DNA of 64,000 bases from Dulcicalothrix desertica PCC 7102. Its GTDB lineage: Bacteria > Cyanobacteriota > Cyanobacteriia > Cyanobacteriales > Nostocaceae. A program made the position numbers and the translations under genes. Positions 1-64,000 of the stretch are shown piece after piece. The DNA lies in contig NZ_RSCL01000015.1 in NCBI RefSeq assembly GCF_003991905.1, positions 188,001 through 252,000 of the forward strand. Direction: 5' to 3'. The notes under the pieces were generated by a model. That model worked only from the letters and a program-made list of their open reading frames with translations, did no database searches and was not told the origin of the DNA. The first letter of the stretch is position 1. Each line of letters opens with the position of its first letter.

Positions 1-623
1 TATATTCTGTGACTCCTGAACTGGCAGCTAATGCATATCAAAACGAACCTGGAAATTTTGAGTTTTTAGCGCAGCTAGCTAGTGATAATAATAAAAGGAA
101 AATATATATAGATGAGTATATACATGGCTATAAAGATAAAGATATTAAAGAAGCTAAAGGTGAAGGAAATATTCAAACTTACTTTATTCAGAAACCTATT
201 TTTACAGCATTTATTCAAGCTGGGATTTTGCTGCTAGTACTAATATTTGCACAAAATCGTCGTTTTGGTAAAATAGCTACTTTGGAAGCACCAAAAGTAG
301 ATAACAGTCAAGCTTACATTCAAGCACTTGCCGCAGTTTTACAAAAAGCTGACTCTACCGACTTTGTTGTAGAGATGGTTGGTAAGGAAGAAATAAATCA
401 ACTGACACTTAATCTGGGTTTAGGTAAGAAAAATCTTATTGATATTACAGCACCCGACTCTGAGGAGTTATTAAGTGTATGGCAAAATAAGTTTGGTGCT
501 GGGTCAGATGTAGAATCTGCCTTGCGTGTACAATCTCAACAAGGACAACGGCGCCTGAGTGAAAAAGATTTGATAGCTTGGTTAAGAAAATGGGGCAATA
601 TACGTAAGTACAGACGTGATTAA
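1..623 (+). CDS. DUF4350 domain protein, 5' end outside window
   Basis: The reading frame is open from the first base, so the start lies upstream and at least 204 residues are visible. One membrane segment is seen (AGILLLVLIFAQ), followed by a soluble C-terminal part. The type of sequence and its place directly before MoxR and DUF58 genes match the cyanobacterial DUF4350 protein of that trio. Its function is not established; by context it serves a MoxR-assisted membrane or cell-envelope complex. The last residues and stop lie in a degenerate GTAGAGACGT-type hairpin that continues into the MoxR leader. Family call is from context and general look. Confidence 0.7.
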   Translation, partial: YSVTPELAANAYQNEPGNFEFLAQLASDNNKRKIYIDEYIHGYKDKDIKEAKGEGNIQTYFIQKPIFTAFIQAGILLLVLIFAQNRRFGKIATLEAPKVDNSQAYIQALAAVLQKADSTDFVVEMVGKEEINQLTLNLGLGKKNLIDITAPDSEELLSVWQNKFGAGSDVESALRVQSQQGQRRLSEKDLIAWLRKWGNIRKYRRD

Positions 624-678
624 TCCCTGCGGGAAAACCTCCGGTTTACGCGTCTCTACATTAATAACTTTATTTTGC

Positions 679-1629
679 ATGAATCAAATGAATCCTGTTC
701 TAATCCGTTTAAAAGACGCACTTAATCAAGTTGTTGTTGGCCAGTCTACGTTAATTGAGCAAACTTTGATAGGTTTGTTATCAGGGGGACATATTATTTT
801 AGAAGGTGTCCCAGGAACTGGTAAAACTTTACTAGTTAAGGTATTGGCTCAATTAATTAAGGCTGATTTTCGCCGTATTCAGTTAACACCCGATGTTTTG
901 CCTGGTGATATTACTGGTACTAACATATTTGATTTGAATACTCGTAGCTTCTCGCTCAAAAAGGGGCCTGTATTTACAGAGGTATTGCTTGCAGACGAAA
1001 TTAACCGTACTCCTCCTAAAACTCAATCTGCACTTTTGGAAGCTATGGAAGAGATGCAGGTGACGCTTGATGGTGAGACTTTACCACTTCCTGATTTGTT
1101 TTGGGTAATTGCTACGCAAAACCCACTCGAATTTGAAGGAACTTATCCTTTACCGGAAGCGCAGTTAGATAGATTTTTATTCAAACTGGTTGTAGATTAT
1201 CCTGAACTTGGCGCCGAAAAGCAAATGCTATTAAATCGTAAAGCTGGGTTTGCTGCACGTCGTTTGGATATCGCTAAGTTAGAACCTGTTACTACTGTTG
1301 CTCAAATCTTAGAAGTACGTCAAGCTGTAAAACTTGTCAAGGTTTCTGAAGCTATTATTGATTATATCTTGGCTTTGGTCGGCGCCTCACGTCAGCATCC
1401 TGATTTAAATTTAGGCGCCTCCCCACGTGCTGCGGGTTTATGGTTACAAACATCGCAAGCATCAGCGTATTTTGCTGGCAGAGATTTTGTTACCCCAGAT
1501 GATGTAAAAGTTGCCGCACTCCCATTATTACGCCATAGACTTATTTTAAAACCCGAAGCTATGCTTGATGGTTTACAAATAGATGGTGTAATAGCCTCCA
1601 TATTAAACAAAGTTCCAGTTCCAAGATAA
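679..1629 (+). CDS. MoxR family AAA+ ATPase
   Basis: A 316-residue AAA+ ATPase of the MoxR type, which acts as a chaperone-like remodeller, often with von Willebrand/DUF58 partners. Visible motifs: Walker A GVPGTGKT, Walker B LLADEINR, sensor region ATQNPLEFEGTYPLPEAQLDRF typical of MoxR (split here only by description), and a C-terminal lid. The frame is open back to a GTG at 616, but that stretch is a degenerate repeat, and the ATG at 679 gives the normal family N-terminus (MNQMNPVLIRL). The DUF58 gene follows after 41 bases of heptamer repeat, so the two are probably co-transcribed. The family is certain; the client is unknown. Confidence 0.92.
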   Translation: MNQMNPVLIRLKDALNQVVVGQSTLIEQTLIGLLSGGHIILEGVPGTGKTLLVKVLAQLIKADFRRIQLTPDVLPGDITGTNIFDLNTRSFSLKKGPVFTEVLLADEINRTPPKTQSALLEAMEEMQVTLDGETLPLPDLFWVIATQNPLEFEGTYPLPEAQLDRFLFKLVVDYPELGAEKQMLLNRKAGFAARRLDIAKLEPVTTVAQILEVRQAVKLVKVSEAIIDYILALVGASRQHPDLNLGASPRAAGLWLQTSQASAYFAGRDFVTPDDVKVAALPLLRHRLILKPEAMLDGLQIDGVIASILNKVPVPR

Positions 1630-1630
1630 T

Positions 1631-1663
1631 TAACTCCTAACTCCTAACTCCTAACTCCTAACT
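1631..1663. repeat. Heptamer tandem repeat (TAACTCC), STRR type
   Basis: Four and a half direct copies of the heptamer TAACTCC fill the gap between the MoxR and DUF58 genes. Short tandemly repeated heptamers of this kind are known from filamentous cyanobacteria. The same motif recurs in reverse orientation near 47690. Confidence 0.9.
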
Positions 1664-1670
1664 TTCATAA

Positions 1671-2993
1671 ATGATTCCAACTAGAAAGGTTTATTTATTG
1701 TTGACTTTGGGGATTATACTTGCCCCTGCTGTTGCGAGTTTTACTAAAGTCTCGACTGGCATAGCGGTTATTTTACTCTATGATGCAGTAATCTTAACTT
1801 TAATGATTATTGATAGTTTACGTGTGCGTCGTTCTCGTGTTGATGTTAGGCGCGAGTTACCTCCACGTTTATCAATAGGACGTGATAATCCTGTTAAGTT
1901 AGAAGTAAAATCTACTACTAGTACAATTATTAAAGTTTGCGATTATTATCCAAATACTGTTAATCTTAATCAGTCTTTGCTTCGTATTAAAGTAGAAAAA
2001 AATACTACTAGTGAAGTAACTTATACAGCGTTTCCGACTAAAAGGGGAGAATTTGATTGGGGAAATCTTCAAATACGTCAACTTGGCGCCTGGGGTTTAG
2101 CATGGGATAATTGGAAAGTTCCGCAAAGTTTAAAAGTTAAGGTTTATCCTGATTTAATTGGGTTAAGAAGTCTTTCAATACGTTTGACGCTACAATCTTC
2201 TGGGTCAATGCGGCAATTTCGACAGTTAGGTATTGGTACAGAGTTTTCGGAGTTACGAAATTATCGTAGTGGTGATGATTTGCGGTTAGTTGATTGGAAG
2301 GCAACTGCAAGACGTGTTGGCGCCAGTGGTAATACATCAGCGCTTGTAAGGGTTTTAGAACCAGAACAAGAACAAACGCTGTTAATTTTGCTTGATAGAG
2401 GTCGGTTGATGACGGCGCAAGTTCAGGGTTTACAAAGGTTTGACTGGGGTTTAAATGCAACTTTATCGTTGGCGTTGGCTGGGTTAAATCGTGGTGATAA
2501 AGTTGGAGTGGGTGTATTTGACCGTCAAATTCATACTTGGATTTCTCCTGAACGTGGACAACATCACCTTAGCCATCTTATCGACCGTTTAACTCCTATT
2601 CAACCAGTACTTTTAGAATCCGATTATGTTGGTGCAGTTACTCATGTCGTCCAAAAACAAACTCGACGCTGTTTAATTGTTGTTATTACCGATATTATTG
2701 ATACCACTGCTTCCGCTGAATTATTAAGTGCCCTATCACGACTTACACCCCGCTATCTATCATTTTGCGTGGCTTTGCGTGACCCTCAAGTTGATATTAT
2801 TGCTCGTACTTTTACTGAAGATGTTCAAGGCGCCTATACCCGCGCTGTTGCTTTAGATTTGATGGCACAACGCCAAGTTGCATTTGCCAAGCTTAAAGGT
2901 CGTGGTGTATTGGTGTTAGACGCACCAGCAAATCAAATTAGTGATGAGTTAGTCGAAAGATATTTACAACTCAAAGCTCGTAATCAACTTTGA
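1671..2993 (+). CDS. DUF58 domain protein
   Basis: A 440-residue protein with two hydrophobic N-terminal segments (about residues 7-25 and 28-45) and the DUF58 signature GTEFSELRNYRSGDDLR followed by VDWKATARR near residues 188-215. A vWA-like part starts at LLILLDRGRLM. DUF58 proteins are usually encoded next to MoxR ATPases, as here, and are thought to be their membrane-anchored partners. The ATG at 1671 is the first in frame after the heptamer repeat. The gene ends a likely three-gene operon with the DUF4350 and MoxR genes. Confidence 0.88.
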   Translation: MIPTRKVYLLLTLGIILAPAVASFTKVSTGIAVILLYDAVILTLMIIDSLRVRRSRVDVRRELPPRLSIGRDNPVKLEVKSTTSTIIKVCDYYPNTVNLNQSLLRIKVEKNTTSEVTYTAFPTKRGEFDWGNLQIRQLGAWGLAWDNWKVPQSLKVKVYPDLIGLRSLSIRLTLQSSGSMRQFRQLGIGTEFSELRNYRSGDDLRLVDWKATARRVGASGNTSALVRVLEPEQEQTLLILLDRGRLMTAQVQGLQRFDWGLNATLSLALAGLNRGDKVGVGVFDRQIHTWISPERGQHHLSHLIDRLTPIQPVLLESDYVGAVTHVVQKQTRRCLIVVITDIIDTTASAELLSALSRLTPRYLSFCVALRDPQVDIIARTFTEDVQGAYTRAVALDLMAQRQVAFAKLKGRGVLVLDAPANQISDELVERYLQLKARNQL

Positions 2994-3114
2994 ATCTCTC
3001 AGCACGCGCATTGACTGAGATTCATTAAGACCTGAGCGATGCCTCACAAATAAACTCAAGCACAGCTTTTAAATCCACAGTTGGATTAATTAAAACCTGT
3101 TGACAACCGTACAA

Positions 3115-3142
3115 TTGACTTCTGCTGAATTAGTGCTATAGT
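3115..3142 (+). promoter_or_regulatory. Candidate sigma70-type promoter
   Basis: TTGACT at 3115-3120 and TATAGT at 3137-3142 are separated by 16 bases, a good -35/-10 pair. It lies 29 bases before the ATG of the small gene at 3172. Seen in sequence only. Confidence 0.5.
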
Positions 3143-3171
3143 TAGAGTACACACTACTACAACACAAGTCA

Positions 3172-3354
3172 ATGAGATTCCAGAAAGATAATAAATATGG
3201 TTTTACAACAGAAAAAGAACAACCATTGACCGCCTCTGTGTCACTCAGGGTAGACAAAGAATTAGCGACCAAATTAAAATCAATCCCTGGCTGGCAGGAT
3301 AAAGCGCGAAACGCATTAAACGAGCTAATTCAAAGCTGGAATGCGGAGTCATGA
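3172..3354 (+). CDS. Small hypothetical protein, possibly ribbon-helix-helix
   Basis: A 60-residue reading frame. The middle (TASVSLRVDKELATKLKSI) has a beta strand followed by helix pattern like ribbon-helix-helix DNA-binding proteins, and the C-terminal half is a second helix. A good promoter lies just upstream and no other gene competes for this DNA on the forward strand. No partner toxin gene is seen next to it. It could be an orphan antitoxin or a small regulator; I do not recognise a named family. Confidence 0.5.
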   Translation: MRFQKDNKYGFTTEKEQPLTASVSLRVDKELATKLKSIPGWQDKARNALNELIQSWNAES

Positions 3355-3560
3355 GCGAAGTAGTCGCCTTTTATCCCAGGTCGCGCATACACGCTCGCTT
3401 CATGCTTCCATGCAACCTGGTAAATATTCGATAAATTTGAGGAAATTTAGATAAATTACTGTACCGTTCGTATGCCTGTGCTACAAGGAATGGTTATTGA
3501 TTAAGTTGCAAGTCATAGTCATATCGAGTATGATTTATTGGTGAAGATAAATCTTTAGAT

Positions 3561-4331
3561 ATGAGTAATCTTGTTATAGGTACATTTGCTAGTTTAGGTG
3601 CGGGACTTGCAACATTTATCGGCGCCTTGCCAATATTGTTGCCAATTAATTTGACACAACGGGTGCAAGGAATAATGCTGGGTTTTGGTGGGGGAGTGAT
3701 GTTAGCGGCAACATCGTTTTCTTTAGTGCTGCCAGGAACAGAAGCGGCGATGAGTCTTGGTTACTCTAAGGCTTATGCAGCGTTGATAATGGTTGTAGGA
3801 ATATTGTTTGGAGGTTTGTTTTTGCAGTTAGCGCATAAACTGCTGCCTCACGAGCATTTTATTAAAGGGAAAGAAAGTGGAGGAGAGAGTTTAAAGCGTA
3901 TTTGGTTGTTTATTGCTGCAATTACGATTCATAATTTCCCTGAAGGGCTAGCTGTGGGGGTAAATTTTGGTAATAACAATATAAAAGATGGTTTACCTGT
4001 GGCGATGGGTATTGGTTTACAGAATATTCCCGAAGGTTTAGTAGTGGCGTTATCGCTAGTTACTGAAGGATATTCTAGAGGTTATGCGTTATGGATTTCG
4101 TTATTAACAGGTTTGGTTGAACCTATTGGTGGTTTAGTTGGCGCCTCGGTAGTCAGTATAGCTAACTTTGTTTTACCTTGGGCAATGGCATTTGCTGCAG
4201 GCGCCATGTTATTTGTAATTAGCGACGAAATTATACCAGAGTCTCATCGTAAAGGTTTAGAGAAAGAAGGAACAATTGGTGTAATGGTAGGCTTTGTTGT
4301 AATGATGTTTTTAGATATTGCGCTTGGATAA
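3561..4331 (+). CDS. ZIP family metal transporter
   Basis: A 256-residue polytopic membrane protein with about eight hydrophobic segments. The two ZIP signatures are visible: HNFPEGLAVG near residue 123 and NIPEGLVVAL near residue 155, whose His/Glu residues form the metal site in ZupT-like proteins. These import zinc, iron or other divalent cations into the cytoplasm. The loop between segments 3 and 4 carries His residues (HKLLPHEH). It ends 5 bases before the convergent yjbQ-like gene. The metal specificity cannot be read from the sequence. Confidence 0.9.
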   Translation: MSNLVIGTFASLGAGLATFIGALPILLPINLTQRVQGIMLGFGGGVMLAATSFSLVLPGTEAAMSLGYSKAYAALIMVVGILFGGLFLQLAHKLLPHEHFIKGKESGGESLKRIWLFIAAITIHNFPEGLAVGVNFGNNNIKDGLPVAMGIGLQNIPEGLVVALSLVTEGYSRGYALWISLLTGLVEPIGGLVGASVVSIANFVLPWAMAFAAGAMLFVISDEIIPESHRKGLEKEGTIGVMVGFVVMMFLDIALG

Positions 4332-4336
4332 TGGAA

Positions 4337-4750
4337 TTAATTAGATATATGAACAACTAATTCTCTAACGTGATTGTGCTGACGGTGTTCCCAAATATAA
4401 ATTCCTTGCCATGTGCCTAATACTAGTTGTCCTCGGTTAATGGGGATATGTTCTGAGGTATGAGTGATAGCAGTACGAATATGTGCTGGCATATCGTCGG
4501 GACCTTCGGCGTCATGGATATATTTTGCTGATTCGGGTACTAACTTCGCCATAAAGTTCGCTAAATCTTTTAATACATCGGGGTCAGCATTTTCTTGGAT
4601 AATTAAGCTTGCTGAGGTGTGCCGTAAGAATAGGGTGCAAAGTCCTGTATCTACTTTTGATTCGGCTACTATCTCGGCAATATTTGATGTAATATTACGT
4701 AGCGATTTTGCATTGGTAGAAATTCTGAGTAATTTTTGATAGTGAGACAT
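4337..4750 (-). CDS. YjbQ/UPF0047 family protein
   Basis: A 137-residue protein of the YjbQ (UPF0047) family, small single-domain proteins for which a thiamine-phosphate synthase side activity has been reported. Recognisable motifs are LFLRHTSASLIIQENADPD, DDMPAHIRTAI and GTWQGIYIWEHR; the conserved His and Glu residues form the putative active site. Length is normal for the family. It converges on the ZIP gene with almost no gap. Confidence 0.9.
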   Translation of the reverse strand: MSHYQKLLRISTNAKSLRNITSNIAEIVAESKVDTGLCTLFLRHTSASLIIQENADPDVLKDLANFMAKLVPESAKYIHDAEGPDDMPAHIRTAITHTSEHIPINRGQLVLGTWQGIYIWEHRQHNHVRELVVHISN

Positions 4751-4796
4751 TGCTTAAGAGTGGATAATCTTTTATATATTATAATATTGATATGTG

Positions 4797-4890
4797 TTGG
4801 GACGGGCAAGGATGCCCATCCCACAAGACTGCATCCCACAAGATTTTATCCCACAAGATTTTTATTTTGCAAGATTTTTATCTTATGGGG
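4797..4890. repeat. Dispersed GGGCATCC/CCCACAAGATTT repeat region
   Basis: An inverted GGGC...GCCC segment is followed by four drifting copies of ATCCCACAAGATTT. Related GGGCATCCTTGCCCGCC segments occur near 13435 and 47750. It lies between the ends and starts of neighbouring reverse-strand genes and slightly enters the 3' end of the DUF928 gene. Confidence 0.6.
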
Positions 4891-5732
4891 AAGTTGGATG
4901 CATTTTGTTGTTCGATTTTGAGTTCACCGAAAATTGGTTTATTTGCTAAATATTTTAATCCGGCATAGGCTAATAGGTTTTGCCAGTCTTGCTGGAAGGT
5001 TGTATTTTGTGGTTCGGCAATACGAAGTAAAGCTAACTCGCTCAATGCTGTGTACCATATACCATTTTGAGCATATGCTGCAATTTTTGCTCGTGGTGTG
5101 GTGGCAGCTTTTAACTGTTGTTCTAATTTTACATCCGGCGCCACCCTTTTGAGTGAACCGCTAACAAAGCTGGGTATGGATGATTTTGATGTACTATTGT
5201 TTTGGCAATAAAGCTTGAAGTACCATGTGTAAGTTTTATTAATTTCTAAGGGTTTTGCTGTCTTTAATTTCAAGCTAAAAATACCAGGTTGAGTGGGTAC
5301 AGGAAACGAAGTTCGCATCACGTCGTTTTTTTCCTCATCTTGCAACGAAAATTCACCTGCTGATACTTGATTTGATTTAAAAGGTATGTAAAACCATAGA
5401 GTCGGATTTTCTTCTATTACCAACCCTGAGCGATTATTTGGTATTAAAGCTTCTAATGGCATTTCTACAGATGGACAGTCACCACGACTACCAGTCCCCC
5501 TTCTGCCACTAGGTCTACCTTGGCTTGAACCATCTGGCTCATTTGTATTAAAAAATACTTGTGTGCTACTAATGCTTTCGACTTGATTGATTTGTGCTTT
5601 TGCGGGCATAAAATATGACATAACAATCAAATTCAATAAGCTAATAATGACGGTTTTACAGCTTTTTAGACAAAAGCTTTTCAGTATTTGCTGCACAGGC
5701 ATAGTATTAACCTTATACTTTGTGTTTTGCAT
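4878..5732 (-). CDS. DUF928 family exported protein
   Basis: A 284-residue protein with an N-terminal signal-peptide-like hydrophobic segment (IISLLNLIVMSYF followed by AKAQ). A low-complexity Arg/Gly stretch (GRPSGRRGTGSRGD) precedes the conserved body, with the typical DUF928 features of a TLWFYIPF strand, a WYF...YC segment and a C-terminal helical WYTALSELALLR region. The family is cyanobacterial and of unknown function, likely periplasmic. It lies downstream of, and on the same strand as, the CHAT-CHASE2 gene. An internal ATG 30 bases in is an alternative start. Confidence 0.75.
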   Translation of the reverse strand: MQNTKYKVNTMPVQQILKSFCLKSCKTVIISLLNLIVMSYFMPAKAQINQVESISSTQVFFNTNEPDGSSQGRPSGRRGTGSRGDCPSVEMPLEALIPNNRSGLVIEENPTLWFYIPFKSNQVSAGEFSLQDEEKNDVMRTSFPVPTQPGIFSLKLKTAKPLEINKTYTWYFKLYCQNNSTSKSSIPSFVSGSLKRVAPDVKLEQQLKAATTPRAKIAAYAQNGIWYTALSELALLRIAEPQNTTFQQDWQNLLAYAGLKYLANKPIFGELKIEQQNASNFPIR

Positions 5733-5810
5733 TTGTCTAAGTAAAGAAATACATCTGGTTATATACTTTTATCTGTATTAAGACATTATTTTATGCGTAA
5801 TTACTTAAGA

Positions 5811-5876
5811 AGAAACCGGGTTTCTAAGCAAAATTGTCTTTTTTATTACAATATTCAACGAAGAAACCCGGTTTCT
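5811..5876. repeat. Composite AGAAACCCGGTTTCT palindrome pair
   Basis: Two copies of the palindrome AGAAACC(C/G)GGTTTCT, at 5811-5825 and 5862-5876, are separated by a conserved spacer beginning AAGCAAAAT. The second copy lies inside the 3' end of the CHAT-CHASE2 gene. The same unit recurs at 22215 and 53292. Confidence 0.85.
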
Positions 5877-8227
5877 CGGTTTTTATAGACTTTCAAACTC
5901 GCAGTGCTTCCTAACAAAACCAACATCGATGGTACTAAGGGTATCCAAATACCTAATATAAATATGTAAAGACAAACACCATAAAGCACTCCGCAGCTAA
6001 TCACTGCCGTCAAAATTAGGCGCCGTGTTGATTGTATAGTTAAAGCTATTGCTGCTCCTACTATTGCCCAAGACCATATCCAAATATATTCGCTCCATTT
6101 TGGCAGTACATTCAATAAAGGACGATTATTCAACACTGCACTCAAAATTTGACTAATCATATGTGCTTGCACAACCACACCCGCAATTTGAGAGTGAGGC
6201 CATTTTCCTTTTGTGTAAGGTGTAGACCAACGCAGGTCATTAAAGCTGTCGGCGGTTGTACCAATGAGAATTATACGATTTTTTACTAAATCTGACGTTA
6301 ACTTGTTATTTAATACATCTTGGACAGTAAATGTTCTAATATATGGATTGGCAGCACGCCAGTTTAACATTACTTGATGCCCTTGATTATTTATATCATG
6401 ATAGCCGCCACTGTTTGATTGTAAGTTATTAAAGACTGTATTACCGATAACTAAATTTTTGTCTGGAGTTAGCTTGGAACCAATATTTTCACTCGCTAGA
6501 TAACGGGTCGCAACTCGGAAACTAAAAGATTTATCTGTTTTACATTTAGCGTTTTTAGCAGTTGGAGGCGCCATTGCTAACAGGTGACGACGTAAAATAG
6601 TGTCGGGGTCAGGGACTACATCAGTAAAACCAACACTTGTTTGTAAAGTCTCTGGTGGTGGTGGAACTCCTGGGTCTGCATTATCTTCACCTCCTTTACA
6701 AACAGCGATAAAGTTATCACTTCGCATAACTGCTGCTAGGTTTGGGAAATTAGCTTCTACGGGGTTCTCCCGATAAAGGTCTAAACCTATTACACGAGGT
6801 TTAAATTGCTGTATCTTTTCCATAACAGCAGCGAGAGTTCTGTTAGATAAAGACAACCCTCGTCTTTCTTGGGGATTTTGAGCTTGAACATCTGCTTCAG
6901 TCACCGTTATAACTATAATTCGATTATCGGGTTTTTCAGCAGGACGACTACGCATAATTTTGTCGAAAGCTGAAAGTTCCCATGACTCTATAATTCCGGT
7001 ACTGCGTGCGACTACTACTACACTACTTACTAGTAAACTAACTTGAAGTAATGCTGTAAATAAAAACTTTCTTGGTAAATTCGGTTTATGTACAAAAAAT
7101 TTGCTTCTCCAAATCAATGGTGCTGCTGCTGGGTTTTGACATATTACAGGTAACCAACTCGCACAGGGATATTCATCTTCTAATCCTTGTAACCTTGCTT
7201 GTGCTTCTCGCACCGACATATACAAAGACTTACCAGTTGCAAATGCTTCGAGAAAATTCTTTAAAAACGCTTGGGCAATAATATCTGGAACTGGTTCACG
7301 CATTACTATAACTTGCGGAATGTGTAGCGATGCTAAATCACGTGCTAGTCCAAGACCATCACACGAATTAAATATAGTTAGACTTAAACCGTTAGATAAT
7401 GCTGCTCGTAAACCGTTTTTTAGTTGCGAAATCGTTAAAGTATCTGTCTTGTTTATTTGAATTGTACCCGTTTCGCCATCCGATTGACTAGAGCTATGTC
7501 CTGCAAAAAATATTATATCCCATCCTTGCTTATCCCAGAGCCAGTAATCTAACTCTCGACGTTTGGGTTCCACTAAAAATACTGTTTGTGCATTTATAAG
7601 CTCTAAAATTGCTCGGTCTTTTTCTACGTCAATTCCTTCACTGTTTCCCAAAATTGCTAAAATCCGCATTGGACGATTTGGATTTTTTGCACTTGGTTGA
7701 AGATATTCAAATTGTGAAGTACTCAGACAAGCTACTGCATTCACGTAATCTTCAAAAAAATCCCACAAATGCCAGGGTATTTTTCGAGCTTCTTCGTCTT
7801 CTGTCTCAAATATAAATTTTATCTCATCACTCGGCGCCAGTTTTGTGCGTAACTTTTGATTGACGTGTATAAATGATAAAGATTTAAACCATAAATTAAT
7901 ATGATGCTGCAACTCTTCACATAAGCTACTGAATTCCATTAACGAAACATTTGTAACATCTTCTTCTTCAACCTCTACGTCAAAATCATTGGCATAAATG
8001 TCATAATTTCTTAACTTTCGCCAACTTCTATCGTGGTAAAGCGCTTCGTTAAGCAAACAATAAAGTAGCTGCCAACGTCTATATGACTCAGAAATTTCTG
8101 GTGCAGCAGGCAAACTACCCACCATTTGTGTTGGTGCGTTTGTATTTTCCCATAGTTGAATTGTAACAGTCGAAAAACCCTGTCTGAAATTACCCTTACC
8201 CAAATTTAATACTACTAACTTATTCAT
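5855..8227 (-). CDS. CHAT protease fused to CHASE2 sensor
   Basis: 790 residues. An N-terminal domain shared with the protein at 13459-16098 (GNFxxGFxxVT, LPAAPEI) leads to a CHAT caspase-like domain with the His-Cys dyad visible: FFAGHSSS (His244) and FNSCDGLGLA (Cys289), then VIVMREPVPD and the ASWLPVICQNPA end. A membrane segment follows (about 388-407), then a CHASE2 extracellular sensor domain (about 410-720) and C-terminal membrane helices. The protease would face the cytoplasm and the sensor the periplasm. The start overlaps the DUF1822 stop by 4 bases, so it is third in an operon with the sigma-like and DUF1822 genes. Its last residues (RETGFLR) are encoded by a dispersed palindrome. 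Ligand and substrate are unknown. Confidence 0.88.
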   Translation of the reverse strand: MNKLVVLNLGKGNFRQGFSTVTIQLWENTNAPTQMVGSLPAAPEISESYRRWQLLYCLLNEALYHDRSWRKLRNYDIYANDFDVEVEEEDVTNVSLMEFSSLCEELQHHINLWFKSLSFIHVNQKLRTKLAPSDEIKFIFETEDEEARKIPWHLWDFFEDYVNAVACLSTSQFEYLQPSAKNPNRPMRILAILGNSEGIDVEKDRAILELINAQTVFLVEPKRRELDYWLWDKQGWDIIFFAGHSSSQSDGETGTIQINKTDTLTISQLKNGLRAALSNGLSLTIFNSCDGLGLARDLASLHIPQVIVMREPVPDIIAQAFLKNFLEAFATGKSLYMSVREAQARLQGLEDEYPCASWLPVICQNPAAAPLIWRSKFFVHKPNLPRKFLFTALLQVSLLVSSVVVVARSTGIIESWELSAFDKIMRSRPAEKPDNRIIVITVTEADVQAQNPQERRGLSLSNRTLAAVMEKIQQFKPRVIGLDLYRENPVEANFPNLAAVMRSDNFIAVCKGGEDNADPGVPPPPETLQTSVGFTDVVPDPDTILRRHLLAMAPPTAKNAKCKTDKSFSFRVATRYLASENIGSKLTPDKNLVIGNTVFNNLQSNSGGYHDINNQGHQVMLNWRAANPYIRTFTVQDVLNNKLTSDLVKNRIILIGTTADSFNDLRWSTPYTKGKWPHSQIAGVVVQAHMISQILSAVLNNRPLLNVLPKWSEYIWIWSWAIVGAAIALTIQSTRRLILTAVISCGVLYGVCLYIFILGIWIPLVPSMLVLLGSTASLKVYKNRETGFLR

Positions 8228-9456
8228 GGCGACTTGCCAATGAGTGCATCAAGCATGAAATCCTCTTTTATAATGACATCTTGCAACACCAATTGAATAC
8301 TAAAAGATTTTCCTAAAGGAAACTTAAATCTTTTTAATTGAATGTAATTGTCATGGTTTCTAGAAACAACTTCTTGAACAACAGCACCTGAAGGCAATAA
8401 TAAGGAAAGTTTTATACTTGCGGGTAAGTAATATTCTCCACTTGTAGGATATAATTGCACGCGAATATTTACTTTGTCATCTATCTCAGGTGATAACCCA
8501 ATTAATAGTACAACAGCTTTATTACCTAATTGCATTCCTAAATCGATTAACTTGGCGCCTTGAGTACGATGAGGAGTCAAAGCAGTATCTTGCCTAAATT
8601 GAGCAGCTAAAGTTCTTTGCTGTAGATTTAACAAAGCATCTACATGCTGCCAGCCAGTTTCAAAAATGTCTTCTAACCATAGAGTTAAATTAGTAAATCT
8701 TGGCTGAATAGTATTACTGAGTTTACTAAGCCTAGCTTTGTATAATTCTTGTCTCTGTGTATTGGATGCAATCAAAGCACTCCACTCGTCAAAATTTCCA
8801 TATAAACGGGGGGAGTGGATATTCGACTGACTTAATATATTTAGTAATTGTGTTGCTTGTGCATTTGAGGTTGTTAATAAAGGTTTGAAGTGTAGTTGTT
8901 GTTGACAGTACTCACGTGCAACCCACATCACATTTAAGTCTTCAATAAGAGACTCTCTTTCTAGACAGTATGTCCTAGTCATTTGGTTGAACGTCGCATA
9001 CTGGGTAAGTTGTTCGTGGGTTGTATATCCCCATACTCGTAACCATGATTGTTCTAGATTTAACTGTACATGTAAATAATATTCTCCGGCCCAATCGGGA
9101 ATATTAACCCATTCTGCTGAAACTTCAAATTCCAATGGATTACTTTTATCGCTAGGTATCAATACTAATTTAGTATTGTCTACAGTAATCGCACATCCGT
9201 TGACTACTTCCCAATACGTTGCCAAATCATCCAAACTGGGAATTTTGATGACGTTACTAAATTCTGGGTCATCCTTTAACCAATTTGAAAGGGTATTTAG
9301 AGATAGATAATTTAAAAATGCTCGCCATCGTGCAGCATCATTAGAATAATGCTGTGAATAAATCTGTTTCCATGCATCTTCTTGTGCTTGGTTTGATAAC
9401 TCTAACCATAATTGGTTAGGGTAAATGGTTTGTAACTCACTAAAGTTGTAGCTCAT
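8224..9456 (-). CDS. DUF1822 family protein
   Basis: 410 residues, soluble, no signal peptide. The C-terminal third carries the conserved DUF1822 pattern: DLGMQLGNKAVVLLIGL, RVQLYP, LPASIKL, then NYIQLKRFKFPLGKSF. The protein at 12221-13387 shares the same blocks. DUF1822 has no known function but occurs in cyanobacteria between sigma-like and CHAT genes, which is exactly the order here: the sigma-like stop is 1 base upstream and the CHAT-CHASE2 start overlaps by 4. Translational coupling suggests a fixed ratio and perhaps a physical complex. Confidence 0.85.
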   Translation of the reverse strand: MSYNFSELQTIYPNQLWLELSNQAQEDAWKQIYSQHYSNDAARWRAFLNYLSLNTLSNWLKDDPEFSNVIKIPSLDDLATYWEVVNGCAITVDNTKLVLIPSDKSNPLEFEVSAEWVNIPDWAGEYYLHVQLNLEQSWLRVWGYTTHEQLTQYATFNQMTRTYCLERESLIEDLNVMWVAREYCQQQLHFKPLLTTSNAQATQLLNILSQSNIHSPRLYGNFDEWSALIASNTQRQELYKARLSKLSNTIQPRFTNLTLWLEDIFETGWQHVDALLNLQQRTLAAQFRQDTALTPHRTQGAKLIDLGMQLGNKAVVLLIGLSPEIDDKVNIRVQLYPTSGEYYLPASIKLSLLLPSGAVVQEVVSRNHDNYIQLKRFKFPLGKSFSIQLVLQDVIIKEDFMLDALIGKSP

Positions 9457-9457
9457 A

Positions 9458-10909
9458 TTATTTTGCTGTATGGTTGCACGTAGTACGATGAGTATTTCTA
9501 TTTATTAGCCAGTTATCAATAAAAATAGCTAGTTTGTTTTTGGCGCCATCTAAAGCATTGATGCCCAGTTGCGTGGTTGTTTCTAGCTCCTCTTGAAAAG
9601 CATTTATTAATTTTTGTTTAATTATATTATCATTTTCAATATTATTAAAAGATATGTTATCGGCAATCTTGATTCGAGCAACTCTATCTAGAGTATTGAA
9701 AAACTCTTGCTGAGTATATACCTGTAGACAATCGTTCATAGCGTCTTTAATCGCTTCTATATTTTTGTCATCATATACCTTAACCTCTCTTAAGTTCTTC
9801 TGCCACTGGGAAATTAGGCTATCTAATAAAGTTTTTGTATATTTTCCTAAATGGCGGGCAACTTGATACTGTTTTTGTATTTCTGTATATTTATTAGTAA
9901 TGGCGCCTGCGATTTCAGTTTGAGTCAAACCTAAACCATGCCAAAGCTTAAGCATTAGTTGCCCTTGTTCAGGTAACGTCAAAAATAATTTTTTAATCAA
10001 AGATTGTGTTTCTTGCCATTCTTCGTGTTGAATTAAATTTTCTAAAAGACTTGAATTACAATCAGTAACATTGATTTGCTCATCAAGAGGCGAAAACTTT
10101 TTGGTACGATAATTGCGTGCAGCTTGAATACAAGTTAAAAGAAGATTTTGAACTTGTGCAACAGATTGGGTAGTTAAATTAAATTCTTCGCATCGCTGAT
10201 TATAATAAGATGTAATTTGCCCAATTTGCAAAATTTCTTCAGAACCAAGCTTGCGATTAGCTGGGTTATACAGATAAATTTCATCAAAACATTGCCAAGC
10301 TAAATAATAATAATTTATATTATTCTGATTAATACCTCTTGCCAATAAAGCTTCTTTAAGCTCCTTAGCCGTCAAATCTTTAAGCAAACCATAATCAGTA
10401 AACTTATCTCTTTTTGCCTCAATATCTTGTGCATAAATCAAATTACCAGTAAAACGTAAAATAGCTGTTTTTGCATAAGCATTCAAATTAGCTTGAGGAT
10501 GCTCAACATCAAATGTTTTGAATAATTTTTCTGGTGGGTTAACAGCCAAATTAGCTATTTGAAACAACTCCGAGAGTGGATACTTGTGGCGAATAAAACT
10601 AAACCGTTGGAAACTTTTATGTGCCGCCCACAAACAAGCTTCTTGCAAATAAGATGATAAATGCCCCCTGGCTTTAACAAAACAATCCGAAGACGAAGAC
10701 ACCTGCTGCACAGCTTGATTTACCTTAATAATTTTAAGAAAATAGTGTGCCCAGTATTCTGCTTTAACCTCCGATTCACTTTGTATCAATCTTTTCATAT
10801 GGCGTTCTAACTGTAAATCAGTCTGCCATACTATATTTAGGCGTTTATTAACCCCCTCGAACATCAAAAACGTCGAGAATTTTTGTATAGTGTCGTCACG
10901 TTTCTTCAC
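9458..10909 (-). CDS. Sigma-70-like regulator, large cyanobacterial type
   Basis: About 483 residues. The N-terminal part (ARGHLSSYLQEACLWAA, then a helical core with FDVEHPQANLNAYAKTAI) resembles sigma region 2 of the large, divergent sigma-like proteins found with CHAT/DUF1822 genes. A region 4-like helix-turn-helix is seen near residues 315-350 (LPEQGQLMLKLWHGLGLTQ). A frame-open ATG lies at 10930, but the GTG at 10909 has a GGAGG seven bases upstream and is preferred. First gene of a tightly packed reverse-strand operon. Whether it binds RNA polymerase or acts as an adaptor is not known. Confidence 0.7.
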   Translation of the reverse strand: MKKRDDTIQKFSTFLMFEGVNKRLNIVWQTDLQLERHMKRLIQSESEVKAEYWAHYFLKIIKVNQAVQQVSSSSDCFVKARGHLSSYLQEACLWAAHKSFQRFSFIRHKYPLSELFQIANLAVNPPEKLFKTFDVEHPQANLNAYAKTAILRFTGNLIYAQDIEAKRDKFTDYGLLKDLTAKELKEALLARGINQNNINYYYLAWQCFDEIYLYNPANRKLGSEEILQIGQITSYYNQRCEEFNLTTQSVAQVQNLLLTCIQAARNYRTKKFSPLDEQINVTDCNSSLLENLIQHEEWQETQSLIKKLFLTLPEQGQLMLKLWHGLGLTQTEIAGAITNKYTEIQKQYQVARHLGKYTKTLLDSLISQWQKNLREVKVYDDKNIEAIKDAMNDCLQVYTQQEFFNTLDRVARIKIADNISFNNIENDNIIKQKLINAFQEELETTTQLGINALDGAKNKLAIFIDNWLINRNTHRTTCNHTAK

Positions 10910-11036
10910 ATTTAAACCTCCATGCACCATTCTCTATAATACCCGTGTGTTGAACACCAATTCTGCCCTCAACCTACTTATGGGCGCCATAATTAATAGA
11001 ATATGCAGCTTTCTCAAAATTTGCGTAAAAACTGGC

Positions 11037-11161
11037 AACGGATGTAACGGATGTAACGGATGTAACGGATGTAATGGATGCAACGGATGTAGCGGATGTA
11101 ACGGGTGTAGCGGATGTAGCGGATGTAATTATAAATTATCCGTTACATCCGTTATAATCCG
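11037..11161. repeat. Nonamer tandem array (GGATGTAAC) with inverted copies
   Basis: About ten direct copies of a 9-base unit close to GGATGTAAC run from 11037 to 11128. Two or three inverted copies (ATCCGTTACATCCGTT) follow at 11138-11161, so a long hairpin is possible. The same nonamer occurs at 20607, 20806 and 32857. A frame through the array would read Asn-Gly-Cys repeats and is not a credible protein. Confidence 0.85.
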
Positions 11162-11268
11162 CTGCTAATAATCTGTTGCCAACTTTGAGCAAACTTTTCG
11201 GCTTCAGAATGCTGAGGGAACAAATTTTTGACTAGCTTAAAGTTTTGTAAAGCTTGGATATACCTTCT
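11152..11268 (-). pseudogene. Possible 3' remnant of a helical (TPR-like) gene
   Basis: A 38-codon frame bounded by stops reads like the end of a TPR-type helical protein (ALQNFKLVKNLFPQHSEAEK, then FAQSWQQII). It has no plausible start, and its stop sits inside the nonamer array. It lies between the divergent starts of the two sigma-like genes, so it may be debris of an earlier gene. The call is weak. Confidence 0.25.
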
Positions 11269-11433
11269 TTATTGGTAATAACTGTTTTGTCAAAGAATTC
11301 ATAAATTTTTAACTTTTGTAAAGAATTTCAATTTTGCATAAAACCCCCTAGCTTGTGCAGAGAAGTAATGGTGGGTAAAGCCTTTGGGTGGCGCCTGCGT
11401 ATATTAAGTACAAACACTGATATATAGCCATAG

Positions 11434-12183
11434 ATGATGACTATGATGACCTTTGATGAAACCCAGACTCCATCCAACGAGACTCCTTCTCAGTTACAAC
11501 AGTTAGCGATACAAGCTCAAAATACTCTTGCAGGAAGTCCACAAAGACATCGTGCATTAACTCTGTTAATTCAAGAACTGTGGAAACAGCCAACGTTTGG
11601 GATTTTGAGAAAAAGTCTTAAAACAAAATATGGCAATTTATCGAATGGTCTTTTTGATGACTTATTCAATGATGCGCTTCAGGAAACGTTTATTGCAATT
11701 AGCCAATATATTGACAGATATGACCCCAAGCACCCATTGCTGCCATTGATTTGTACAATTATTCGCAATAAATATAGCAATCTTTACAAAAAGCATTGCA
11801 AATACGGCGTTACACGTATTCCTAAGCTCACAGGAAATCATAATTCAAAACAAGGTCAGGTAATATCTTTAGATGGATTAGATGAGTTTGTGCAAGATAA
11901 TATCATGAGCAAACACTTCTCAAATTCTTCCGGTAAGTCAATATCTAACTGTGATGTATTAAGGGAGTTATTAATTGATGACCCAGACAATAAGTTCAAA
12001 GTATCCGTTAGAGATAAGCCTGATATCACTTTTCAGTATATAGCCATATACTTATACGTCAAAGGAAGAAACATGCAACAGCTAGCTTCGGAACTAGACA
12101 TTTCTTACCAGACTCTAAATAGCTTTTTTAAAAGGAACTTAGAGAAACTAGAGCCATATTTCCGAGAAAAACTACAGTCTTAA
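11434..12183 (+). CDS. Sigma-70 family-like regulator, short form
   Basis: 249 residues. A region 2-like stretch is visible (ETFIAISQYIDRYDPKHP, followed by an IRNKYSNLYKKH helix), then a linker and a region 4-like helix-turn-helix near the C-terminus (LASELDISYQTLNSFFKRNL). This is smaller than the sigma-like protein at 9458-10909 and closer to ECF size. Several ATGs are clustered at 11434-11446 and no strong ribosome site distinguishes them. The DUF1822 gene follows after 37 bases on the same strand. It is transcribed away from the other sigma-like operon. Confidence 0.7.
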   Translation: MMTMMTFDETQTPSNETPSQLQQLAIQAQNTLAGSPQRHRALTLLIQELWKQPTFGILRKSLKTKYGNLSNGLFDDLFNDALQETFIAISQYIDRYDPKHPLLPLICTIIRNKYSNLYKKHCKYGVTRIPKLTGNHNSKQGQVISLDGLDEFVQDNIMSKHFSNSSGKSISNCDVLRELLIDDPDNKFKVSVRDKPDITFQYIAIYLYVKGRNMQQLASELDISYQTLNSFFKRNLEKLEPYFREKLQS

Positions 12184-12220
12184 ATTATACATATTAGGTA
12201 ATAACTATTAAGGAGCAATG

Positions 12221-13387
12221 ATGAATAATACAAATACTGTTGACGCTTTAACTTTTACAGTACCGCTTTCTTTTGAAGCGCACTCTCTAGCTCAAATATA
12301 TAGCAAACAGCAAAATCGTGCAGATAGAGCGAAACAAGTGTACTTAAATACTTTAGCGATATACGCAGTTGAGCATTATTTTAAATGTATAGGTTTTGCA
12401 ACTAACTGGGAAGGTAGTGATAGTCGCAACCCAATAGTACAAAAGTTTTTAGATATTGCCGATTTAAACGTTAGAAGTATGGGCAAATTTGAATGTCGTC
12501 CAGTATTACCAGGCGCCGACACATTAGAAGTACCATGTTCAGCATGGGATGAACGCGTTGGTTATGTTGCAGTACAATTGACTCAATCTTTAAAACAAGC
12601 AACACTAATAGGTTTTGTACCGCAAATAGCAGACAACGAAGGAAGCATACCATTAAATCAACTGCGCGCGTTTGATGAATTTCCAGAATACTTAAATCAA
12701 CTAAAAACTAGAAGCAAAACACTAACATCATCCACATCACCACAAATTGTAAATTTAGAAGAATGGCTAAATAATATTATTGAAACTAGCTGGCAAACAG
12801 TAGAAGAATTTTTTAGTACTCAAACATATAACATGGCTTTTAGACATCGTGGTATTATTTCAGAACAGATAAACCCTAACGATACTAGCAGTCTCAAACA
12901 ATTTATTAGCACTTTATACGCAAATCAGCGCGGCAACACAACACAAAAAACTTACCCTGCTCACTTAGAACCATTATCAGCATTAACTCAACTTATCAAG
13001 TCAACTCAAGACGACGAAACTCGCTGGAAAGCAGTTGAACTTTTATGGAAAATAAACCCTAAACATCCATCTGCCGCAATTAGACAAATTACAGATTTAG
13101 GAATGCGCTTGGCAGGATATTCAGTTGCCCTCATGGTCGCTATATTACCAAAACTTGACGGTAAAAGAGGCATTCTCTTACGAGTTTACCCAATGGATAA
13201 TCAAGCGTTTCTACCCCAAAACCTCAAATTAGCCGGTTTCGATGAAAACGGTAAAACACTACTCGAAGTTCAAGCACGCAGCCAAGACAATTACATTCAA
13301 TTTAGATTCAACGCCGACCCAAAAGACAAATTTAGTGTCCAAGTATCCCTAGGTGAAGCCAGCATCACAGAACATTTCAGCGCCTAA
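12221..13387 (+). CDS. DUF1822 family protein, second copy
   Basis: 388 residues from the ATG at 12221, chosen over the ATG at 12218 because AGGAG at 12211-12215 sits at better spacing. The C-terminal DUF1822 blocks are clear: DLGMRLAGYSVALMVAIL, LRVYP, LPQNLKLAG, NYIQFRF. It shares them with the 8224-9456 protein but differs strongly in the N-terminal half. It sits directly after a short sigma-like gene and converges on the CHAT-PBP gene, repeating the composition of the neighbouring locus with a different arrangement. Confidence 0.85.
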   Translation: MNNTNTVDALTFTVPLSFEAHSLAQIYSKQQNRADRAKQVYLNTLAIYAVEHYFKCIGFATNWEGSDSRNPIVQKFLDIADLNVRSMGKFECRPVLPGADTLEVPCSAWDERVGYVAVQLTQSLKQATLIGFVPQIADNEGSIPLNQLRAFDEFPEYLNQLKTRSKTLTSSTSPQIVNLEEWLNNIIETSWQTVEEFFSTQTYNMAFRHRGIISEQINPNDTSSLKQFISTLYANQRGNTTQKTYPAHLEPLSALTQLIKSTQDDETRWKAVELLWKINPKHPSAAIRQITDLGMRLAGYSVALMVAILPKLDGKRGILLRVYPMDNQAFLPQNLKLAGFDENGKTLLEVQARSQDNYIQFRFNADPKDKFSVQVSLGEASITEHFSA

Positions 13388-13434
13388 CATGCTCTAACAA
13401 ATCTTGCAATACATTCTGTAACACATCTTGTGGA

Positions 13435-13452
13435 GCGGGCATCCTTGCCCGC
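13435..13452. terminator. Hairpin between convergent genes
   Basis: GCGGGC and GCCCGC flank a six-base loop in the 71-base gap between two convergent genes. No clear T-run follows on either side, and the sequence belongs to the dispersed GGGCATCCTTGCCCGCC family. It could serve as a bidirectional terminator. Confidence 0.35.
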
Positions 13453-13458
13453 CCCAAC

Positions 13459-16098
13459 CTAAAGTTTTTCTTCAATGAAGTTACATAAAGAGCTTTGGCA
13501 TTGCACTTTTACTAGTACTCCTACACGGTTGCCACTGCTAACTGGTTTTCTACTGCCTTTTTCTTGTTGAGTGTCAAATTGAATTTTTGCTACGGCGCCT
13601 TCTGCTGTAAAATTATCTAGGTTGTTGAGTATATTGTTTCTGAGTAGTTGACGAGTGGGTTTTTCTGTAATTGTGCTTAAACCTTGACTAATTACTTGTA
13701 CTGCATCGTAGGAAGTAACCGTAACCCAGTTAATTTTTGCACCACCCCAAAGTTTATCAGATTCTTTCTCGAATTCAGATAAATTGGCAGGTGATTCACT
13801 TCTTTGCCAAGGTACTGCTGTTATTAACTTAGTTTGTTCTGCTCTGGAGCCAAAAGTTTGGTTTAGTGTGGCTGGACTATATAATGTACTGGCGCCTAAT
13901 AATATTAAGTTATTATTTGGGGTGTTAGAAACTTCTTTAAGTACTTCTAACCCTTTATTTAAAACTTCTTCTATACCAGAAGGAGCTAATAATAGTACAT
14001 TAGCATTACTTTTGATAGCTCCATTAATAATTTGTTTGGTGCTATCTGTTTTTAAGTCGTATATAGGTATATTTTGTTGATTCGCAATTTTGAGAAATTT
14101 GTCTTTTATTGATTCGCTATAAGATTCTCCTCTATCATATGCTATTACTGGTTTGATTGATTTTGATGGAATTTTTGTGAGTATATACTCATATAAATTT
14201 GTGACTGCAACAGTATCACTTGTAACTGTGCGAAGAACCGGATATGATGAATTACTTAATTCGGTAGATGTACTTGTAGGGGAAATAACAACAATATTAT
14301 TCATGTATCCTAAATTTACAGCAGCTTTTGTTAGTTCACTTCTGTAATGCCCAATAACTGCAATAATATCTTTCTGGTTATTATTATTTGCTATTTTACT
14401 TGCGACTTGTGTTGTTGTTGAATGGTCGTTGCCGTCGTCTACTATTTCTACTTGTAACTGTCTGTTATTAATGCTGTTTGTACATGTTGGATTTTGATCG
14501 TTTTGGATAGATTGTACAATTTTATCTATGCTACCACAGTTAATTTTACTTTGAGCATGAGCAATACCACGTAGCATTTCTTCCGCAACGTTTGGGTTTT
14601 TAGTGATGGGAACACTTACTGCAATGTGCAGGTTATCTTGTTTTGTGTTTGCTGCAATAGCGTTATTTAAGTAAATTAAACTTTCAGGGTCGTTGGGAGT
14701 TTGCTTTAATGACTTTCTAAATGCACTAATAGCTGAGTTCCATTCTTTTTTTTGAAAAGCATTTGTTCCTTCTTGTTTGTTTGCGTTTCTTTTTAGTAAT
14801 ATTTTCTCTCCTTTACTAAAAAGGTTATCAAGACTTTGACTCGAAATCTGTGGTACTGATGTTTGACTAAGTGCTGGAACAGGTGGTGTTGATGATGTAA
14901 TTATTTGTTTGATTATGATAGCTGCTAAGGCGCCTGCTAATACTAAGCTTATAAGTGTTACAACTTTGTGTGAATGCCAAAGTCTACTTACACCACGTTT
15001 AATTTTAATATGGATAGGTTGGCGCCAGTATAATGACCTTTCGGCAGGGTTTTGACAAATTACAGGTAGCCAAGATGCATAAGGGTATACATTTTCTATG
15101 TCTTCTAATTTTTCCTGAGCTTGTCGTACCGAATAGTGAAACTTTTCTCCTTGCGAAAATAAACGCAAAAATTCTTGTAAAAACTCCTTTGCAACTTCAT
15201 CTGGTACTGGTTCACGCATGACTATTACCTGCGGAATACCAAGTTCAGTAAGTTTGTTCGCTAACCCTAACCCGTCACACGAGTTAAAAATGGCTAGTTT
15301 TAAACCGTTCTCTTTCGCTTTGATGAAAGCATTTCTTAAATCTTTTAATGCTGGACTATCTATATTATTAAGCTGAATGACTCCATCGTTGCCAGTACTC
15401 GAAGTGCTGCTATGTCCAGCAAAGCATAAAATATCCCATGAACCAGTACGTAATTTCTCACATAGTTCTTTTCTACTCGGTTGTTTTAGCTGTTCTACCT
15501 TTGAACTAGGTAAATTTCTGAGTATTTTTCCATCTGTACCAATATCAATTCCGTCATCATTACCTAAAACTGCTAAAATTTTAACTGGTGTTTGCAGTGG
15601 TTTCGATGCTGGATTATATTTGGCGCCTAACGATAACCAAGCTCTTTTACGATTTTGAAACAATTTCCATAAATGCCAAGGAAGCTTTTTTAAAACTTCA
15701 TCGCTTGTCTGAAAAATAATCCGTGCTGACTCATTTCTAGCTACTTCTTCTTCGACATATACACGTAGCTGTCCCATTGATGGATGCTCAAACCATTGTA
15801 TCAATCTATCTTCGAGCGCTTTACCTGCTACTCGACATTGGTCTAAAGTCGATACGTTGGTTGTTTGGTCTGGGTCTACGTCAAAACCTCTCACAGAACT
15901 AATAACTCGTCGTACCGCATCTAAATTATTATAATTTCGCTGAAATTCATTATACAGCCGAGGAATATCCGGCGCCGCTGGAAAATGCCCGACTTCTTCT
16001 TTATAAACACCCCCACTCTCTTCTCTGATTCGCAGGGTAACTGGAAAACCTTCCTCAAAATTACCACTGGCGATGGTAAATATAACTACCTTGCTCAT
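13459..16098 (-). CDS. CHAT protease fused to periplasmic-binding sensor
   Basis: 879 residues. The N-terminal half matches the CHAT-CHASE2 protein: GNFEEGF, FPAAPDI, CHAT His229 in CFAGHSSTS and Cys274 in FNSCDGLGLA, then ASWLPVICQNPA. A single membrane helix lies at about 378-397, then a TPR-like segment (about 437-490). The C-terminal part is a type 1 periplasmic-binding fold (about 495-870; VAVSVPITKNPNVAEEMLRG, VIGHYRSELTKAA) like branched-chain amino-acid or amide binding proteins. By topology, ligand binding outside would control a cytoplasmic caspase-like protease. It converges with a sigma-like/DUF1822 pair. The ligand and the protease target are not known. Confidence 0.88.
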   Translation of the reverse strand: MSKVVIFTIASGNFEEGFPVTLRIREESGGVYKEEVGHFPAAPDIPRLYNEFQRNYNNLDAVRRVISSVRGFDVDPDQTTNVSTLDQCRVAGKALEDRLIQWFEHPSMGQLRVYVEEEVARNESARIIFQTSDEVLKKLPWHLWKLFQNRKRAWLSLGAKYNPASKPLQTPVKILAVLGNDDGIDIGTDGKILRNLPSSKVEQLKQPSRKELCEKLRTGSWDILCFAGHSSTSSTGNDGVIQLNNIDSPALKDLRNAFIKAKENGLKLAIFNSCDGLGLANKLTELGIPQVIVMREPVPDEVAKEFLQEFLRLFSQGEKFHYSVRQAQEKLEDIENVYPYASWLPVICQNPAERSLYWRQPIHIKIKRGVSRLWHSHKVVTLISLVLAGALAAIIIKQIITSSTPPVPALSQTSVPQISSQSLDNLFSKGEKILLKRNANKQEGTNAFQKKEWNSAISAFRKSLKQTPNDPESLIYLNNAIAANTKQDNLHIAVSVPITKNPNVAEEMLRGIAHAQSKINCGSIDKIVQSIQNDQNPTCTNSINNRQLQVEIVDDGNDHSTTTQVASKIANNNNQKDIIAVIGHYRSELTKAAVNLGYMNNIVVISPTSTSTELSNSSYPVLRTVTSDTVAVTNLYEYILTKIPSKSIKPVIAYDRGESYSESIKDKFLKIANQQNIPIYDLKTDSTKQIINGAIKSNANVLLLAPSGIEEVLNKGLEVLKEVSNTPNNNLILLGASTLYSPATLNQTFGSRAEQTKLITAVPWQRSESPANLSEFEKESDKLWGGAKINWVTVTSYDAVQVISQGLSTITEKPTRQLLRNNILNNLDNFTAEGAVAKIQFDTQQEKGSRKPVSSGNRVGVLVKVQCQSSLCNFIEEKL

Positions 16099-16158
16099 TT
16101 ATATTTGGTTAATTATTATACTGTATTTATCTTATTTTTAACAATATACCATTAAATC

Positions 16159-16186
16159 GTAGAGACGTTACATGTAACGTCTTTAC
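16159..16186. repeat. GTAGAGACGT hairpin element
   Basis: A near-perfect palindrome, GTAGAGACGTTACATG and its complement with one mismatch, shared with copies at 49155 and 62705. The stop codon of the histidine kinase gene lies inside it. Confidence 0.9.
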
Positions 16187-19100
16187 AAATCGCCTGCTGT
16201 TAATTCCATAATTTTATCGAAGTGAAAATTGTCAACTAGTTCCCGTAGTGCCGAAGTTAAGTTGGCATATTTTGCTGGAATTTGTTGCAACAGTTGTAAA
16301 ATACTTTCATCACTACATTCACAAGCAGCGATATAAATTGCTTTTCGCCATTGAGGTGGCATTACCTCCAAGTCAAGCATAGTTAATTTAACTATTGGCG
16401 CCGCCTTATTGAGGGTTATATTATGGCTTTGCTCGACGACATACACGACTCCTAAATGTTTGGCTAGTTTGTCAAAAATTTCCTCAGCTTGAAATGGTTT
16501 GCTTTGGAAGTCGTCGCACCCTGCCGAAAATACTATTGCTTTTTCTTCTTCGAGAGCGCTTGCAGTTAATGCAATAATTTTGGTATTCTGTCCTTGAGTT
16601 GAAGCTTTGATTTGTCGTGTTGCCTGGTAGCCATCTATTAAAGGCATTTGCATATCCATAAAGATTAAATGTGGTTTCCACTTACGCCAAAGCTCTAAAC
16701 CATGTTGACCATTTTTAGCTTCTCTGACCACAAAACCTAACGGTGTTAATAGCTGTGTTAGTAAGTGACGATGTTCCCATGAGTCTTCGACTATTAATAT
16801 CTTGTAAATTTGTTGCCCTGGCGCCAGTCTTTTTTTTTCACTATCTGTAATCTTATTAGCTTTAACTTCATTTTGTACTTCAATCGGTAAGAAAAAGGAG
16901 AATACACTGCCTTGATTAATAACGCTTTGAACTTTAATTTCACCACCCATCAATTGCACAAAACTACGGCAAACGGATAAACCTAACCCCGTTCCTTGCT
17001 GAATTTTTGCATTAGAAGATTGCATGAAAGCTTCAAATAAATTATCTATTTCTTCGGCAGCAATACCCACACCTGTATCACTCACATCAAAGCTTAATTT
17101 ACCATTCTCATATATTACATGTAAATGTATAGAACCTTTTGAGGTAAACTTAATAGCATTACTGAGCAAGTTAAGTAATACTTGCCGTAGCTTCCTTTCA
17201 TCAGCAGTAATAAATTCAGGTACACTTTGCGCGCATGTAAAAATAAGAGTCAAATGTTTGGCAACAGCAAGTTGAGCCATACTCTCTTCTAACTCATTCA
17301 GCACACTATATAAATCAAAAACAGTATCGTTGAGCTTAACTTTACCCGCTTCAATTTTAGACATTTCTAAAACATCGTTAATTAAACCAAGTAAATGCTG
17401 TCCGTTACGGTTTATGATATCAAGATATTTATTTTGCGTTTTTGTACAAGTCTCGCGCTGCAAAACTTGAGTAAAACCTATAATGCTATTAAGGGGAGTT
17501 CTTAACTCATGACTCATGCGAGCAAGAAATTCGCTTTTCGCACGGTTGGCAGTTTCTGCATTTAATAAAGCTTGCTGTAACTTAGCTTCTGCTTTTTTAC
17601 GGTCGCTAATATCTGTTAGTGAACCAACAACTCGCACTGCTCGACCAGTTTCATCCCACAAAGCTTGCCCACGCGATAATACCCATTTATAGTCATGGTT
17701 TTTGCAGCGCATCCGGTATTCAGCGACATAATACGGTATTTGATGGTTTAAATGAGCCTCAAATTGCTGCATCATTGCTTCAACATCTTCAGGATGAACC
17801 AATTTCGTCCATTCTTCAAACGAACTCAGTTTTTTGTCCTCGTACCCTAACATTTCCCAACAGCGATGTGATATGAGACTTTTGTTTGTTTTTAAGTCGT
17901 AGTCCCATATTCCATCATTATTACCACGCAATGCTAACTGCCAACGCTCTTCACTCTCACGTAAAGCTGCTTGTGCTATTTTATGTTCGGTTACATCTGT
18001 TGCGGTTCCTAAAATTTCTTTAATTTTACCATCAGAAGTGCGAGAAAATACTGTATCGCGACTCAACAACCAACGCCATTCACCATTTTTATGCTTTATA
18101 CGATACTCAAATTCAACAACTTCACCATCCCTGGCATTTGTCAGATATTGACAATGGTCGGCAAATTTAATTAAATCATCAGGATGCATTAACCTTGGGA
18201 AAAAGCTGTTACCCATTGCTTGAACTTGGTAGGGTCGATATCCCAAAAATGTAAAGATCTTGTTATTAACGTATATATTGCGTGCATCAGCTAAATCATA
18301 AACGTATAAAACGCTCGGATTTGCTTGAATTATCGCCTCTAAAAAACGTTGATTGTCAGCAAGTGCCATCTCTGTTTGCTTACTCAATCCAATATCCTTT
18401 ATAACACCAACTATATATTGCGGCTTTTCATCAATATCACGCACTAGCGATAAATCTATCCTCGTCCATTTTACTTGATTACTTCTAGCAAGTAAACAAA
18501 TTTCAAATGAAACGCTTTTTGTTACGCATTGCAGAAGTTTATTTATAGATACTTCGTATATATTTAAGTATTCTGGTAATATAATGTGCTGTAAGCTTTT
18601 TTCCAATAATTCTGACTCGTCAAACCCCAAAATGTTGCAAAAATGCTGATTGACTTGCAGTAACTTTCCTGACAATGTAATTTGCGTAATTCCTACAGAC
18701 GCCTGTTCGACAATCGAACGATATCTATTCTCACTTTCACGTAATTGTATTTCAACTTGTTTGCGCTTATCGATTTCGTTTTGCAATTGTTTATTTAATT
18801 GTTTTACTTCTAATGTTTTTGCATCAGCAAAATCCTGTAAAGATTCAAAAGTTTGCCAAAGCTCAACTGGATTGATTGCTTCTATTATTCGAGTTTGAGT
18901 TATAATTCCCAACTTTTCTGTATTATTCCATACAACTAGGCGCCGTAATCGATGAGTCTGCATCAAATAATGTGCCGTCCACATCGAATCATCTGGTTTA
19001 ATGTGAAACAGCGGTTGACTCATGACTTGGTTGGTAGGAATATTCGCTAAATCTAGACCCAAATTACAAAACTGTACAATATCACGTTCAGTAATAATAC

Positions 19101-19677
19101 CAATAGGTAATTTTAAAGTCTCATCTTGTGACGTTTCTACTATTACCACGCAGCTAACACGTCTAGATGCCATTACTTGAGTCAAATGTAACAACGAACA
19201 ATTCGGGGAAGCACTGATAACATCGGTTGACATTACCTCAGATACCTGTCTATGTTTCAACAAGTCAGCAGGTTTCAGAGTATCGCGAATACTCTCATAT
19301 GTAATCATTCCCACTATGTCATAATTCGCTGACACTATCGGCAAATGACGAATACGATTTTGACGAAGCAGCCCAATTACCGTAAAAATATCTTTAATTT
19401 CATCTTCTTTAACCGTCAAAAGTTCAGATGTCATAATCTCTGACACATAGGTATTATTGAAAACAACACCTCTTGCTGCTGCTTTGACAATATCTCGCTC
19501 AGTAACAATACCCGTTATATTAGAATTATTATCAAAATCTTGCGTTAAAGCATAACTACATCGTTGCTGACTCATTAAAGCGACAGCATCTATTAGCAAC
19601 ATATCCGCTGATATAATCAACGGGTCGCGGTTGATTGCCAAATTAACATCAGGACTAGACATCAGGGCTTGATACAA
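16183..19677 (-). CDS. CBS-PAS hybrid sensor histidine kinase
   Basis: 1164 residues, no membrane helices. Order: four CBS motifs forming two Bateman modules (about 10-130 and 140-270; GIVTERDIV repeated), a coiled coil, three PAS domains (about 310-430, 440-560, 570-695), HisKA with the phospho-acceptor His in ARMSHELRTPLNSI near 723, HATPase (TGLGLSVCRSF), a receiver domain (LIFMDMQMPLIDGY, Asp near 1007) and a C-terminal helical tail. CBS pairs usually bind adenine nucleotides, so this kinase may couple energy charge to redox or light input through PAS. The domain order is clear; the signal is inference. The gene stands alone between the CHAT-PBP gene and msrA. Confidence 0.9.
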   Translation of the reverse strand: MYQALMSSPDVNLAINRDPLIISADMLLIDAVALMSQQRCSYALTQDFDNNSNITGIVTERDIVKAAARGVVFNNTYVSEIMTSELLTVKEDEIKDIFTVIGLLRQNRIRHLPIVSANYDIVGMITYESIRDTLKPADLLKHRQVSEVMSTDVISASPNCSLLHLTQVMASRRVSCVVIVETSQDETLKLPIGIITERDIVQFCNLGLDLANIPTNQVMSQPLFHIKPDDSMWTAHYLMQTHRLRRLVVWNNTEKLGIITQTRIIEAINPVELWQTFESLQDFADAKTLEVKQLNKQLQNEIDKRKQVEIQLRESENRYRSIVEQASVGITQITLSGKLLQVNQHFCNILGFDESELLEKSLQHIILPEYLNIYEVSINKLLQCVTKSVSFEICLLARSNQVKWTRIDLSLVRDIDEKPQYIVGVIKDIGLSKQTEMALADNQRFLEAIIQANPSVLYVYDLADARNIYVNNKIFTFLGYRPYQVQAMGNSFFPRLMHPDDLIKFADHCQYLTNARDGEVVEFEYRIKHKNGEWRWLLSRDTVFSRTSDGKIKEILGTATDVTEHKIAQAALRESEERWQLALRGNNDGIWDYDLKTNKSLISHRCWEMLGYEDKKLSSFEEWTKLVHPEDVEAMMQQFEAHLNHQIPYYVAEYRMRCKNHDYKWVLSRGQALWDETGRAVRVVGSLTDISDRKKAEAKLQQALLNAETANRAKSEFLARMSHELRTPLNSIIGFTQVLQRETCTKTQNKYLDIINRNGQHLLGLINDVLEMSKIEAGKVKLNDTVFDLYSVLNELEESMAQLAVAKHLTLIFTCAQSVPEFITADERKLRQVLLNLLSNAIKFTSKGSIHLHVIYENGKLSFDVSDTGVGIAAEEIDNLFEAFMQSSNAKIQQGTGLGLSVCRSFVQLMGGEIKVQSVINQGSVFSFFLPIEVQNEVKANKITDSEKKRLAPGQQIYKILIVEDSWEHRHLLTQLLTPLGFVVREAKNGQHGLELWRKWKPHLIFMDMQMPLIDGYQATRQIKASTQGQNTKIIALTASALEEEKAIVFSAGCDDFQSKPFQAEEIFDKLAKHLGVVYVVEQSHNITLNKAAPIVKLTMLDLEVMPPQWRKAIYIAACECSDESILQLLQQIPAKYANLTSALRELVDNFHFDKIMELTAGDL

Positions 19678-19947
19678 CTTTATCTATTAATCTTATCTAT
19701 CAATAAAGAAACCAGCTTTCTTAGATTAAAACTAATGCACCATGTAATAAATATATCTTAGCTTGTCAATAATTCTACTATGAAAAAAAAGTCGAAAATC
19801 ATATAAGATATATAGTTTTTATAAAGCATAGGAGTGAAAACCGATATCGAAGTGGGATGGCATTACTATGAGCAAAAATAGATATATGTGTCAAAATGTT
19901 AAATAAAGTAACAATATAAACAGATATAGTAACCGAGGGTAGCAAAA

Positions 19948-20601
19948 ATGATTTTTGGATTTGGTAAGAAAAATGCCATGCCTAAGCCAGAGGAAGCATT
20001 GCCAGGACGCACTCAGCAGATGCCTGTACCAGCTACTCACTTTGTAAATGGTAATCCTTTAAAACCTCCGTTTCCTGAAGGAATGGAAACAGCGATGTTT
20101 GGGATGGGTTGCTTTTGGGGCGCCGAGCGCAAGTTTTGGCAGTTGAAAGGAGTGTATAGTACAAGTGTAGGATATGCTGCTGGTTATACCCCAAACCCTA
20201 CGTATAAAGAAGTATGTTCAGGAATGACGGGTCATAACGAAGTAGTGTTTGTTGTATACGACCCAAAAGAGATAAGTTACAGCGAATTACTCAAAACATT
20301 TTGGGAAAGTCACAACCCAACGCAAGGAATGCGTCAAGGTAATGACTCTGGTACTCAATATCGTTCGGGAATATATACATACTCCCCAGAACAGAAAAAA
20401 CTTGCCGAAGAATCACGCTCTAGCTATCAACAAGCATTAACCAAAGCTGGTTACGGTGAAATTACCACCGAAATTTTAGAGGTGCCAGAATATTACTATG
20501 CTGAAGACTATCACCAACAGTATCTAGCAAAGAACCCTGGTGGATATTGCGGCTTAGGTGGAACAAATGTTTCATGTCCTATAGGTGTAGCACAAGCTTA
20601 A
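19948..20601 (+). CDS. msrA: Peptide-methionine (S)-S-oxide reductase MsrA
   Basis: 217 residues. The catalytic motif GCFWGAE gives the active Cys near residue 55. The flanking blocks [28 protein letters not shown] and the [19 protein letters not shown] region are typical of MsrA. C-terminal Cys residues (GYCGLGG and VSCPIG) could act in regeneration. The enzyme reduces methionine-S-sulfoxide in proteins with thioredoxin, and here it would be cytoplasmic. The N-terminal 45 residues are an extension usual in cyanobacterial copies. Confidence 0.95.
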
Positions 20602-20606
20602 TTTGC

Positions 20607-20832
20607 AACGGATGATGAACGGATGTAACGGATAAGTTGTTCGTGACAAATAAAGTTTATACTCAAAACGGGTGAGAAATTTACTTTTAAATAAACGTCA
20701 AAATCTTTCAGATGCTACCCTACGGGAAAAGCTCCGCTTTACGTTCGCGACTCATGGTAGAAGTTCACATGTTACCCGTTTCGAGTTTAGTTACTTAAAT
20801 AACCTATCCGTTACATCCGTTATATCCGTTGC
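20607..20832. repeat. Nonamer repeats in inverted orientation plus CCCTACGGGAAAA repeat
   Basis: Direct nonamers (AACGGATGTAACGGAT) at 20607-20635 face inverted copies (ATCCGTTACATCCGTTATAT) at 20806-20832. Between them, at 20716-20757, is a second dispersed repeat starting ACCCTACGGGAAAAGCTCCG, related to segments at 625-655 and 24962-25005. The inverted copies lie inside the 3' end of the P450 gene. Confidence 0.75.
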
Positions 20833-22167
20833 CAGCATTTTCATTCCTGGTGGAGTAGCGACAGTCAAACCGCGACGTGTTGGTTTGACTGGACGTTTAT
20901 TTAGAAGGGAAAGTTTATATTTAGATAAAACTGTGGCTAAAACAATTTTCATTTCATGCATTGCAAAAGCTGAACCAATACAGCGACGACTACCACCACC
21001 AAAGGGTATAAATTCGTAGGCAGAATACTGTCTGTTCAAAAATCGTTCAGGTTTAAATTTATTTGGCTCTGGATAAGTTTCTTCGCGATGATGAGCCATA
21101 TAAATACCAGGTGCAATCCAAATTCCTTCTGGTAATTTATAACCCATAATTTCTATAGGTTTTACAACTTTTCGGAAAACACCAGTTAACAAGATTGGGT
21201 AAATTCGCAAAGATTCTTGGCATACTGCTGTTAAATAAGGTAGTTTACTAATTGCTATTGTGTCATCAATACTATTTAAAGTACTAAGTTCATGTAATAA
21301 TTTGGCGCGCGTTTCTGATTGTATATCAAGCCAATAAAACGCCCATGTTAACGCTGATGCAGTCGTTTCATGTCCAGCTAGCATAAGTGTCATGAGTTGG
21401 TCGCGTAGTTCAATATCAGACATTGGTTGACCGTCGTCGTATCGTGCGGACATCATCAAGCTTAAAATATCTTGTCGCTCTTTTGAGGTTTCAGTTTTGC
21501 GCTCTTGTATTAAAGCGTAAACTAATTCATCAATTTTTTCAATTTCGCGTCTCATCCATCCCCACGGACTTAAGGCGCCAAAATCTTTTTGTAGAAACCC
21601 GAAGAACAACGAACTCGACATTAAAGGGGAACCCATAAAATCGAGAAGTGAACTTAATCTTCGTTGTATTTCTGTTAATACATTTCCTTCATCTAATCCA
21701 AATACAACTCTTAAAATTACTCGTAAAGAAATTTCTTGCATCGACGAACGAATATTAAAAGGTGTGCCAACTTCCCAAGAGTCCATGACAGAAAGTGTAA
21801 TTTCACGAATTGTATCTCCATACGCGCGCATTCTATCACCATGAAAAGGAGGTGTTAAAAGTTGACGTTGTTCCAAGTGACGCTCACCATCCAAAAGTAG
21901 TAAAGAATTGGCGCCGACTAAAAACCTTAAAAATCGATTCCCGTTACCCGCTTCAAAATAACTTGCATCAGCGGTATAAATTTGTTGTAAAGCTTGAGGA
22001 TGACTAAAGTAAACTATGTGATTTCCGCTCTTATTACGTAGAGTTAAAGTATCACCATATGCTTTAGCATAGTCTTCCATGTACTTAACAGGCTGGAAAA
22101 CTAACTTCATCATACGCAGCAACGGCGCCGTAGAAGGGCCATCAGGTAAATTATATGTAACGACCAT
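20791..22167 (-). CDS. Cytochrome P450
   Basis: 458 residues. The I-helix oxygen-binding motif is AGHETTASALTW, the ExxR is in QESLRIYP, and the heme-binding loop is FGGGSRRCIGSAFA with the ligand Cys near residue 396. There is no N-terminal membrane anchor, as usual for bacterial P450s; the general look is that of the CYP110 group common in Nostocales, which oxidises fatty acids or terpenes. The substrate cannot be told. The last residues (ATDITDVTD) are translated from an inverted copy of the dispersed nonamer repeat, so the C-terminus is probably longer than the ancestral one. Confidence 0.93.
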   Translation of the reverse strand: MVVTYNLPDGPSTAPLLRMMKLVFQPVKYMEDYAKAYGDTLTLRNKSGNHIVYFSHPQALQQIYTADASYFEAGNGNRFLRFLVGANSLLLLDGERHLEQRQLLTPPFHGDRMRAYGDTIREITLSVMDSWEVGTPFNIRSSMQEISLRVILRVVFGLDEGNVLTEIQRRLSSLLDFMGSPLMSSSLFFGFLQKDFGALSPWGWMRREIEKIDELVYALIQERKTETSKERQDILSLMMSARYDDGQPMSDIELRDQLMTLMLAGHETTASALTWAFYWLDIQSETRAKLLHELSTLNSIDDTIAISKLPYLTAVCQESLRIYPILLTGVFRKVVKPIEIMGYKLPEGIWIAPGIYMAHHREETYPEPNKFKPERFLNRQYSAYEFIPFGGGSRRCIGSAFAMHEMKIVLATVLSKYKLSLLNKRPVKPTRRGLTVATPPGMKMLATDITDVTDRLFK

Positions 22168-22214
22168 AATTACAACTCAAGGTTCACGCACTCCTTAATC
22201 ATATCGTGGCGCCT

Positions 22215-22280
22215 AGAAACCGGGTTTCGTATGCAAAATCTTCGTTTTGATTACGATATCGAAAAAGAAACCCGGTTTCT
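22215..22280. repeat. Composite AGAAACCCGGTTTCT palindrome pair
   Basis: Palindromes at 22215-22229 and 22266-22280 with spacer ATGCAAAATCTTC..., the same unit as at 5811 and 53292. The ParA frame is open through this element, but the element is repeat DNA and not likely to be translated. Confidence 0.85.
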
Positions 22281-22314
22281 TGTATATTTAATGTTAGTCA
22301 GCACAGAAGTGAGT

Positions 22315-22953
22315 ATGGGCGTGCCGAAAATCATCGCGGTTGTAAATGGTAAAGGCGGAGTCGGTAAAACTACTACCGCAATTAATCTGGCGGCAACTTT
22401 TTCTCGTAACCATACAGTGCTTCTTGTGGATGCTGATATTCAGGGTTCAGCAAGTTGGTGGTTTGGACGCAGCCAGAAAGGAATGGGGTTTGACCTATCC
22501 CAAGACACAAATTCAAAACTTTTAGGTCATTTACGTTCTATTAAAGGTTACGATTTAGTAATAGTAGATACACCTCCAGCGCTACAGTCAGAAGCTTTGG
22601 CGGCAGTTGTGGATGTTGCCGATTATTTGGTTTTACCTACACCTCCGGCGCCAATGGACTTAGCTGTTCTTGTTGATACAGTAAAAACAGCAGTGACTCC
22701 TGCGCGAAAGCCATATAGAGTCTTGCTTACCAAAGTAGATACACGAAGTTTAGGAGAAGCACTGGAAGCACAAAACACTTTATTGCAATTAGGTATACCC
22801 GCTTGTAATGCGTTTGTTCGTATTTATAAAGCTCATGAACGTGCTGCACTCGAAGGTGTAGCAATTACAGAATGGCGGGGAAAAAATGGACGCGAGGCAG
22901 AATCAGACTACCGTCGCGTCGCCGAAGAAATACAGCGCGACTGGAGAAAATAA
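22315..22953 (+). CDS. mcdA: ParA-type ATPase, probable carboxysome-positioning McdA
   Basis: 212 residues from ATG 22315; the open frame upstream is repeat DNA. Deviant Walker A NGKGGVGKTTTAINLA near residues 9-25 retains the ParA signature lysine, with Walker A' VLLVDADIQGSAS and Walker B LVIVDTPPA. ParA proteins form dynamic gradients on the nucleoid that position cargo. The next gene overlaps the stop (TAATG) and encodes a coiled-coil, Gln-rich protein with a near-terminal Trp, and carboxysome genes ccmK3-ccmK4 lie 3.2 kb downstream. I infer a McdA of the type that keeps the classical Walker A. A plasmid-type or other ParA is the alternative. Confidence 0.65.
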   Translation: MGVPKIIAVVNGKGGVGKTTTAINLAATFSRNHTVLLVDADIQGSASWWFGRSQKGMGFDLSQDTNSKLLGHLRSIKGYDLVIVDTPPALQSEALAAVVDVADYLVLPTPPAPMDLAVLVDTVKTAVTPARKPYRVLLTKVDTRSLGEALEAQNTLLQLGIPACNAFVRIYKAHERAALEGVAITEWRGKNGREAESDYRRVAEEIQRDWRK

Positions 22954-23582
22954 TGGCTAGAAAAAGACTTGCTGACTTAGTACAAGAAGAAGCAAATAAA
23001 GATACTACTGATACTACAAAAGCATCTGTAATAGATGTGACTGCTACACCCGTAGAAGAATCATTAGAACAGGAAAGTGCAAACGAAGAAAATAATACAG
23101 AAGGAACTCATTTAAGCAAAGCCGACTTAGAAGTAACAATTCAAGAATTAAATGAATTGATAGCACAAGTTCATCAAAGCGAGGCTAATCTACAAAACCA
23201 AGTTGAGCAGTTACAATCTGCTTTATCTGAACAAAAACAATTGTCTGAATATTCAGAAAAAGCTTTAGCCGAACAAAAAACAAAAGCAGACCGTTCCGAA
23301 AAAGAGCTTAAAGAAGCCAAAAAAACTGCATTGCAGCTAGCAGAAGCAAATTCACAGCTATCAGCAGAAATTGAAGAACTCAAGCAAACTGTAGCTTTAT
23401 TAGAGCAACAAAGGCAACCTCAACAACAGCGTCCTCAAGTTAAAGAGAAACCACCTGCGATCACAAAGGCGCCAATATCTTACAGAAAATCATATGGAAC
23501 ACTCGAGAGGTTACAAGTTCAACCATCAGTAGAACAAACACATTCCTCTGATACTTCATCACCAATGTGGTTACTTGATTAG
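22953..23582 (+). CDS. mcdB: Coiled-coil protein, probable McdB adaptor
   Basis: 209 residues. Its ATG overlaps the ParA stop, so the pair is translationally coupled. Layout: short basic N-terminus (MARKRLADLVQEE), an acidic linker, a long coiled coil (about 57-155), a Gln/Pro-rich segment (QQRQPQQQRPQ) and a disordered tail ending PMWLLD with Trp206. As I recall, cyanobacterial McdB proteins share a charged N-terminus, Gln-rich coiled coil and an invariant Trp near the C-terminus, and link McdA to carboxysomes. The match is by architecture only; there is no recognised sequence domain. Confidence 0.6.
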   Translation: MARKRLADLVQEEANKDTTDTTKASVIDVTATPVEESLEQESANEENNTEGTHLSKADLEVTIQELNELIAQVHQSEANLQNQVEQLQSALSEQKQLSEYSEKALAEQKTKADRSEKELKEAKKTALQLAEANSQLSAEIEELKQTVALLEQQRQPQQQRPQVKEKPPAITKAPISYRKSYGTLERLQVQPSVEQTHSSDTSSPMWLLD

Positions 23583-23587
23583 TAGAA

Positions 23588-23846
23588 AGTGCTGAGTGCT
23601 GAGTATTGAGTGTTGAGTACTGATTTTTTGTACTGTTCTCAATTTATAAGAAAACACTGTATTTTATATTATAGACGTGAGGTTTTTAAATCAAAGCGCC
23701 TATTTATGCTGTTTCAGGCAAGTAATTTAACTTCTGTTCTCTGTAATCAAATTCAAACCAGTTACTTTGAACGAACACACGCACTAATTACTTAAAACTC
23801 AACACTCAGCACTCAATACTCAGCACTCAGCACTCAGCACTTTCCA
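23588..23846. repeat. Facing STRR heptamer arrays
   Basis: Heptamers GTGCTGA/GTATTGA run forward at 23588-23622, and the inverse (ACTCAGC, ACTCAAT) runs at 23797-23846. They enclose about 170 bases with no visible gene. The two arms could pair into a long stem. Confidence 0.8.
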
Positions 23847-23872
23847 CTTTCCACTTAATAGCTATAGCTCTC

Positions 23873-24784
23873 ATGTACAATTTTTTACCAATTGCCTACT
23901 TTGAAGATAATTTTATACCTTTTTCGGATGCAAAAATATCTATAGCCACCCATGCACTACATTATGGAACAGGGGCATTAGGAGGACTACGTGGAATTCC
24001 TGACCCGCAAGATTCGACACGAATATTGCTATTTAGACTCGACCGTCATTGTCAAAGATTGAGTACCAGCGCAAAATTTCTCCATTACGACATATCAGCC
24101 GAAAAAATTGAAGAAACTATTATTGAATTTATTAAGAAAAATCAACCATCAACATCATTTTATATCCGTCCTTTTGTATATACTGCTGATTTGGGAATAG
24201 CTCCACGACTGCATAGTATTAAAAAAGACTTTTTTGTTTATGGCTTAGAACTAGGTGAATATTCATCACCCACAGGCGTTACATGTCGAATTAGTTCATG
24301 GTATCGTCAAACAGACGTAAGTTTTCCATTGCGTGGAAAAATTAGCGCAGCTTATATTACTTCATCGCTGGCAAAAACCGAAGCTGTAGAATCTGGGTTT
24401 GACGAAGCAATTTTGATGAATTCCCAAGGCAAAGTTAGCGAAGCTTCGGGAATGAATATTTTTATCGTTAGAAATGGGCAAATATTTACACCTGGATTCG
24501 AGCAAGACATATTAGAGGGAATCACCCGTGATAGCGTTATGAAATTAGCTGGCGATTTAGGATTTAAGGTCATTGAAAGACCCATTGATAAATCGGAGCT
24601 ATTTATCGCTGATGAAGTCTTTTTGTGTGGTACTGCTGCTAAAGTTTTGCCTGTTCTCCAAATAGAAAACTTCAAGTTACCAGAAAGTAGACCGATAACA
24701 GAAAAATTGCGCGATAAATTTACGGCAATTACCGAAAATCGCGACCCTAAATATCAAGATTGGGTATTTCCTGTTTCTCTTTAA
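23873..24784 (+). CDS. ilvE: Branched-chain amino acid aminotransferase
   Basis: 303 residues, fold type IV PLP aminotransferase. Visible are HALHYGTGALGGLRG at the N-terminus, the PLP lysine in SSLAKTEAVESGFDEAI, the NIFIVRNGQIFTP block and EVFLCGTAAKV near the end. It carries out the last step in Leu, Ile and Val synthesis with glutamate as donor; cytoplasmic. Related D-amino-acid or aminodeoxychorismate enzymes share the fold, but the sequence favours the branched-chain type. The upstream gap is an STRR array. Confidence 0.88.
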   Translation: MYNFLPIAYFEDNFIPFSDAKISIATHALHYGTGALGGLRGIPDPQDSTRILLFRLDRHCQRLSTSAKFLHYDISAEKIEETIIEFIKKNQPSTSFYIRPFVYTADLGIAPRLHSIKKDFFVYGLELGEYSSPTGVTCRISSWYRQTDVSFPLRGKISAAYITSSLAKTEAVESGFDEAILMNSQGKVSEASGMNIFIVRNGQIFTPGFEQDILEGITRDSVMKLAGDLGFKVIERPIDKSELFIADEVFLCGTAAKVLPVLQIENFKLPESRPITEKLRDKFTAITENRDPKYQDWVFPVSL

Positions 24785-25101
24785 AATTTCACATTGTCAT
24801 GAGTCACCGTAGTGAAGCATCTAGCAAAATCTAAATGTCATGAGTCACCGTAGTGAAGCATCTAAATATTTAGTCGTAACTTTAGAGGTTGTTTGAAAAG
24901 TATCCTTTCGTGTCATGAGTCCCGCAGTGAAGCATCTCAGTATACGTATAAAATCTAGATTCTACCCTGCGGGAAAACTGCGTTTACGTTCCGCTGCGCT
25001 CCACTCAGAATGACAATTTATACCTGATTCGACTTTTCAAACATGCTCTTAGATTCTTCGCTACGCTCAGAATGACAATGGTATTTTTCAGAATGACAAC
25101 A
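24785..25101. repeat. Intergenic dispersed repeats, no gene seen
   Basis: Two full copies of TGTCATGAGTCACCGTAGTG plus AAGCATCT and one degenerate copy lie at 24797-24935. A copy of the CCCTGCGGGAAAA repeat follows, then three CAGAATGACAAT segments at 25005-25100. No reading frame or RNA gene is supported. Confidence 0.7.
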
Positions 25102-26010
25102 TTAAAATTCTAATAAATGTTGTGCGACTATTTGCGGTTGTTCTAAATGTGGAACATGTCCAGAATCTTGAATCCAAATTAGTTTACTATTGGGAATAGC
25201 GCGCTTAAATCTTTTAGCATCTTTTGTACCTAATATCTTATCGTCATCACCCCACAATATAAGTGTAGGCTGTTGAATTTCTGATAGCTTTGTAAATCTA
25301 AACGCACCATATCCACCACTCTTTGTAAAAGCAATTAATGCAGTGTTCCAATTAGGCATTTCTAAGTGTAGGGTTGCACAAAGTTGAGCATCTATTGTTG
25401 CTAACTCTTTATTTTTGTAAGCTGCACGAGAAATACTTTGGCGGACTTTTGGACTACGTAAGAAATTAGCAGCGAGTGTATCTAAAGGTGGGAACATAAA
25501 TTTTACCAGTGGTGAATTACCCACTAAACCCGCGCTATCTATTAATACTAATTTTTCAACGGCTTCTGGATAAGTCAACGTGAAGTCAAGTGCTGCGGCG
25601 CCACCCATTGAGGCGCCGACTAAAATTACTGGTTTATTAATTAAACTTTTCCAAAAGTGGTATAAATGGGTTTTTATCGCTACCTGGCTAAATTTAACAC
25701 CCGTTAATCTGTCAGTAAATCCGAATCCTAGTAAATCAACGGCCCAAGTTTCGTTCTTTTCGCTTATATTAGGCAAAAGGCGCCGAAACTCTAGTGCCGA
25801 ACTATCAAACCCGTGAATCAATAAAAAAGGAGTGCCACCACTACCTTGATGTACATAAGCGGTAGTGATTGGTTGATTACTCAGGGGAGTGATAATTTCT
25901 GCTTGTTCGATTTTTTGCGCTATAGCAATTGAAGCTGATTCGACCAACTGCTCAACTGTAGCGGGTAAAAACTTTGGAAATGGAAATTGCTCTACACCAA
26001 AAGAAGACAT
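25102..26010 (-). CDS. Alpha/beta hydrolase
   Basis: 302 residues of the alpha/beta hydrolase fold. Oxyanion-hole motif LIHGFDSSALEFR, nucleophile elbow VGASMGGAAA (Ser), acid in LWGDDDKILG and catalytic His in DSGHVPHLEQP are all visible. No signal peptide. The nearest types are cyanobacterial esterases and haloalkane-dehalogenase-like or chlorophyll-catabolism hydrolases; the substrate is not readable. It lies divergent to ccmK3 with a gap of less than 100 bases. Confidence 0.88.
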   Translation of the reverse strand: MSSFGVEQFPFPKFLPATVEQLVESASIAIAQKIEQAEIITPLSNQPITTAYVHQGSGGTPFLLIHGFDSSALEFRRLLPNISEKNETWAVDLLGFGFTDRLTGVKFSQVAIKTHLYHFWKSLINKPVILVGASMGGAAALDFTLTYPEAVEKLVLIDSAGLVGNSPLVKFMFPPLDTLAANFLRSPKVRQSISRAAYKNKELATIDAQLCATLHLEMPNWNTALIAFTKSGGYGAFRFTKLSEIQQPTLILWGDDDKILGTKDAKRFKRAIPNSKLIWIQDSGHVPHLEQPQIVAQHLLEF

Positions 26011-26106
26011 TTACGGTAAAAGCACATAAAAATTAACTATTGATTTATTTTACCACTACTCAACGTATAATTGTTTCACTTTCATTTTTGTGTAGTGGAG
26101 CGGGTA

Positions 26107-26418
26107 ATGCCACAGGCGGTTGGAGCAATTGAAACACTTGGTTTTCCTGCTGTACTAGCGGCAGCAGACGCTATGGTAAAATCTGCTGAGGTGGCTATTG
26201 TTTATTATGGTATAGCAGAAAGTGGGCGCCTAATAGTTGTGGTGCGTGGACAAGTCGCAGAAGTTCAGCGTGCCGTAGAGTCTGGTATAGAAGCAGGCAA
26301 TCAAACTTTTGGAGGTGAAGTTATAACTTACTTTGTAATTCCAAATCCTCCAGAAAATATAGAAACCGTTTTGCCAATTCATTTTACCAGTAAATCTGAA
26401 CCTTTCAGAATATTTTGA
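26107..26418 (+). CDS. ccmK3: Carboxysome shell protein CcmK3
   Basis: 103 residues, one BMC domain. The N-terminus MPQAVGAIETLGFPAVLAAA and the block VIPNPPENIETVLPIHF are typical of CcmK hexamer proteins. The pore-loop region differs from CcmK4 (VYYGIAESGRLIVVV). The ATG at 26107 is preceded by GGAG at six-base spacing; the frame is open upstream but not family-like. With the downstream ccmK4 this is the satellite ccmK3-ccmK4 pair usually found away from the main ccm operon. CcmK3 is thought to enter shells as hetero-hexamers with CcmK4. Confidence 0.88.
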   Translation: MPQAVGAIETLGFPAVLAAADAMVKSAEVAIVYYGIAESGRLIVVVRGQVAEVQRAVESGIEAGNQTFGGEVITYFVIPNPPENIETVLPIHFTSKSEPFRIF

Positions 26419-26419
26419 T

Positions 26420-26447
26420 GTAGAGACTGTATTAATGCAGTCTCTAC
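26420..26447. repeat. GTAGAGACTG hairpin element
   Basis: A palindrome of the GTAGAGAC...GTCTCTAC family starting one base after the ccmK3 stop codon. It may moderate read-through between ccmK3 and ccmK4. Confidence 0.8.
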
Positions 26448-26503
26448 ACGACGTACAATAAATTCCTAACGCTAAATAATTTTATTGATATAGGAGATTA
26501 TCA

Positions 26504-26845
26504 ATGCCACTACAGGCAGTTGGCGCACTAGAAACCAAGGGGTTTCCTGCTGTTCTTGCAGCAGCAGATGCAATGGTAAAGGCTGGACGAGTCACACTCG
26601 TTGGTTACATACGAGTTGGTAGCGCACGCTTTACAGTTAATATTCGTGGGGATGTATCGGAAGTTAAAACAGCTATGGCTGCTGGTATTGAAGCGGCAGA
26701 AAGTTGTCACGGTGGAACTTTAGAGTCATGGGTGATTATTCCACGTCCTCATGAAAACGTCGAAGCTGTTCTGCCTATTGCCTACACCGACCAGGTAGAG
26801 GAGTATCGACTGTCTGTAGAAAATCCAATAATACGTAGAAGTTAA
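26504..26845 (+). CDS. ccmK4: Carboxysome shell protein CcmK4
   Basis: 113 residues, one BMC domain: GALETKGFPAVLAAADAMVK, the pore segment GYIRVGSARFTVNIRGD, and VIIPRPHENVEAVLPI. The IRVGSARFTVNIRGD block is characteristic of CcmK4. AGGAG sits seven bases before the ATG. It forms a hexameric tile of the beta-carboxysome shell and probably tunes permeability. It is separated from ccmK3 by a hairpin repeat and followed by a terminator-like hairpin. Confidence 0.92.
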   Translation: MPLQAVGALETKGFPAVLAAADAMVKAGRVTLVGYIRVGSARFTVNIRGDVSEVKTAMAAGIEAAESCHGGTLESWVIIPRPHENVEAVLPIAYTDQVEEYRLSVENPIIRRS

Positions 26846-26893
26846 AAGGCAGCCAAGCTTCCGTACTTATTACGAGCGTAACAGTTTGCACAC

Positions 26894-26917
26894 AAAGTAC
26901 CCTTATGGGTACTTTTA
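26894..26917 (+). terminator. Rho-independent-like terminator after ccmK4
   Basis: AAAGTACCC, loop TTAT, GGGTACTTT followed by T-rich DNA, 49 bases after the ccmK4 stop codon. Confidence 0.65.
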
Positions 26918-27501
26918 AATTCCAACCTTTTTTTTAAGAATTATTGAAGTAAGCCATAAAAAAGCCCAAAAATGAACAAATTATGAACTGATACACTGAG
27001 GAAAGCTAAATCTTTGTTAATTTAACTAAGATTGGGCTACAGAAGAGTTATATAGTATAAAAGCTATCTCTAATTTTTTATCTACGCAGGTGAAAAGAGC
27101 GTGAAACATAAAGCGCTTTAACTTCGTCATGCTACTGATGGCTTTAAAATCCTAGAAACCGGGTTTCTGTAATAAAAAAACAATTCTGGTGTACAAACCC
27201 GGTTTCTTTTGACATCTTGTAAAAACAATACGGTTTTGCGTAGAAACCGGGTTTCTTAATATATCAACAAAATCATGTTTACAAAACTTAATATAATTAT
27301 AAACCGTCAAAATATCTGGGATAAATCGAAGTATACACTTCCATGAAGGAGAAAAAATCTAAAAATCTCTAAATCATTGCATAAATTACATAAGTCCGAA
27401 CGTAATTAAAATGTGTAGTGGTAAATCTAGTAATGTATATTATCTCTGGTTGGGTGCAGCTGCCAGTTAAAAGACTCTAAGTGGGATAACAGGGGGTTGT
27501 G
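26918..27501. other. Long 5' region of the HetZ-related gene, no gene seen
   Basis: AT-rich DNA without a supported frame. It carries three AGAAACCGGGTTTCT palindromes (27154-27168, 27195-27207 partial, 27242-27256). AGGGGG just before 27502 is the likely ribosome site. Promoters of the downstream regulator should lie here, but I could not fix one. Confidence 0.5.
27154..27256. repeat. Three AGAAACCGGGTTTCT palindromes
   Basis: Copies at 27154-27168, 27195-27207 (shortened) and 27242-27256, with spacers diverged from the composite unit seen elsewhere. Confidence 0.8.
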
Positions 27502-28677
27502 ATGCAAACTTTAAGACAGGGTTTTGAGGAGTGCAATCTCGCAATGGAAACAATTGCGGAAAAACTGGCTTCATACTGGCACTCACGCTTGGCTGCTGAG
27601 TGTTCAGAACAAAGCGTAGCAAATAAAGAAAGTATTGTTAATTGGTTGCTTGGAAGTGATAAAACACGCTATGAAGAACTAAGTCTCAAAGATTTAGATA
27701 TTGCCAAGCAAGCAATGGAGTATCGCTTTAAAATTTTACAACAGCGCTACTTAGGTAAAGGTCGAGACGTTGCTTATCGTAACTTGATTACTCGCTTGGG
27801 TGGACTAGTTACTTTACGCAATAAAATTCAAACTTGGGTTTCGTTAAGTCGCGACCGTCAACGCTCAGTAGTTGACGTGTTACAGGAAGTCATTCAAGAA
27901 TTGCTGCAAAGCGATAATTATATGCTTTCTCAGATGGCTTTTATTTCGCAGTCTACGTCAGAGCCAAGGTTAAAGAACGCGCTGTTATTTGCCAGCGTTG
28001 AAGAATATTGCCTACGTCCAATACGTAATCAACCGCTGCTTGTATATAGATTTGTAAACTATTTACGACGTACTTCGCGTGGTGGTTTAACGCAGGTCCC
28101 GACGAGTGATTTGGTAAAATTAGTTTCAGAAGAAGTTTTAACCGACGACAGCGACAACCGAATCAACTTAGTAGACAACCAGGCAATTGCCGACTACCAA
28201 GAAGCACAAGATTTAGAAGAACAGCAAACCCTGCGAACCGATGTTAAGCAGGAATTTGAAAACTACTTAAAAGAAAATCTTGGGGAAGATGCTGTACAGT
28301 GGTTGCGGATGTACTTACAAGGCAAGTCACAAGATGCCATTGCCAAGAAATTAAATAAGCCAATCAAAGAAATTTATCGACTGCGAGAAAAAATCAGCTA
28401 TCATGCTATCCGCGTTTTTGCGCTCAAAAATAAACCTGAACTAGTCGATACTTGGTTAGGAACTTCGTTAATTGAGCATAATTTTGGTTTAACTCCTGTA
28501 CAGTGGGAGCAATTGTTAGAAAAACTAACTCCAACCCAAAGACAAATTCTAGAGTTACGTAAAGCAGGGGAATCTGTCGAAGCTATTGCACCAAAATTAA
28601 AACTAAAAGCGCACCAAGCAATGGGTGAATGGACAAAAGTTTACTTAGCTGCACAAGCGTTGCGAACAGAAGACTAG
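27502..28677 (+). CDS. HetZ-related protein 2-type regulator
   Basis: About 391 residues, all-helical and soluble. The sequence (MAEKLASYWHSRL-like start, LITRLGGLVTLRNKIQTWVS, ASVEEYCLRPIRNQPLLVYRF) looks like the cyanobacterial HetZ-related protein 2 family. A sigma region 4-like helix-turn-helix (AIAKKLNKPIKEIYRLREKI) is near residues 292-312, and a second repeat-like HTH lies at the C-terminus (TPTQRQILELRKAGESVEAI). HetZ itself acts early in heterocyst differentiation; the role of this relative is not known to me. ATG 27502 is chosen over the adjacent GTG. A GGCGCC hairpin follows the gene. Confidence 0.7.
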   Translation: MQTLRQGFEECNLAMETIAEKLASYWHSRLAAECSEQSVANKESIVNWLLGSDKTRYEELSLKDLDIAKQAMEYRFKILQQRYLGKGRDVAYRNLITRLGGLVTLRNKIQTWVSLSRDRQRSVVDVLQEVIQELLQSDNYMLSQMAFISQSTSEPRLKNALLFASVEEYCLRPIRNQPLLVYRFVNYLRRTSRGGLTQVPTSDLVKLVSEEVLTDDSDNRINLVDNQAIADYQEAQDLEEQQTLRTDVKQEFENYLKENLGEDAVQWLRMYLQGKSQDAIAKKLNKPIKEIYRLREKISYHAIRVFALKNKPELVDTWLGTSLIEHNFGLTPVQWEQLLEKLTPTQRQILELRKAGESVEAIAPKLKLKAHQAMGEWTKVYLAAQALRTED

Positions 28678-28723
28678 ACGCAATATCAGTAAATTTATAC
28701 TATAAAAAAAGAATCAAACATGC

Positions 28724-28756
28724 AGGCGCCCTCTCGAAGTGGCGCCTATTTTAATT
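28724..28756 (+). terminator. Terminator-like hairpin built from GGCGCC
   Basis: AGGCGCC and GGCGCCT flank a ten-base loop, followed by ATTTTAATTT, 46 bases after the HetZ-related stop codon. The stem is formed by two copies of the highly repeated GGCGCC palindrome. Confidence 0.6.
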
Positions 28757-28841
28757 TAAGTAAAATTCAGTCGGCGCCTGTTAACTACACCCGAAGTTAT
28801 GGGAAGAATAGAAAGGTAGGATATATTACTGCACGGGAACT

Positions 28842-30044
28842 ATGCTGTCGGAAGAGGACAAACCAATTGACACCGAGACAATGACAAAGCAAGTGTCACC
28901 CGACACAGAGCTTGAATGGAACCAAGAGTCAGTAAGAACAGAGATATTTCAGCTTATTGAGAGTTTCTTATCTTTTGAAGCTTGCCTCTACCATCAAATA
29001 TTGCCCCTACGGTTTGAGGCCAAGAGCTTAATCTTGGGAATGGTTAACTCAAGGGACGATGTAGCTCTCGATTACGTAAATCGTATTTTGTCATATGTAA
29101 ATTGTACGATGGTGATTCGGCCAATGGACGCTGAAACTCATCGCTCAATACTTTCGGCATATTTAAATTACAAAAATACTTCCCAATCCGTTAACAAACG
29201 AATTTCTTTGCCTGAAGTATTTTCACAACAACCACACACCACTTCAGAGAACCCGCAGCAAAATGTAACATATATAGATGATATATATACAAATCATTCA
29301 AATAGTACAAGTACATTAGATAGCTCAGATAGCGATATAATTCATACAGAAACTAAAGCTGCGGCAACCAAGAAGGCAGAGGAAACAGCGATAGAGTCTA
29401 CACCAATTACGAAAACACCATTTTTATCAGTTCCTTTACCCGACGAGTTTACTCCTGTGGAGTTGTTAGCATCACTGCCACCCAAGAAATTTTTAGAAGA
29501 GTTGTTAGGGAGAGTAATTGTTGGGGGAATTGGAAGGCTTTATTTTGAACGGCTACCTTACGAGGGTAAAATCCTTTGGAGTGAAAACGGTGTGTTACAG
29601 TCAGTGTTAGAAAAATTACCTCTTTCAGTATTCCAAGGCGCCTTAAACGAACTGAAGCGATTCGCAAATATACGTGTAACTACTTTATCGGAGCCAAAGC
29701 AAATAGAAAAAGAGTACATGTATCACAACCAGCGTATACTACTGCGGTTGCGAGTGATGCCAGGAATGTATGGGGAGGAAGCAACGCTACAAGTATTGAA
29801 AGGAGCAGCTTTAAAATTTTATCAGCAGCAACAACTATCTCGTCTTAGTCGTGACGCATTAGGAATTTCCCAACAACTCAGTTTCAAGTTACATGAGATG
29901 CAAGATAGATTATTACAGAGTCGTAACAGTAGTAGCGAGCAACTAGAAGCGTTAACAGTATTAAATCGTTTGTTAGGAAACTTAGATAGTCAAATCAGAA
30001 ACTTAACGATTTCAGAAAATAAAGGAACACAGGATAAAGAGTAA
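28842..30044 (+). CDS. Hypothetical protein with MshEN-like N-terminus
   Basis: 400 residues, no membrane segment. Residues about 45-110 (LPLRFEAKSLILGMVNSRDD, then a helix and IRPMDAETHRSIL) resemble the MshEN/GspE N-terminal fold, which in type IV pilus and secretion ATPases can bind cyclic di-GMP. A low-complexity Ser/Thr linker (about 125-190) leads to a conserved C-terminal domain (FTPVELLASLPPKKFLEELL, RVMPGMYGEEATLQVLKG) and a coiled coil. No ATPase motif is present. It may be a pilus or signalling adaptor; the name of the family is not known to me. Confidence 0.65.
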   Translation: MLSEEDKPIDTETMTKQVSPDTELEWNQESVRTEIFQLIESFLSFEACLYHQILPLRFEAKSLILGMVNSRDDVALDYVNRILSYVNCTMVIRPMDAETHRSILSAYLNYKNTSQSVNKRISLPEVFSQQPHTTSENPQQNVTYIDDIYTNHSNSTSTLDSSDSDIIHTETKAAATKKAEETAIESTPITKTPFLSVPLPDEFTPVELLASLPPKKFLEELLGRVIVGGIGRLYFERLPYEGKILWSENGVLQSVLEKLPLSVFQGALNELKRFANIRVTTLSEPKQIEKEYMYHNQRILLRLRVMPGMYGEEATLQVLKGAALKFYQQQQLSRLSRDALGISQQLSFKLHEMQDRLLQSRNSSSEQLEALTVLNRLLGNLDSQIRNLTISENKGTQDKE

Positions 30045-30244
30045 AAGTAAAAATTTACGTGAAACTTCCGATTTGACAAATTGTGATTTGTGTTCTAATA
30101 GATACAAGACCAATACTGTTTAAAAGTTGTGGTCAATATTCAAATATATTTAACTTATTAATAAAGTCAGTTAATTTTTATTGCTTAATAAATTAGCAGC
30201 TTTTTAATTATCCTCCACCTATTTATTATCGTTTTTGCACGTTC

Positions 30245-30928
30245 ATGCTGACAGCAATTTTTAGTGAAACTTTTCCCCTATTAAGTACAGCTAGTCCTCA
30301 AACAATAGAGTGGATGTTGAATGTTGCTACCGAACATGAATATCCGACCGGACGTGCTGTATTAATGGAAGATTCCTGGGGAAATGCAGTATATTTTGTA
30401 ATTTCGGGTTGGGTAAAAGTTCGACGTACTGCTGGTGAAGATTATCGCGCACTGGCAATTTTGGGTAGAGGTGACTTTTTTGGAGAAATGGCAATTCTCG
30501 ATGAGTCTCCTCGTTCTACAGATGTAATTGCTTTAACTCCTGTAAAATTGCTCAGTATTTCTAGAAACTGTTTTATTCAAATTTTATTTAAAGACCCACA
30601 ACTACATCATCGCATGTTGCAGATGATGGTACGGCGCCTACGTCATGTTAACATGCGGTTGCAAATGCGACAGGCGCCTCCTGCTGTTAAACTTGCCTAC
30701 ACCTTAATTTCTCTGGGTGAAAATTATGGACAAGAATCAGAAAACGGCAGAGAAATATTTAATGTTTCTTGCCAAGACTTTGCTGATGTGACTGAAATAG
30801 GTGTAGATGAAGCTGAAAAAATTATGGAAAAACTACATGAAAAACGTTGGATAAATATCGATGCCAATAAACAAGTAATCAATTTAGTTAATTTAAATCA
30901 ATTGATGAATTTAGCTAGAAAAGTATAA
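30245..30928 (+). CDS. Crp/Fnr family regulator
   Basis: 227 residues. The cyclic nucleotide-binding roll is clear, with the phosphate-binding cassette FFGEMAILDESPRSTDVIAL near residues 78-97, followed by the dimer helix and a C-terminal winged-helix region (CQDFADVTEIGVDEAEKIMEKL). The recognition helix is less canonical than in Crp. The effector could be cAMP or none. The gene stands alone, with about 200 bases upstream and a palindrome repeat downstream. Confidence 0.85.
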   Translation: MLTAIFSETFPLLSTASPQTIEWMLNVATEHEYPTGRAVLMEDSWGNAVYFVISGWVKVRRTAGEDYRALAILGRGDFFGEMAILDESPRSTDVIALTPVKLLSISRNCFIQILFKDPQLHHRMLQMMVRRLRHVNMRLQMRQAPPAVKLAYTLISLGENYGQESENGREIFNVSCQDFADVTEIGVDEAEKIMEKLHEKRWINIDANKQVINLVNLNQLMNLARKV

Positions 30929-30959
30929 TATTCTTGAATCATTGGTAAAATGCCAACCT

Positions 30960-30987
30960 GTAGAGACGTGATTAATCACGTCTCTAC
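30960..30987. repeat. GTAGAGACGT perfect palindrome
   Basis: GTAGAGACGTGATT and its exact complement, 31 bases after the Crp/Fnr stop codon. One of eight similar hairpins in the window. Confidence 0.9.
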
Positions 30988-31043
30988 ATTTACGCTAAAC
31001 TAAATTATCTAGCCCCACAGCAATTGTTACTCACTACTCAACA

Positions 31044-32852
31044 ATGACAGAACTTATCACACCTCACGCAGGCGCCAGCAGTAAAGATAACAGTAAAGAA
31101 CTTTCCCCTAGTATAATTCATTATTACGTGGCAATGCCGCAACCGCAAACTCACTTATATGAAGTTAGTTTGCTACTTCAAAATTGCCCATCACCTATTC
31201 TGAATTTAAAATTCCCTGTCTGGACACCAGGTTCTTATTTAGTACGAGAGTACTCTAAAAATTTACAAGATTTTGCTGCGTATTCTGATGATAAGCCTTT
31301 GCAGGTGTGCAAAGTTAGTAAAAATCATTGGCAAATTAATACGACAGATATTACTAATGTTTCATTAGTTACTATAAAATACCGTATTTTTGCGGCGGAG
31401 TTATCGGTAAGAACTAACCATTTAGACTCTACACACGGTTACTTCAACGGCGCCGCATTATTTTTTAGAATACCAAATTACGATAAACTCCCAATAGATA
31501 TTACAATCGAGGCGCCTTCAAAGCAATGGCGTGTAACTACAGCATTACCACCTGTACCAGGAAAAGCTAATACCTTTCGTGCAGCTGATTTTGATACGTT
31601 AGTTGATAGTCCGTTTGAAATAGGTACCCACGAAGTATATAACTTTGAGGTACTAGGTAAACCTCATGAACTAGCAATTTGGGGAAAAGGTAATTATCAA
31701 GTTGAACGGATGATTACTGATATTAAGCGTATCATCGAAGTCGAAGCCGAGATGTTTGGCGGATTACCTTATTCTAGATACATATTTTTGTTACATTTGT
31801 TTGCTCAAGCTTATGGTGGATTAGAACATAAAGACTCATGCTCGCTAATATATCAAAGGTTTGGATTTAGAGATAAAGATAAATATGAACGGTTTTTGCA
31901 GCTTGTAGCTCACGAATTTTTTCATTTGTGGAACGTAAAGCGAATTCGTCCTAAAGGTCTCGAAGTATTTAACTACGATGGAGAAAATTATACTCCTTCA
32001 CTTTGGTTTTGTGAGGGAACGACAAGTTATTATGACTTGCTAATTCCTTTACGAGCAGGAATTTATGAAGCAATATCGTACTTATCACACTTAAGCCAAG
32101 AAATTACTAGGTATCAAAATACTCCCGGAAGAAAAGTTCAACCGTTATCTGAATCAAGTTTTGATGCGTGGATTAAATTATACCGTCCCGATGCAAACAG
32201 CGGTAATTCACAAATTTCTTATTACCTCAAAGGTGAAATGGTGTCGCTGTTACTCGATTTAATGATTCGAGCGCGTCATAGTAATAAAAAGTCATTTGAT
32301 AATGTTCTTGTTATAATGTGGGAGCAATTTGGTCAAGATGAAATAGGCTTTACTCCAGAACAGCTACAATCGGTTATCGAGTCGGTAGCAGGAACAGATT
32401 TATCTGATTTCTTTGAACGTTATATTGACGGGTTAGAAGATTTACCTTTTAATAGCTTTCTTGAACCATTTGGTTTGCAATTAGTCGGTGATAATAATGA
32501 AGAACCTTACTTGGGTATGCGAGTTAGTACCGAAAATGGTAGAGAAATAATTAAATTTGTCGAAGCTGGTTCACCTGCACATATTGCTGGAATTGATGCT
32601 TGTGATGAACTACTAGCAATAGATGGTATTAAAGTCGGCGCCAATGGTTTAGCTGAACGTCTCAAAGATTACCAGCCTAATGACTGTATGCAAGTAACTG
32701 TTTTCCATCAAGACCAGTTAAATACACATACTGTCACCCTTACTTCTCCAATTCCAACTAAGTATCAATTAAAACTTGTAGATAAATTAGACTCAAGTCA
32801 AAAAGATAACTTGATTGGTTGGTTAGGCGCCTCTGCTAAAAAAATGTGGTAA
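31044..32852 (+). CDS. M61 family metallopeptidase with PDZ domain
   Basis: 602 residues. An N-terminal M61 beta domain (FPVWTPGSYLVREYSKNLQD) leads to the gluzincin catalytic domain with VAHEFFHLWNVKRIRP near residues 287-302 and the downstream zinc Glu in LWFCEGTTSYY. A PDZ domain follows (about 485-570; FVEAGSPAHIAGIDACDELL). M61 peptidases are glycyl aminopeptidase-like enzymes; no signal peptide is seen, so it is likely cytoplasmic. A nonamer repeat copy follows the stop codon. Confidence 0.92.
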   Translation: MTELITPHAGASSKDNSKELSPSIIHYYVAMPQPQTHLYEVSLLLQNCPSPILNLKFPVWTPGSYLVREYSKNLQDFAAYSDDKPLQVCKVSKNHWQINTTDITNVSLVTIKYRIFAAELSVRTNHLDSTHGYFNGAALFFRIPNYDKLPIDITIEAPSKQWRVTTALPPVPGKANTFRAADFDTLVDSPFEIGTHEVYNFEVLGKPHELAIWGKGNYQVERMITDIKRIIEVEAEMFGGLPYSRYIFLLHLFAQAYGGLEHKDSCSLIYQRFGFRDKDKYERFLQLVAHEFFHLWNVKRIRPKGLEVFNYDGENYTPSLWFCEGTTSYYDLLIPLRAGIYEAISYLSHLSQEITRYQNTPGRKVQPLSESSFDAWIKLYRPDANSGNSQISYYLKGEMVSLLLDLMIRARHSNKKSFDNVLVIMWEQFGQDEIGFTPEQLQSVIESVAGTDLSDFFERYIDGLEDLPFNSFLEPFGLQLVGDNNEEPYLGMRVSTENGREIIKFVEAGSPAHIAGIDACDELLAIDGIKVGANGLAERLKDYQPNDCMQVTVFHQDQLNTHTVTLTSPIPTKYQLKLVDKLDSSQKDNLIGWLGASAKKMW

Positions 32853-32856
32853 TCTT

Positions 32857-32899
32857 GGCAACGGATATAACGGATGTAACGGATGAGTTTGTTACATCC
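32857..32899. repeat. Nonamer repeat (AACGGATATAACGGATGTAAC)
   Basis: Three direct copies of the GGATGTAAC-type nonamer plus a short inverted copy (GTTACATCC), starting four bases after the M61 stop codon. Confidence 0.8.
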
Positions 32900-32949
32900 T
32901 CTTTGACAGTGTTAATTATTATCTTTATGTATATTTTGAAACAGCTTGG
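32900..32949 (+). repeat. Left imperfect direct repeat of the intron island
   Basis: A 50-base segment starting TCTTTGACAGTGTTAATTAT is repeated with roughly 80 percent identity at 36451-36500 in the same orientation. The pair brackets the HTH gene, the Uma2 pseudogene and the group II intron. Confidence 0.55.
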
Positions 32950-32963
32950 TAGAAATAAAATCT

Positions 32964-33473
32964 TCATATTGTTGCATTTGCCTTTTTATTATTCCACTTT
33001 TCTAGAACTTTCTTGACATGTTCAATTTCTTTAAAGTCAACCCGTACAGTAGCATTTTGAAATTCTACACCTAAGACTGTTATAACTTCGAGGATTTCGA
33101 CAAAGCTAGCACATTGGTAGTCACTATCCTCATACTCTTTAACCCTTTGTTCCTCAATACCTAGTAATTCTGCTAGCTGTTGATGTGAGAGCGATGCAGC
33201 TATTCTTGCTTTTACTAAAGCATCTGGTAATTGATGAAATGATTCGACTTTAATTTGAATAGACTGGCTTTTATCACAATTAATTAATCTTTCATATTCT
33301 ACTATTTCTTGCTTGAACTCTTCAACTTGACTTTGGTATGCATCGTGATATAGCTGCCATCTTAATGGGTCAGCTTTCAATCTCTCATTACTATCAATTT
33401 CGGCTACTGATTTTTCAAATTTTTGTAACCATTCTTTAGTTGTATTATATTGCTGTTCGTTTTTAATTATCAC
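32964..33473 (-). CDS. Helix-turn-helix (HigA/Xre-like) protein
   Basis: 169 residues from the GTG at 33473, chosen because GAGGTGG precedes it and it gives the natural start VIIKNEQQYNTTKEW. A helical N-terminal half is followed by an Xre-type HTH (ARIAASLSHQQLAELLGIEE) near residues 107-127. Such proteins are often antitoxins or regulators paired with the gene upstream. Here the upstream frame overlaps by four bases (GTGA) but is only a C-terminal remnant, so this looks like an orphaned partner. Confidence 0.75.
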   Translation of the reverse strand: MIIKNEQQYNTTKEWLQKFEKSVAEIDSNERLKADPLRWQLYHDAYQSQVEEFKQEIVEYERLINCDKSQSIQIKVESFHQLPDALVKARIAASLSHQQLAELLGIEEQRVKEYEDSDYQCASFVEILEVITVLGVEFQNATVRVDFKEIEHVKKVLEKWNNKKANATI

Positions 33474-33566
33474 GGTGTCCACCTCGTTAAATCAATAGCT
33501 ATAATGCCTTTAGAAGTATCGGTTCTAGTATCAAATTGAAAAAAATCTACATATAATGTTCCAGTT
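33470..33566 (-). pseudogene. C-terminal remnant of the HTH protein's partner
   Basis: About 30 codons (GTLYVDFFQFDTRTD, ending AIDLTRWTP) read in frame into a stop that overlaps the HTH start. Upstream of this the DNA switches abruptly to a different gene family (Uma2) in another frame. The intact partner gene is therefore lost. I cannot name its family. Confidence 0.5.
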
Positions 33567-33833
33567 TCATTGGCTGGATGATAATATTTCAAATACAACT
33601 TGTGGCGCAATATTGCCTTCAACCCACTGTAAATATGAACCCCTATATACTTTTGGTCTCCCAAACACCACCATTGCATCAGGTGCATATTTAATTTTAT
33701 TGTCGCCTTTGACTGGATACCAGAATAAGTCTCCTGCAACAAATACATCTATAAGTGATGCAAATAATATTTCTAAACCTTCTTTAATTTTGGTCGGGTA
33801 GCAGGATTATATCGCTATAATCCCGCCCCCTAA

Positions 33834-33867
33834 GAACCGGACGTGCGACTTAAACCGCATCCGGCTC
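33834..33867 (-). ncRNA. Group II intron domain V
   Basis: 34-base hairpin with the catalytic AGC near its 5' base and a GCGGTTTAAGTCGC-type terminal loop region, canonical in length and sequence. It is the catalytic heart of the ribozyme. Confidence 0.88.
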
Positions 33868-33874
33868 AAGCAAG

Positions 33875-35395
33875 TCATGGACTACTCACTGTTCCAGAGT
33901 GTATTTGTTGATGGCAGTACAAGTGAACGAGTTGTAAGTTGCCATAATTATCCCCACCGCCTTGGCTTTTCGGCTTTTTGTGATGAAGATGTAATTCTTC
34001 ACCATTAAACAAGGAATCTCCACATATGGGACAGACATATTTTTGCCGATGTGCTATCTTTTGTCTGCTTTTGACTAGTTCAGATTCGGCTTTAGCCTCT
34101 TCTCGTTTTCTCCAATAATCCTTGAGATTGGGGTCATCAGGTGATGATTTTCCTTGAACTAAGATATGTCTCTTAATCGGAAACCAGGCGAATTTCAACA
34201 TATGGGCACCAGTTTTTTTATTACCAAACACCCAATTGTCGTTTGGCCTATCAAGATTTAATCTTCCCCAATATTTATCCTTACGCCATTTATCGGATTT
34301 GTTGCGATGAGTATGTTTGACATACCTCTTTTGCTTCTCATACAGCCAGTGGTCGAGGGAACTGAAAATTTCTGAGGATACACCAATACGGAGATAGTTA
34401 GCTTCTCCCCTAATAATTGGGTTGAGCTTTTTAATCACTGCATCTATTGGTATACCTTTACAGTTACGCCATTCAGTACGCAGATGACTCCGTATGTTGG
34501 ACACGGATTTTTTACTCGGTTTAATTAGCAGTTTTAATCCAGTTTTACTGGTTGAATTTTTATAGTGTCTGACGTTGAATCCCAGAAAGTCAAATCCTTC
34601 ATTTAGATGTATTATTTTGGTTTTTTCTTCTGATAGGGTAAGACCCCTAGGCTTCATCCAATCCTTCAGGATTTTAACAGCATTTTCTGCATCTTCTTTG
34701 GATTCGCAAAACACCACAAAGTCATCTGCAAATCTCACCAAAGCCCTTTTTGAAGTAATTGTACCCTTTTTACTGTATTTAACTCCAAGGGCTGATTCCA
34801 TACCGTGCAATGCAATATTAGCTAATAGAGGACTGACAACAGAACCTTGAGGAGTACCAGCATCTGTAGGATGCCATGTACCCTCTTCTATGTATCCCGC
34901 TTTGAGCCATTGTTTAATTAGTTCACGAGCTGGAAAACTCGTTAAAAGCTCTAGCAGAAAATCATGAGAAATGTTATCAAAACAACCCCGTATATCTGCA
35001 TCTATCACCCATTTCTTGAGTTTATTTGGACGGGCTAGGTTATAAATGCTAGCAATTGCATCATGGGGACTACGCCCAGGTCGGAAACCGTAACTTGACC
35101 GCTCAAAGATAGTTTCCCATTCGGGTTCTAAGGCATTTTTTACCATTGCCTGTATGGCACGGTCATGTATCACTTGAATTCCTAAAGGACGCTGTTTTGC
35201 CGACGCTTTTGGTATATACACTCTTCTTGCAGGCAATGATTTCCAAGGAGAGTAATTAGCGATTTTATCAACTAATTTTCCCCTGGCAGTAGCAGTTTTA
35301 ATTACTACTTTATCTACACCTGGCGTATATCTCCCTCGATTCTGCTGCGTCACTTTTCTAACACTAATTAATCGGTTAGAATAGCTGCGTAGCAT
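33875..35395 (-). CDS. Group II intron reverse transcriptase/maturase with HNH
   Basis: 506 residues from ATG 35395. RT blocks: RRVYIPKASAKQRPLGIQ, AIQAMVKNALEPEWE, the catalytic ALVRFADDFVVF (FADD in place of YADD), a maturase X region, and a C-terminal HNH module (CPICGDSLFNGEELHLHHKK, then VHLYCHQQIHSG). The usual N-terminus of this family continues upstream to ATG 35548 behind GAGGTG, and 51 codons there read as proper RT sequence, but codon 35 is TGA (complement 35444-35446). The protein is thus N-terminally truncated or the gene inactive, unless the stop is read through or restarted at 35395. Confidence 0.88.
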   Translation of the reverse strand: MLRSYSNRLISVRKVTQQNRGRYTPGVDKVVIKTATARGKLVDKIANYSPWKSLPARRVYIPKASAKQRPLGIQVIHDRAIQAMVKNALEPEWETIFERSSYGFRPGRSPHDAIASIYNLARPNKLKKWVIDADIRGCFDNISHDFLLELLTSFPARELIKQWLKAGYIEEGTWHPTDAGTPQGSVVSPLLANIALHGMESALGVKYSKKGTITSKRALVRFADDFVVFCESKEDAENAVKILKDWMKPRGLTLSEEKTKIIHLNEGFDFLGFNVRHYKNSTSKTGLKLLIKPSKKSVSNIRSHLRTEWRNCKGIPIDAVIKKLNPIIRGEANYLRIGVSSEIFSSLDHWLYEKQKRYVKHTHRNKSDKWRKDKYWGRLNLDRPNDNWVFGNKKTGAHMLKFAWFPIKRHILVQGKSSPDDPNLKDYWRKREEAKAESELVKSRQKIAHRQKYVCPICGDSLFNGEELHLHHKKPKSQGGGDNYGNLQLVHLYCHQQIHSGTVSSP

Positions 35396-35548
35396 TAATT
35401 TCTGGAGCGAGCGAACCTTTTTAAGGTTGCCTTCAGTTTTGGCTCATTTGATTCGATGTCTCAAATTTTTAACAATCCGGTTAGCCTTACGCCAATTAAC
35501 ACAATTCCAATCGGTTTGTCCTTTGGTTCCGTTTACAGTTTCCTGCAT

Positions 35549-36195
35549 CTAACTTGCACCTCGGTTTAAAATTATTACAACGGTCTTCGAGAGACTCACC
35601 TACTCCCCATCTGCACCCTTTCGGGCTAGGCATTCGCCTTATCCACCAGGTTATGGATTCCCTTTACTTTTCAGTATGGTGGCGTTCGCTTTTGGGAGCA
35701 TCCTATACCCTCTGGAGAATTGGACTTCCCTTGCGGGTCGCTTACTAAGAATTTCTTGGTTCTCAGACTCCATAGGGGTTATCACGTTTCGCACGGATGA
35801 GACTCAATTGGATGGGATGCCCTCTTTACGCCGGAGTAGTTGGTGTCCGAGTTCAACTAGATTGTGGAGTTGAACCTTTGTATGAATGTTTTGCAACTCT
35901 TCAGTACATTTACTCATATCACTGTATCAGCCTTTTCAGTGACCTTTATTGACGACGCCTCATCAAGGGTTCATTTACATTCACCCATCCACCTTTTTCC
36001 TTTGCCCGGTTACATTTTTAGGCTAAATGCTTCCTTGGGCTTTACTCCCCGCTTCACACACCATCGTTACCAATAATGCATGGGGAAGTTAGGAACAGCT
36101 TTGGACACTTTGCTGAAGGAGACGGCTCCTTACTCATCTAGAGGAAGCTCTTATCTGTAGGGGCTTCCAAACCTTCGTGCGCCTTCGTGTCGCAC
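35549..36195 (-). ncRNA. Group II intron 5' ribozyme domains
   Basis: About 650 bases with no coding sign on the reverse strand, between the intron 5' end and the RT start; this is where domains I to III lie. A hairpin at 35851-35875 (GTTCAACT paired with AGTTGAAC) holds the candidate EBS1. Short forward-strand frames here are chance. Confidence 0.8.
35851..35875 (-). other. Candidate EBS1 stem-loop
   Basis: An eight-base stem (GTTCAACT/AGTTGAAC) with the loop CCACAATCT. The loop bases ACAATCT (complement 35859-35865) pair with the seven bases ending exon 1 (GGATTGT), using one G-U pair. This fits the exon-recognition loop of domain I. Confidence 0.65.
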
Positions 36196-36302
36196 ACAAT
36201 CCAGTTAAACTGTAGTGTATTCTGTGCCATCGGCTCACCGTCGCTGTCCGGATAAATAACCAAATCATCGGCGGCTTCTTCTTGTGTAACTTGTCGTACC
36301 AT

Positions 36303-36703
36303 ATTGTTGCACCTCCTTCATAAATTGAGGTTGTATTCCTCATTGTAGATGGTAGAAGAGTAGATTCCCGCTTGCTATTTAGTAATAAAATACCTTCAAG
36401 TAAATATTTATTGGTGAATGCCTAGGACAGATGTTAAACTGGCGCCATCTTCTTTGACAATGTTAATGATTATCTCTGTGCAAACTTTTAAACAGGCTTA
36501 TAAATAATTCTTTCTTTGTGGTTTATTTTTCTTTTCTCTGTCTTCTCTGTGCCGTTGTGGTAAATAAAAGTACATGACTGCACAGGCTTTTCGGCCTGTG
36601 CTACAACACTTAAAATTAATGACATGGGGTAGTAGATTCGCTCAAATGCGCCAAAAAAAGCTAGTGTGGTATTGTCCAGTTGGAATTGTATAGGGATTTC
36701 GCG
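36303..36703. other. Intergenic stretch with right island repeat, no gene seen
   Basis: Holds the Uma2 ribosome site (36311-36317) and the right imperfect direct repeat of the island at 36451-36500. A run of Rho-site-like AT DNA follows, with AGGGA at 36692-36696, the probable ribosome site of the next gene. Confidence 0.5.
36451..36500 (+). repeat. Right imperfect direct repeat of the intron island
   Basis: Begins TCTTTGACAATGTTAATGAT and matches 32900-32949 in the same orientation with roughly 80 percent identity. Confidence 0.55.
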
Positions 36704-37939
36704 TTGCGACCTTTAAGAATTATTGTAATTGGGGGAGGCGCCGCTGGTTTTTTCGGCGCCATTGCTGCTGCTAGGGCAAATTCTTTAGCAGAAATTATTT
36801 TGTTGGAAGCTGGTGGACAACTGCTGTCGAAGGTACGTGTGTCGGGTGGTGGGAGATGTAACGTTACCTACGCTTGTTTTGACCCAAAAGTGCTGACACA
36901 AAACTATCCTAGAGGAAGTAAAGCTTTAATTGGCGCCTTTACTAAGTTTCAAGCTCAAGATACTGTAACTTGGTTCAATAAACATGGTGTTCAACTTAAA
37001 ACTGAAGCTGATGGACGAATGTTTCCGACTACCGATAATTCGGAGACTATTGTTGATTGTTTGATGGAAACTGCTAAGTATGTAGGTATCAGAATTTGCA
37101 CAGGTACACCCGTTGTGTCTGTAAATAAGTTAAGCAAAGGGTTTGAGGTGGTTCTCAAGTCGGGTGATACATTGGAAGCTGACCGTTTGTTAGTGGCGAC
37201 TGGTAGTAATCCGGTAGGTTATAAAATTGCTCAGTCCTTTGGACATAATATCGAATCACCTGTTCCTTCACTATTCACTTTTAATGTTCGTGATGAAAGT
37301 TTACGAGAATTGGCAGGTGTAAGCGTTAACCCTGTTAAGTTGCGCTTGACTGTTCCAGGAAATAATCAATTAGAGCAAACCGGAGCATTGTTAATTACGC
37401 ATTGGGGAGTTAGTGGCCCTGCTGTACTCAAACTTTCAGCATGGGGCGCCCGTGTATTACACTCTAGTAAATATCAGGCAAATTTGTCTGTTAATTGGTT
37501 GCCGCAATTTACTCAAGAAGAACTACGACAAAAATTACTGGCAGTCAAAGACGAAGTACCAAGACGCGCAATTTTATTACATCGTGGTGTAGATATACCT
37601 CACCGTTTATGGCAATATATGGCAACACGTGCAGGAGTTGAGAGTGCTGAAACTCGCTGGGCAGAACTTTCCAAAAAACAACTCAATTTACTCATTCAGG
37701 AACTTACTCAAGGACAATTTCCTGTAAACGGTAAAGGTGTATTTAAAGATGAGTTCGTCACTTGTGGTGGTGTTCAGCTTAAAGAAGTTAACTTTAAAAC
37801 AATGGAAAGTAAACTAGTTCCTGGATTACACTTTGCTGGAGAAGTACTCGATATCGATGGTGTAACCGGTGGTTTTAACTTTCAAAGTGCTTGGACTACC
37901 GGATATTTAGCTGGTTCGGCAATAGCTAACGAAAATTAA
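36704..37939 (+). CDS. BaiN/HI0933-like flavoprotein oxidoreductase
   Basis: About 411 residues. The FAD-binding Rossmann motif IIVIGGGAAGFFGAIAAARA is at the N-terminus, followed by the family signature KVRVSGGGRCNVTY. The C-terminal FAD motif FAGEVLDIDGVTGGFNFQSA is complete. The frame runs back to 36680, but no ATG is available; the TTG at 36704 behind AGGGA fits the family start best. The family is NAD(P)/FAD-dependent with mostly unknown substrates. No operon partner is seen. Confidence 0.85.
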   Translation: MRPLRIIVIGGGAAGFFGAIAAARANSLAEIILLEAGGQLLSKVRVSGGGRCNVTYACFDPKVLTQNYPRGSKALIGAFTKFQAQDTVTWFNKHGVQLKTEADGRMFPTTDNSETIVDCLMETAKYVGIRICTGTPVVSVNKLSKGFEVVLKSGDTLEADRLLVATGSNPVGYKIAQSFGHNIESPVPSLFTFNVRDESLRELAGVSVNPVKLRLTVPGNNQLEQTGALLITHWGVSGPAVLKLSAWGARVLHSSKYQANLSVNWLPQFTQEELRQKLLAVKDEVPRRAILLHRGVDIPHRLWQYMATRAGVESAETRWAELSKKQLNLLIQELTQGQFPVNGKGVFKDEFVTCGGVQLKEVNFKTMESKLVPGLHFAGEVLDIDGVTGGFNFQSAWTTGYLAGSAIANEN

Positions 37940-37956
37940 CCTTTATTTTCCCCAAA

Positions 37957-38304
37957 CTAGCAGTCAATGCCTTTTTCCTTTGACTGCTGGATAACCATTT
38001 TCTCTAAAATGATTCCAACTTTGTCTATAGCTTGATTCGTATTGCATTGAAACTTGGTAAGTTGAGAAATATCTTGCTTTTGCTGCTTTAACTCCTCAGC
38101 GACAAGTCCAAAATTCTTTTGCTGCTGTAAAGCTATAGACATTAAAGCTTCGACCTTAAATCTCAAATCCGCAACAGTCGCTTGTAGCGATTCGTTCCGA
38201 TTTCGCAATATCTCTACTGATGTTCGTAAATCAGCATTGACATCGACTTGTCTATCGAGTCCAGCTTCTGTCCAGTCCAAACGTTCGTTAGTTGTGTCGG
38301 TCAT
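37957..38304 (-). CDS. Small coiled-coil hypothetical protein
   Basis: 115 residues, highly charged, with heptad pattern through most of its length (ADLRTSVEILRNRNESLQAT, VAEELKQQKQDISQLTKFQ). The N-terminus MTDTTNERLDWTEAGLDRQV is of the kind seen in small cyanobacterial proteins of unknown role. The gene converges on the flavoprotein gene with an 18-base gap. No known domain. Confidence 0.6.
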   Translation of the reverse strand: MTDTTNERLDWTEAGLDRQVDVNADLRTSVEILRNRNESLQATVADLRFKVEALMSIALQQQKNFGLVAEELKQQKQDISQLTKFQCNTNQAIDKVGIILEKMVIQQSKEKGIDC

Positions 38305-39272
38305 TGTAATTGTAGTATTTCTTAGACTGCCTAATTCTCTACCTATCTTTTACTTATGCTACTACATACTATAAAATTCCTGAATCAATTTTATCCATTC
38401 TTTGAAATTATTACTCACTGGACTATTCCAACTACTGCTCGCTCAAAATAATTCGTCGGGTTTTCAATAAATCCTGTAATGACAATATTGTTACACACTA
38501 GTCTAAGTATTTTTGATGAAGGATTGGCGCCTAGCACATATAATTTGTACTCTGAGTCTTTTTGTCATAAATATTTATAATACTGCGAGAGCGAATATAA
38601 TAACTGCCTCCTCGTTTTCAGAACGGTTCATTGCTCCCCAAAACAGTACCTTTTTTTACCATCTTCCAAACTTATCGGCAACAGGTTTTTTAGTAAATTT
38701 ATTTACAAATATTTTAAGCTTTCTTGCATTTGGTGGTTTAAGAAAAAACCTCGCAGGTAATGTAAATAGTTCATTCGCAACCCATGCAATATAAGCTTGA
38801 AGTTGTTCTTGATGGTAATTATATAAACAAGTATTAGTCTGCTGGCTAATTAACCAAGATTCATACAGCAAATTTCATGTTCATGCGGTACATGTAGAGA
38901 CGCAATTAATCGCGTCTCTACGACGTTTTAAACATTATGTATGTACCTCATATACCTAAAATCTGCTGTATATCAACTTGGCACGTGTCCAAGGATTCAT
39001 TTAAATTTAACTAAACAATGTCGTCCTTATTATACACATAATTATGAAAAGGCTAAACAATGGAGTTGCGAGCGTGTAGTTGGTGCAATAATAAGTATTT
39101 ATATAAATAGGTATAATTAGTATTCTATCTATGTACTGATGACATTTTAACAGTCAATACTATAATTGGATTCCATCTATGTTTAAATTTGGAGGCTTAT
39201 TAACGTAAATAAAAGTTTAATAATATACGTTGGGTTTTACCCAACCTACAAAAATTAAAAAGGGGTTTATTT
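38305..39272. other. Long intergenic region upstream of the exopolysaccharide gene
   Basis: Two short overlapping frames exist on opposite strands (38513-38794 forward, 38656-38871 reverse). The reverse one (EQLQAYIAWVANELF, KPVADKFGRW) has a protein-like look and may be the end of a decayed gene, but neither can be supported. A palindrome repeat lies at 38894-38921. GTTGGG/CCCAAC at 39230-39246 forms a small hairpin just before AAGGGG, the likely ribosome site of the next gene. Confidence 0.4.
38894..38921. repeat. GTAGAGACGC palindrome
   Basis: GTAGAGACGCAATTAATCGC and the remaining complement GTCTCTAC: a GTAGAGAC family hairpin in non-coding DNA. Confidence 0.85.
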
Positions 39273-41519
39273 GTGGCTATTAAGAATGTTGAAAAAGAAC
39301 GAGTGTATACAGTTGATATCAGGCAATTATTCAAAATTATACTCCGGCGCCGCATTTTAATTCTGGGTGTAGCAAGTGCAGTTATGTCAACAGCAAGTAT
39401 TTTGGCGTTTCTTGCAAAACCAAATTATCAAAGCTCGATGCAACTACTTGTCAGTCCAAATTTATATACCACAAAATCATCTAATAACCCAACTGATGCG
39501 AATAGCGACTTTACAGACCCAAATGTGGAGGTAGTAGACTATACAGCGCAGTTACAGTTAATGCGAAGTAATCAGTTGATAGAAAAAGCAGTTGTAATAT
39601 TACGTCCCGATTATCCTGATATTAAAATTGAAGACATAAAAGGCAAAAAAGGTAAAAAACCACCTCTCACCGTTGCTCGTGTAGAGTCAGGGACTGGAAT
39701 AAACCGTACCCCTAGTCAAGTATTTGAAATCAAATATAAAAATGACGACCCCATCAAAACACAACGAGTACTACAAACGTTACTTAAAGTATACCAAGAT
39801 TATAATATTGAACAGCAGAAGCAGCGACTAACTAAAGAGATGACGTTTGTTAACGAACGTTTACCAAAGGTAAAAAGTAGTGTTGTAACTGCCGAAAGTA
39901 ATTTAGAAGCTTTCCGTAAAAAACATAATATACTTGACCCAGAAGCGCAATCAAAAATTCTTTTAGAAAATCTGGGAGATACTCAGAAGCAGTTACAAAC
40001 TACACGCGCACAATTACAAGATGTGCAAGCTAGATATGCAGCGTTGCAAGATAAGCTAGCAGCATCACCAAGTAGTGCCATAATTTCGTCGCGCTTAAGT
40101 CAATCTACAAGGTATCAAACATTACTTAATGAGATTCAAAAAACCGAGCTAAGTTTAGCGCGAGAGCGAATTCGCTACACAGATGACTCTCCAGTAGTAC
40201 AGAAATTAGTCCAACAGCGAAAAAATCAATTAGCATTGCTCAAACAAGAAGTTACCCGTGCGTTAGCTTTCCAAACAGGGAAAAAAGCTTCGCAACTAAA
40301 AAATTCAGAAATTGACGCAGTAATAAGTCAAGCTTTGAAGCAATCTGCCTCTAATGAGTCATTATTAGCTGAAGGGCAAATGGCAGAAGTTGATATTAAG
40401 TTAGCAGAAGAAGTCATACAGGTGCAAACAACTGCACTTGGTTTAGAAGCGAACGAAAAAAGTTTATCAAACTCCGAAAAGCGTTTACAAGCTGAATTAG
40501 CCAAATATCCTAGTTTGATAGCAGAATACAATCGTTTGCTACCTGAAGTTGAAACCAACCGTAAAACCCTTGAACAATTAATGCAAACGCAGCAGTCACT
40601 AAGTTTAATACTTGCTCAAGGTGGTTTTGACTGGCAAACATTAGAGGCGCCGGAACGTGGAATATATACTGGTAGTGGTCGCTCATTAATACTGGGTTAC
40701 GGTGCTATTGCGGCGCCGATAATTGGTATTGTTGTAGCACTAATCTTAGAAATGCTCAACGACTCAATTCACACATCATATGAACTGCAACGAATTAGTA
40801 ATTTACGCTTATTGGGAGTAGTCCCTAAATTAGGTAAGAATTATAAACGTAAGCGAGCTTTATTAACGGATTGCAGTACTGAAGTACTGATTACGAGAAT
40901 GGGGGGTTTGTCAGTAGCTTCTTTGCCATCGCACGAAAACCTGGATATGGCATATCAAAATATCAACATTCTCAACTCACCTTTACCATATAAATCATTG
41001 ATGGTAACGTCAGCTAACTTCGGTGAGGGAAAATCAACAGTAACATTAGGACTTGCCGTTAGTTCTGCACGAACACACCATCGAGTATTAATTATTGACG
41101 CAAACCTACGCGAACCGAGTTTACATAAATACCTCGACCTACAAAATGAATGGGGACTATCACTTTTACTAGTCGATGAAGCACATTCAACATTTAAAAA
41201 CTACATTCAACCAATCCATCCATCAATAGATGTACTAACCGCAGGCCCCCCAGGACTCGAAGATACAGTCAAACTACTAAGTTCGCGACGCATGAAAGAA
41301 CTGTTAAACGAATTCGAGCAAAATTACGACCTCATATTAGTAGACGCTCCACCAATACTTAATACAGTAGACGCAAGAATTTTAGCAACGCTATGTAACG
41401 CTATAGTCATAATTGCCCGTCTGGGTCAAATAACTCGTACCGAACTTACCCAAACCAAAGAAATTCTAGAAAACCTCAACTTAATCGGCATTATAGCCAA
41501 TCAAGCCACCAATAATTGA
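39273..41519 (+). CDS. Exopolysaccharide co-polymerase with tyrosine-kinase domain
   Basis: 748 residues. Wzz N-terminal domain with first membrane helix (about 25-45), a long periplasmic coiled coil (about 190-440), second membrane helix (about 470-495) and a cytoplasmic BY-kinase domain: Walker A SANFGEGKSTV near 579, Walker A' LIIDANLREPSLH near 600, Walker B LILVDAPPIL near 686. It would control chain length and export of a capsule or released polysaccharide. The usual tyrosine-rich C-terminal tail is absent; the protein ends IIANQATNN. The start is GTG with AAGGGG upstream. No glycosyltransferases lie nearby. Confidence 0.9.
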   Translation: MAIKNVEKERVYTVDIRQLFKIILRRRILILGVASAVMSTASILAFLAKPNYQSSMQLLVSPNLYTTKSSNNPTDANSDFTDPNVEVVDYTAQLQLMRSNQLIEKAVVILRPDYPDIKIEDIKGKKGKKPPLTVARVESGTGINRTPSQVFEIKYKNDDPIKTQRVLQTLLKVYQDYNIEQQKQRLTKEMTFVNERLPKVKSSVVTAESNLEAFRKKHNILDPEAQSKILLENLGDTQKQLQTTRAQLQDVQARYAALQDKLAASPSSAIISSRLSQSTRYQTLLNEIQKTELSLARERIRYTDDSPVVQKLVQQRKNQLALLKQEVTRALAFQTGKKASQLKNSEIDAVISQALKQSASNESLLAEGQMAEVDIKLAEEVIQVQTTALGLEANEKSLSNSEKRLQAELAKYPSLIAEYNRLLPEVETNRKTLEQLMQTQQSLSLILAQGGFDWQTLEAPERGIYTGSGRSLILGYGAIAAPIIGIVVALILEMLNDSIHTSYELQRISNLRLLGVVPKLGKNYKRKRALLTDCSTEVLITRMGGLSVASLPSHENLDMAYQNINILNSPLPYKSLMVTSANFGEGKSTVTLGLAVSSARTHHRVLIIDANLREPSLHKYLDLQNEWGLSLLLVDEAHSTFKNYIQPIHPSIDVLTAGPPGLEDTVKLLSSRRMKELLNEFEQNYDLILVDAPPILNTVDARILATLCNAIVIIARLGQITRTELTQTKEILENLNLIGIIANQATNN

Positions 41520-41544
41520 TTTCTTGAAGTTAGCACTTACGCAC

Positions 41545-41559
41545 AGAAACCGGGTTGCT
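41545..41559. repeat. Degenerate AGAAACCGGGTTTCT palindrome
   Basis: AGAAACCGGGTTGCT, one mismatch from the family, between the convergent kinase and TPS genes. Confidence 0.6.
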
Positions 41560-41565
41560 ATTTAT

Positions 41566-44205
41566 TCAATTGCATGATCCTTGATTCTTAGGAATTTGAA
41601 CAGTGGTAGGAGCCTTTGCGATTAATTCGATTTCATCATCAACATTTTTAATCCATGCTTGTGACTCAATTAATTCTTGATTGTTAATGGTCGATATTTG
41701 CTTTTCTGTCACCGACTGAGTGCGTCTACTATTTTTATTAGGAAAAATACGCAAATCTTGCCATAGTACTTGACCTTGAATTCGAGTGGTGGGATTTTCA
41801 GGTAAGCCTTGGCGCCCAACAATAGTAAAACTGTTGGTCTTATCACCTCTACAACCATCAACTATTTGCTGTGAGGAATCATTAAATGTAGATTCCGGTA
41901 TCCATAATCCTTGTTGAGAAAAATCTGTATCAGAGATATTGATTTGCACAATTCCATTAAATTTTACACCAGCTTCCGAAGATGCTGTGATGTCACTTTC
42001 TTGTGTCAATGAGGGGCGAAATTTTGTCCCAAAGATAGCTTTAGCATTAACTACAACTTGACCAGCAAAACTTTGTTGAGCGTTTGCAGTGATATCGCTA
42101 TTTTGTCGAGGTACGCCGATGAGAAAATCAGTATCGATGAAAATGTTACCTCCTATTCCATTGCCTCGTGCATTCGTAGTAATTTTACTACCCCGAAGCA
42201 TTTGAATTTTTTCAGATTGAAGATTAATGTTTCCTTTATCTCCCAATGTTTCTGTGGTGATAATACTTTTATTATCAAGCACAATAACGTTAGCTTGTAC
42301 ATTTATATTTCCAGATGTTCCTTGTCCTGGCGGAACATTTGGGTTAATGCTAGAAAAATTACTAGCGTTAATAGTTGCTCCATCTCGAATAATTAGCTTA
42401 TCTACAGCAATATTGATATCACCTCCCGCTCCAGTTCCAATGAGGTTGCTTGCAAATAATCCACTACGACCTTTTTCTGTAGTTCCAATTAGCCGAATCT
42501 CAGTAGCTCGAACGTTTAACTCCCCCCCATTTCCAGCGCCAAAGGTTCCAGTTGCTATTTGACCACCGTTCGCAACTTCTAAATTTCCTGTCTCAATGGT
42601 CAATCGTCCTCCATCACTGCTACCGTCTAACCCCTCAGTTGTCTCTATCAGACTTGGATTGAATTGATTAAAACCAGTTACATTTATTTCTGAAGCTCGG
42701 ATAGTTAACTCACCAGTTTTTCCAAAACCATCGTTACTAACTAATATCAATCCACCATCATTGACTCGCAATTTTCCAGTTTCTAGAATTAATTTGCCTG
42801 CATTACCTGTACCTCCAGGCAGAACACTAGCAAATAAACCGCTCGAATTTCCAGGACTAGAGCCATTGACATCAATCTCTACAGCTTTTACAATTACATT
42901 TCCAGCATTTCCCGAAGCCCCGAAACCAAAACTACTGGCAACTATTTGGGCGCCATCAGTGATTAACAAACGTCCGGTTTCTATGTTGATATTCCCTCCA
43001 TTTCCTGAAACTCCTGGGGCAACTGGCGCAAACAAACCACTTGTTCCCAAAGGAGTGGCGCCAATAAGTTCCACATTCTCAGCTTTAACTGTTAAAGTGC
43101 CTGCATTTCCTGAGCTAAATGTGCCACTTGATATTTGAGTACCATTCGCAACTAATAGGCGCCTGGTTTCAATCGTTAAATTGCCTCCATTTCCCGTAGC
43201 ACCCGGAGCAACATCAGTAAATACACCTCCATAAAAAGGATTATATGAAGCCTGTCCAATAACCTCTACTGATTCAGAACCTTTGACGGTTATAATTCCT
43301 GCGGCACCGTCATTAAAATTATTTGCAAGCATTGCCGAACCATCAATCAGGCTAATACGCTGACCTTGAATGTGAATTGCACCACCATTACCACTGGTAT
43401 CAATCGAAGCAGCTTGCGATAGTTTAATATCTTTAAAATTATTTATATTTTCATAGCTAAATGCCCATCCTGGATTGGTGCTTGTCAGCTTAACCGTTCC
43501 CTCTTGATTAACACTACCAACCTCTACTCGTCCTCCCGTTGCCGTGAGATTTCCTCCCTCTAGCAAAACATTACCACCAACTAGTGCTAAAGTTTGACCG
43601 GGCGCCACCGCAAGTCCCACAGGACGATTTTGCCTGTTAATCGCAAAAGTATCAAAATCAATACTAAGACTGTTCCCCACTCCCTGCACAACGATATCCC
43701 CTGCACTGTTGCCAAATTGTAAGCCAATAGGAACACTAACCTTTAGTAAGGGGGGAGCTTGAGGGTTTGTCGCACTAAAAAAATTACCCGAAGCAAACTG
43801 AATACTGTTGGCTGTAGTAGCGATAAAAGAACCACCAATATTAAGAGAAGCATTAGAACCAAAAATAATGCCTTGGGGATTGAGAAGAAATAAATTAGCA
43901 GTACCGTTATTCCGAATTAAACCATTAATCTGAGAGGCTGATAAACCAGTTACCCGACTAAATATGTTTTCAACCTGAAGGGGGTTATTGAAATAAGCTT
44001 CTGTTCCTGTGGGAATGGAAAATTTCTCAAAGCTGTGAAAAAGTAACTTGTTCTCAATGATTGTGCCACCTGTTATCTCGTTGACGCTCCCGTTCGTTTG
44101 GATGATGGAATTGCTAGGTAGAGTCGTATCGGGTATAATTTCGGCTTTGGCTAAAGAACCTAAATGATAACCGGAGACGAGGACAAACACTAGGAATTTA
44201 TTCAT
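41566..44205 (-). CDS. Two-partner-secretion (haemagglutinin-like) protein
   Basis: 879 residues with a short signal peptide. The TPS domain follows (about 22-270) with FLLNPQGIIFGSNASLNIGG near 107-126, the haemagglutination-activity signature recognised by TpsB outer-membrane pores. The rest is repeated beta-helix (RLLVANGTQISSGTFSSGNA, GNGGNINIETGRLLI repeated with variations) and a short non-repetitive C-terminus with one or two Cys pairs. It is probably secreted to the cell surface. No TpsB pore gene is in the window. It lies 44 bases downstream of the metalloprotease gene on the same strand. Confidence 0.9.
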   Translation of the reverse strand: MNKFLVFVLVSGYHLGSLAKAEIIPDTTLPSNSIIQTNGSVNEITGGTIIENKLLFHSFEKFSIPTGTEAYFNNPLQVENIFSRVTGLSASQINGLIRNNGTANLFLLNPQGIIFGSNASLNIGGSFIATTANSIQFASGNFFSATNPQAPPLLKVSVPIGLQFGNSAGDIVVQGVGNSLSIDFDTFAINRQNRPVGLAVAPGQTLALVGGNVLLEGGNLTATGGRVEVGSVNQEGTVKLTSTNPGWAFSYENINNFKDIKLSQAASIDTSGNGGAIHIQGQRISLIDGSAMLANNFNDGAAGIITVKGSESVEVIGQASYNPFYGGVFTDVAPGATGNGGNLTIETRRLLVANGTQISSGTFSSGNAGTLTVKAENVELIGATPLGTSGLFAPVAPGVSGNGGNINIETGRLLITDGAQIVASSFGFGASGNAGNVIVKAVEIDVNGSSPGNSSGLFASVLPGGTGNAGKLILETGKLRVNDGGLILVSNDGFGKTGELTIRASEINVTGFNQFNPSLIETTEGLDGSSDGGRLTIETGNLEVANGGQIATGTFGAGNGGELNVRATEIRLIGTTEKGRSGLFASNLIGTGAGGDINIAVDKLIIRDGATINASNFSSINPNVPPGQGTSGNINVQANVIVLDNKSIITTETLGDKGNINLQSEKIQMLRGSKITTNARGNGIGGNIFIDTDFLIGVPRQNSDITANAQQSFAGQVVVNAKAIFGTKFRPSLTQESDITASSEAGVKFNGIVQINISDTDFSQQGLWIPESTFNDSSQQIVDGCRGDKTNSFTIVGRQGLPENPTTRIQGQVLWQDLRIFPNKNSRRTQSVTEKQISTINNQELIESQAWIKNVDDEIELIAKAPTTVQIPKNQGSCN

Positions 44206-44249
44206 GGAAATGGAGTAATAATTATTATTGACATTATAAGTATTACCAC

Positions 44250-45671
44250 TTAATTTGATGAATTAATATTGTTTGACGGTTTTGGGCGTGACAGCTTTTT
44301 TCGAGAAACCAAACCCAGCCCAACAAGCCCCAACAAGCCAATAAATGACGATGGTTCTGGTGTTTTTGTCGCTTTACCCTGAGTATTTAAAGTTTGCCAG
44401 CTATAATTTTGCCAGAAACCTTCTTGGCGCCAACAGCCTGGGGTTCCACGGATACAAGTTACAGGACCCCACTCATAAATTTGGCTTTGATCAATCATCG
44501 TTGCTACGTCTTGGTCGCGATTTTGACTAAGAAGTTGAGCAGCTGCGATGGGGTTTGCATCAAGCCAAGCTACTGTTTTACCTATTCGCTGTGCTAGTCG
44601 CTCTTTAGCTTGACCATGTAAAGTCGTATAATTAATATTACCTTGTCCCAAATCCCAACCAATGGCATCCATCGCGCGTCTGTCAATAGTTGTGATACTT
44701 CGTCTCTGACCTACATTCAGTAATGGATCCATAATGCCTAATACATTACTTTCCTGTTTCCAGTGACTTGCTTGTTCACCATCACCACCTAAGCTAGTAT
44801 TTTCTCCTGTTGCGAAATAAGCTAAAGAAGTTTGACCACCATCAACAGAGAAATAAGGATTACCACCGATGGATAGGTCAAGCCAATTCTCAGAAACTCC
44901 TCCTGCTGCAACGCTCTGTTGCGAATAACGGAACATATCCAGTGGGGTAACGTTGTTTAAAGTACCTGTTAAGCTGGAATAAAAATCATCTATATTATTC
45001 TGGTTATATTGCGTCTTTTGGCTTAACCATCCTGGTCTATCAATTCCACTCACAAAGCCAAGAATATGACCAACTTCGTGAACTCCAACGCTCAAGAAAT
45101 CCAATTTGTTATTGGGAACGGTGTTATTCAGAAAATCGTAATTCCAACTCACAGGTAAGCTTGATAAGTTACTCATGAGTATATAACCATCAAGAGCATT
45201 GTTATTGCCATTCAACATTCCTAGTGCCTTTGCGTTGGCACGAGTCATATTCAGTTCTTCGTTATTATCGACTTTAAAACCATCGATATAAGCAGTAAAC
45301 TTGTCTACTTCATCTTGTAAGTTGTTAAAAATGCTGGTGTCATCAGCAGATGTGATGTCTGCTTGTAAATTATTTCGCCAGTTAGTATATGTTTGATTTG
45401 CTGCTATTCCAGGAAGCGCACCACCAATAACATTCGTTGGTAAGTCGTTTGTCATCTCGACGTAGATATTAACACTTGCATTATCCGATAAATGTGATGA
45501 CCAGATTCCACCAGCCATTTCAAAACCCACCATTTGCTCTAGTGTTGTTCCTTGTGCATAATTAAAGTTGAAGGTAAGAGCATTCGCTGAGGCACTACTT
45601 GCTATAACTCCTGTAAAAGCAAGAATAACTTTTAAATACAAACTATTAATGTTGAAACTAATATTTTTCAC
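44250..45671 (-). CDS. PEP-CTERM zinc metalloprotease (NF038122-like)
   Basis: 473 residues. Signal peptide (VILAFTGVIASSASANA), then a metzincin-like zinc site VGVHEVGHILGFVSGID with HExxH at 198-202. Towards the C-terminus is a PEP-CTERM sorting tag: TPEPSSFIGLLGLVGLGLVS followed by basic RKK. PEP-CTERM proteins are processed by an exosortase and linked to exopolysaccharide export, which fits the Wzz/BY-kinase gene upstream. The family name is from general resemblance. Substrate unknown. Co-oriented with the TPS gene, so joint expression is possible. Confidence 0.83.
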   Translation of the reverse strand: MKNISFNINSLYLKVILAFTGVIASSASANALTFNFNYAQGTTLEQMVGFEMAGGIWSSHLSDNASVNIYVEMTNDLPTNVIGGALPGIAANQTYTNWRNNLQADITSADDTSIFNNLQDEVDKFTAYIDGFKVDNNEELNMTRANAKALGMLNGNNNALDGYILMSNLSSLPVSWNYDFLNNTVPNNKLDFLSVGVHEVGHILGFVSGIDRPGWLSQKTQYNQNNIDDFYSSLTGTLNNVTPLDMFRYSQQSVAAGGVSENWLDLSIGGNPYFSVDGGQTSLAYFATGENTSLGGDGEQASHWKQESNVLGIMDPLLNVGQRRSITTIDRRAMDAIGWDLGQGNINYTTLHGQAKERLAQRIGKTVAWLDANPIAAAQLLSQNRDQDVATMIDQSQIYEWGPVTCIRGTPGCWRQEGFWQNYSWQTLNTQGKATKTPEPSSFIGLLGLVGLGLVSRKKLSRPKPSNNINSSN

Positions 45672-45995
45672 TTTATTGCCTGTATAAAATTATAATTTTT
45701 ATGCTGGAATATTCATAATATAATTTAATTTTGTTTAAAACTTATTTAATTTAGAAGAATTTTATTTAAATTAATTACTAATCTTTATTCGATAATTAGA
45801 CATTAACGTATAATTGTTTAAGTGAAAATACATACTTAAGCTGCTTTTATCATACTATTTTATGATTTGTGTCCAAATAAATTTTGGAGGTATCTACAAT
45901 TCAACCTAAAGATATATATGTAGCTTCAAAAATTAAAATACGATAAATTCAAGTTATTAACTTCCCCAAAAAAAATTCATCTAAACCCGAACAAT
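45672..45995. other. AT-rich intergenic region, no gene seen
   Basis: Very AT-rich DNA between divergent genes; it should hold the promoters of the metalloprotease and of the small gene at 45996. No repeat family or RNA gene is recognised. Confidence 0.4.
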
Positions 45996-46337
45996 ATGCT
46001 TGGACGGTTGATGATGGCATTGCTTTTAGCCATCATACTTTGGAGTGGTTTATTCGCTAAAACCGCTTCATCACAGCTTATCGAATCTCGCTTAAATAAC
46101 CTACAAGCCGATTTTAATCGCTTGGAGTCTCGTTTAGCTAATCTTGAAGCCCAAACAAATCGTACACTACCTTCACCAGGAGGACGTACTTCACCAACCT
46201 TACCAGCACCCGCGCGTCGAACAACAACGCAGTCACAGCGTGACCAAATGTTTGATAGGTTAGCAACTTTAGTAGTTGAACTCAAACAGCAGGTAAGTAA
46301 CTTAGAGCAGCGTGTCAAAAAGTTAGAAGCACGTTGA
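45996..46337 (+). CDS. Small exported coiled-coil protein
   Basis: 113 residues. Signal peptide or anchor (LGRLMMALLLAIILWSGLFA followed by TASSQ), coiled coil (ESRLNNLQADFNRLESRLAN), a Pro/Thr-rich linker and a second coiled coil at the C-terminus (VELKQQVSNLEQRVKKLEAR). Likely periplasmic or membrane-anchored. No domain is recognised. The next gene starts 81 bases downstream on the same strand. Confidence 0.65.
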   Translation: MLGRLMMALLLAIILWSGLFAKTASSQLIESRLNNLQADFNRLESRLANLEAQTNRTLPSPGGRTSPTLPAPARRTTTQSQRDQMFDRLATLVVELKQQVSNLEQRVKKLEAR

Positions 46338-46418
46338 TACTATGTAGCAACTACCCGGCAGTATTGAAAATCAAACTTTATACTTGAAATAGAGTTAATT
46401 TTAACAGGAGACCAAAAA

Positions 46419-47669
46419 ATGGCTCCCAATCCTTCGATAATGCGGGCTGTTGAACAATTAGGGTACCGTGTCACCGTTGGTGATGTGGCAACCCAAGTTG
46501 GTTTAAACGTTGGACAAGCCAATCAAGGTTTGTTAGCTCTTGCATCCGATGCTGGAGGTCACTTACAAGTTGCTGATACTGGTGATATTGTATTTTTATT
46601 TCCTAAAAACTTCCGTGATATCCTACGCGACAAGTATTTTAAGCTTAAGTTGCAGGAATGGTGGAATAAAGTTTGGAGTATTTTATTTTACATAATTAGA
46701 ATTTCTTTCGGTATTTTTCTGGTTGCTTCGATTGCTTTAATAACTATTGCTATATTTTTGATAATTACTGCCATGTCTAACCGTGATGATGGTGGTAATA
46801 GTGGTGGTGATTGGGGTTCTAGTGGAGGAAGTTTCTTTTACTTCCCTAATTTTTGGTGGTTTCTTAGCCCTAATTACGATAGTCATTATCGGGAGCGGCG
46901 CCGTGAGAAACGTGAGCTAAATTTCTTCGAGGCTGTTTTCTCGTTCTTATTCGGTGATGGTAATCCGAATGCGAATTTAGAGGAACGTCGCTGGCAGGAA
47001 ATTGCTACAGTTATAAGTGAAAATCGCGGCGCCGTTGTGGCAGAGCAAATATCACCATATTTAGATAATATCGGCGAAAAGTACCAGCAAGAATACGAAG
47101 ATTACATGCTTCCAACGTTGACACGGTTCAACGGTCAACCTCAAGTTAGTCCCTCTGGAGAAATTGTTTATTACTTTCCTGAGTTACAAGTAAGTGCAGT
47201 TAAAAAACGGCGCCATGCTATAGCATCTTACCTTGAAGAGTTGAAATGGAAGTTTAGCGCCGCAACTTCTGGACAAATTATGCTGAGTGCTGGTTTGGGT
47301 ATTGCTAACTTTGTAGGCGCCTTAATTCTTGGTAGTTTACTACGTGGTGGTGTAGTTGCCGCCAAGTTAGGTGGACTTGTCGGATTTGTTCAAGGTATTT
47401 ACTGGTTGCTTCTAGCTTACGGTACCGGATTTTTAGTTATACCGCTAATTCGGTATTTTTGGATTCAGTGGCGTAATACTAAAATCACTGAAAGAAACTC
47501 CGAACGAATTTCTCGTGCCAAATTGCTATCTAGCATTAGCCAAGAGTTACAAAATAAAATCAACTTTGCACAACAGTTTGCCGCTAACAAGTTTATCGGT
47601 AACGAAAATCTAGCTTATTCCACAGAAACCGATTTACTTGACCAAGAAGTTAAACGTTTGGAAGAGTAA
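46419..47669 (+). CDS. At5g03900-like membrane protein
   Basis: 416 residues. An N-terminal winged-helix-like repeat (RAVEQLGYRVTVGDVATQVG) leads to a membrane helix pair (about 85-115), a Gly/Ser-rich linker (GGNSGGDWGSSGGS), an aromatic segment (FYFPNFWWFLSPNY), a second winged-helix-like unit and two further membrane helices near residues 288-345. The protein resembles the chloroplast protein At5g03900 of plants, which suggests a cyanobacterial origin of that plant gene. The function is not established. AGGAG lies upstream of the ATG. Confidence 0.65.
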   Translation: MAPNPSIMRAVEQLGYRVTVGDVATQVGLNVGQANQGLLALASDAGGHLQVADTGDIVFLFPKNFRDILRDKYFKLKLQEWWNKVWSILFYIIRISFGIFLVASIALITIAIFLIITAMSNRDDGGNSGGDWGSSGGSFFYFPNFWWFLSPNYDSHYRERRREKRELNFFEAVFSFLFGDGNPNANLEERRWQEIATVISENRGAVVAEQISPYLDNIGEKYQQEYEDYMLPTLTRFNGQPQVSPSGEIVYYFPELQVSAVKKRRHAIASYLEELKWKFSAATSGQIMLSAGLGIANFVGALILGSLLRGGVVAAKLGGLVGFVQGIYWLLLAYGTGFLVIPLIRYFWIQWRNTKITERNSERISRAKLLSSISQELQNKINFAQQFAANKFIGNENLAYSTETDLLDQEVKRLEE

Positions 47670-47670
47670 A

Positions 47671-47942
47671 AAGTGCTGAGTGCTGAGTTAGGAGTTAGGA
47701 GTTAGGACTTTACATGATTAATTAATAATCTTGTGGGTAATAATCTTGTGGGGTGGGCATCCTTGCCCGCCTTCTTTCAATGAACGGGCAGGATGCCCGT
47801 TCCACAAAAAGATATTGGAGATTTTTTTATTTGGAAGTCCCTAAGTAACAATCAGGAGTTAGGAATTACTACTTTGCACTCAGAACTTAGAACTCAGCAC
47901 TCAGCACTCAGCACTCAGCACTCAAAACTCAGCACTTAGCAC
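47671..47942. repeat. Facing STRR heptamer arrays with GGGCATCC repeat between
   Basis: GTGCTGA and GTTAGGA heptamers run forward at 47671-47709, and their inverse (ACTCAGC, ACTTAGC) runs at 47876-47942. Between them, facing copies of GGGCATCCTTGCCCGCC lie near 47756 and 47787. It separates two convergent genes and may form a long stem acting as a terminator. Confidence 0.8.
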
Positions 47943-47948
47943 TATTTC

Positions 47949-49097
47949 CTATCTTGCTTTTATAGGTGAGAGTGCTACACCTCGGAAGTAATAAGCTAAT
48001 ATTTGCAAGTGATTTGCACGTTGTAATGCTAAGTTGTAGGCGCCCCATTGACTCAAGCCTACACCGTGCCCGAAACCTCGACCCTGAAGTAAAAAGCTAC
48101 CACCAGGCGCATTAGCAACTGTAAAGCGGGTACTTCTGAGTTTGAGCGCTGTCCGTACATCTTCACCACGTAATACTTTGGTACCCTTATCACCGACAAT
48201 ACGTAGCGACCTAACGCTACCAAAGGACGATACTGTTTCTATTGCCATTTGCTTGGCTTTACCAATTTCAGGAAAACGTTGACCAATTTCTGCTGCTGTA
48301 AAAGTTCGTTGCCAACTGCACTCAGGAATATTTTGGTCAAAGTCTGGTACTGCCCGCAGGTAAGGTTCTTTTCTTCCCCAAACATCTTCGACATTCTCGG
48401 TATGTCCACCTGAACAAGCATGAAATACTGACTCAATTATTCGGTTGTTGTAAGTTAACACTTGACCCGCTGTTTTATCGACTGCATCTAGTGTACTAGG
48501 AGATTCGCTTACTATTCCTTTGTATATTTGCCACTTGTCTGGAGTGTCCCCTAAATCAAAAATTGGGTCATTGCGATTTTGCTCGCGTCTGTAAATAGCA
48601 TAAGTCCGTGCGGCAATAGCTTGTGCTTTAAGTGCTTCTTGGGGCCAACGTGCGTCCATTTCACCACCAATAACGCTGTAAAGATACTCTTCTAAATCGA
48701 TCCAATTAACCGCTGTTAAACCTTGACCAGTTGGAACTACTAAAGTTCTGCCTCGATACCACTTGTCACCAATAAAAACATACCCTTTTCCAGTTGGCTC
48801 AATCCAAAACAAACCTGAACGCCATTTATCTAACGCAACTCCACCTCCAGGTACAGGTTGAGCAAAGTATGCGCTGTTTGCTGGTAATTGTCCTAGCGTC
48901 CGACCACTACCATCCTTTACAACCGCAGTTGTAGAACTACCGACTCGGACTTGGTTAACGTTCTGCTCAATTGCGATACGCAAAATTACTGATGCTTGAG
49001 CAGGAGCGGCCATTGCTATAGATAACAAAATCCCAAACCACCAGTGACGGGCTTTAAACTGGGACAATAATGAAGCAAAGTTAACTTGGATTTTCAT
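47949..49097 (-). CDS. SpoIID/LytB domain protein
   Basis: 382 residues. Signal peptide (WWFGILLSIAMAAPAQAS), a beta-rich N-terminal part and a SpoIID domain (SVIGGEMDARWPQEALKAQA, RTYAIYRR, FHACSGGHTENVEDVWG, GRGFGHGVGLSQWGA). SpoIID-type proteins cut denuded glycan strands of peptidoglycan; in cyanobacteria the role is probably in wall remodelling or septal junctions. The catalytic Glu in GGEMD and the Cys/His block are present. Exported. Confidence 0.9.
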   Translation of the reverse strand: MKIQVNFASLLSQFKARHWWFGILLSIAMAAPAQASVILRIAIEQNVNQVRVGSSTTAVVKDGSGRTLGQLPANSAYFAQPVPGGGVALDKWRSGLFWIEPTGKGYVFIGDKWYRGRTLVVPTGQGLTAVNWIDLEEYLYSVIGGEMDARWPQEALKAQAIAARTYAIYRREQNRNDPIFDLGDTPDKWQIYKGIVSESPSTLDAVDKTAGQVLTYNNRIIESVFHACSGGHTENVEDVWGRKEPYLRAVPDFDQNIPECSWQRTFTAAEIGQRFPEIGKAKQMAIETVSSFGSVRSLRIVGDKGTKVLRGEDVRTALKLRSTRFTVANAPGGSFLLQGRGFGHGVGLSQWGAYNLALQRANHLQILAYYFRGVALSPIKAR

Positions 49098-49154
49098 GTT
49101 TATATAATAATATTTTTCCTACGCCTCTATACATATATATATTCCCTATTACAC

Positions 49155-49182
49155 GTAGAGACGTTACATGTAACGTCTCTAC
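49155..49182. repeat. GTAGAGACGTTACATG palindrome
   Basis: Perfect 28-base palindrome, the same as at 62705, located between the DHH gene and the SpoIID gene on the same strand. Confidence 0.9.
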
Positions 49183-49190
49183 AAAAAATG

Positions 49191-50462
49191 TTATTCAGAC
49201 TGAATTGGATTATCCTTTGGGTTTACTAGTCTCAACAACTTCTGCTTGATTTGCGAGTCGTAAACTTCCCATTTCATTCTGGCATAAGCGGAATTTTCGT
49301 TCCCTCCCGACAAAAAGCCCATTGGAATTTCAAATCCACCTGCACTGGTACGTCCACCACCAAAAAATCTACCGCTACTGTCTTGCCCAAATGCTTCTTT
49401 TATGAATTCGTCGGGGTCTAAAGTCAGTTTGCTTGTTCGTAACGAACCAATAACTACTTCGAGTTCTTCGTCTTCGTCGTGAACTATACCATACACCACA
49501 GCAGTATGGACATTCTCTTCTGTCACCAGAAAATCTGCTGCTTGCGGAATTGCGTCACGGTCGTCATAACGTAAATACCCAACTCCAGCTATCGAAAAGT
49601 TGTTTTGAACGATTCGATTTTTTAATGACCGCTCAATTACATCCATCACCCGTTTCGAGCGATTCGCTTGTAATACAGCGTTTAAAAGTTGAGCATCGTA
49701 AAACCTACTCAAATATGCTGCTGCCATAAAATCTTCCTCCTGCGCTTGCATCAACCGATTGGTATCAGAACGCAAGCCGTGCATTAAGGCAGTAGCACAT
49801 TTAACATGTTGACTAACGCTATTGTCAAGGGTTAGTAACCCTGTTTGTAAATACTGAGTAAAAATTGTTGCGGTTGCTCGTACCGAAGGACGTATATCTG
49901 TAAACTCTGACTTAAGTTCTCCTTGCAAACTGTGATGGTCGATAACTGCTACAAGCGGCAATTTTGCTTGGACAACTGCCGATAATAACTGTGAGGTGGT
50001 TCCTTGGTTATCGATTAGTACAAAGCCATGATAAAGTGATAAATCTTTTGTTTTTAGCGTTGGTGGAGTCCAACGTTGTGCTGGTAAACCCGTTAACTTG
50101 ACTAATGCGATGTTTTCTTGGTGACTTAACGTGCCCCCGTAAATTATTTCACACTTGATATCGTATTGCTGGGCTATTAACTGGTAAGTCCAAGCTGATG
50201 ACAACGCATCTGGGTCAGGAAAATCTTGCAATACTATTAAATGACGCTCGTGTCGGCGCCCCATTAACGTTTGCTGTAGTTCTTCTGATTTCTGGTACGC
50301 TAGGTAGTTATTGCGCTGCTGTCCGACAAAGCCACTTTCAGTGTTTGATCCATTAGTCGGTTGCCTTACCAGGGGTTCGATGTCTAGGTCTGTCTCTTCA
50401 GAATGTGAATCGTTTGTCAAGGTTAGACTCTCAAGCTGAGAAAGGGAAGAGTTTAGTTGCAT
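49191..50462 (-). CDS. DHH family phosphoesterase (NrnA-like)
   Basis: About 423 residues from ATG 50462. DHH motifs: DFPDPDALSSAW, YGGTLSHQEN, LIDNQGTTSQL, VAVIDHH, and a DHHA1 end GGGRTSAGGFEIP. The family degrades short oligoribonucleotides or 3'-phosphoadenosine 5'-phosphate with Mn2+. The frame runs further upstream to 50594, but that part has no conserved look and the start is not settled. Cytoplasmic. Confidence 0.85.
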   Translation of the reverse strand: MQLNSSLSQLESLTLTNDSHSEETDLDIEPLVRQPTNGSNTESGFVGQQRNNYLAYQKSEELQQTLMGRRHERHLIVLQDFPDPDALSSAWTYQLIAQQYDIKCEIIYGGTLSHQENIALVKLTGLPAQRWTPPTLKTKDLSLYHGFVLIDNQGTTSQLLSAVVQAKLPLVAVIDHHSLQGELKSEFTDIRPSVRATATIFTQYLQTGLLTLDNSVSQHVKCATALMHGLRSDTNRLMQAQEEDFMAAAYLSRFYDAQLLNAVLQANRSKRVMDVIERSLKNRIVQNNFSIAGVGYLRYDDRDAIPQAADFLVTEENVHTAVVYGIVHDEDEELEVVIGSLRTSKLTLDPDEFIKEAFGQDSSGRFFGGGRTSAGGFEIPMGFLSGGNENSAYARMKWEVYDSQIKQKLLRLVNPKDNPIQSE

Positions 50463-50934
50463 ATAAAATTTGTTTTTGATTGGGTGAGGCTCCTTATCTC
50501 TGTTAATAAAATAATTACCACCAGTGACACCGTCAGTCACTATGAATCGCCACACACTTATAATTTTCGCAAAAATTTCTAAGCTTGGCACCATCTATTA
50601 TGCCAGTCTTATACATCACTGCGCTTGAGTTAAATATACATTTAGACTGAACCTTTTTAGGCAATATCGCTCAACAGCAGTATATCTATCGCACCAAACC
50701 TAAGCACGATAACCCTTTAGTATATATTTTAGCCAATAAGTCAATCACAAGAGTGAACTAGGCGCCTCAAGAAGACGCGCCAAATATCGTCAAAATAAAA
50801 ATATTTCAACACAGCAGTTGCCTACGACGATTTTCTCTGCTAAACTCTAAAAGTTCGTCGCTCAACTCGCATTCTGTGCGAACGTTATCGATTGCTCTCC
50901 ACTACTTTACATTTCTTAACAAACTGTTGTAGTA
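50463..50934. other. Intergenic DNA, no gene seen
   Basis: Possibly part of an extended DHH N-terminus up to 50594. The rest has no supported frame and one GGCGCC at 50761. Confidence 0.35.
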
Positions 50935-51432
50935 TTAGAGACCGATTACATATTTCTGCCATTCCTTATGCGTTCCTGTTTTAAGGTGTTTGCTCACCTC
51001 AAAATAAAGACTGCTGTAAGGTCTTCTTGGCGTATGCCGTAAAGGCATATTAGCTTCTTGTGGTGTACGACTGCCTTTTCTAACATTGCAGCGAACACAG
51101 GCCGTTACAATGTTTTCCCAACTGTCTCCACCACCACGGGAGCGCGGAATAACGTGGTCTAACGTCAATTCATCTCCGGAATAACCGCAGTATTGACAGC
51201 AGTGACCATCGCGATGTAGTAAGTTCCGACGAGTAAGGGGAATTTCTTTGTAAGGTACGCGGACATAATGCCTCAACCGAATGACGGTAGGCAGTGGGAA
51301 GTCAGCGTAAAGAAATTTACCATTATGCTCAACCTGTTCCGCTTTGCCCTTGATAAGCAAGATAGCAGCACGGCGCCAGCTTGTAATGTTAAGCGGTTCG
51401 TAAGAGGCGTTTAATACTAAGACCTTCCCCAT
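50935..51432 (-). CDS. HNH endonuclease, conserved cyanobacterial type
   Basis: 165 residues. Start MGKVLVLNASYEPLNITSWR, then a central HNH module with CXXC pairs: CQYCGYSGDELTLDHVIPRS and ENIVTACVRCNVRKGSRTP. This short single-gene HNH protein is found across cyanobacteria as part of the core genome, so it is likely a housekeeping nuclease rather than a mobile element. Substrate unknown. Confidence 0.9.
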   Translation of the reverse strand: MGKVLVLNASYEPLNITSWRRAAILLIKGKAEQVEHNGKFLYADFPLPTVIRLRHYVRVPYKEIPLTRRNLLHRDGHCCQYCGYSGDELTLDHVIPRSRGGGDSWENIVTACVRCNVRKGSRTPQEANMPLRHTPRRPYSSLYFEVSKHLKTGTHKEWQKYVIGL

Positions 51433-51876
51433 TGATCAAAGCTCAAGGTATTAGTTTTACATATATTAACACAAATATAACCCAGTTTGCCAGAGTAGCA
51501 CAATTTATACATACGACAAGTGATTCTAAAAGCTGGAAAGACTGAGATAGATTTAAAGATTAAGATATTTTAGATACAACTCCAGTCTCATAGTGTTGAT
51601 TGCCTTTAGCTTCAACATTCGCATTCACACGGCTTTTTACGCAATTATCTATAAAAAGTTTATGTGATTTTTATTACATATATTGTCGTAAAAATATTTT
51701 TATATAGATTGAGGATTGTCACAGTTTGTTACAGTTATATACCGCTTTGCTCTTGCCCGAATTTAGTTTTGAGGGTTAAACTTCCAAATTATTCGGAGTT
51801 GCTGGGAGTGATTTGTATATTCAAGTAATATTCATTCAATGAAGGGTGACGTGATTGTGTGGTGTGTAGGAGTTAT
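51433..51876. other. Divergent promoter region, no gene seen
   Basis: AT-rich DNA between HNH and alr. AGGAG at 51866-51870 is the alr ribosome site. No repeat family found. Confidence 0.4.
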
Positions 51877-53067
51877 ATGGATATGTTGAGTAATGAGCAG
51901 TTTTTGGGTATTGCTCAGAAGGATTGCGATACTTATTCTTGGATGCAGCAACGTGCTTGGGTGGAAATTGATTTAGGCGCCGTGGAGCATAATGTTAGGC
52001 AGTTAAAGAAGTTGCTGGCACCACAGACACAGTTAATGGCGGTCGTTAAAGCTGATGCTTATGGTCATGGAGCAGTTACTATCGCTAAAGTCGCGTTATC
52101 ATCTGGCGCCAGTTGGTTAGGAGTTGCGACAGTTCCAGAAGGTATTCAACTGCGCGAAGCAGGGATTACTGCACCGATTTTACTATTAGGCGCCGCACAA
52201 ACCTTTGAACAAATACACGCAATCGCGAATTGGCAACTTCAACCAACGTTGTGTAGTCCCAGACAAGCTTTAGTTTTTTCCGATACGTTAGAAGCAATTA
52301 ATTATAATTCTTCATTACCTGTGCATATCAAGCTAGATACAGGAATGTCGCGTTTAGGAACTAATTGGCAGGAATCTGGGGAATTCGTTAAGTTGGTAAC
52401 TCGCTTACCTCGCTTGCGTATCGCGAGTATTTATTCGCATTTAGCAACTGCTGACAGTCCAGACCCTACCATTATGAACCTTCAGCATGAACGGTTTGAG
52501 GCTGCAATTGCCCAAATTAAAGCTAGCGGTATCACAATACCCAGTTTGCACTTTGCCAATAGTGCCGGAACACTCGTTAGTAAGAAACTACATTACGATA
52601 TGGTGCGAGTGGGGTTAGCTATTTATGGACATTACCCAGCAGAGCATTTGCATAATGTAAATCTTAAACCTGTTCTACAAGTCAAAGCCCGCGTTACCCA
52701 AGTCAAAACTATCGAGGCTGGAACTGGTGTAAGCTACGGCTATAAATATATAGCTTCTCGCGATATGCGTATTGCCGTGGTTGGCATTGGTTACGCTGAC
52801 GGTATTCCCCGTAATTTGTCCAATAAAATGCAGGTGATAATTAGAGGACAGCGCATTCCTCAAATAGGCGCCATTACGATGGATCAAATTATGCTAGATA
52901 TCAGCAGCATCCCAGATATTCAAGAAAACGAAATCGTTACCATATTGGGTAAAGACCAAAACGAACAAATTACTGCCGACGACTGGGCAAACGAGCTAAA
53001 CACCATATCTTGGGAAATTCTCTGCTCTTTCAAACACCGTTTGCCTCGTGTTGCAGTAGAGACGTGA
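51877..53067 (+). CDS. alr: Alanine racemase
   Basis: 396 residues from the ATG at 51877, six bases after AGGAG; the frame is open further up to a GTG. PLP lysine motif AVVKADAYGHGAV, LDTGMSRLG, HFANSAGTL, VSYGYKY with the second catalytic Tyr, and GAITMDQIMLDIS are visible. Makes D-alanine for peptidoglycan; cytoplasmic homodimer. The last codons and stop (VET, TGA) lie inside a GTAGAGACGTGATT hairpin element. Confidence 0.95.
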   Translation: MDMLSNEQFLGIAQKDCDTYSWMQQRAWVEIDLGAVEHNVRQLKKLLAPQTQLMAVVKADAYGHGAVTIAKVALSSGASWLGVATVPEGIQLREAGITAPILLLGAAQTFEQIHAIANWQLQPTLCSPRQALVFSDTLEAINYNSSLPVHIKLDTGMSRLGTNWQESGEFVKLVTRLPRLRIASIYSHLATADSPDPTIMNLQHERFEAAIAQIKASGITIPSLHFANSAGTLVSKKLHYDMVRVGLAIYGHYPAEHLHNVNLKPVLQVKARVTQVKTIEAGTGVSYGYKYIASRDMRIAVVGIGYADGIPRNLSNKMQVIIRGQRIPQIGAITMDQIMLDISSIPDIQENEIVTILGKDQNEQITADDWANELNTISWEILCSFKHRLPRVAVET

Positions 53068-53084
53068 TTAACCACGTCCTCTAC
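53056..53084. repeat. GTAGAGACGTGATT hairpin overlapping the alr stop
   Basis: GTAGAGACGTGATTAACC followed by the complement with one extra base; provides the last codons and the stop of alr. Confidence 0.85.
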
Positions 53085-53147
53085 TTTGGGAAATTTGTAA
53101 TTTAGTATTCCCATTTCATTTTTATTGTGTTATTGTTTATAACTGAT

Positions 53148-53229
53148 GCGGATGTGGCGGAATTGGCAGACGCGCTAGATTTAGGTTCTAGTATCGTAAG
53201 GTGTGAAGGTTCAAGTCCTTTCATCCGCA
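53148..53229 (+). tRNA. tRNA-Leu(UAG)
   Basis: Acceptor GCGGATG pairs with CATCCGC. The D arm is GGCGGAATTGGCAGACGCGC. The anticodon stem CTAGA/TCTAG has the loop TTTAGGT, giving the anticodon UAG, and a long variable arm (class II) and a TTCAAGT T loop follow. 82 bases with discriminator A; CCA is not encoded. It reads CUA leucine codons. It is not the intron-containing UAA isoacceptor. Confidence 0.95.
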
Positions 53230-53249
53230 TTTAGTTAAAAAACATTAAG

Positions 53250-53278
53250 ACCTGGCAACACTAACTGCCAGGTTTTAT
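53250..53278 (+). terminator. Terminator of tRNA-Leu
   Basis: ACCTGGCA, loop ACACTAAC, TGCCAGGT then TTTATT, 20 bases after the tRNA. Confidence 0.85.
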
Positions 53279-53291
53279 TGTGTAAGTAACT

Positions 53292-53440
53292 AGAAACCCG
53301 GTTTCTAAGCAAAATCTTCATTTTGATTACAGATTGTAACAAGAAACCGGGTTTCTAAGATTTTGCGAAGTCACAAGAAACCGGGTTTCTAAGCAAAATC
53401 TTCATTTTTATTACAGATTGTAATAAGAAACCCGGTTTCT
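53292..53440. repeat. Four AGAAACCCGGTTTCT palindromes in two composite units
   Basis: Palindromes at 53292-53306, 53342-53356, 53376-53390 and 53426-53440. The first and second pairs each enclose the same spacer (AAGCAAAATCTTCATTTT, then TTACAGATTG). The two composite units are joined by 19 bases. Confidence 0.9.
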
Positions 53441-54203
53441 AGGATTTTATTACACCTGACTAAAGAAAATAACAAGTAGCAAATTTTATACAAATACAGA
53501 AAATATTGTCGGAAAAAACACAAACAGATGTTAAGTCAAGTCTAGACGATTGATTATAATTTTGATATAAGCATTATTTCTTAATTGATACTTAATGCTT
53601 GTTAACTTTGAACAGTAACTTAACCTGAGCAACGAAGTATTTTAAAATTGTATAAAATAAAACTTTATATTGATTTAAAGCCCATAGTCTTTAATTTTAC
53701 TGAATAAAAATCTCTAGAAAATAAATATACAAAGGTAAATATGACTCAGTGCTGTAAAAATAACAACATAAATAGTAAAAGTGCTTATGGTTGATAAAAA
53801 GGAAGCAAGTGTTTGCATTGTTAGATAATGATGCTTTATACTTAAGTGTTAACACTGGAAAATGAGCATTAATCATTGCGACTTGATACAGTGTTATTAC
53901 AAAAACATCTAACTAAAGTTTACATAGAGGAGAGTGACTTCATTTAGTCTTTACAGATTTTTTAGCAACTGTGTTCAAATGTTTGGTAGGCTCAGTATAG
54001 ATAACTAGATAATTCACTCAAGCTAATAAATAATTGTTATGCTGAGTCGGGTGAGAAGGTTACGGGTAGAGAGTTCTACCACTTTTCCCCAATTAGGATA
54101 TTTGTAGTTTAATATACAAACAGTCCAAATTTACTGAAGTAGTGGGTGCGATGATTAAAAATTTCGATTATACCTATCAAATGAAGTTTAGGTAGCAGAT
54201 ACA
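53441..54203. other. Long leader region of the chemotaxis operon, no gene seen
   Basis: About 760 AT-rich bases with no supported frame. Long 5' regions are common before type IV pilus and taxis operons. I could not fix a promoter. Confidence 0.4.
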
Positions 54204-55310
54204 ATGAGTACAACTCCTCTCGATAGTTATAGGGTATTTCAGAAGCTACACCCACTATCGTTGCTAGCGCAGTTAACTAGTCGCCGTGCAACTGGCTGTT
54301 TGAAAGTATTGACTGGTGCGATTTCTTGGTCGCTTTATCTTGAGGAGGGTAAACTTACCTATGCCTCATACTCAAATCAACTGTTTGATTGGCTTGATGG
54401 ACACTTAGAGCGTTTTGCTCGACAAATACCTACTTTGAATCGCTCGACTCGAATGCAGATGCGACTATTATTCGAGCCGAAACACATTAATCAATCGATT
54501 GCACAAGCTGACTATCAAGCTATTTGTTGGTTGGTTAATCGTGATTACATGACGAGAGAGCAAGCATCTGTATTAATTGAGGAATTAGCGCTCGAAGTAT
54601 TAGAGTCGTTTCTAACGTTGAAAGAGGGTAGTTACGAATTTAGTCGCGAAACAGCTTTAGATGACCTTCCTAAGTTTTGTCGTCTAGATTTAAGAACTTT
54701 GGTTGAACAATGTCAAAGACAATTACGAAGTCGCTACAGCTATTCTGCTCCTGATGTAATTACCCACATTGAGGAGCGAAATCAGGCGCCACAATATGAT
54801 AATGAGTCAAAAAATGAAGATAGCCAGCAAGTATCTAGCAGCATTCATACTACAGATACTTATGACAGGAATGACAATAATATAAATGTAGAAACTAACA
54901 CTATAGGAGGTAATAACCAGTATTCAAGCAAGCAACTTCGTAAAAAAGTGTACACAGTCGCTTGTATCGATGACAGTCTAACGGTTTTAAGCTCGATTAA
55001 GCGGTTTTTGGATGAAAGTACTTTTGCAGTGGTGATGATAAATGACCCAGTAAAAGCTTTAATGCAAATTCTTCGCAGTAAGCCCGATTTAATCTTGCTA
55101 GATGTGGAAATGCCGAATTTAGATGGGTATGAGTTGTGTTCGCTTTTGCGAAGACATTCATCATTTAAGGACATACCAATAATAATGGTTACAGGTCGAA
55201 CGGGGTTTATTGACCGCGCTAAAGCCAAGATGGTACGTTCTAATGGTTATTTGACGAAGCCATTTACCCAATCTGAATTATTGAAAATGGTTTTCAAACA
55301 CATCAGTTAG
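54204..55310 (+). CDS. PATAN-REC response regulator (PixG/HmpA-like)
   Basis: 368 residues. N-terminal PATAN/DUF4388-type domain (LLAQLTSRRATGCLKVLTGA, SLYLEEGKLTYASY), a helical middle, an acidic/Gln linker, and a C-terminal receiver (ACIDDSLTVLSS, phospho-acceptor Asp in LILLDVEMPNLDGY, Lys in NGYLTKPF). This is the domain order of PatA/PixG/HmpA proteins, which act in phototaxis or hormogonium motility by signalling to type IV pilus motors. First gene of a five-gene taxis operon. Confidence 0.88.
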   Translation: MSTTPLDSYRVFQKLHPLSLLAQLTSRRATGCLKVLTGAISWSLYLEEGKLTYASYSNQLFDWLDGHLERFARQIPTLNRSTRMQMRLLFEPKHINQSIAQADYQAICWLVNRDYMTREQASVLIEELALEVLESFLTLKEGSYEFSRETALDDLPKFCRLDLRTLVEQCQRQLRSRYSYSAPDVITHIEERNQAPQYDNESKNEDSQQVSSSIHTTDTYDRNDNNINVETNTIGGNNQYSSKQLRKKVYTVACIDDSLTVLSSIKRFLDESTFAVVMINDPVKALMQILRSKPDLILLDVEMPNLDGYELCSLLRRHSSFKDIPIIMVTGRTGFIDRAKAKMVRSNGYLTKPFTQSELLKMVFKHIS

Positions 55311-55412
55311 ATTTAATTTTTAAGCTTTAGCTATTTGGGATTTATTCCCAAATATAAATTAAATTTATCAAATTTGTTTATACAGTTCGATTATTATTTG
55401 AGGGAATTTAAT

Positions 55413-55790
55413 ATGACTCTTACAATGTTAAGCACAATTTTAATAGTCGAAGATTCTCCTAGTGAACTAGAGTTGATGAGTCACTATCTCAAAGAAAGTG
55501 GCTACGAAGTTATTCAAGCGACAGGCGCCAAAGAAGCTTTGGAAAAAGTCACGACTCTAAAGCCTGATGTGATAGTAACCGATGTTGTAATGCCTGGAAT
55601 GAGCGGTTTTGAACTGTGCCGTGCGCTCAAGCGAAATCCTAACACAGAAAACGTACCAATTGTTGTTTGCAGTTCCAAAAACCAAGAGATTGACCGTTTG
55701 TGGGCAATGCGACAAGGTGCAGATGCTTATTTGACTAAACCTTACACGCGCGACGAACTACTGCTAGCTATCAAATCACTTGCAATGTAA
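55413..55790 (+). CDS. CheY-like response regulator (PixH/HmpB-like)
   Basis: 125 residues from ATG 55413 behind GAGGG; the frame is open upstream to 55335, but the family N-terminus starts here. The receiver domain is complete: ILIVEDSPSELELM, Asp in DVIVTDVVMPGMSG, Lys in DAYLTKPYT. No output domain. It probably takes phosphate from the CheA at 59562 and acts on pilus motors. The CheW gene follows 7 bases downstream. Confidence 0.92.
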   Translation: MTLTMLSTILIVEDSPSELELMSHYLKESGYEVIQATGAKEALEKVTTLKPDVIVTDVVMPGMSGFELCRALKRNPNTENVPIVVCSSKNQEIDRLWAMRQGADAYLTKPYTRDELLLAIKSLAM

Positions 55791-55797
55791 TTAATAT

Positions 55798-56295
55798 ATG
55801 AACAATCCAAAACTTCCACTCTCGACAACAGAAAACTTAACTAGCTTGGGAGACGGCTATCTCAAGTTTCAGATTAACCAGCAAACTACTGCGGTGATTT
55901 CGATGCTTCATACCCAAGAAGCTATTGTAGTGCCTGTTGAGTCAGTAACTTCGATGCCGGGAATGCGAGAGTGTATTTTGGGGTTGATGAATTGGCGCAG
56001 TCGCATAGTTTGGGTAGTTGATTTACCAAGAATACTCAATTTAGAGTCTATAGAAACTCGATTGCGTCAGTACAGCGTAATTATTATACGAGTTGATTCA
56101 CTATTATTAGGCTTAGTTGTTGATGACATTATTGGCACGGTCAAATTTCTTCCTGATGAGATTCATTCGCCAATTGGACAAGTTGCATCAAGCTTAGTTC
56201 CATATTTACGCGGTTGCGTTATACAACAGCAAGAAACGCTATTAGTTTTAGATGCTCACGCAATTGTACATTCTTCTGCGTTAAAAGCAGATTAA
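55798..56295 (+). CDS. CheW-like adaptor (PixI/HmpC-like)
   Basis: 165 residues, single CheW domain: AIVVPVESVTSMPGMRECIL, GLMNWRSRIVWVVDLPRIL, GLVVDDIIGTV and LRGCVIQQQETLLVLDA. It couples the MCP to CheA. Starts 7 bases after the CheY stop codon. Confidence 0.92.
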   Translation: MNNPKLPLSTTENLTSLGDGYLKFQINQQTTAVISMLHTQEAIVVPVESVTSMPGMRECILGLMNWRSRIVWVVDLPRILNLESIETRLRQYSVIIIRVDSLLLGLVVDDIIGTVKFLPDEIHSPIGQVASSLVPYLRGCVIQQQETLLVLDAHAIVHSSALKAD

Positions 56296-56460
56296 TTTAA
56301 TTAATAATGATGTCGTGAGGGAGAAAGGAGAAGCCTTTACTCCCTCTCCCTCACTTCACACTTCATAAAATGTGCGTCTATTGTAATGAACGGCTAGTTT
56401 GTAAAATGATTGGTTTCCAAGATTCGGTGTTCTCGATAATTTATTTGAGGGAAATTATTT

Positions 56461-59235
56461 ATGTTTAATAAAACTGAGCCTGCAAAGAGCAGCGATACTC
56501 AAAAGAAACCGTTAATGCCTACAGAATCCAACAACGGCACAGATAAGAATAATAAAATTATATTGTATTCTCAGGAATCTAATTTTTCTCATCATAATAT
56601 TAATAACTCTGTGGCAGAAAAATTTAAACAGCTAAGTTTGCGGACAAAGGCAACAATTATCGCAATTGCAATTGGAACTATTCCTGTTTTAGGATTTGGG
56701 ATTTTATCTTATTCGATTGCGAGTAAATCAATTGAGAATAAATTTACTCAGTCGCAGCAGTCCGAAACTGAAGGTTTAGCCGATAAAGTTAGCCGCTTTA
56801 TGGTTGAACGTTATTCTAATGTTCAAGTATTGGCAAACCTACCAATTTTTGCAAATCGAAGAATTCGCGAATCACTTTCTCCTCAAGAAAAACAAGTTGT
56901 TCTAGATAAAATTGCTGAGACGAGTAAAGTCTATGACAGCATTGCCGTTGTCGATTTAGACGGCAACGTCATTGTACAATCTAAAGGCAGTGTAATACCA
57001 TCAAATATTGGCGACAGAGATTACATCAAAGCTGTTAAACGAGACGACCGTCCTTACATCAGCCAACCTCAATTATCCCCATCATCAAACAAACTCAGTA
57101 TTTATACTGTGTCTCCTGTCAAGGATAATGTTAGTAATGAAACGGTTGCAATTTTAAGAGCAAGAATGCCTGTTGAATCATTAGAAAGTGTGATTAAAAA
57201 CTATGGGGGGGCAGGTAGAAAGTATAGTCTTGCTGACGTGACTGGAAAAGTTTTTGTCGCAAGTAAAAAAGACCAAGTTGGTAAAAATATTAATACTCAG
57301 AAATTGGGTGGAGACGAAGTTGTTAGTTCTGCTTCTACAACAACTGTTCAAGGTTTACCCGATTTAAAATGGAAAGCAGTATTGGCAACCAACAAAGCAA
57401 CAGCATTTGATGCACAGCGTCAGTTATTATTAACTACTGTTATTGGTACTGGGTTAACTGCATTGCTTGTAGCAATGCTAGCTTACTTACTCGCAAAACG
57501 TGCAACGGAACCAATATTAAATGCAACTGCTGCGGTTGCCAGGTTAGGAGAAGGAGAACTAGATACACGCTTAGAAGTTGAACGTGGTGATGAATTAGGT
57601 GTTTTAGGCGCCAATATTAATCAAATGGCAGAGCAAATGCAAGCTCTACTTCAAAAACAGCAGTTAGATGCTGAACGGGCAAAACTATTGGCGGAAATCA
57701 CATTAAAGATACGCCAAACACTTCAATATGACGAAATTACAAAAACTGCTGTTCGCGAAATTCGTCAAGCACTATTAGCTGACCGAGTGGTTTTTTACCA
57801 ATTTAACCCACAAACTTTTGAAGGGACAATTGTTTCTGAATCTGTGGTAGCAGGGTATCCAAAAATGACGGGTGTAGAAATTGATGACCCTTGTTTCCGT
57901 GAGAGACATGCAGAAACTTATAAAGATGGGCGAGTCAGGGTAATTTATAATATTTACAATGACCCTAGCTTAAAAAATGCTGCTTGCTACATTAAGATGC
58001 TTGAAAAATTTGTAGTTAAAGCTAACTTAATTGCACCCGTAATCAAGCAAAAGCAATTAATTGGATTACTTATTGCTCATCAATGCGACGGTCCCCGTCA
58101 ATGGCAAGCATCAGATATTGAATTTTTTAAGCAATTAGCGATTCAAATTGGTTATGCTGTTGAACAAGCGCAACTTCTAGAAACCGTCGAAAAAGGTAAA
58201 ATGGTTGCTGAAAAAAGCACCGAAGATGAACGTCATCAAAAAGAAGCGCTACAAATGCAACTTCTGGAACTACTTAGCGAAGTTGAAGGCGCCGCAAGTG
58301 GTGATTTAACTGTACGTGCGGATGTTACTGCTGGAGAAATTGGCACCGTCGCCGACTTCTTTAACTCGATTGTTGAGAGTTTGCGTGAGATTGTTACCCA
58401 AGTTCAACAAACAGCAATAAAAGTTAACGATTCGATTAATGTTAATTCTGGCGCCATAAACGAACTCGCTGACGAAGCACTCGAACAAGCAGCCGAAATA
58501 AATCGTACTCTCAGCGCCGTTGATAGCATGACAAGAGACATGCAAGCAGTCGCCCAAAACGCTCAAAAAGCCGCGTATGTGACTAACACAGCACGAAACA
58601 CAGCTACAAAGAGTGGCATGGCGATGGATATGACAGTGCAAAATATCTTGAGCTTACGCGAAACAGTCGGAGAAACCGCGAAAAAAGTTAAGCGTTTGGG
58701 TGAGTCAACACAGCAAATTTCGCGAGTTGTGGCACTTATTAACCAAATTTCAATGCAAACCAACTTACTCGCCATCAATGCTGGTATCGAAGCAGCTCGC
58801 GCTGGAGAAGAAGGTCAAGGATTTATTGTTGTAGCTGAAGAGGTGGGAGAACTAGCGGCACGTTCAGCAGCAGCAACAAAAGAAATTGAGCAAATTGTCG
58901 AAAATATTCAGCGCGAAACCAGTGAGGTTGTACAGGCAATGGAATTGGGAACCACACAAGTTGTAGAAGGAACTCATATTGTAGAAGATGCTAAATCAAG
59001 CTTGAATCAAATTTTAGAGGTATCACGTCAAATCGATGCTTTAGTACAATCTATATCAAATGCTACAGCATCGCAATTAGAGACTTCCAGCACGGTTAGC
59101 GAACTGATGAAGCAAATTGCTGCATCTTCCCAACGTACTAGTACTTCCTCACGCCAAGTTTCCCAGTCATTACAGCAAACAGTGGCAATATCTGAGCAAC
59201 TACAATCAACCGTCGGAACCTTCAAAGTCAATTAG
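56461..59235 (+). CDS. Methyl-accepting chemotaxis protein with DXCF-type GAF
   Basis: 924 residues. First membrane helix about 63-83, double Cache sensor domain (about 90-310), second membrane helix (about 322-348), HAMP, a GAF domain (about 415-570), a second HAMP-like linker and an MCP signalling domain with the hairpin tip ([20 protein letters not shown]). The GAF carries DDPCF (Cys478), the DXCF motif of cyanobacteriochromes, and a second Cys (Cys509, in [11 protein letters not shown]) where the bilin-binding Cys is expected, followed by KANLIAPVI. It resembles PixJ. A role in light-directed motility is inferred; bilin binding is not shown. HAMP and MCP parts are certain. Confidence 0.88.
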
Positions 59236-59561
59236 TTAATGGTTAATAGTGGGCATCCGCTTGTAACAGGTGCTTTGGGTTAGTCTTTGAATAAGTCACA
59301 AATGTAGCCAGAGATTATGTGTAGTAGCAAAAATTAATAGTTTGTAGTTGATAGTTCTTGCATCCCTGTTAGTATTAGCTATTAACTAGTTTAGGAGATA
59401 TGTTACTCACTATAACCTTTTACACAAATAACCCAAAGCTAGCTAATGGTTTTAACCTAAAGCTAGGCTAAATTAATTAGCCAATACCAGTTACTTATTA
59501 TCCGAAAAAAAAATAAACAGATAACAAAAAACCAATAACTAATGACTAAGGGCTAGTAATC
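59236..59561. other. Intergenic gap in the taxis operon, no gene seen
   Basis: About 325 bases without a frame, repeat family or clear terminator between the MCP and CheA genes, which are otherwise co-oriented. Confidence 0.4.
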
Positions 59562-62500
59562 ATGTCACAGGATAAAGAGCATGAAATCCAGATGCAGTTT
59601 CTGGAAGAAGCGACGGATTATCTGAATACGCTCGAAGGAGTTCTTCTTGAAATCGACAGCAACCGAATTGATATTGATAAAATCAATGCGGCACTAAGAG
59701 CTGCCCACTCAATTAAAGGTGGAGCAGGAATGATGGGGTTTCGTGTGTTAAGCGATTTGGCGCACCGAATAGAAGATTCGTTTAAAGTTTTAAAAACAAA
59801 ACGAAATTCTGTTTCGGTTGATACCGAGCTTCAAAGTTTGTTGCTAACAGGTGTTGATTGGCTGCGTCAAATCGTCGATTTACATTCGCAGGGTGCCACT
59901 TTAGACTCAGAATGGCTAGCAACTTTTTGTAACCCTGTTTTTGATGAGTTGCACGAGCGTTTAGGTGACCCAAGCGAAGAAGATGCTTCGACTATCCTGT
60001 CATCAGAAGATGGGCAAGATATAATTCCCCTATTATTTCAGACTGAGGTTGAGGGTTGTTTAGAGCGTCTTGAGTCGATGTTGGCAGACAACCAACCCGA
60101 AAGCTTATTGGAAGAAGTCAGCATTATGGCTGCTGAGTTGGGTGGGTTAGGAGAGATGTTACAACTCGAATCTTTTAGCCGTTTATGCGAGTCAGTGGCA
60201 CATCATTTAGAATACGCCGACCCTGTCCATATTTCTACTATTGCCCGTGCTGCACTTTTATCATGGCGCCGTTCGCAAGCGCTAGTTTTAACGAATCAAC
60301 TCGATAGTTTACCCGTAGAACTTGATTTAGAAGAAGTTACCCCTGCTAGCACTGATGTAGTTACAGCTATAAATGATACTGAGCATGTCGAGTCAACTCT
60401 AGAAGAAATTTCTATAGAAATTCCAGACCACATCGGCGCCGCAGAAACAGCAGTTAGTAAAATAGAGTCAAATTGGCTAAACGACGAAATTTTACATACT
60501 GATTTTGAAGCATTAGAAGCAGCGTTTGCAATTGAAAGTGCAGCAGCAGAATTTGAGGAAGTGCAATTAATCGAAACCGCAGATGCATCTAGCATTATCG
60601 GTGAAGAATATCAAGATTACCAGCTACAAACCGAGCGTGAGAGTACAGAGCGTAAAGTTGAGCAACCCGAAAAAGCTAGAGAACGTGACCAAGAAAACAC
60701 AGTACGTGTTCCTAGTAAGCAGCTTGAACAAATCAACGATTTGTTTGGGGAACTAGTTATTCAAAGAAATGGTTTAAATTTACAACTCGAACGTTTACGT
60801 AAATTAGTTCGTAACCTTAACCAACGAGTTCAAGTATTAGAGCGTGAAAACCAGTACTTACGTGCAGCATACGATAAAATTTCCACAAGAGCATCTGAGT
60901 ACTTTAATACATCACCAACAGTAATATCCGAAGTTCCTTCTTACTTTGTTGCCAGCCAAGAACTCGAAGAAAGTTTAGAATTTGCAGATGGTACAGAGGT
61001 GCAAAGTATTGAACATCGCTTTGATGCTTTGGAAATGGACCGTTACAACGAGCTTAATCTATTATCGCAAGAGGTAATGGAAACCATAGTTCAGGTGCAA
61101 GAAGTTACAACTGACTTACAGTTAAGTCTTGATGATACAGATAATATTTCTCGTAAACTCAATAAAACTTCTAAACAACTCCAACGTAAACTAACTCAAG
61201 TGCGAATGCGTCCACTTTCGGACGTATTAGACCGTTTTCCGCGTGCGTTGCGGGACTTGTGTATTGAATATGGTAAAAACGTTCAATTAAAAATAGAAGG
61301 TGGAAACACTTTAATCGAGCGCAGCATACTAGAAGCGTTAAACGACCCCTTAATGCACTTAGTTAGAAACGCTTTCGACCACGGTATTGAAGACCCCGCT
61401 TCGAGGGTAGCAGCTGGAAAATCTGAGCAGGGAACAATCGAAATTAAAGCTACACACCAAGGCAACCGTACTATTATTACAGTGCGTGATGATGGTCGCG
61501 GTATTCCACTCGCTAAAATTCGCAACCGTGCTTTAGCGATGGGGTTAGATGAAGCATTACTTACTGCTGCCACAGAAGAAGAGTTACTATCATTAATTTT
61601 TGAACCTGGTTTTAGTACTTCTGAGCAAGTTACCGCTCTTTCGGGTCGCGGTGTTGGCATGGATGTAGTTAGAAACAACCTTAAGCAAGTTCGAGGCGAT
61701 GTTAAAGTTAATACAAGTTTGGGTGAGGGAACTACTTTTAGTCTCTCTGTACCATTTACGCTTTCCGTCGCACGAGTGCTGCTTGTAGAAAGTAACCGCA
61801 TGTTATTAGCATTCCCTACCGATATAGTAGAAGAAATTTTCTTGTCACAAGAAGACCTAGTATATCCAATGGGAAATGGAGAAGTTCTTAACTGGCAGGG
61901 TAACATGCTGCCATTAGTGCGTCTAGGTAGATATTTAGAGTTTAACTGTCCTCGCTTTGATAACCCTAACTTAGAAACGGCGCCTGCAATTAATGCGGAG
62001 TCAGTATTAATTATTCGGGGTAACAACCAACCTGTAGCTGTACAGCTAGACAAAACGTGGGGAGAACAAGAAGTTGCGATACGTTTAGTAGAAGGAAATA
62101 TTTCATTACCTCCAGGTTTCAATAACTGTACAATTTTAGGTGATGGAAGAGTAGTGCCTTTAGTCAACGCCAGTGAGCTATTATATGCCATTGCAGCGAG
62201 TGAGCGTACACCTCGGAACCAACAGTTACCATCTGCACGGTTGAAAACTCCTTTCTTGAACTCAGTTGAAGAAAAACCCGCACCACCAAAAAACCAAAAA
62301 GGTACAATTTTAATTGTCGATGACTCAATAAACGTGCGTCGTTTCCTTGCCTTAACTCTTGAAAAAGCTGGATACAAAGTAGAACAAGCAAAAGACGGGC
62401 AAGATGCAATTGAAAAACTTCAAACAGGTTTAAGAGTTCAAGCTGTAATTTGCGACATTGAAATGCCACGTGTTGACGGTTATGGGTTCTTAGGACGTGT

Positions 62501-62684
62501 AAAAGCCAATACTGATTTTAAAGGTATACCTGTAGCCATGTTGACATCGCGAAGTAGCGATAAACACCGTCAACTAGCAATTCAATTAGGCGCCCGTGCT
62601 TACTTTTCAAAACCATACAACGAGCAAGAATTACTAAGAACTTTGGAAGAAATTATCTTTCCAATGGCGGGTGCAACTAAATAG
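59562..62684 (+). CDS. CheA-type hybrid histidine kinase (PixL/HmpE-like)
   Basis: 1040 residues. N-terminal Hpt with the phosphorylated His49 in RAAHSIKGGAGMMG, a second Hpt-like helical domain (about 150-245, no His motif), an acidic linker, dimerisation helices (about 385-560), HATPase (LVRNAFDHGIEDPASR, DDGRGI, GRGVGMDVV), a CheW domain and a C-terminal receiver (ILIVDDSINVRRFLA, Asp in AVICDIEMPRVDGYGF, Lys in AYFSKPY). It closes the PATAN-CheY-CheW-MCP-CheA order of the pix/hmp/pil taxis operons. Confidence 0.92.
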   Translation: MSQDKEHEIQMQFLEEATDYLNTLEGVLLEIDSNRIDIDKINAALRAAHSIKGGAGMMGFRVLSDLAHRIEDSFKVLKTKRNSVSVDTELQSLLLTGVDWLRQIVDLHSQGATLDSEWLATFCNPVFDELHERLGDPSEEDASTILSSEDGQDIIPLLFQTEVEGCLERLESMLADNQPESLLEEVSIMAAELGGLGEMLQLESFSRLCESVAHHLEYADPVHISTIARAALLSWRRSQALVLTNQLDSLPVELDLEEVTPASTDVVTAINDTEHVESTLEEISIEIPDHIGAAETAVSKIESNWLNDEILHTDFEALEAAFAIESAAAEFEEVQLIETADASSIIGEEYQDYQLQTERESTERKVEQPEKARERDQENTVRVPSKQLEQINDLFGELVIQRNGLNLQLERLRKLVRNLNQRVQVLERENQYLRAAYDKISTRASEYFNTSPTVISEVPSYFVASQELEESLEFADGTEVQSIEHRFDALEMDRYNELNLLSQEVMETIVQVQEVTTDLQLSLDDTDNISRKLNKTSKQLQRKLTQVRMRPLSDVLDRFPRALRDLCIEYGKNVQLKIEGGNTLIERSILEALNDPLMHLVRNAFDHGIEDPASRVAAGKSEQGTIEIKATHQGNRTIITVRDDGRGIPLAKIRNRALAMGLDEALLTAATEEELLSLIFEPGFSTSEQVTALSGRGVGMDVVRNNLKQVRGDVKVNTSLGEGTTFSLSVPFTLSVARVLLVESNRMLLAFPTDIVEEIFLSQEDLVYPMGNGEVLNWQGNMLPLVRLGRYLEFNCPRFDNPNLETAPAINAESVLIIRGNNQPVAVQLDKTWGEQEVAIRLVEGNISLPPGFNNCTILGDGRVVPLVNASELLYAIAASERTPRNQQLPSARLKTPFLNSVEEKPAPPKNQKGTILIVDDSINVRRFLALTLEKAGYKVEQAKDGQDAIEKLQTGLRVQAVICDIEMPRVDGYGFLGRVKANTDFKGIPVAMLTSRSSDKHRQLAIQLGARAYFSKPYNEQELLRTLEEIIFPMAGATK

Positions 62685-62704
62685 TTTATAACATCCCAAA
62701 TTGT

Positions 62705-62732
62705 GTAGAGACGTTACATGTAACGTCTCTAC
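62705..62732. repeat. GTAGAGACGTTACATG palindrome
   Basis: Perfect 28-base palindrome identical to 49155-49182, starting 20 bases after the cheA stop codon. Could act as a terminator as it is followed by TTTTTG. Confidence 0.9.
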
Positions 62733-62813
62733 ATTTTTGTTTGTATCGGTTATCATCAATACATCATTTTTGTGGTAATTACGGTAAATTAGTAGTCAAC
62801 ATTAGAAACCCGG

Positions 62814-62828
62814 TTTCTTCACGTAATT
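62814..62828. repeat. AGAAACCCGGTTTCT palindrome
   Basis: A single solo copy of the palindrome, 14 bases before the next gene start. Confidence 0.8.
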
Positions 62829-62842
62829 AATATTACTATAAT

Positions 62843-64000
62843 ATGTATAAACCAGAGCTATCATTAAATAAAAAACGGTTGTCCATTTTAGAATATTTTT
62901 ATAATCTACCAATTAGCCGTAAGCAAATGATAGCGTTAATAGTGTGCGAAATGGTATCTATCCTAGGTATAGGAATGGGCGCCACGCTAATAATTACTCA
63001 AGGATTACGAAATCAAATACTTGAACAAGCGAAATCAGAAATTGCCGTTACAGACATAAACTATAATATCAAAGTTAATCAAATGGGGCTTGGGTTTCGT
63101 GGACAATCAGATAACCAAGCATTAATTCGTGCAACTAAATTTCATAATTCCGGTAGGTCATTAAATCGAATTTATCGGTCGGAAATAAAGCAAATTTTAA
63201 TTAATGAAGTCAAAGCTAGACAAATTGAATATGCAACCTTGGTAGGTAAAGATTTAAAGATTATTGCAAATGCCAATACTGACCGAACAGGTGAAGAATT
63301 TAATCCAGATAATTTAGTTAGCGAAGTTTTAAATAATCCTAAACAGATTAAAGCGTCTCGTGTTGTGAGTTGGAGTGAACTAAGTAAAGAAGCACCACCC
63401 CTACCAACAGGATTTAGTAATCAAGATGCTCTCATTCGTTATACAGTCACACCTGTAAAAGACCCAGTGAATCAAGCTGTTATAGGTGCTTTAGTATCAG
63501 GAGATATTGTCAATGGCAAAAATGGGATTGCTAAACAAACTCTACAAGCAACTAGAGGTGGTTATAGTGCGGTTTATTTTTACAAAGCGAATGGAGACTT
63601 TGAAGACGCTAGTTCGCTTCATCAAGGAGAGTCTCAAGATATTAACCAAGCTGTATCGAATGTTGAACTGCCTATTGAGAGTAAGTCATTACTTACTGCT
63701 GCTGCAAAATCTCCCAACGGTCAAGTTATAACTGGAAGGATGAATATAGGCGCCCAAAGTTATACAATGGCTTTTAAAGCTATTCCCAGTAAAATTATTG
63801 AAAATATAGACGAACAGCAAGCTATTTACGATAAAACTTCAACAGCTATTTTAGTTAGAGGAACACCAGAGTCATCGCTGAATAACTTGCTAATGCAAAG
63901 TTTATTCCAGCAAATGCTAACGGTGTTTATTGCTTTAATACTAGTTGGCGCCTGTATAATAATATTACGACGGTCAATAGTTAAGCCAGTTGATAACCTT
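62843..64000 (+). CDS. Second MCP-type receptor, 3' end outside window
   Basis: Open from the ATG at 62843 to the window end (386 codons visible). First membrane helix (LGIGMGATLIIT region, about residues 35-52), a periplasmic Cache-like domain (EYATLVGKDLKIIANANTDR, YTVTPVKDPVNQAVIGAL), a second membrane helix (VFIALILVGACIIIL) and the beginning of a HAMP domain (RSIVKPVDN). It is probably an MCP, as it follows the taxis operon, but a histidine kinase or cyclase would have the same start. The stop and output domain are not visible. Confidence 0.8.
   Translation, partial: MYKPELSLNKKRLSILEYFYNLPISRKQMIALIVCEMVSILGIGMGATLIITQGLRNQILEQAKSEIAVTDINYNIKVNQMGLGFRGQSDNQALIRATKFHNSGRSLNRIYRSEIKQILINEVKARQIEYATLVGKDLKIIANANTDRTGEEFNPDNLVSEVLNNPKQIKASRVVSWSELSKEAPPLPTGFSNQDALIRYTVTPVKDPVNQAVIGALVSGDIVNGKNGIAKQTLQATRGGYSAVYFYKANGDFEDASSLHQGESQDINQAVSNVELPIESKSLLTAAAKSPNGQVITGRMNIGAQSYTMAFKAIPSKIIENIDEQQAIYDKTSTAILVRGTPESSLNNLLMQSLFQQMLTVFIALILVGACIIILRRSIVKPVDNL

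Follow-up and report, generated by a model that had tools for sequence, protein, structure and literature searches.

What does a DUF1822 protein do between a sigma factor and a protease? The question is raised by two adjacent loci in the window (the whole 64,000-nucleotide stretch of DNA analyzed here), each of which holds, as open reading frames (ORFs), Pfam and sigma-model matches confirm, the three parts recognized in the first-pass annotation: a sigma-70-like gene, a DUF1822 gene and a gene for a sensor-bearing CHAT caspase. In the first locus, which lies on the reverse strand, a class A sigma-70-like protein (490 aa as called; 9458–10930) is followed by a 410-aa DUF1822 protein (8224–9456; PF08852, 1.6e-79), for which we propose the roles of anti-sigma factor and protease substrate, and by an EACC2-CHAT caspase-like protease with a CHASE2 sensor (790 aa; 5855–8227; Pfam). 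One nucleotide separates the sigma stop from the DUF1822 start and the DUF1822 and CHAT genes overlap by 4 nt (ATGA), which bears out the coupling in the order sigma, DUF1822, CHAT described earlier. The likely sigma start is a GTG at 10909 behind GGAGG, aligned with the ATG of relatives. In the second locus, a class B sigma-70-like gene (249 aa; 11434–12183, forward strand) and a DUF1822 gene (389 aa; 12218–13387, forward strand; PF08852, 1.8e-80) are convergent to the gene for an EACC2-CHAT protease with a periplasmic-binding-type sensor (879 aa; 13459–16098, reverse strand; Pfam). Two further features of the first locus had escaped the first-pass annotation, namely a gene for a 284-aa DUF928 protein (4878–5732, reverse strand; PF06051, 2.2e-58), 122 bp behind the CHAT-CHASE2 gene, and a promoter-like element (10979–11007, reverse strand).

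Both proteases carry a Pfam CHAT domain (5.9e-14 in the first locus, 3.5e-15 in the second), the first joined to CHASE2 (4.8e-60) and the second to Peripla_BP_6 (5.2e-13) and ANF_receptor (3.8e-13), with a TPR stretch below cut-off (0.047). The dyads given earlier, His244/Cys289 and His229/Cys274, are exact, as is the shared motif ASWLPVICQNPA at 356 and 341. The His and Cys are kept in 163 of 165 CHAT ORFs, and across 20 CHAT proteins of the same genome the first 370 aa can be aligned, with His244 and Cys289 invariant. This constant N-terminal domain followed by a caspase, which we equate with EACC2 by description, is combined with a variable C-terminal part, as expected of the EACC2 neighborhoods: CHASE2 is present in 125 of 169 CHAT ORFs, and the non-CHASE2 C-termini (n = 38) include nSTAND1 (13), WD40 (12) and the periplasmic-binding type. 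The nSTAND1 and WD40 domains, together with the apoptosis and immunity framing of EACC1 and EACC2 in PMC8195603, would suit an anti-invader or suicide system in which the caspase is the effector and the sigma factor merely sets expression. We consider this improbable: at E ≤ 1 PADLOC recognizes none of the six proteins, no EACC2-CHAT relative turned up when viral contigs were scanned once, and signaling fits better with 25 DUF1822 and 28 strong CHAT matches in this single genome and with the prevalence of CHASE2.

The class A window protein matches the general model TIGR02937 below its cut-off (5.6e-8), and its assignment to the sigma-70/ECF group, with regions 2 and 4, comes through a paralogue (L028; match 73 to 351, 107 bits, above cut-off) and through the class A profile, which reaches solved sigma factors in region 4 (SigF/FliA, 3e-7 to 1e-4) but only at 0.028 in region 2. 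A structural model of the class A protein (mean pLDDT 81, pTM 0.45) returned RNA-polymerase or sigma entries as 28 of its top 50 fold matches, with a best E of 0.09, so that the fold search adds little weight. The class B window protein matches TIGR02937 (1e-6), Sigma70_r2 (Pfam, 8.5e-4) and NF041236, the type III-E CRISPR sigma model (5.3e-4), all below cut-off and, for NF041236, far below, and the class B profile matches solved sigma-H at 0.0013 over 61–204.

Across genomes, these genes do not associate at random. A sigma-like gene lies within 500 bp on the same strand of 178 of 199 DUF1822 ORFs and of 1 of 670 control ORFs, it being noted that the sigma profiles were seeded from DUF1822-adjacent genes and that other sigma types are therefore uncounted in the control; a sigma gene is found upstream of DUF1822 on the same strand in 182 of 201 cases, with a median gap of 16.5 bp. 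When the same genome is searched with the general model TIGR02937, 46 sigma matches result; of the best 24, 7 fall within 2 kb of a DUF1822 gene (0.31 expected). EACC2-CHAT genes lie within 500 bp of 131 of 199 DUF1822 ORFs, compared with 24 of 670 control ORFs. Random association of the three families, which the first-pass annotation had named as grounds for abandoning the module, is not what these counts show. No natural sigma-DUF1822 or DUF1822-CHAT fusion was found among 7,581 ORFs. No EACC2-CHAT gene lies within 5 kb of 51 of 199 DUF1822 ORFs, some of which could be close to the end of a contig or locus, and 9 of 28 CHAT genes of the same genome have no DUF1822 gene within that distance. 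Of these 51 loci, 13 have a C14 caspase in the vicinity, as against 2 of the 148 that have an EACC2-CHAT. Exported-looking TPR-CHAT genes were considered as substitutes as well, but their frequency is higher near loci with an EACC2-CHAT (49 of 148) than near loci without one (8 of 51), and we therefore argue only for substitution by C14 caspases. A DUF928 gene is found within 1.5 kb on the same strand of 83 of 125 CHASE2-type CHAT genes and of 0 of 39 others; we propose it as a fourth gene of the module. The N-terminus of its product, read by eye, resembles that of a secreted protein.

We turn to DUF1822. In a sample of 386 genomes from across the phylum, the family is matched in 240, of which 227 score above its cut-off. 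An AlphaFold2 model of the first-locus protein (mean pLDDT 87) comprises an N-terminal alpha/beta domain (residues ~16–170), helices (~174–290) and a C-terminal domain (~298–401) with matches to Ig-like folds. This layout does not agree with a TPR protein, and neither window protein has a Pfam TPR match at E ≤ 1. As stated earlier, the two DUF1822 proteins are most alike in their C-terminal blocks (31.5% identity, compared with 15% in the N-terminal part and 23% in the middle). Profile comparison reveals homology of the N-terminal domain with a set of distant relatives (97.9%, E 3e-13), in an alignment that ends before an HxxxCxxC finger that is joined to the DUF1822-type N-domain in 7 of 12 of them. 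The zf-HC2 finger, which is typical of anti-sigma factors, scores above its cut-off in 2 of 10 distant relatives scanned, and a further 3 match it below that threshold. Of 9 distant regions, 5 have a sigma gene adjoining the DUF1822 relative and lack an EACC2-CHAT gene, and four of these five sigma genes score above the TIGR02937 cut-off. Because of these fingers and these CHAT-free sigma neighbors, DUF1822 is probably an anti-sigma family. Within the distant regions covered, finger and clear sigma neighbor coincide in only two relatives (L255/L269 and L260/L271); no sigma gene was detected near the finger-bearing L266, and the match near the finger-bearing L264 is very weak. In L260 and L263, DUF1822 was found by the genome search but not recovered by hmmscan. 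Since HxxxCxxC occurs in 0 of 201 canonical DUF1822 proteins, we do not file them as zinc anti-sigma (zf-HC2) proteins, and the top 50 PDB fold matches of the DUF1822 model include no anti-sigma factor. The missing finger could also speak for DUF1822 as a positive partner of the sigma factor, a chaperone or co-activator, and adjacency, co-variation and translational coupling suit any obligate partner; with the zf-HC2 finger on some relatives pointing the other way, we regard such a role as improbable and keep to the reading of DUF1822 as an inhibitor.

The nearest relative of less than 60% identity belongs to a locus of the same sigma class for 169 of 173 DUF1822 proteins (shuffled mean 93, maximum 113). 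In partial rank correlations over 70 class A/CHASE2 triples, the N-domain co-varies with the sigma factor (0.64, compared with −0.12 for the C-domain) and the C-domain with the CHAT protein (0.69, compared with 0.14 for the N-domain). The 39 class B triples show the same direction, with N- and C-domain values of 0.53 and 0.11 for sigma and of 0.39 and 0.53 for CHAT; counting against the reading, the N-domain here also co-varies with CHAT, and the middle with neither partner. Because DUF1822 sits physically between the two genes, linkage and recombination could be the source of part of this signal; against these as the sole cause speaks the stronger correlation of the C-domain with the EACC2 part of the next gene (0.72) than with the middle of its own (0.39). 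In 15 of the 129 triples with a CHAT gene, that gene does not immediately follow DUF1822. The co-variation of the C-domain with the CHAT N-terminal part (0.53–0.74), and the over-representation of C14 caspases where EACC2-CHAT is absent, argue against the alternative that DUF1822 inhibits the sigma factor without being cut by CHAT, the protease cleaving itself or another protein and the sigma factor being released by a conformational change or by general proteases. On the other side stand the autopeptidase activation proposed in PMC8195603, the sigma-DUF1822 pairs of the distant regions that lack an EACC2-CHAT and the 51 of 199 DUF1822 ORFs noted above, with the same reservation about contig and locus ends; on balance we hold this alternative to be unlikely, though the most serious of those considered.

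The first sigma gene and several relatives are preceded by the element TGCATA-N17-CCCATA (in the first locus at 10979–11007, reverse strand), a candidate autoregulatory promoter separated there by 48 bp from the called ATG and by 69 bp from the likely GTG start. With at most one mismatch it precedes 14 of 120 class A, 1 of 40 class B and 0 of 13 class C sigma genes, and the majority of class A genes thus lack it. For the second sigma gene no element could be read, as the comparison there covered just two sequences, drawn from loci that are nearly identical.

Taken together, we favor a reading, with a probability of roughly 0.57, in which DUF1822 is an anti-sigma factor that is cleaved by the sensor-driven CHAT protease to release the sigma factor. 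The N-terminal domain of DUF1822, joined in class A by the helical middle, would keep the adjacent sigma factor inactive, while the Ig-like C-terminal domain would be the docking site for the EACC2-CHAT protease. When the sensor part of the CHAT protein perceives a signal, through CHASE2 with the aid of DUF928 in the first locus and through the periplasmic-binding-type domain in the second, the caspase would be switched on and would then cut DUF1822; the freed first-locus sigma factor would transcribe its own operon from TGCATA-N17-CCCATA. Each locus would act as an insulated signaling channel. The modular sensor-protease pathway suggested by the first-pass annotation fits these results and is supported in part, and DUF1822, left there as either target or output, now appears as a probable sigma inhibitor and likely CHAT substrate.

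Cleavage is the most likely mechanism by analogy with the type III-E CASP system, in which the CHAT protease Csx29 cleaves the sigma inhibitor Csx30 (PMC10028731). That system likewise combines a CHAT protease, a sigma inhibitor and an ECF-like sigma factor (CASP-sigma), cleavage is thought to lift the inhibition, and the sigma factor has binding motifs inside its own locus (PMC10028731); its trigger, in contrast, is RNA acting through Cas7-11 rather than a membrane sensor, and Pfam gave no Cas7-11 match among the six module proteins. Homology of DUF1822 with Csx30 found no support, as Csx30 is absent from the PDB sequence matches to E 10 and from the top 50 folds, in libraries that may lack it. 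In RseA/DegS-type systems, and with zf-HC2 anti-sigma factors, the anti-sigma factor also adjoins its sigma factor and is freed by a signal-activated protease. There, the anti-sigma factor is usually the membrane protein, whereas here the sensor is on the protease and canonical DUF1822 lacks HxxxCxxC. HetF of Anabaena is another cyanobacterial CHAT caspase-like protein, a putative protease whose active-site mutation leads to loss of function, but it acts in cell division and heterocyst formation, and the accessible part of PMC8406250 names no sigma or DUF1822 partner; the second-locus CHAT protein matches the model NF045509 far below its cut-off (7.6e-9).

The gene set itself was known before. 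Kaur et al. (2021; PMC8195603) described in silico the EACC2-caspase neighborhoods with a constant N-terminal domain and caspase, a variable C-terminus including CHASE2, and ECF sigma and DUF1822 genes, and proposed autopeptidase activation and a sigma output; by description, their neighborhood and the present module are one and the same. The earlier remark that the module had no described function therefore holds for experiments but not for in silico work. As far as its accessible text goes, PMC8195603 labels DUF1822 a TPR protein without assigning it a separate role, and mentions neither the DUF928 gene nor the co-variation, the upstream element or the relatives with a finger. An inhibitor role for DUF1822 was not found in the literature searched; this role, the co-variation, the DUF928 link and the upstream element are new here.

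A domain of unknown function, widespread in the phylum, is given a specific, testable role, and a catalogued caspase neighborhood becomes a pathway from sensor to promoter, for which a substrate and binding faces are proposed and a candidate promoter is named. More tentatively, and with somewhat less than even confidence, we suggest that cyanobacteria possess a general class of transmembrane signaling in which a caspase rather than a kinase is the carrier, with many mutually insulated paralogous channels per genome. In each, a sensor-caspase would be paired with a dedicated DUF1822 protein, an anti-sigma substrate with two faces, and with a dedicated sigma factor that regulates its own expression; the sigma-DUF1822 pair would be older than the caspase link, and Csx29/Csx30/CASP-sigma would follow the same logic, having arisen in parallel or been captured. 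If this is true, the CRISPR-linked set of caspase, anti-sigma factor and sigma factor would cease to be an isolated curiosity, orthogonal protease-controlled sigma switches could be drawn from the insulated paralogous pairs, and caspase-clan proteolysis would be a routine signaling currency of cyanobacteria.

ORF calling in the window delineates two neighbouring, divergent gene sets. Set A, on the reverse strand, comprises a class A sigma-like gene (10930-9458), DUF1822 (9456-8224), CHAT-CHASE2 (8227-5855) and DUF928 (5732-4878; PF06051, 2.2e-58), the last overlooked in the first-pass annotation; a single nucleotide separates the sigma stop from the DUF1822 start, and the last 4 nt of DUF1822 are shared with CHAT. 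Set B comprises a class B sigma-like gene (11434-12183) and DUF1822 (12218-13387) on the forward strand and, convergent with them on the reverse strand, a CHAT gene with a periplasmic-binding-type sensor (16098-13459). The DUF1822 and CHAT genes were assigned with Pfam, and both sigma-like proteins score below the TIGR02937 cut-off. The His-Cys dyads of the two CHATs (His244/Cys289 and His229/Cys274) and their common motif lie where the first-pass annotation had placed them. Between the divergent sigma genes, at 11037-11128, stand about 10 tandem copies of a 9-base unit (AACGGATGT); an upstream-region alignment reveals no such array at the same spot in the sister locus L075.

A survey of the co-occurrence of sigma, DUF1822 and CHAT, which is not random, fits the proposal that they form a module. 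In the window's own genome, 11.4 Mb in 109 contigs, DUF1822 matches 25 times, with two of the matches resembling fragments of one broken gene (locus L042). DUF928 matches 20 times (19 above cut-off), and of the 31 matches listed for EACC2-CHAT, the protease with the constant N-terminal part, 28 are strong; DUF1822 lies within 5 kb of CHAT in 19 of 28 cases (expected 0.73). With profiles built for this analysis we annotated 201 regions: the window, 20 own-genome stretches, 80 CHAT-anchored regions and 100 DUF1822-anchored regions, the last hand-picked from the strong end of the listing with at most about five candidates scored per genome. Within 5 kb, DUF1822 is found at 71 and sigma at 69 of 86 CHAT ORFs in the CHAT-anchored regions, a sample biased to kin of the window's CHAT because the best 80 of 550 relatives were taken; around DUF1822 anchors, sigma is found at 95 and CHAT at 60 of 103. 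Under a stricter test (DUF1822 ORFs of at least 150 aa; controls with no DUF1822 within 4 kb), a same-strand sigma gene lies within 500 bp of 178/199 DUF1822 ORFs as against 1/670 control ORFs, a control that leaves other sigma types uncounted because the sigma profiles were seeded by DUF1822-adjacent genes; for EACC2-CHAT the figures are 131/199 and 24/670. With the general model TIGR02937 (46 own-genome matches), DUF1822 is no more than 2 kb away from seven of the top 24 (expected 0.31). Gene order is fixed: sigma is upstream of DUF1822 in 182 of 201 cases (none within 3 kb in 17, opposite strand in 2), and DUF1822 is upstream of CHAT in 140 of 169 (none within 5 kb in 19, opposite strand in 9, downstream in 1). 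Together, the adjacency and order counts define sigma-DUF1822 as the tight core and CHAT as a looser third member. Among plasmids, 28 of 72,556 records carry a DUF1822 relative, one being a 2.3 kb Thermosynechococcus plasmid.

Upstream of DUF1822 the own genome carries sigma-like genes of three classes: A, mostly 392-519 aa and in a single case 213 aa; B, 209-256 aa; and C, 466-500 aa. A paralogue of sigma A reaches 107 bits with TIGR02937, above the cut-off. Against solved structures, the class A profile matches region 4 of SigF and FliA (3e-7 and weaker) and, weakly, a region 2 (0.028); support for class B is poorer (sigma-H, 0.0013). Class C has no library match above cut-off, yet comparing profiles shows its homology to class A (96.7%, E 3e-10); no profile alignment of class A with class B was obtained. 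In 169 of 173 comparisons a DUF1822 and its nearest relative below 60% identity stand beside sigma genes of one class; 200 shuffles average 93 and peak at 113.

DUF1822 is probably an anti-sigma family. It matches in 240 of 386 genomes sampled across the phylum; many of the 240 are small, belong to other classes than the window's and have just one, weak match. We examined 12 such weak matches from 11 genomes, with nine wider regions from eight genomes. The N-domain of these distant relatives is homologous to that of canonical DUF1822 (hhalign 97.9%, E 3e-13, 146 columns), although two (L260, L263) of the ten run through hmmscan gave no DUF1822 match. In five of the nine regions a sigma factor of 195-296 aa, above the TIGR02937 cut-off in four, adjoins the relative, and no EACC2-CHAT is present in the stretch. 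Of the remaining four, one is truncated by the end of its contig, one has no sigma gene next to the relative, and two come from a single genome (G016), one of these two with a very weak adjacent sigma match (0.0032). Five distant sigma/DUF1822-like pairs (L269, L271, L273, L274, L275) adjoin a 988-1240 aa protein with N-terminal zinc-ribbon-like CxxC motifs, possibly a third partner replacing CHAT.

An HxxxCxxC motif follows the N-domain in 7 of the 12 distant relatives; with Pfam zf-HC2, two of ten score above the cut-off of 22.2 bits (28.8 and 25.5), three score below it and five are unlisted. Among the five sigma-adjoining relatives the motif is present in two (L255, which also passes the cut-off for zf-HC2, and L260, which has the motif alone) and absent in three; the four finger-bearing relatives with a wider region have a clear sigma neighbour in two cases, a very weak one in one and none detected in one, with finger-bearing L256, L258 and L259 outside this count. 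Because the motif occurs in 0 of 201 canonical DUF1822 proteins and the profile alignment of the two groups ends ahead of it, the finger reflects what relatives do elsewhere and is not a feature here. In an AF2 model of DUF1822-A (58-row alignment, mean pLDDT 87, pTM 0.67) the N-domain is alpha/beta, the middle helical and the C-domain Ig-like; most of the best Foldseek matches to it are Ig-like or comparable beta domains, with no anti-sigma factor among the best 50 listed.

Co-variation was assessed by rank-correlating the pairwise distances of two partners while controlling for the third. In 70 class A/CHASE2-type triples, the N-domain, middle and C-domain of DUF1822 correlate with sigma at 0.64, 0.53 and -0.12 and with the CHAT N-part at 0.14, 0.27 and 0.69; all 78 class A triples give 0.60, 0.45 and -0.16 and 0.25, 0.35 and 0.74, and a separate set of 39 class B triples gives 0.53, 0.13 and 0.11 and 0.39, 0.15 and 0.53. 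When 70% of the triples are drawn repeatedly, sigma correlates better with the N-domain than with the C-domain in 200/200 draws for either class, and CHAT correlates better with the C-domain than with the N-domain in 200/200 (class A) and 196/200 (class B). Given DUF1822, the sigma-CHAT correlation is small (class A 0.15, reached in 1/200 permutations; class B -0.12). The plain reading of this pattern is that the N-domain, in class A together with the middle, would face sigma and the C-domain the protease. DUF1822 is also the middle gene of the operon, and linkage might produce part of this co-variation; by itself it fits poorly, because the raw correlation is 0.39 between middle and C-domain inside one gene and 0.72 between the C-domain and EACC2 of the next. 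CHAT is placed elsewhere than directly behind DUF1822 in only 15 triples, too few for a linkage control.

Aligning the regions ahead of sigma A and 14 relatives yielded an element, TGCATA-N17-CCCATA, at 10979-11007 on the reverse strand. With at most one mismatch it is the sole copy in the window, where it is unremarkable, since shuffles yield at least one in 23/100. The whole genome holds five exact copies (backwards-read control, 0), two of them ahead of sigma A and its closest own-genome paralogue. Ahead of class A sigma genes the element is exact in 7/120 and within one mismatch in 14/120 (13 of the 14 with spacing 17), and 4,000 random same-length stretches give 3 and 12. A slightly stricter form has 25 matches in 11 of 60 family genomes, versus 4 for the control. 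A class A sigma gene follows eight of 26 inspected sites at 15-608 bp (from the site's first base to the called ORF start), five being source sites of the element or identical sequences and three new (L292, L298, L300); the other 18 lie ahead of other genes or none. At L080 and L215 the element directly precedes a DUF1822-CHAT operon. The element belongs to one class A subgroup, and its fixed spacing and non-palindromic hexamer pair suggest a candidate sigma promoter, which we infer sigma A reads. The other exact own-genome sites lie, from their first base, 36 bp ahead of an NHL-repeat protein (L281), 317 bp ahead of a peptidoglycan-binding protein (L278) and 511 bp ahead of a reading frame that is AraC-like by eye (L280); these genes may be regulon members or chance.

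DUF928 is a proposed fourth gene of the module: a same-strand copy lies within 1.5 kb of 83/125 CHASE2-type CHATs versus 0/39 others (Fisher 2e-15), and in all 83 it follows the CHAT gene, at a median gap of 48 bp. The 42 CHASE2-type CHATs that lack it include 10 within 1.2 kb of a locus end and 32 with room for it. A CHASE2-DUF928 cluster is described from one Nostoc (PMC5587647). The protease slot varies: a C14 caspase occurs within 5 kb at 13/51 DUF1822 loci without EACC2-CHAT versus 2/148 with it. The DUF1822 gene at L042 (7437-8409) seems to be broken into two pieces; upstream of it is a class B sigma, downstream a C14-type caspase gene and then, by eye, a second caspase-like gene. TPR-CHAT proteins are encoded at most about 320 bp from DUF1822, on its strand, at L139, L176, L177, L179, L185 and L186 (Pfam confirms both domains in L139, L176 and L185), and share the domain make-up of Csx29 of type III-E CRISPR; they also occur within 5 kb in 49/148 loci possessing EACC2-CHAT. 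At eight of 31 CHAT-less DUF1822 loci with a close downstream gene (L155, L156, L158, L162, L169, L171, L188, L198), that gene appears, by its start, to be of one oxidoreductase-like family.

The closest worked-out case is that type III-E set: there Csx29, a CHAT protease, cuts the CASP-sigma inhibitor Csx30, and CASP-sigma has binding motifs within its own locus (PMC10028731). The same three roles recur here, with a sensor domain instead of the RNA-guided part; because no homology of DUF1822 to Csx30 was seen, the module may be said to work like that set, not to be a member of it. In the PMC literature searched, which has few subscription papers and no bioRxiv preprints, DUF1822 (PF08852) and DUF928 (PF06051) are named in three papers; the excerpts retrieved mention no anti-sigma role for DUF1822, and no paper was found on CHAT, CHASE2 and a sigma factor together. 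The gene neighbourhood itself is real, conserved and already published: Kaur et al. (2021) described it and proposed autopeptidase activation with a sigma output (PMC8195603). To this are now added a probable DUF1822 function and a specific mechanism that can be tested.
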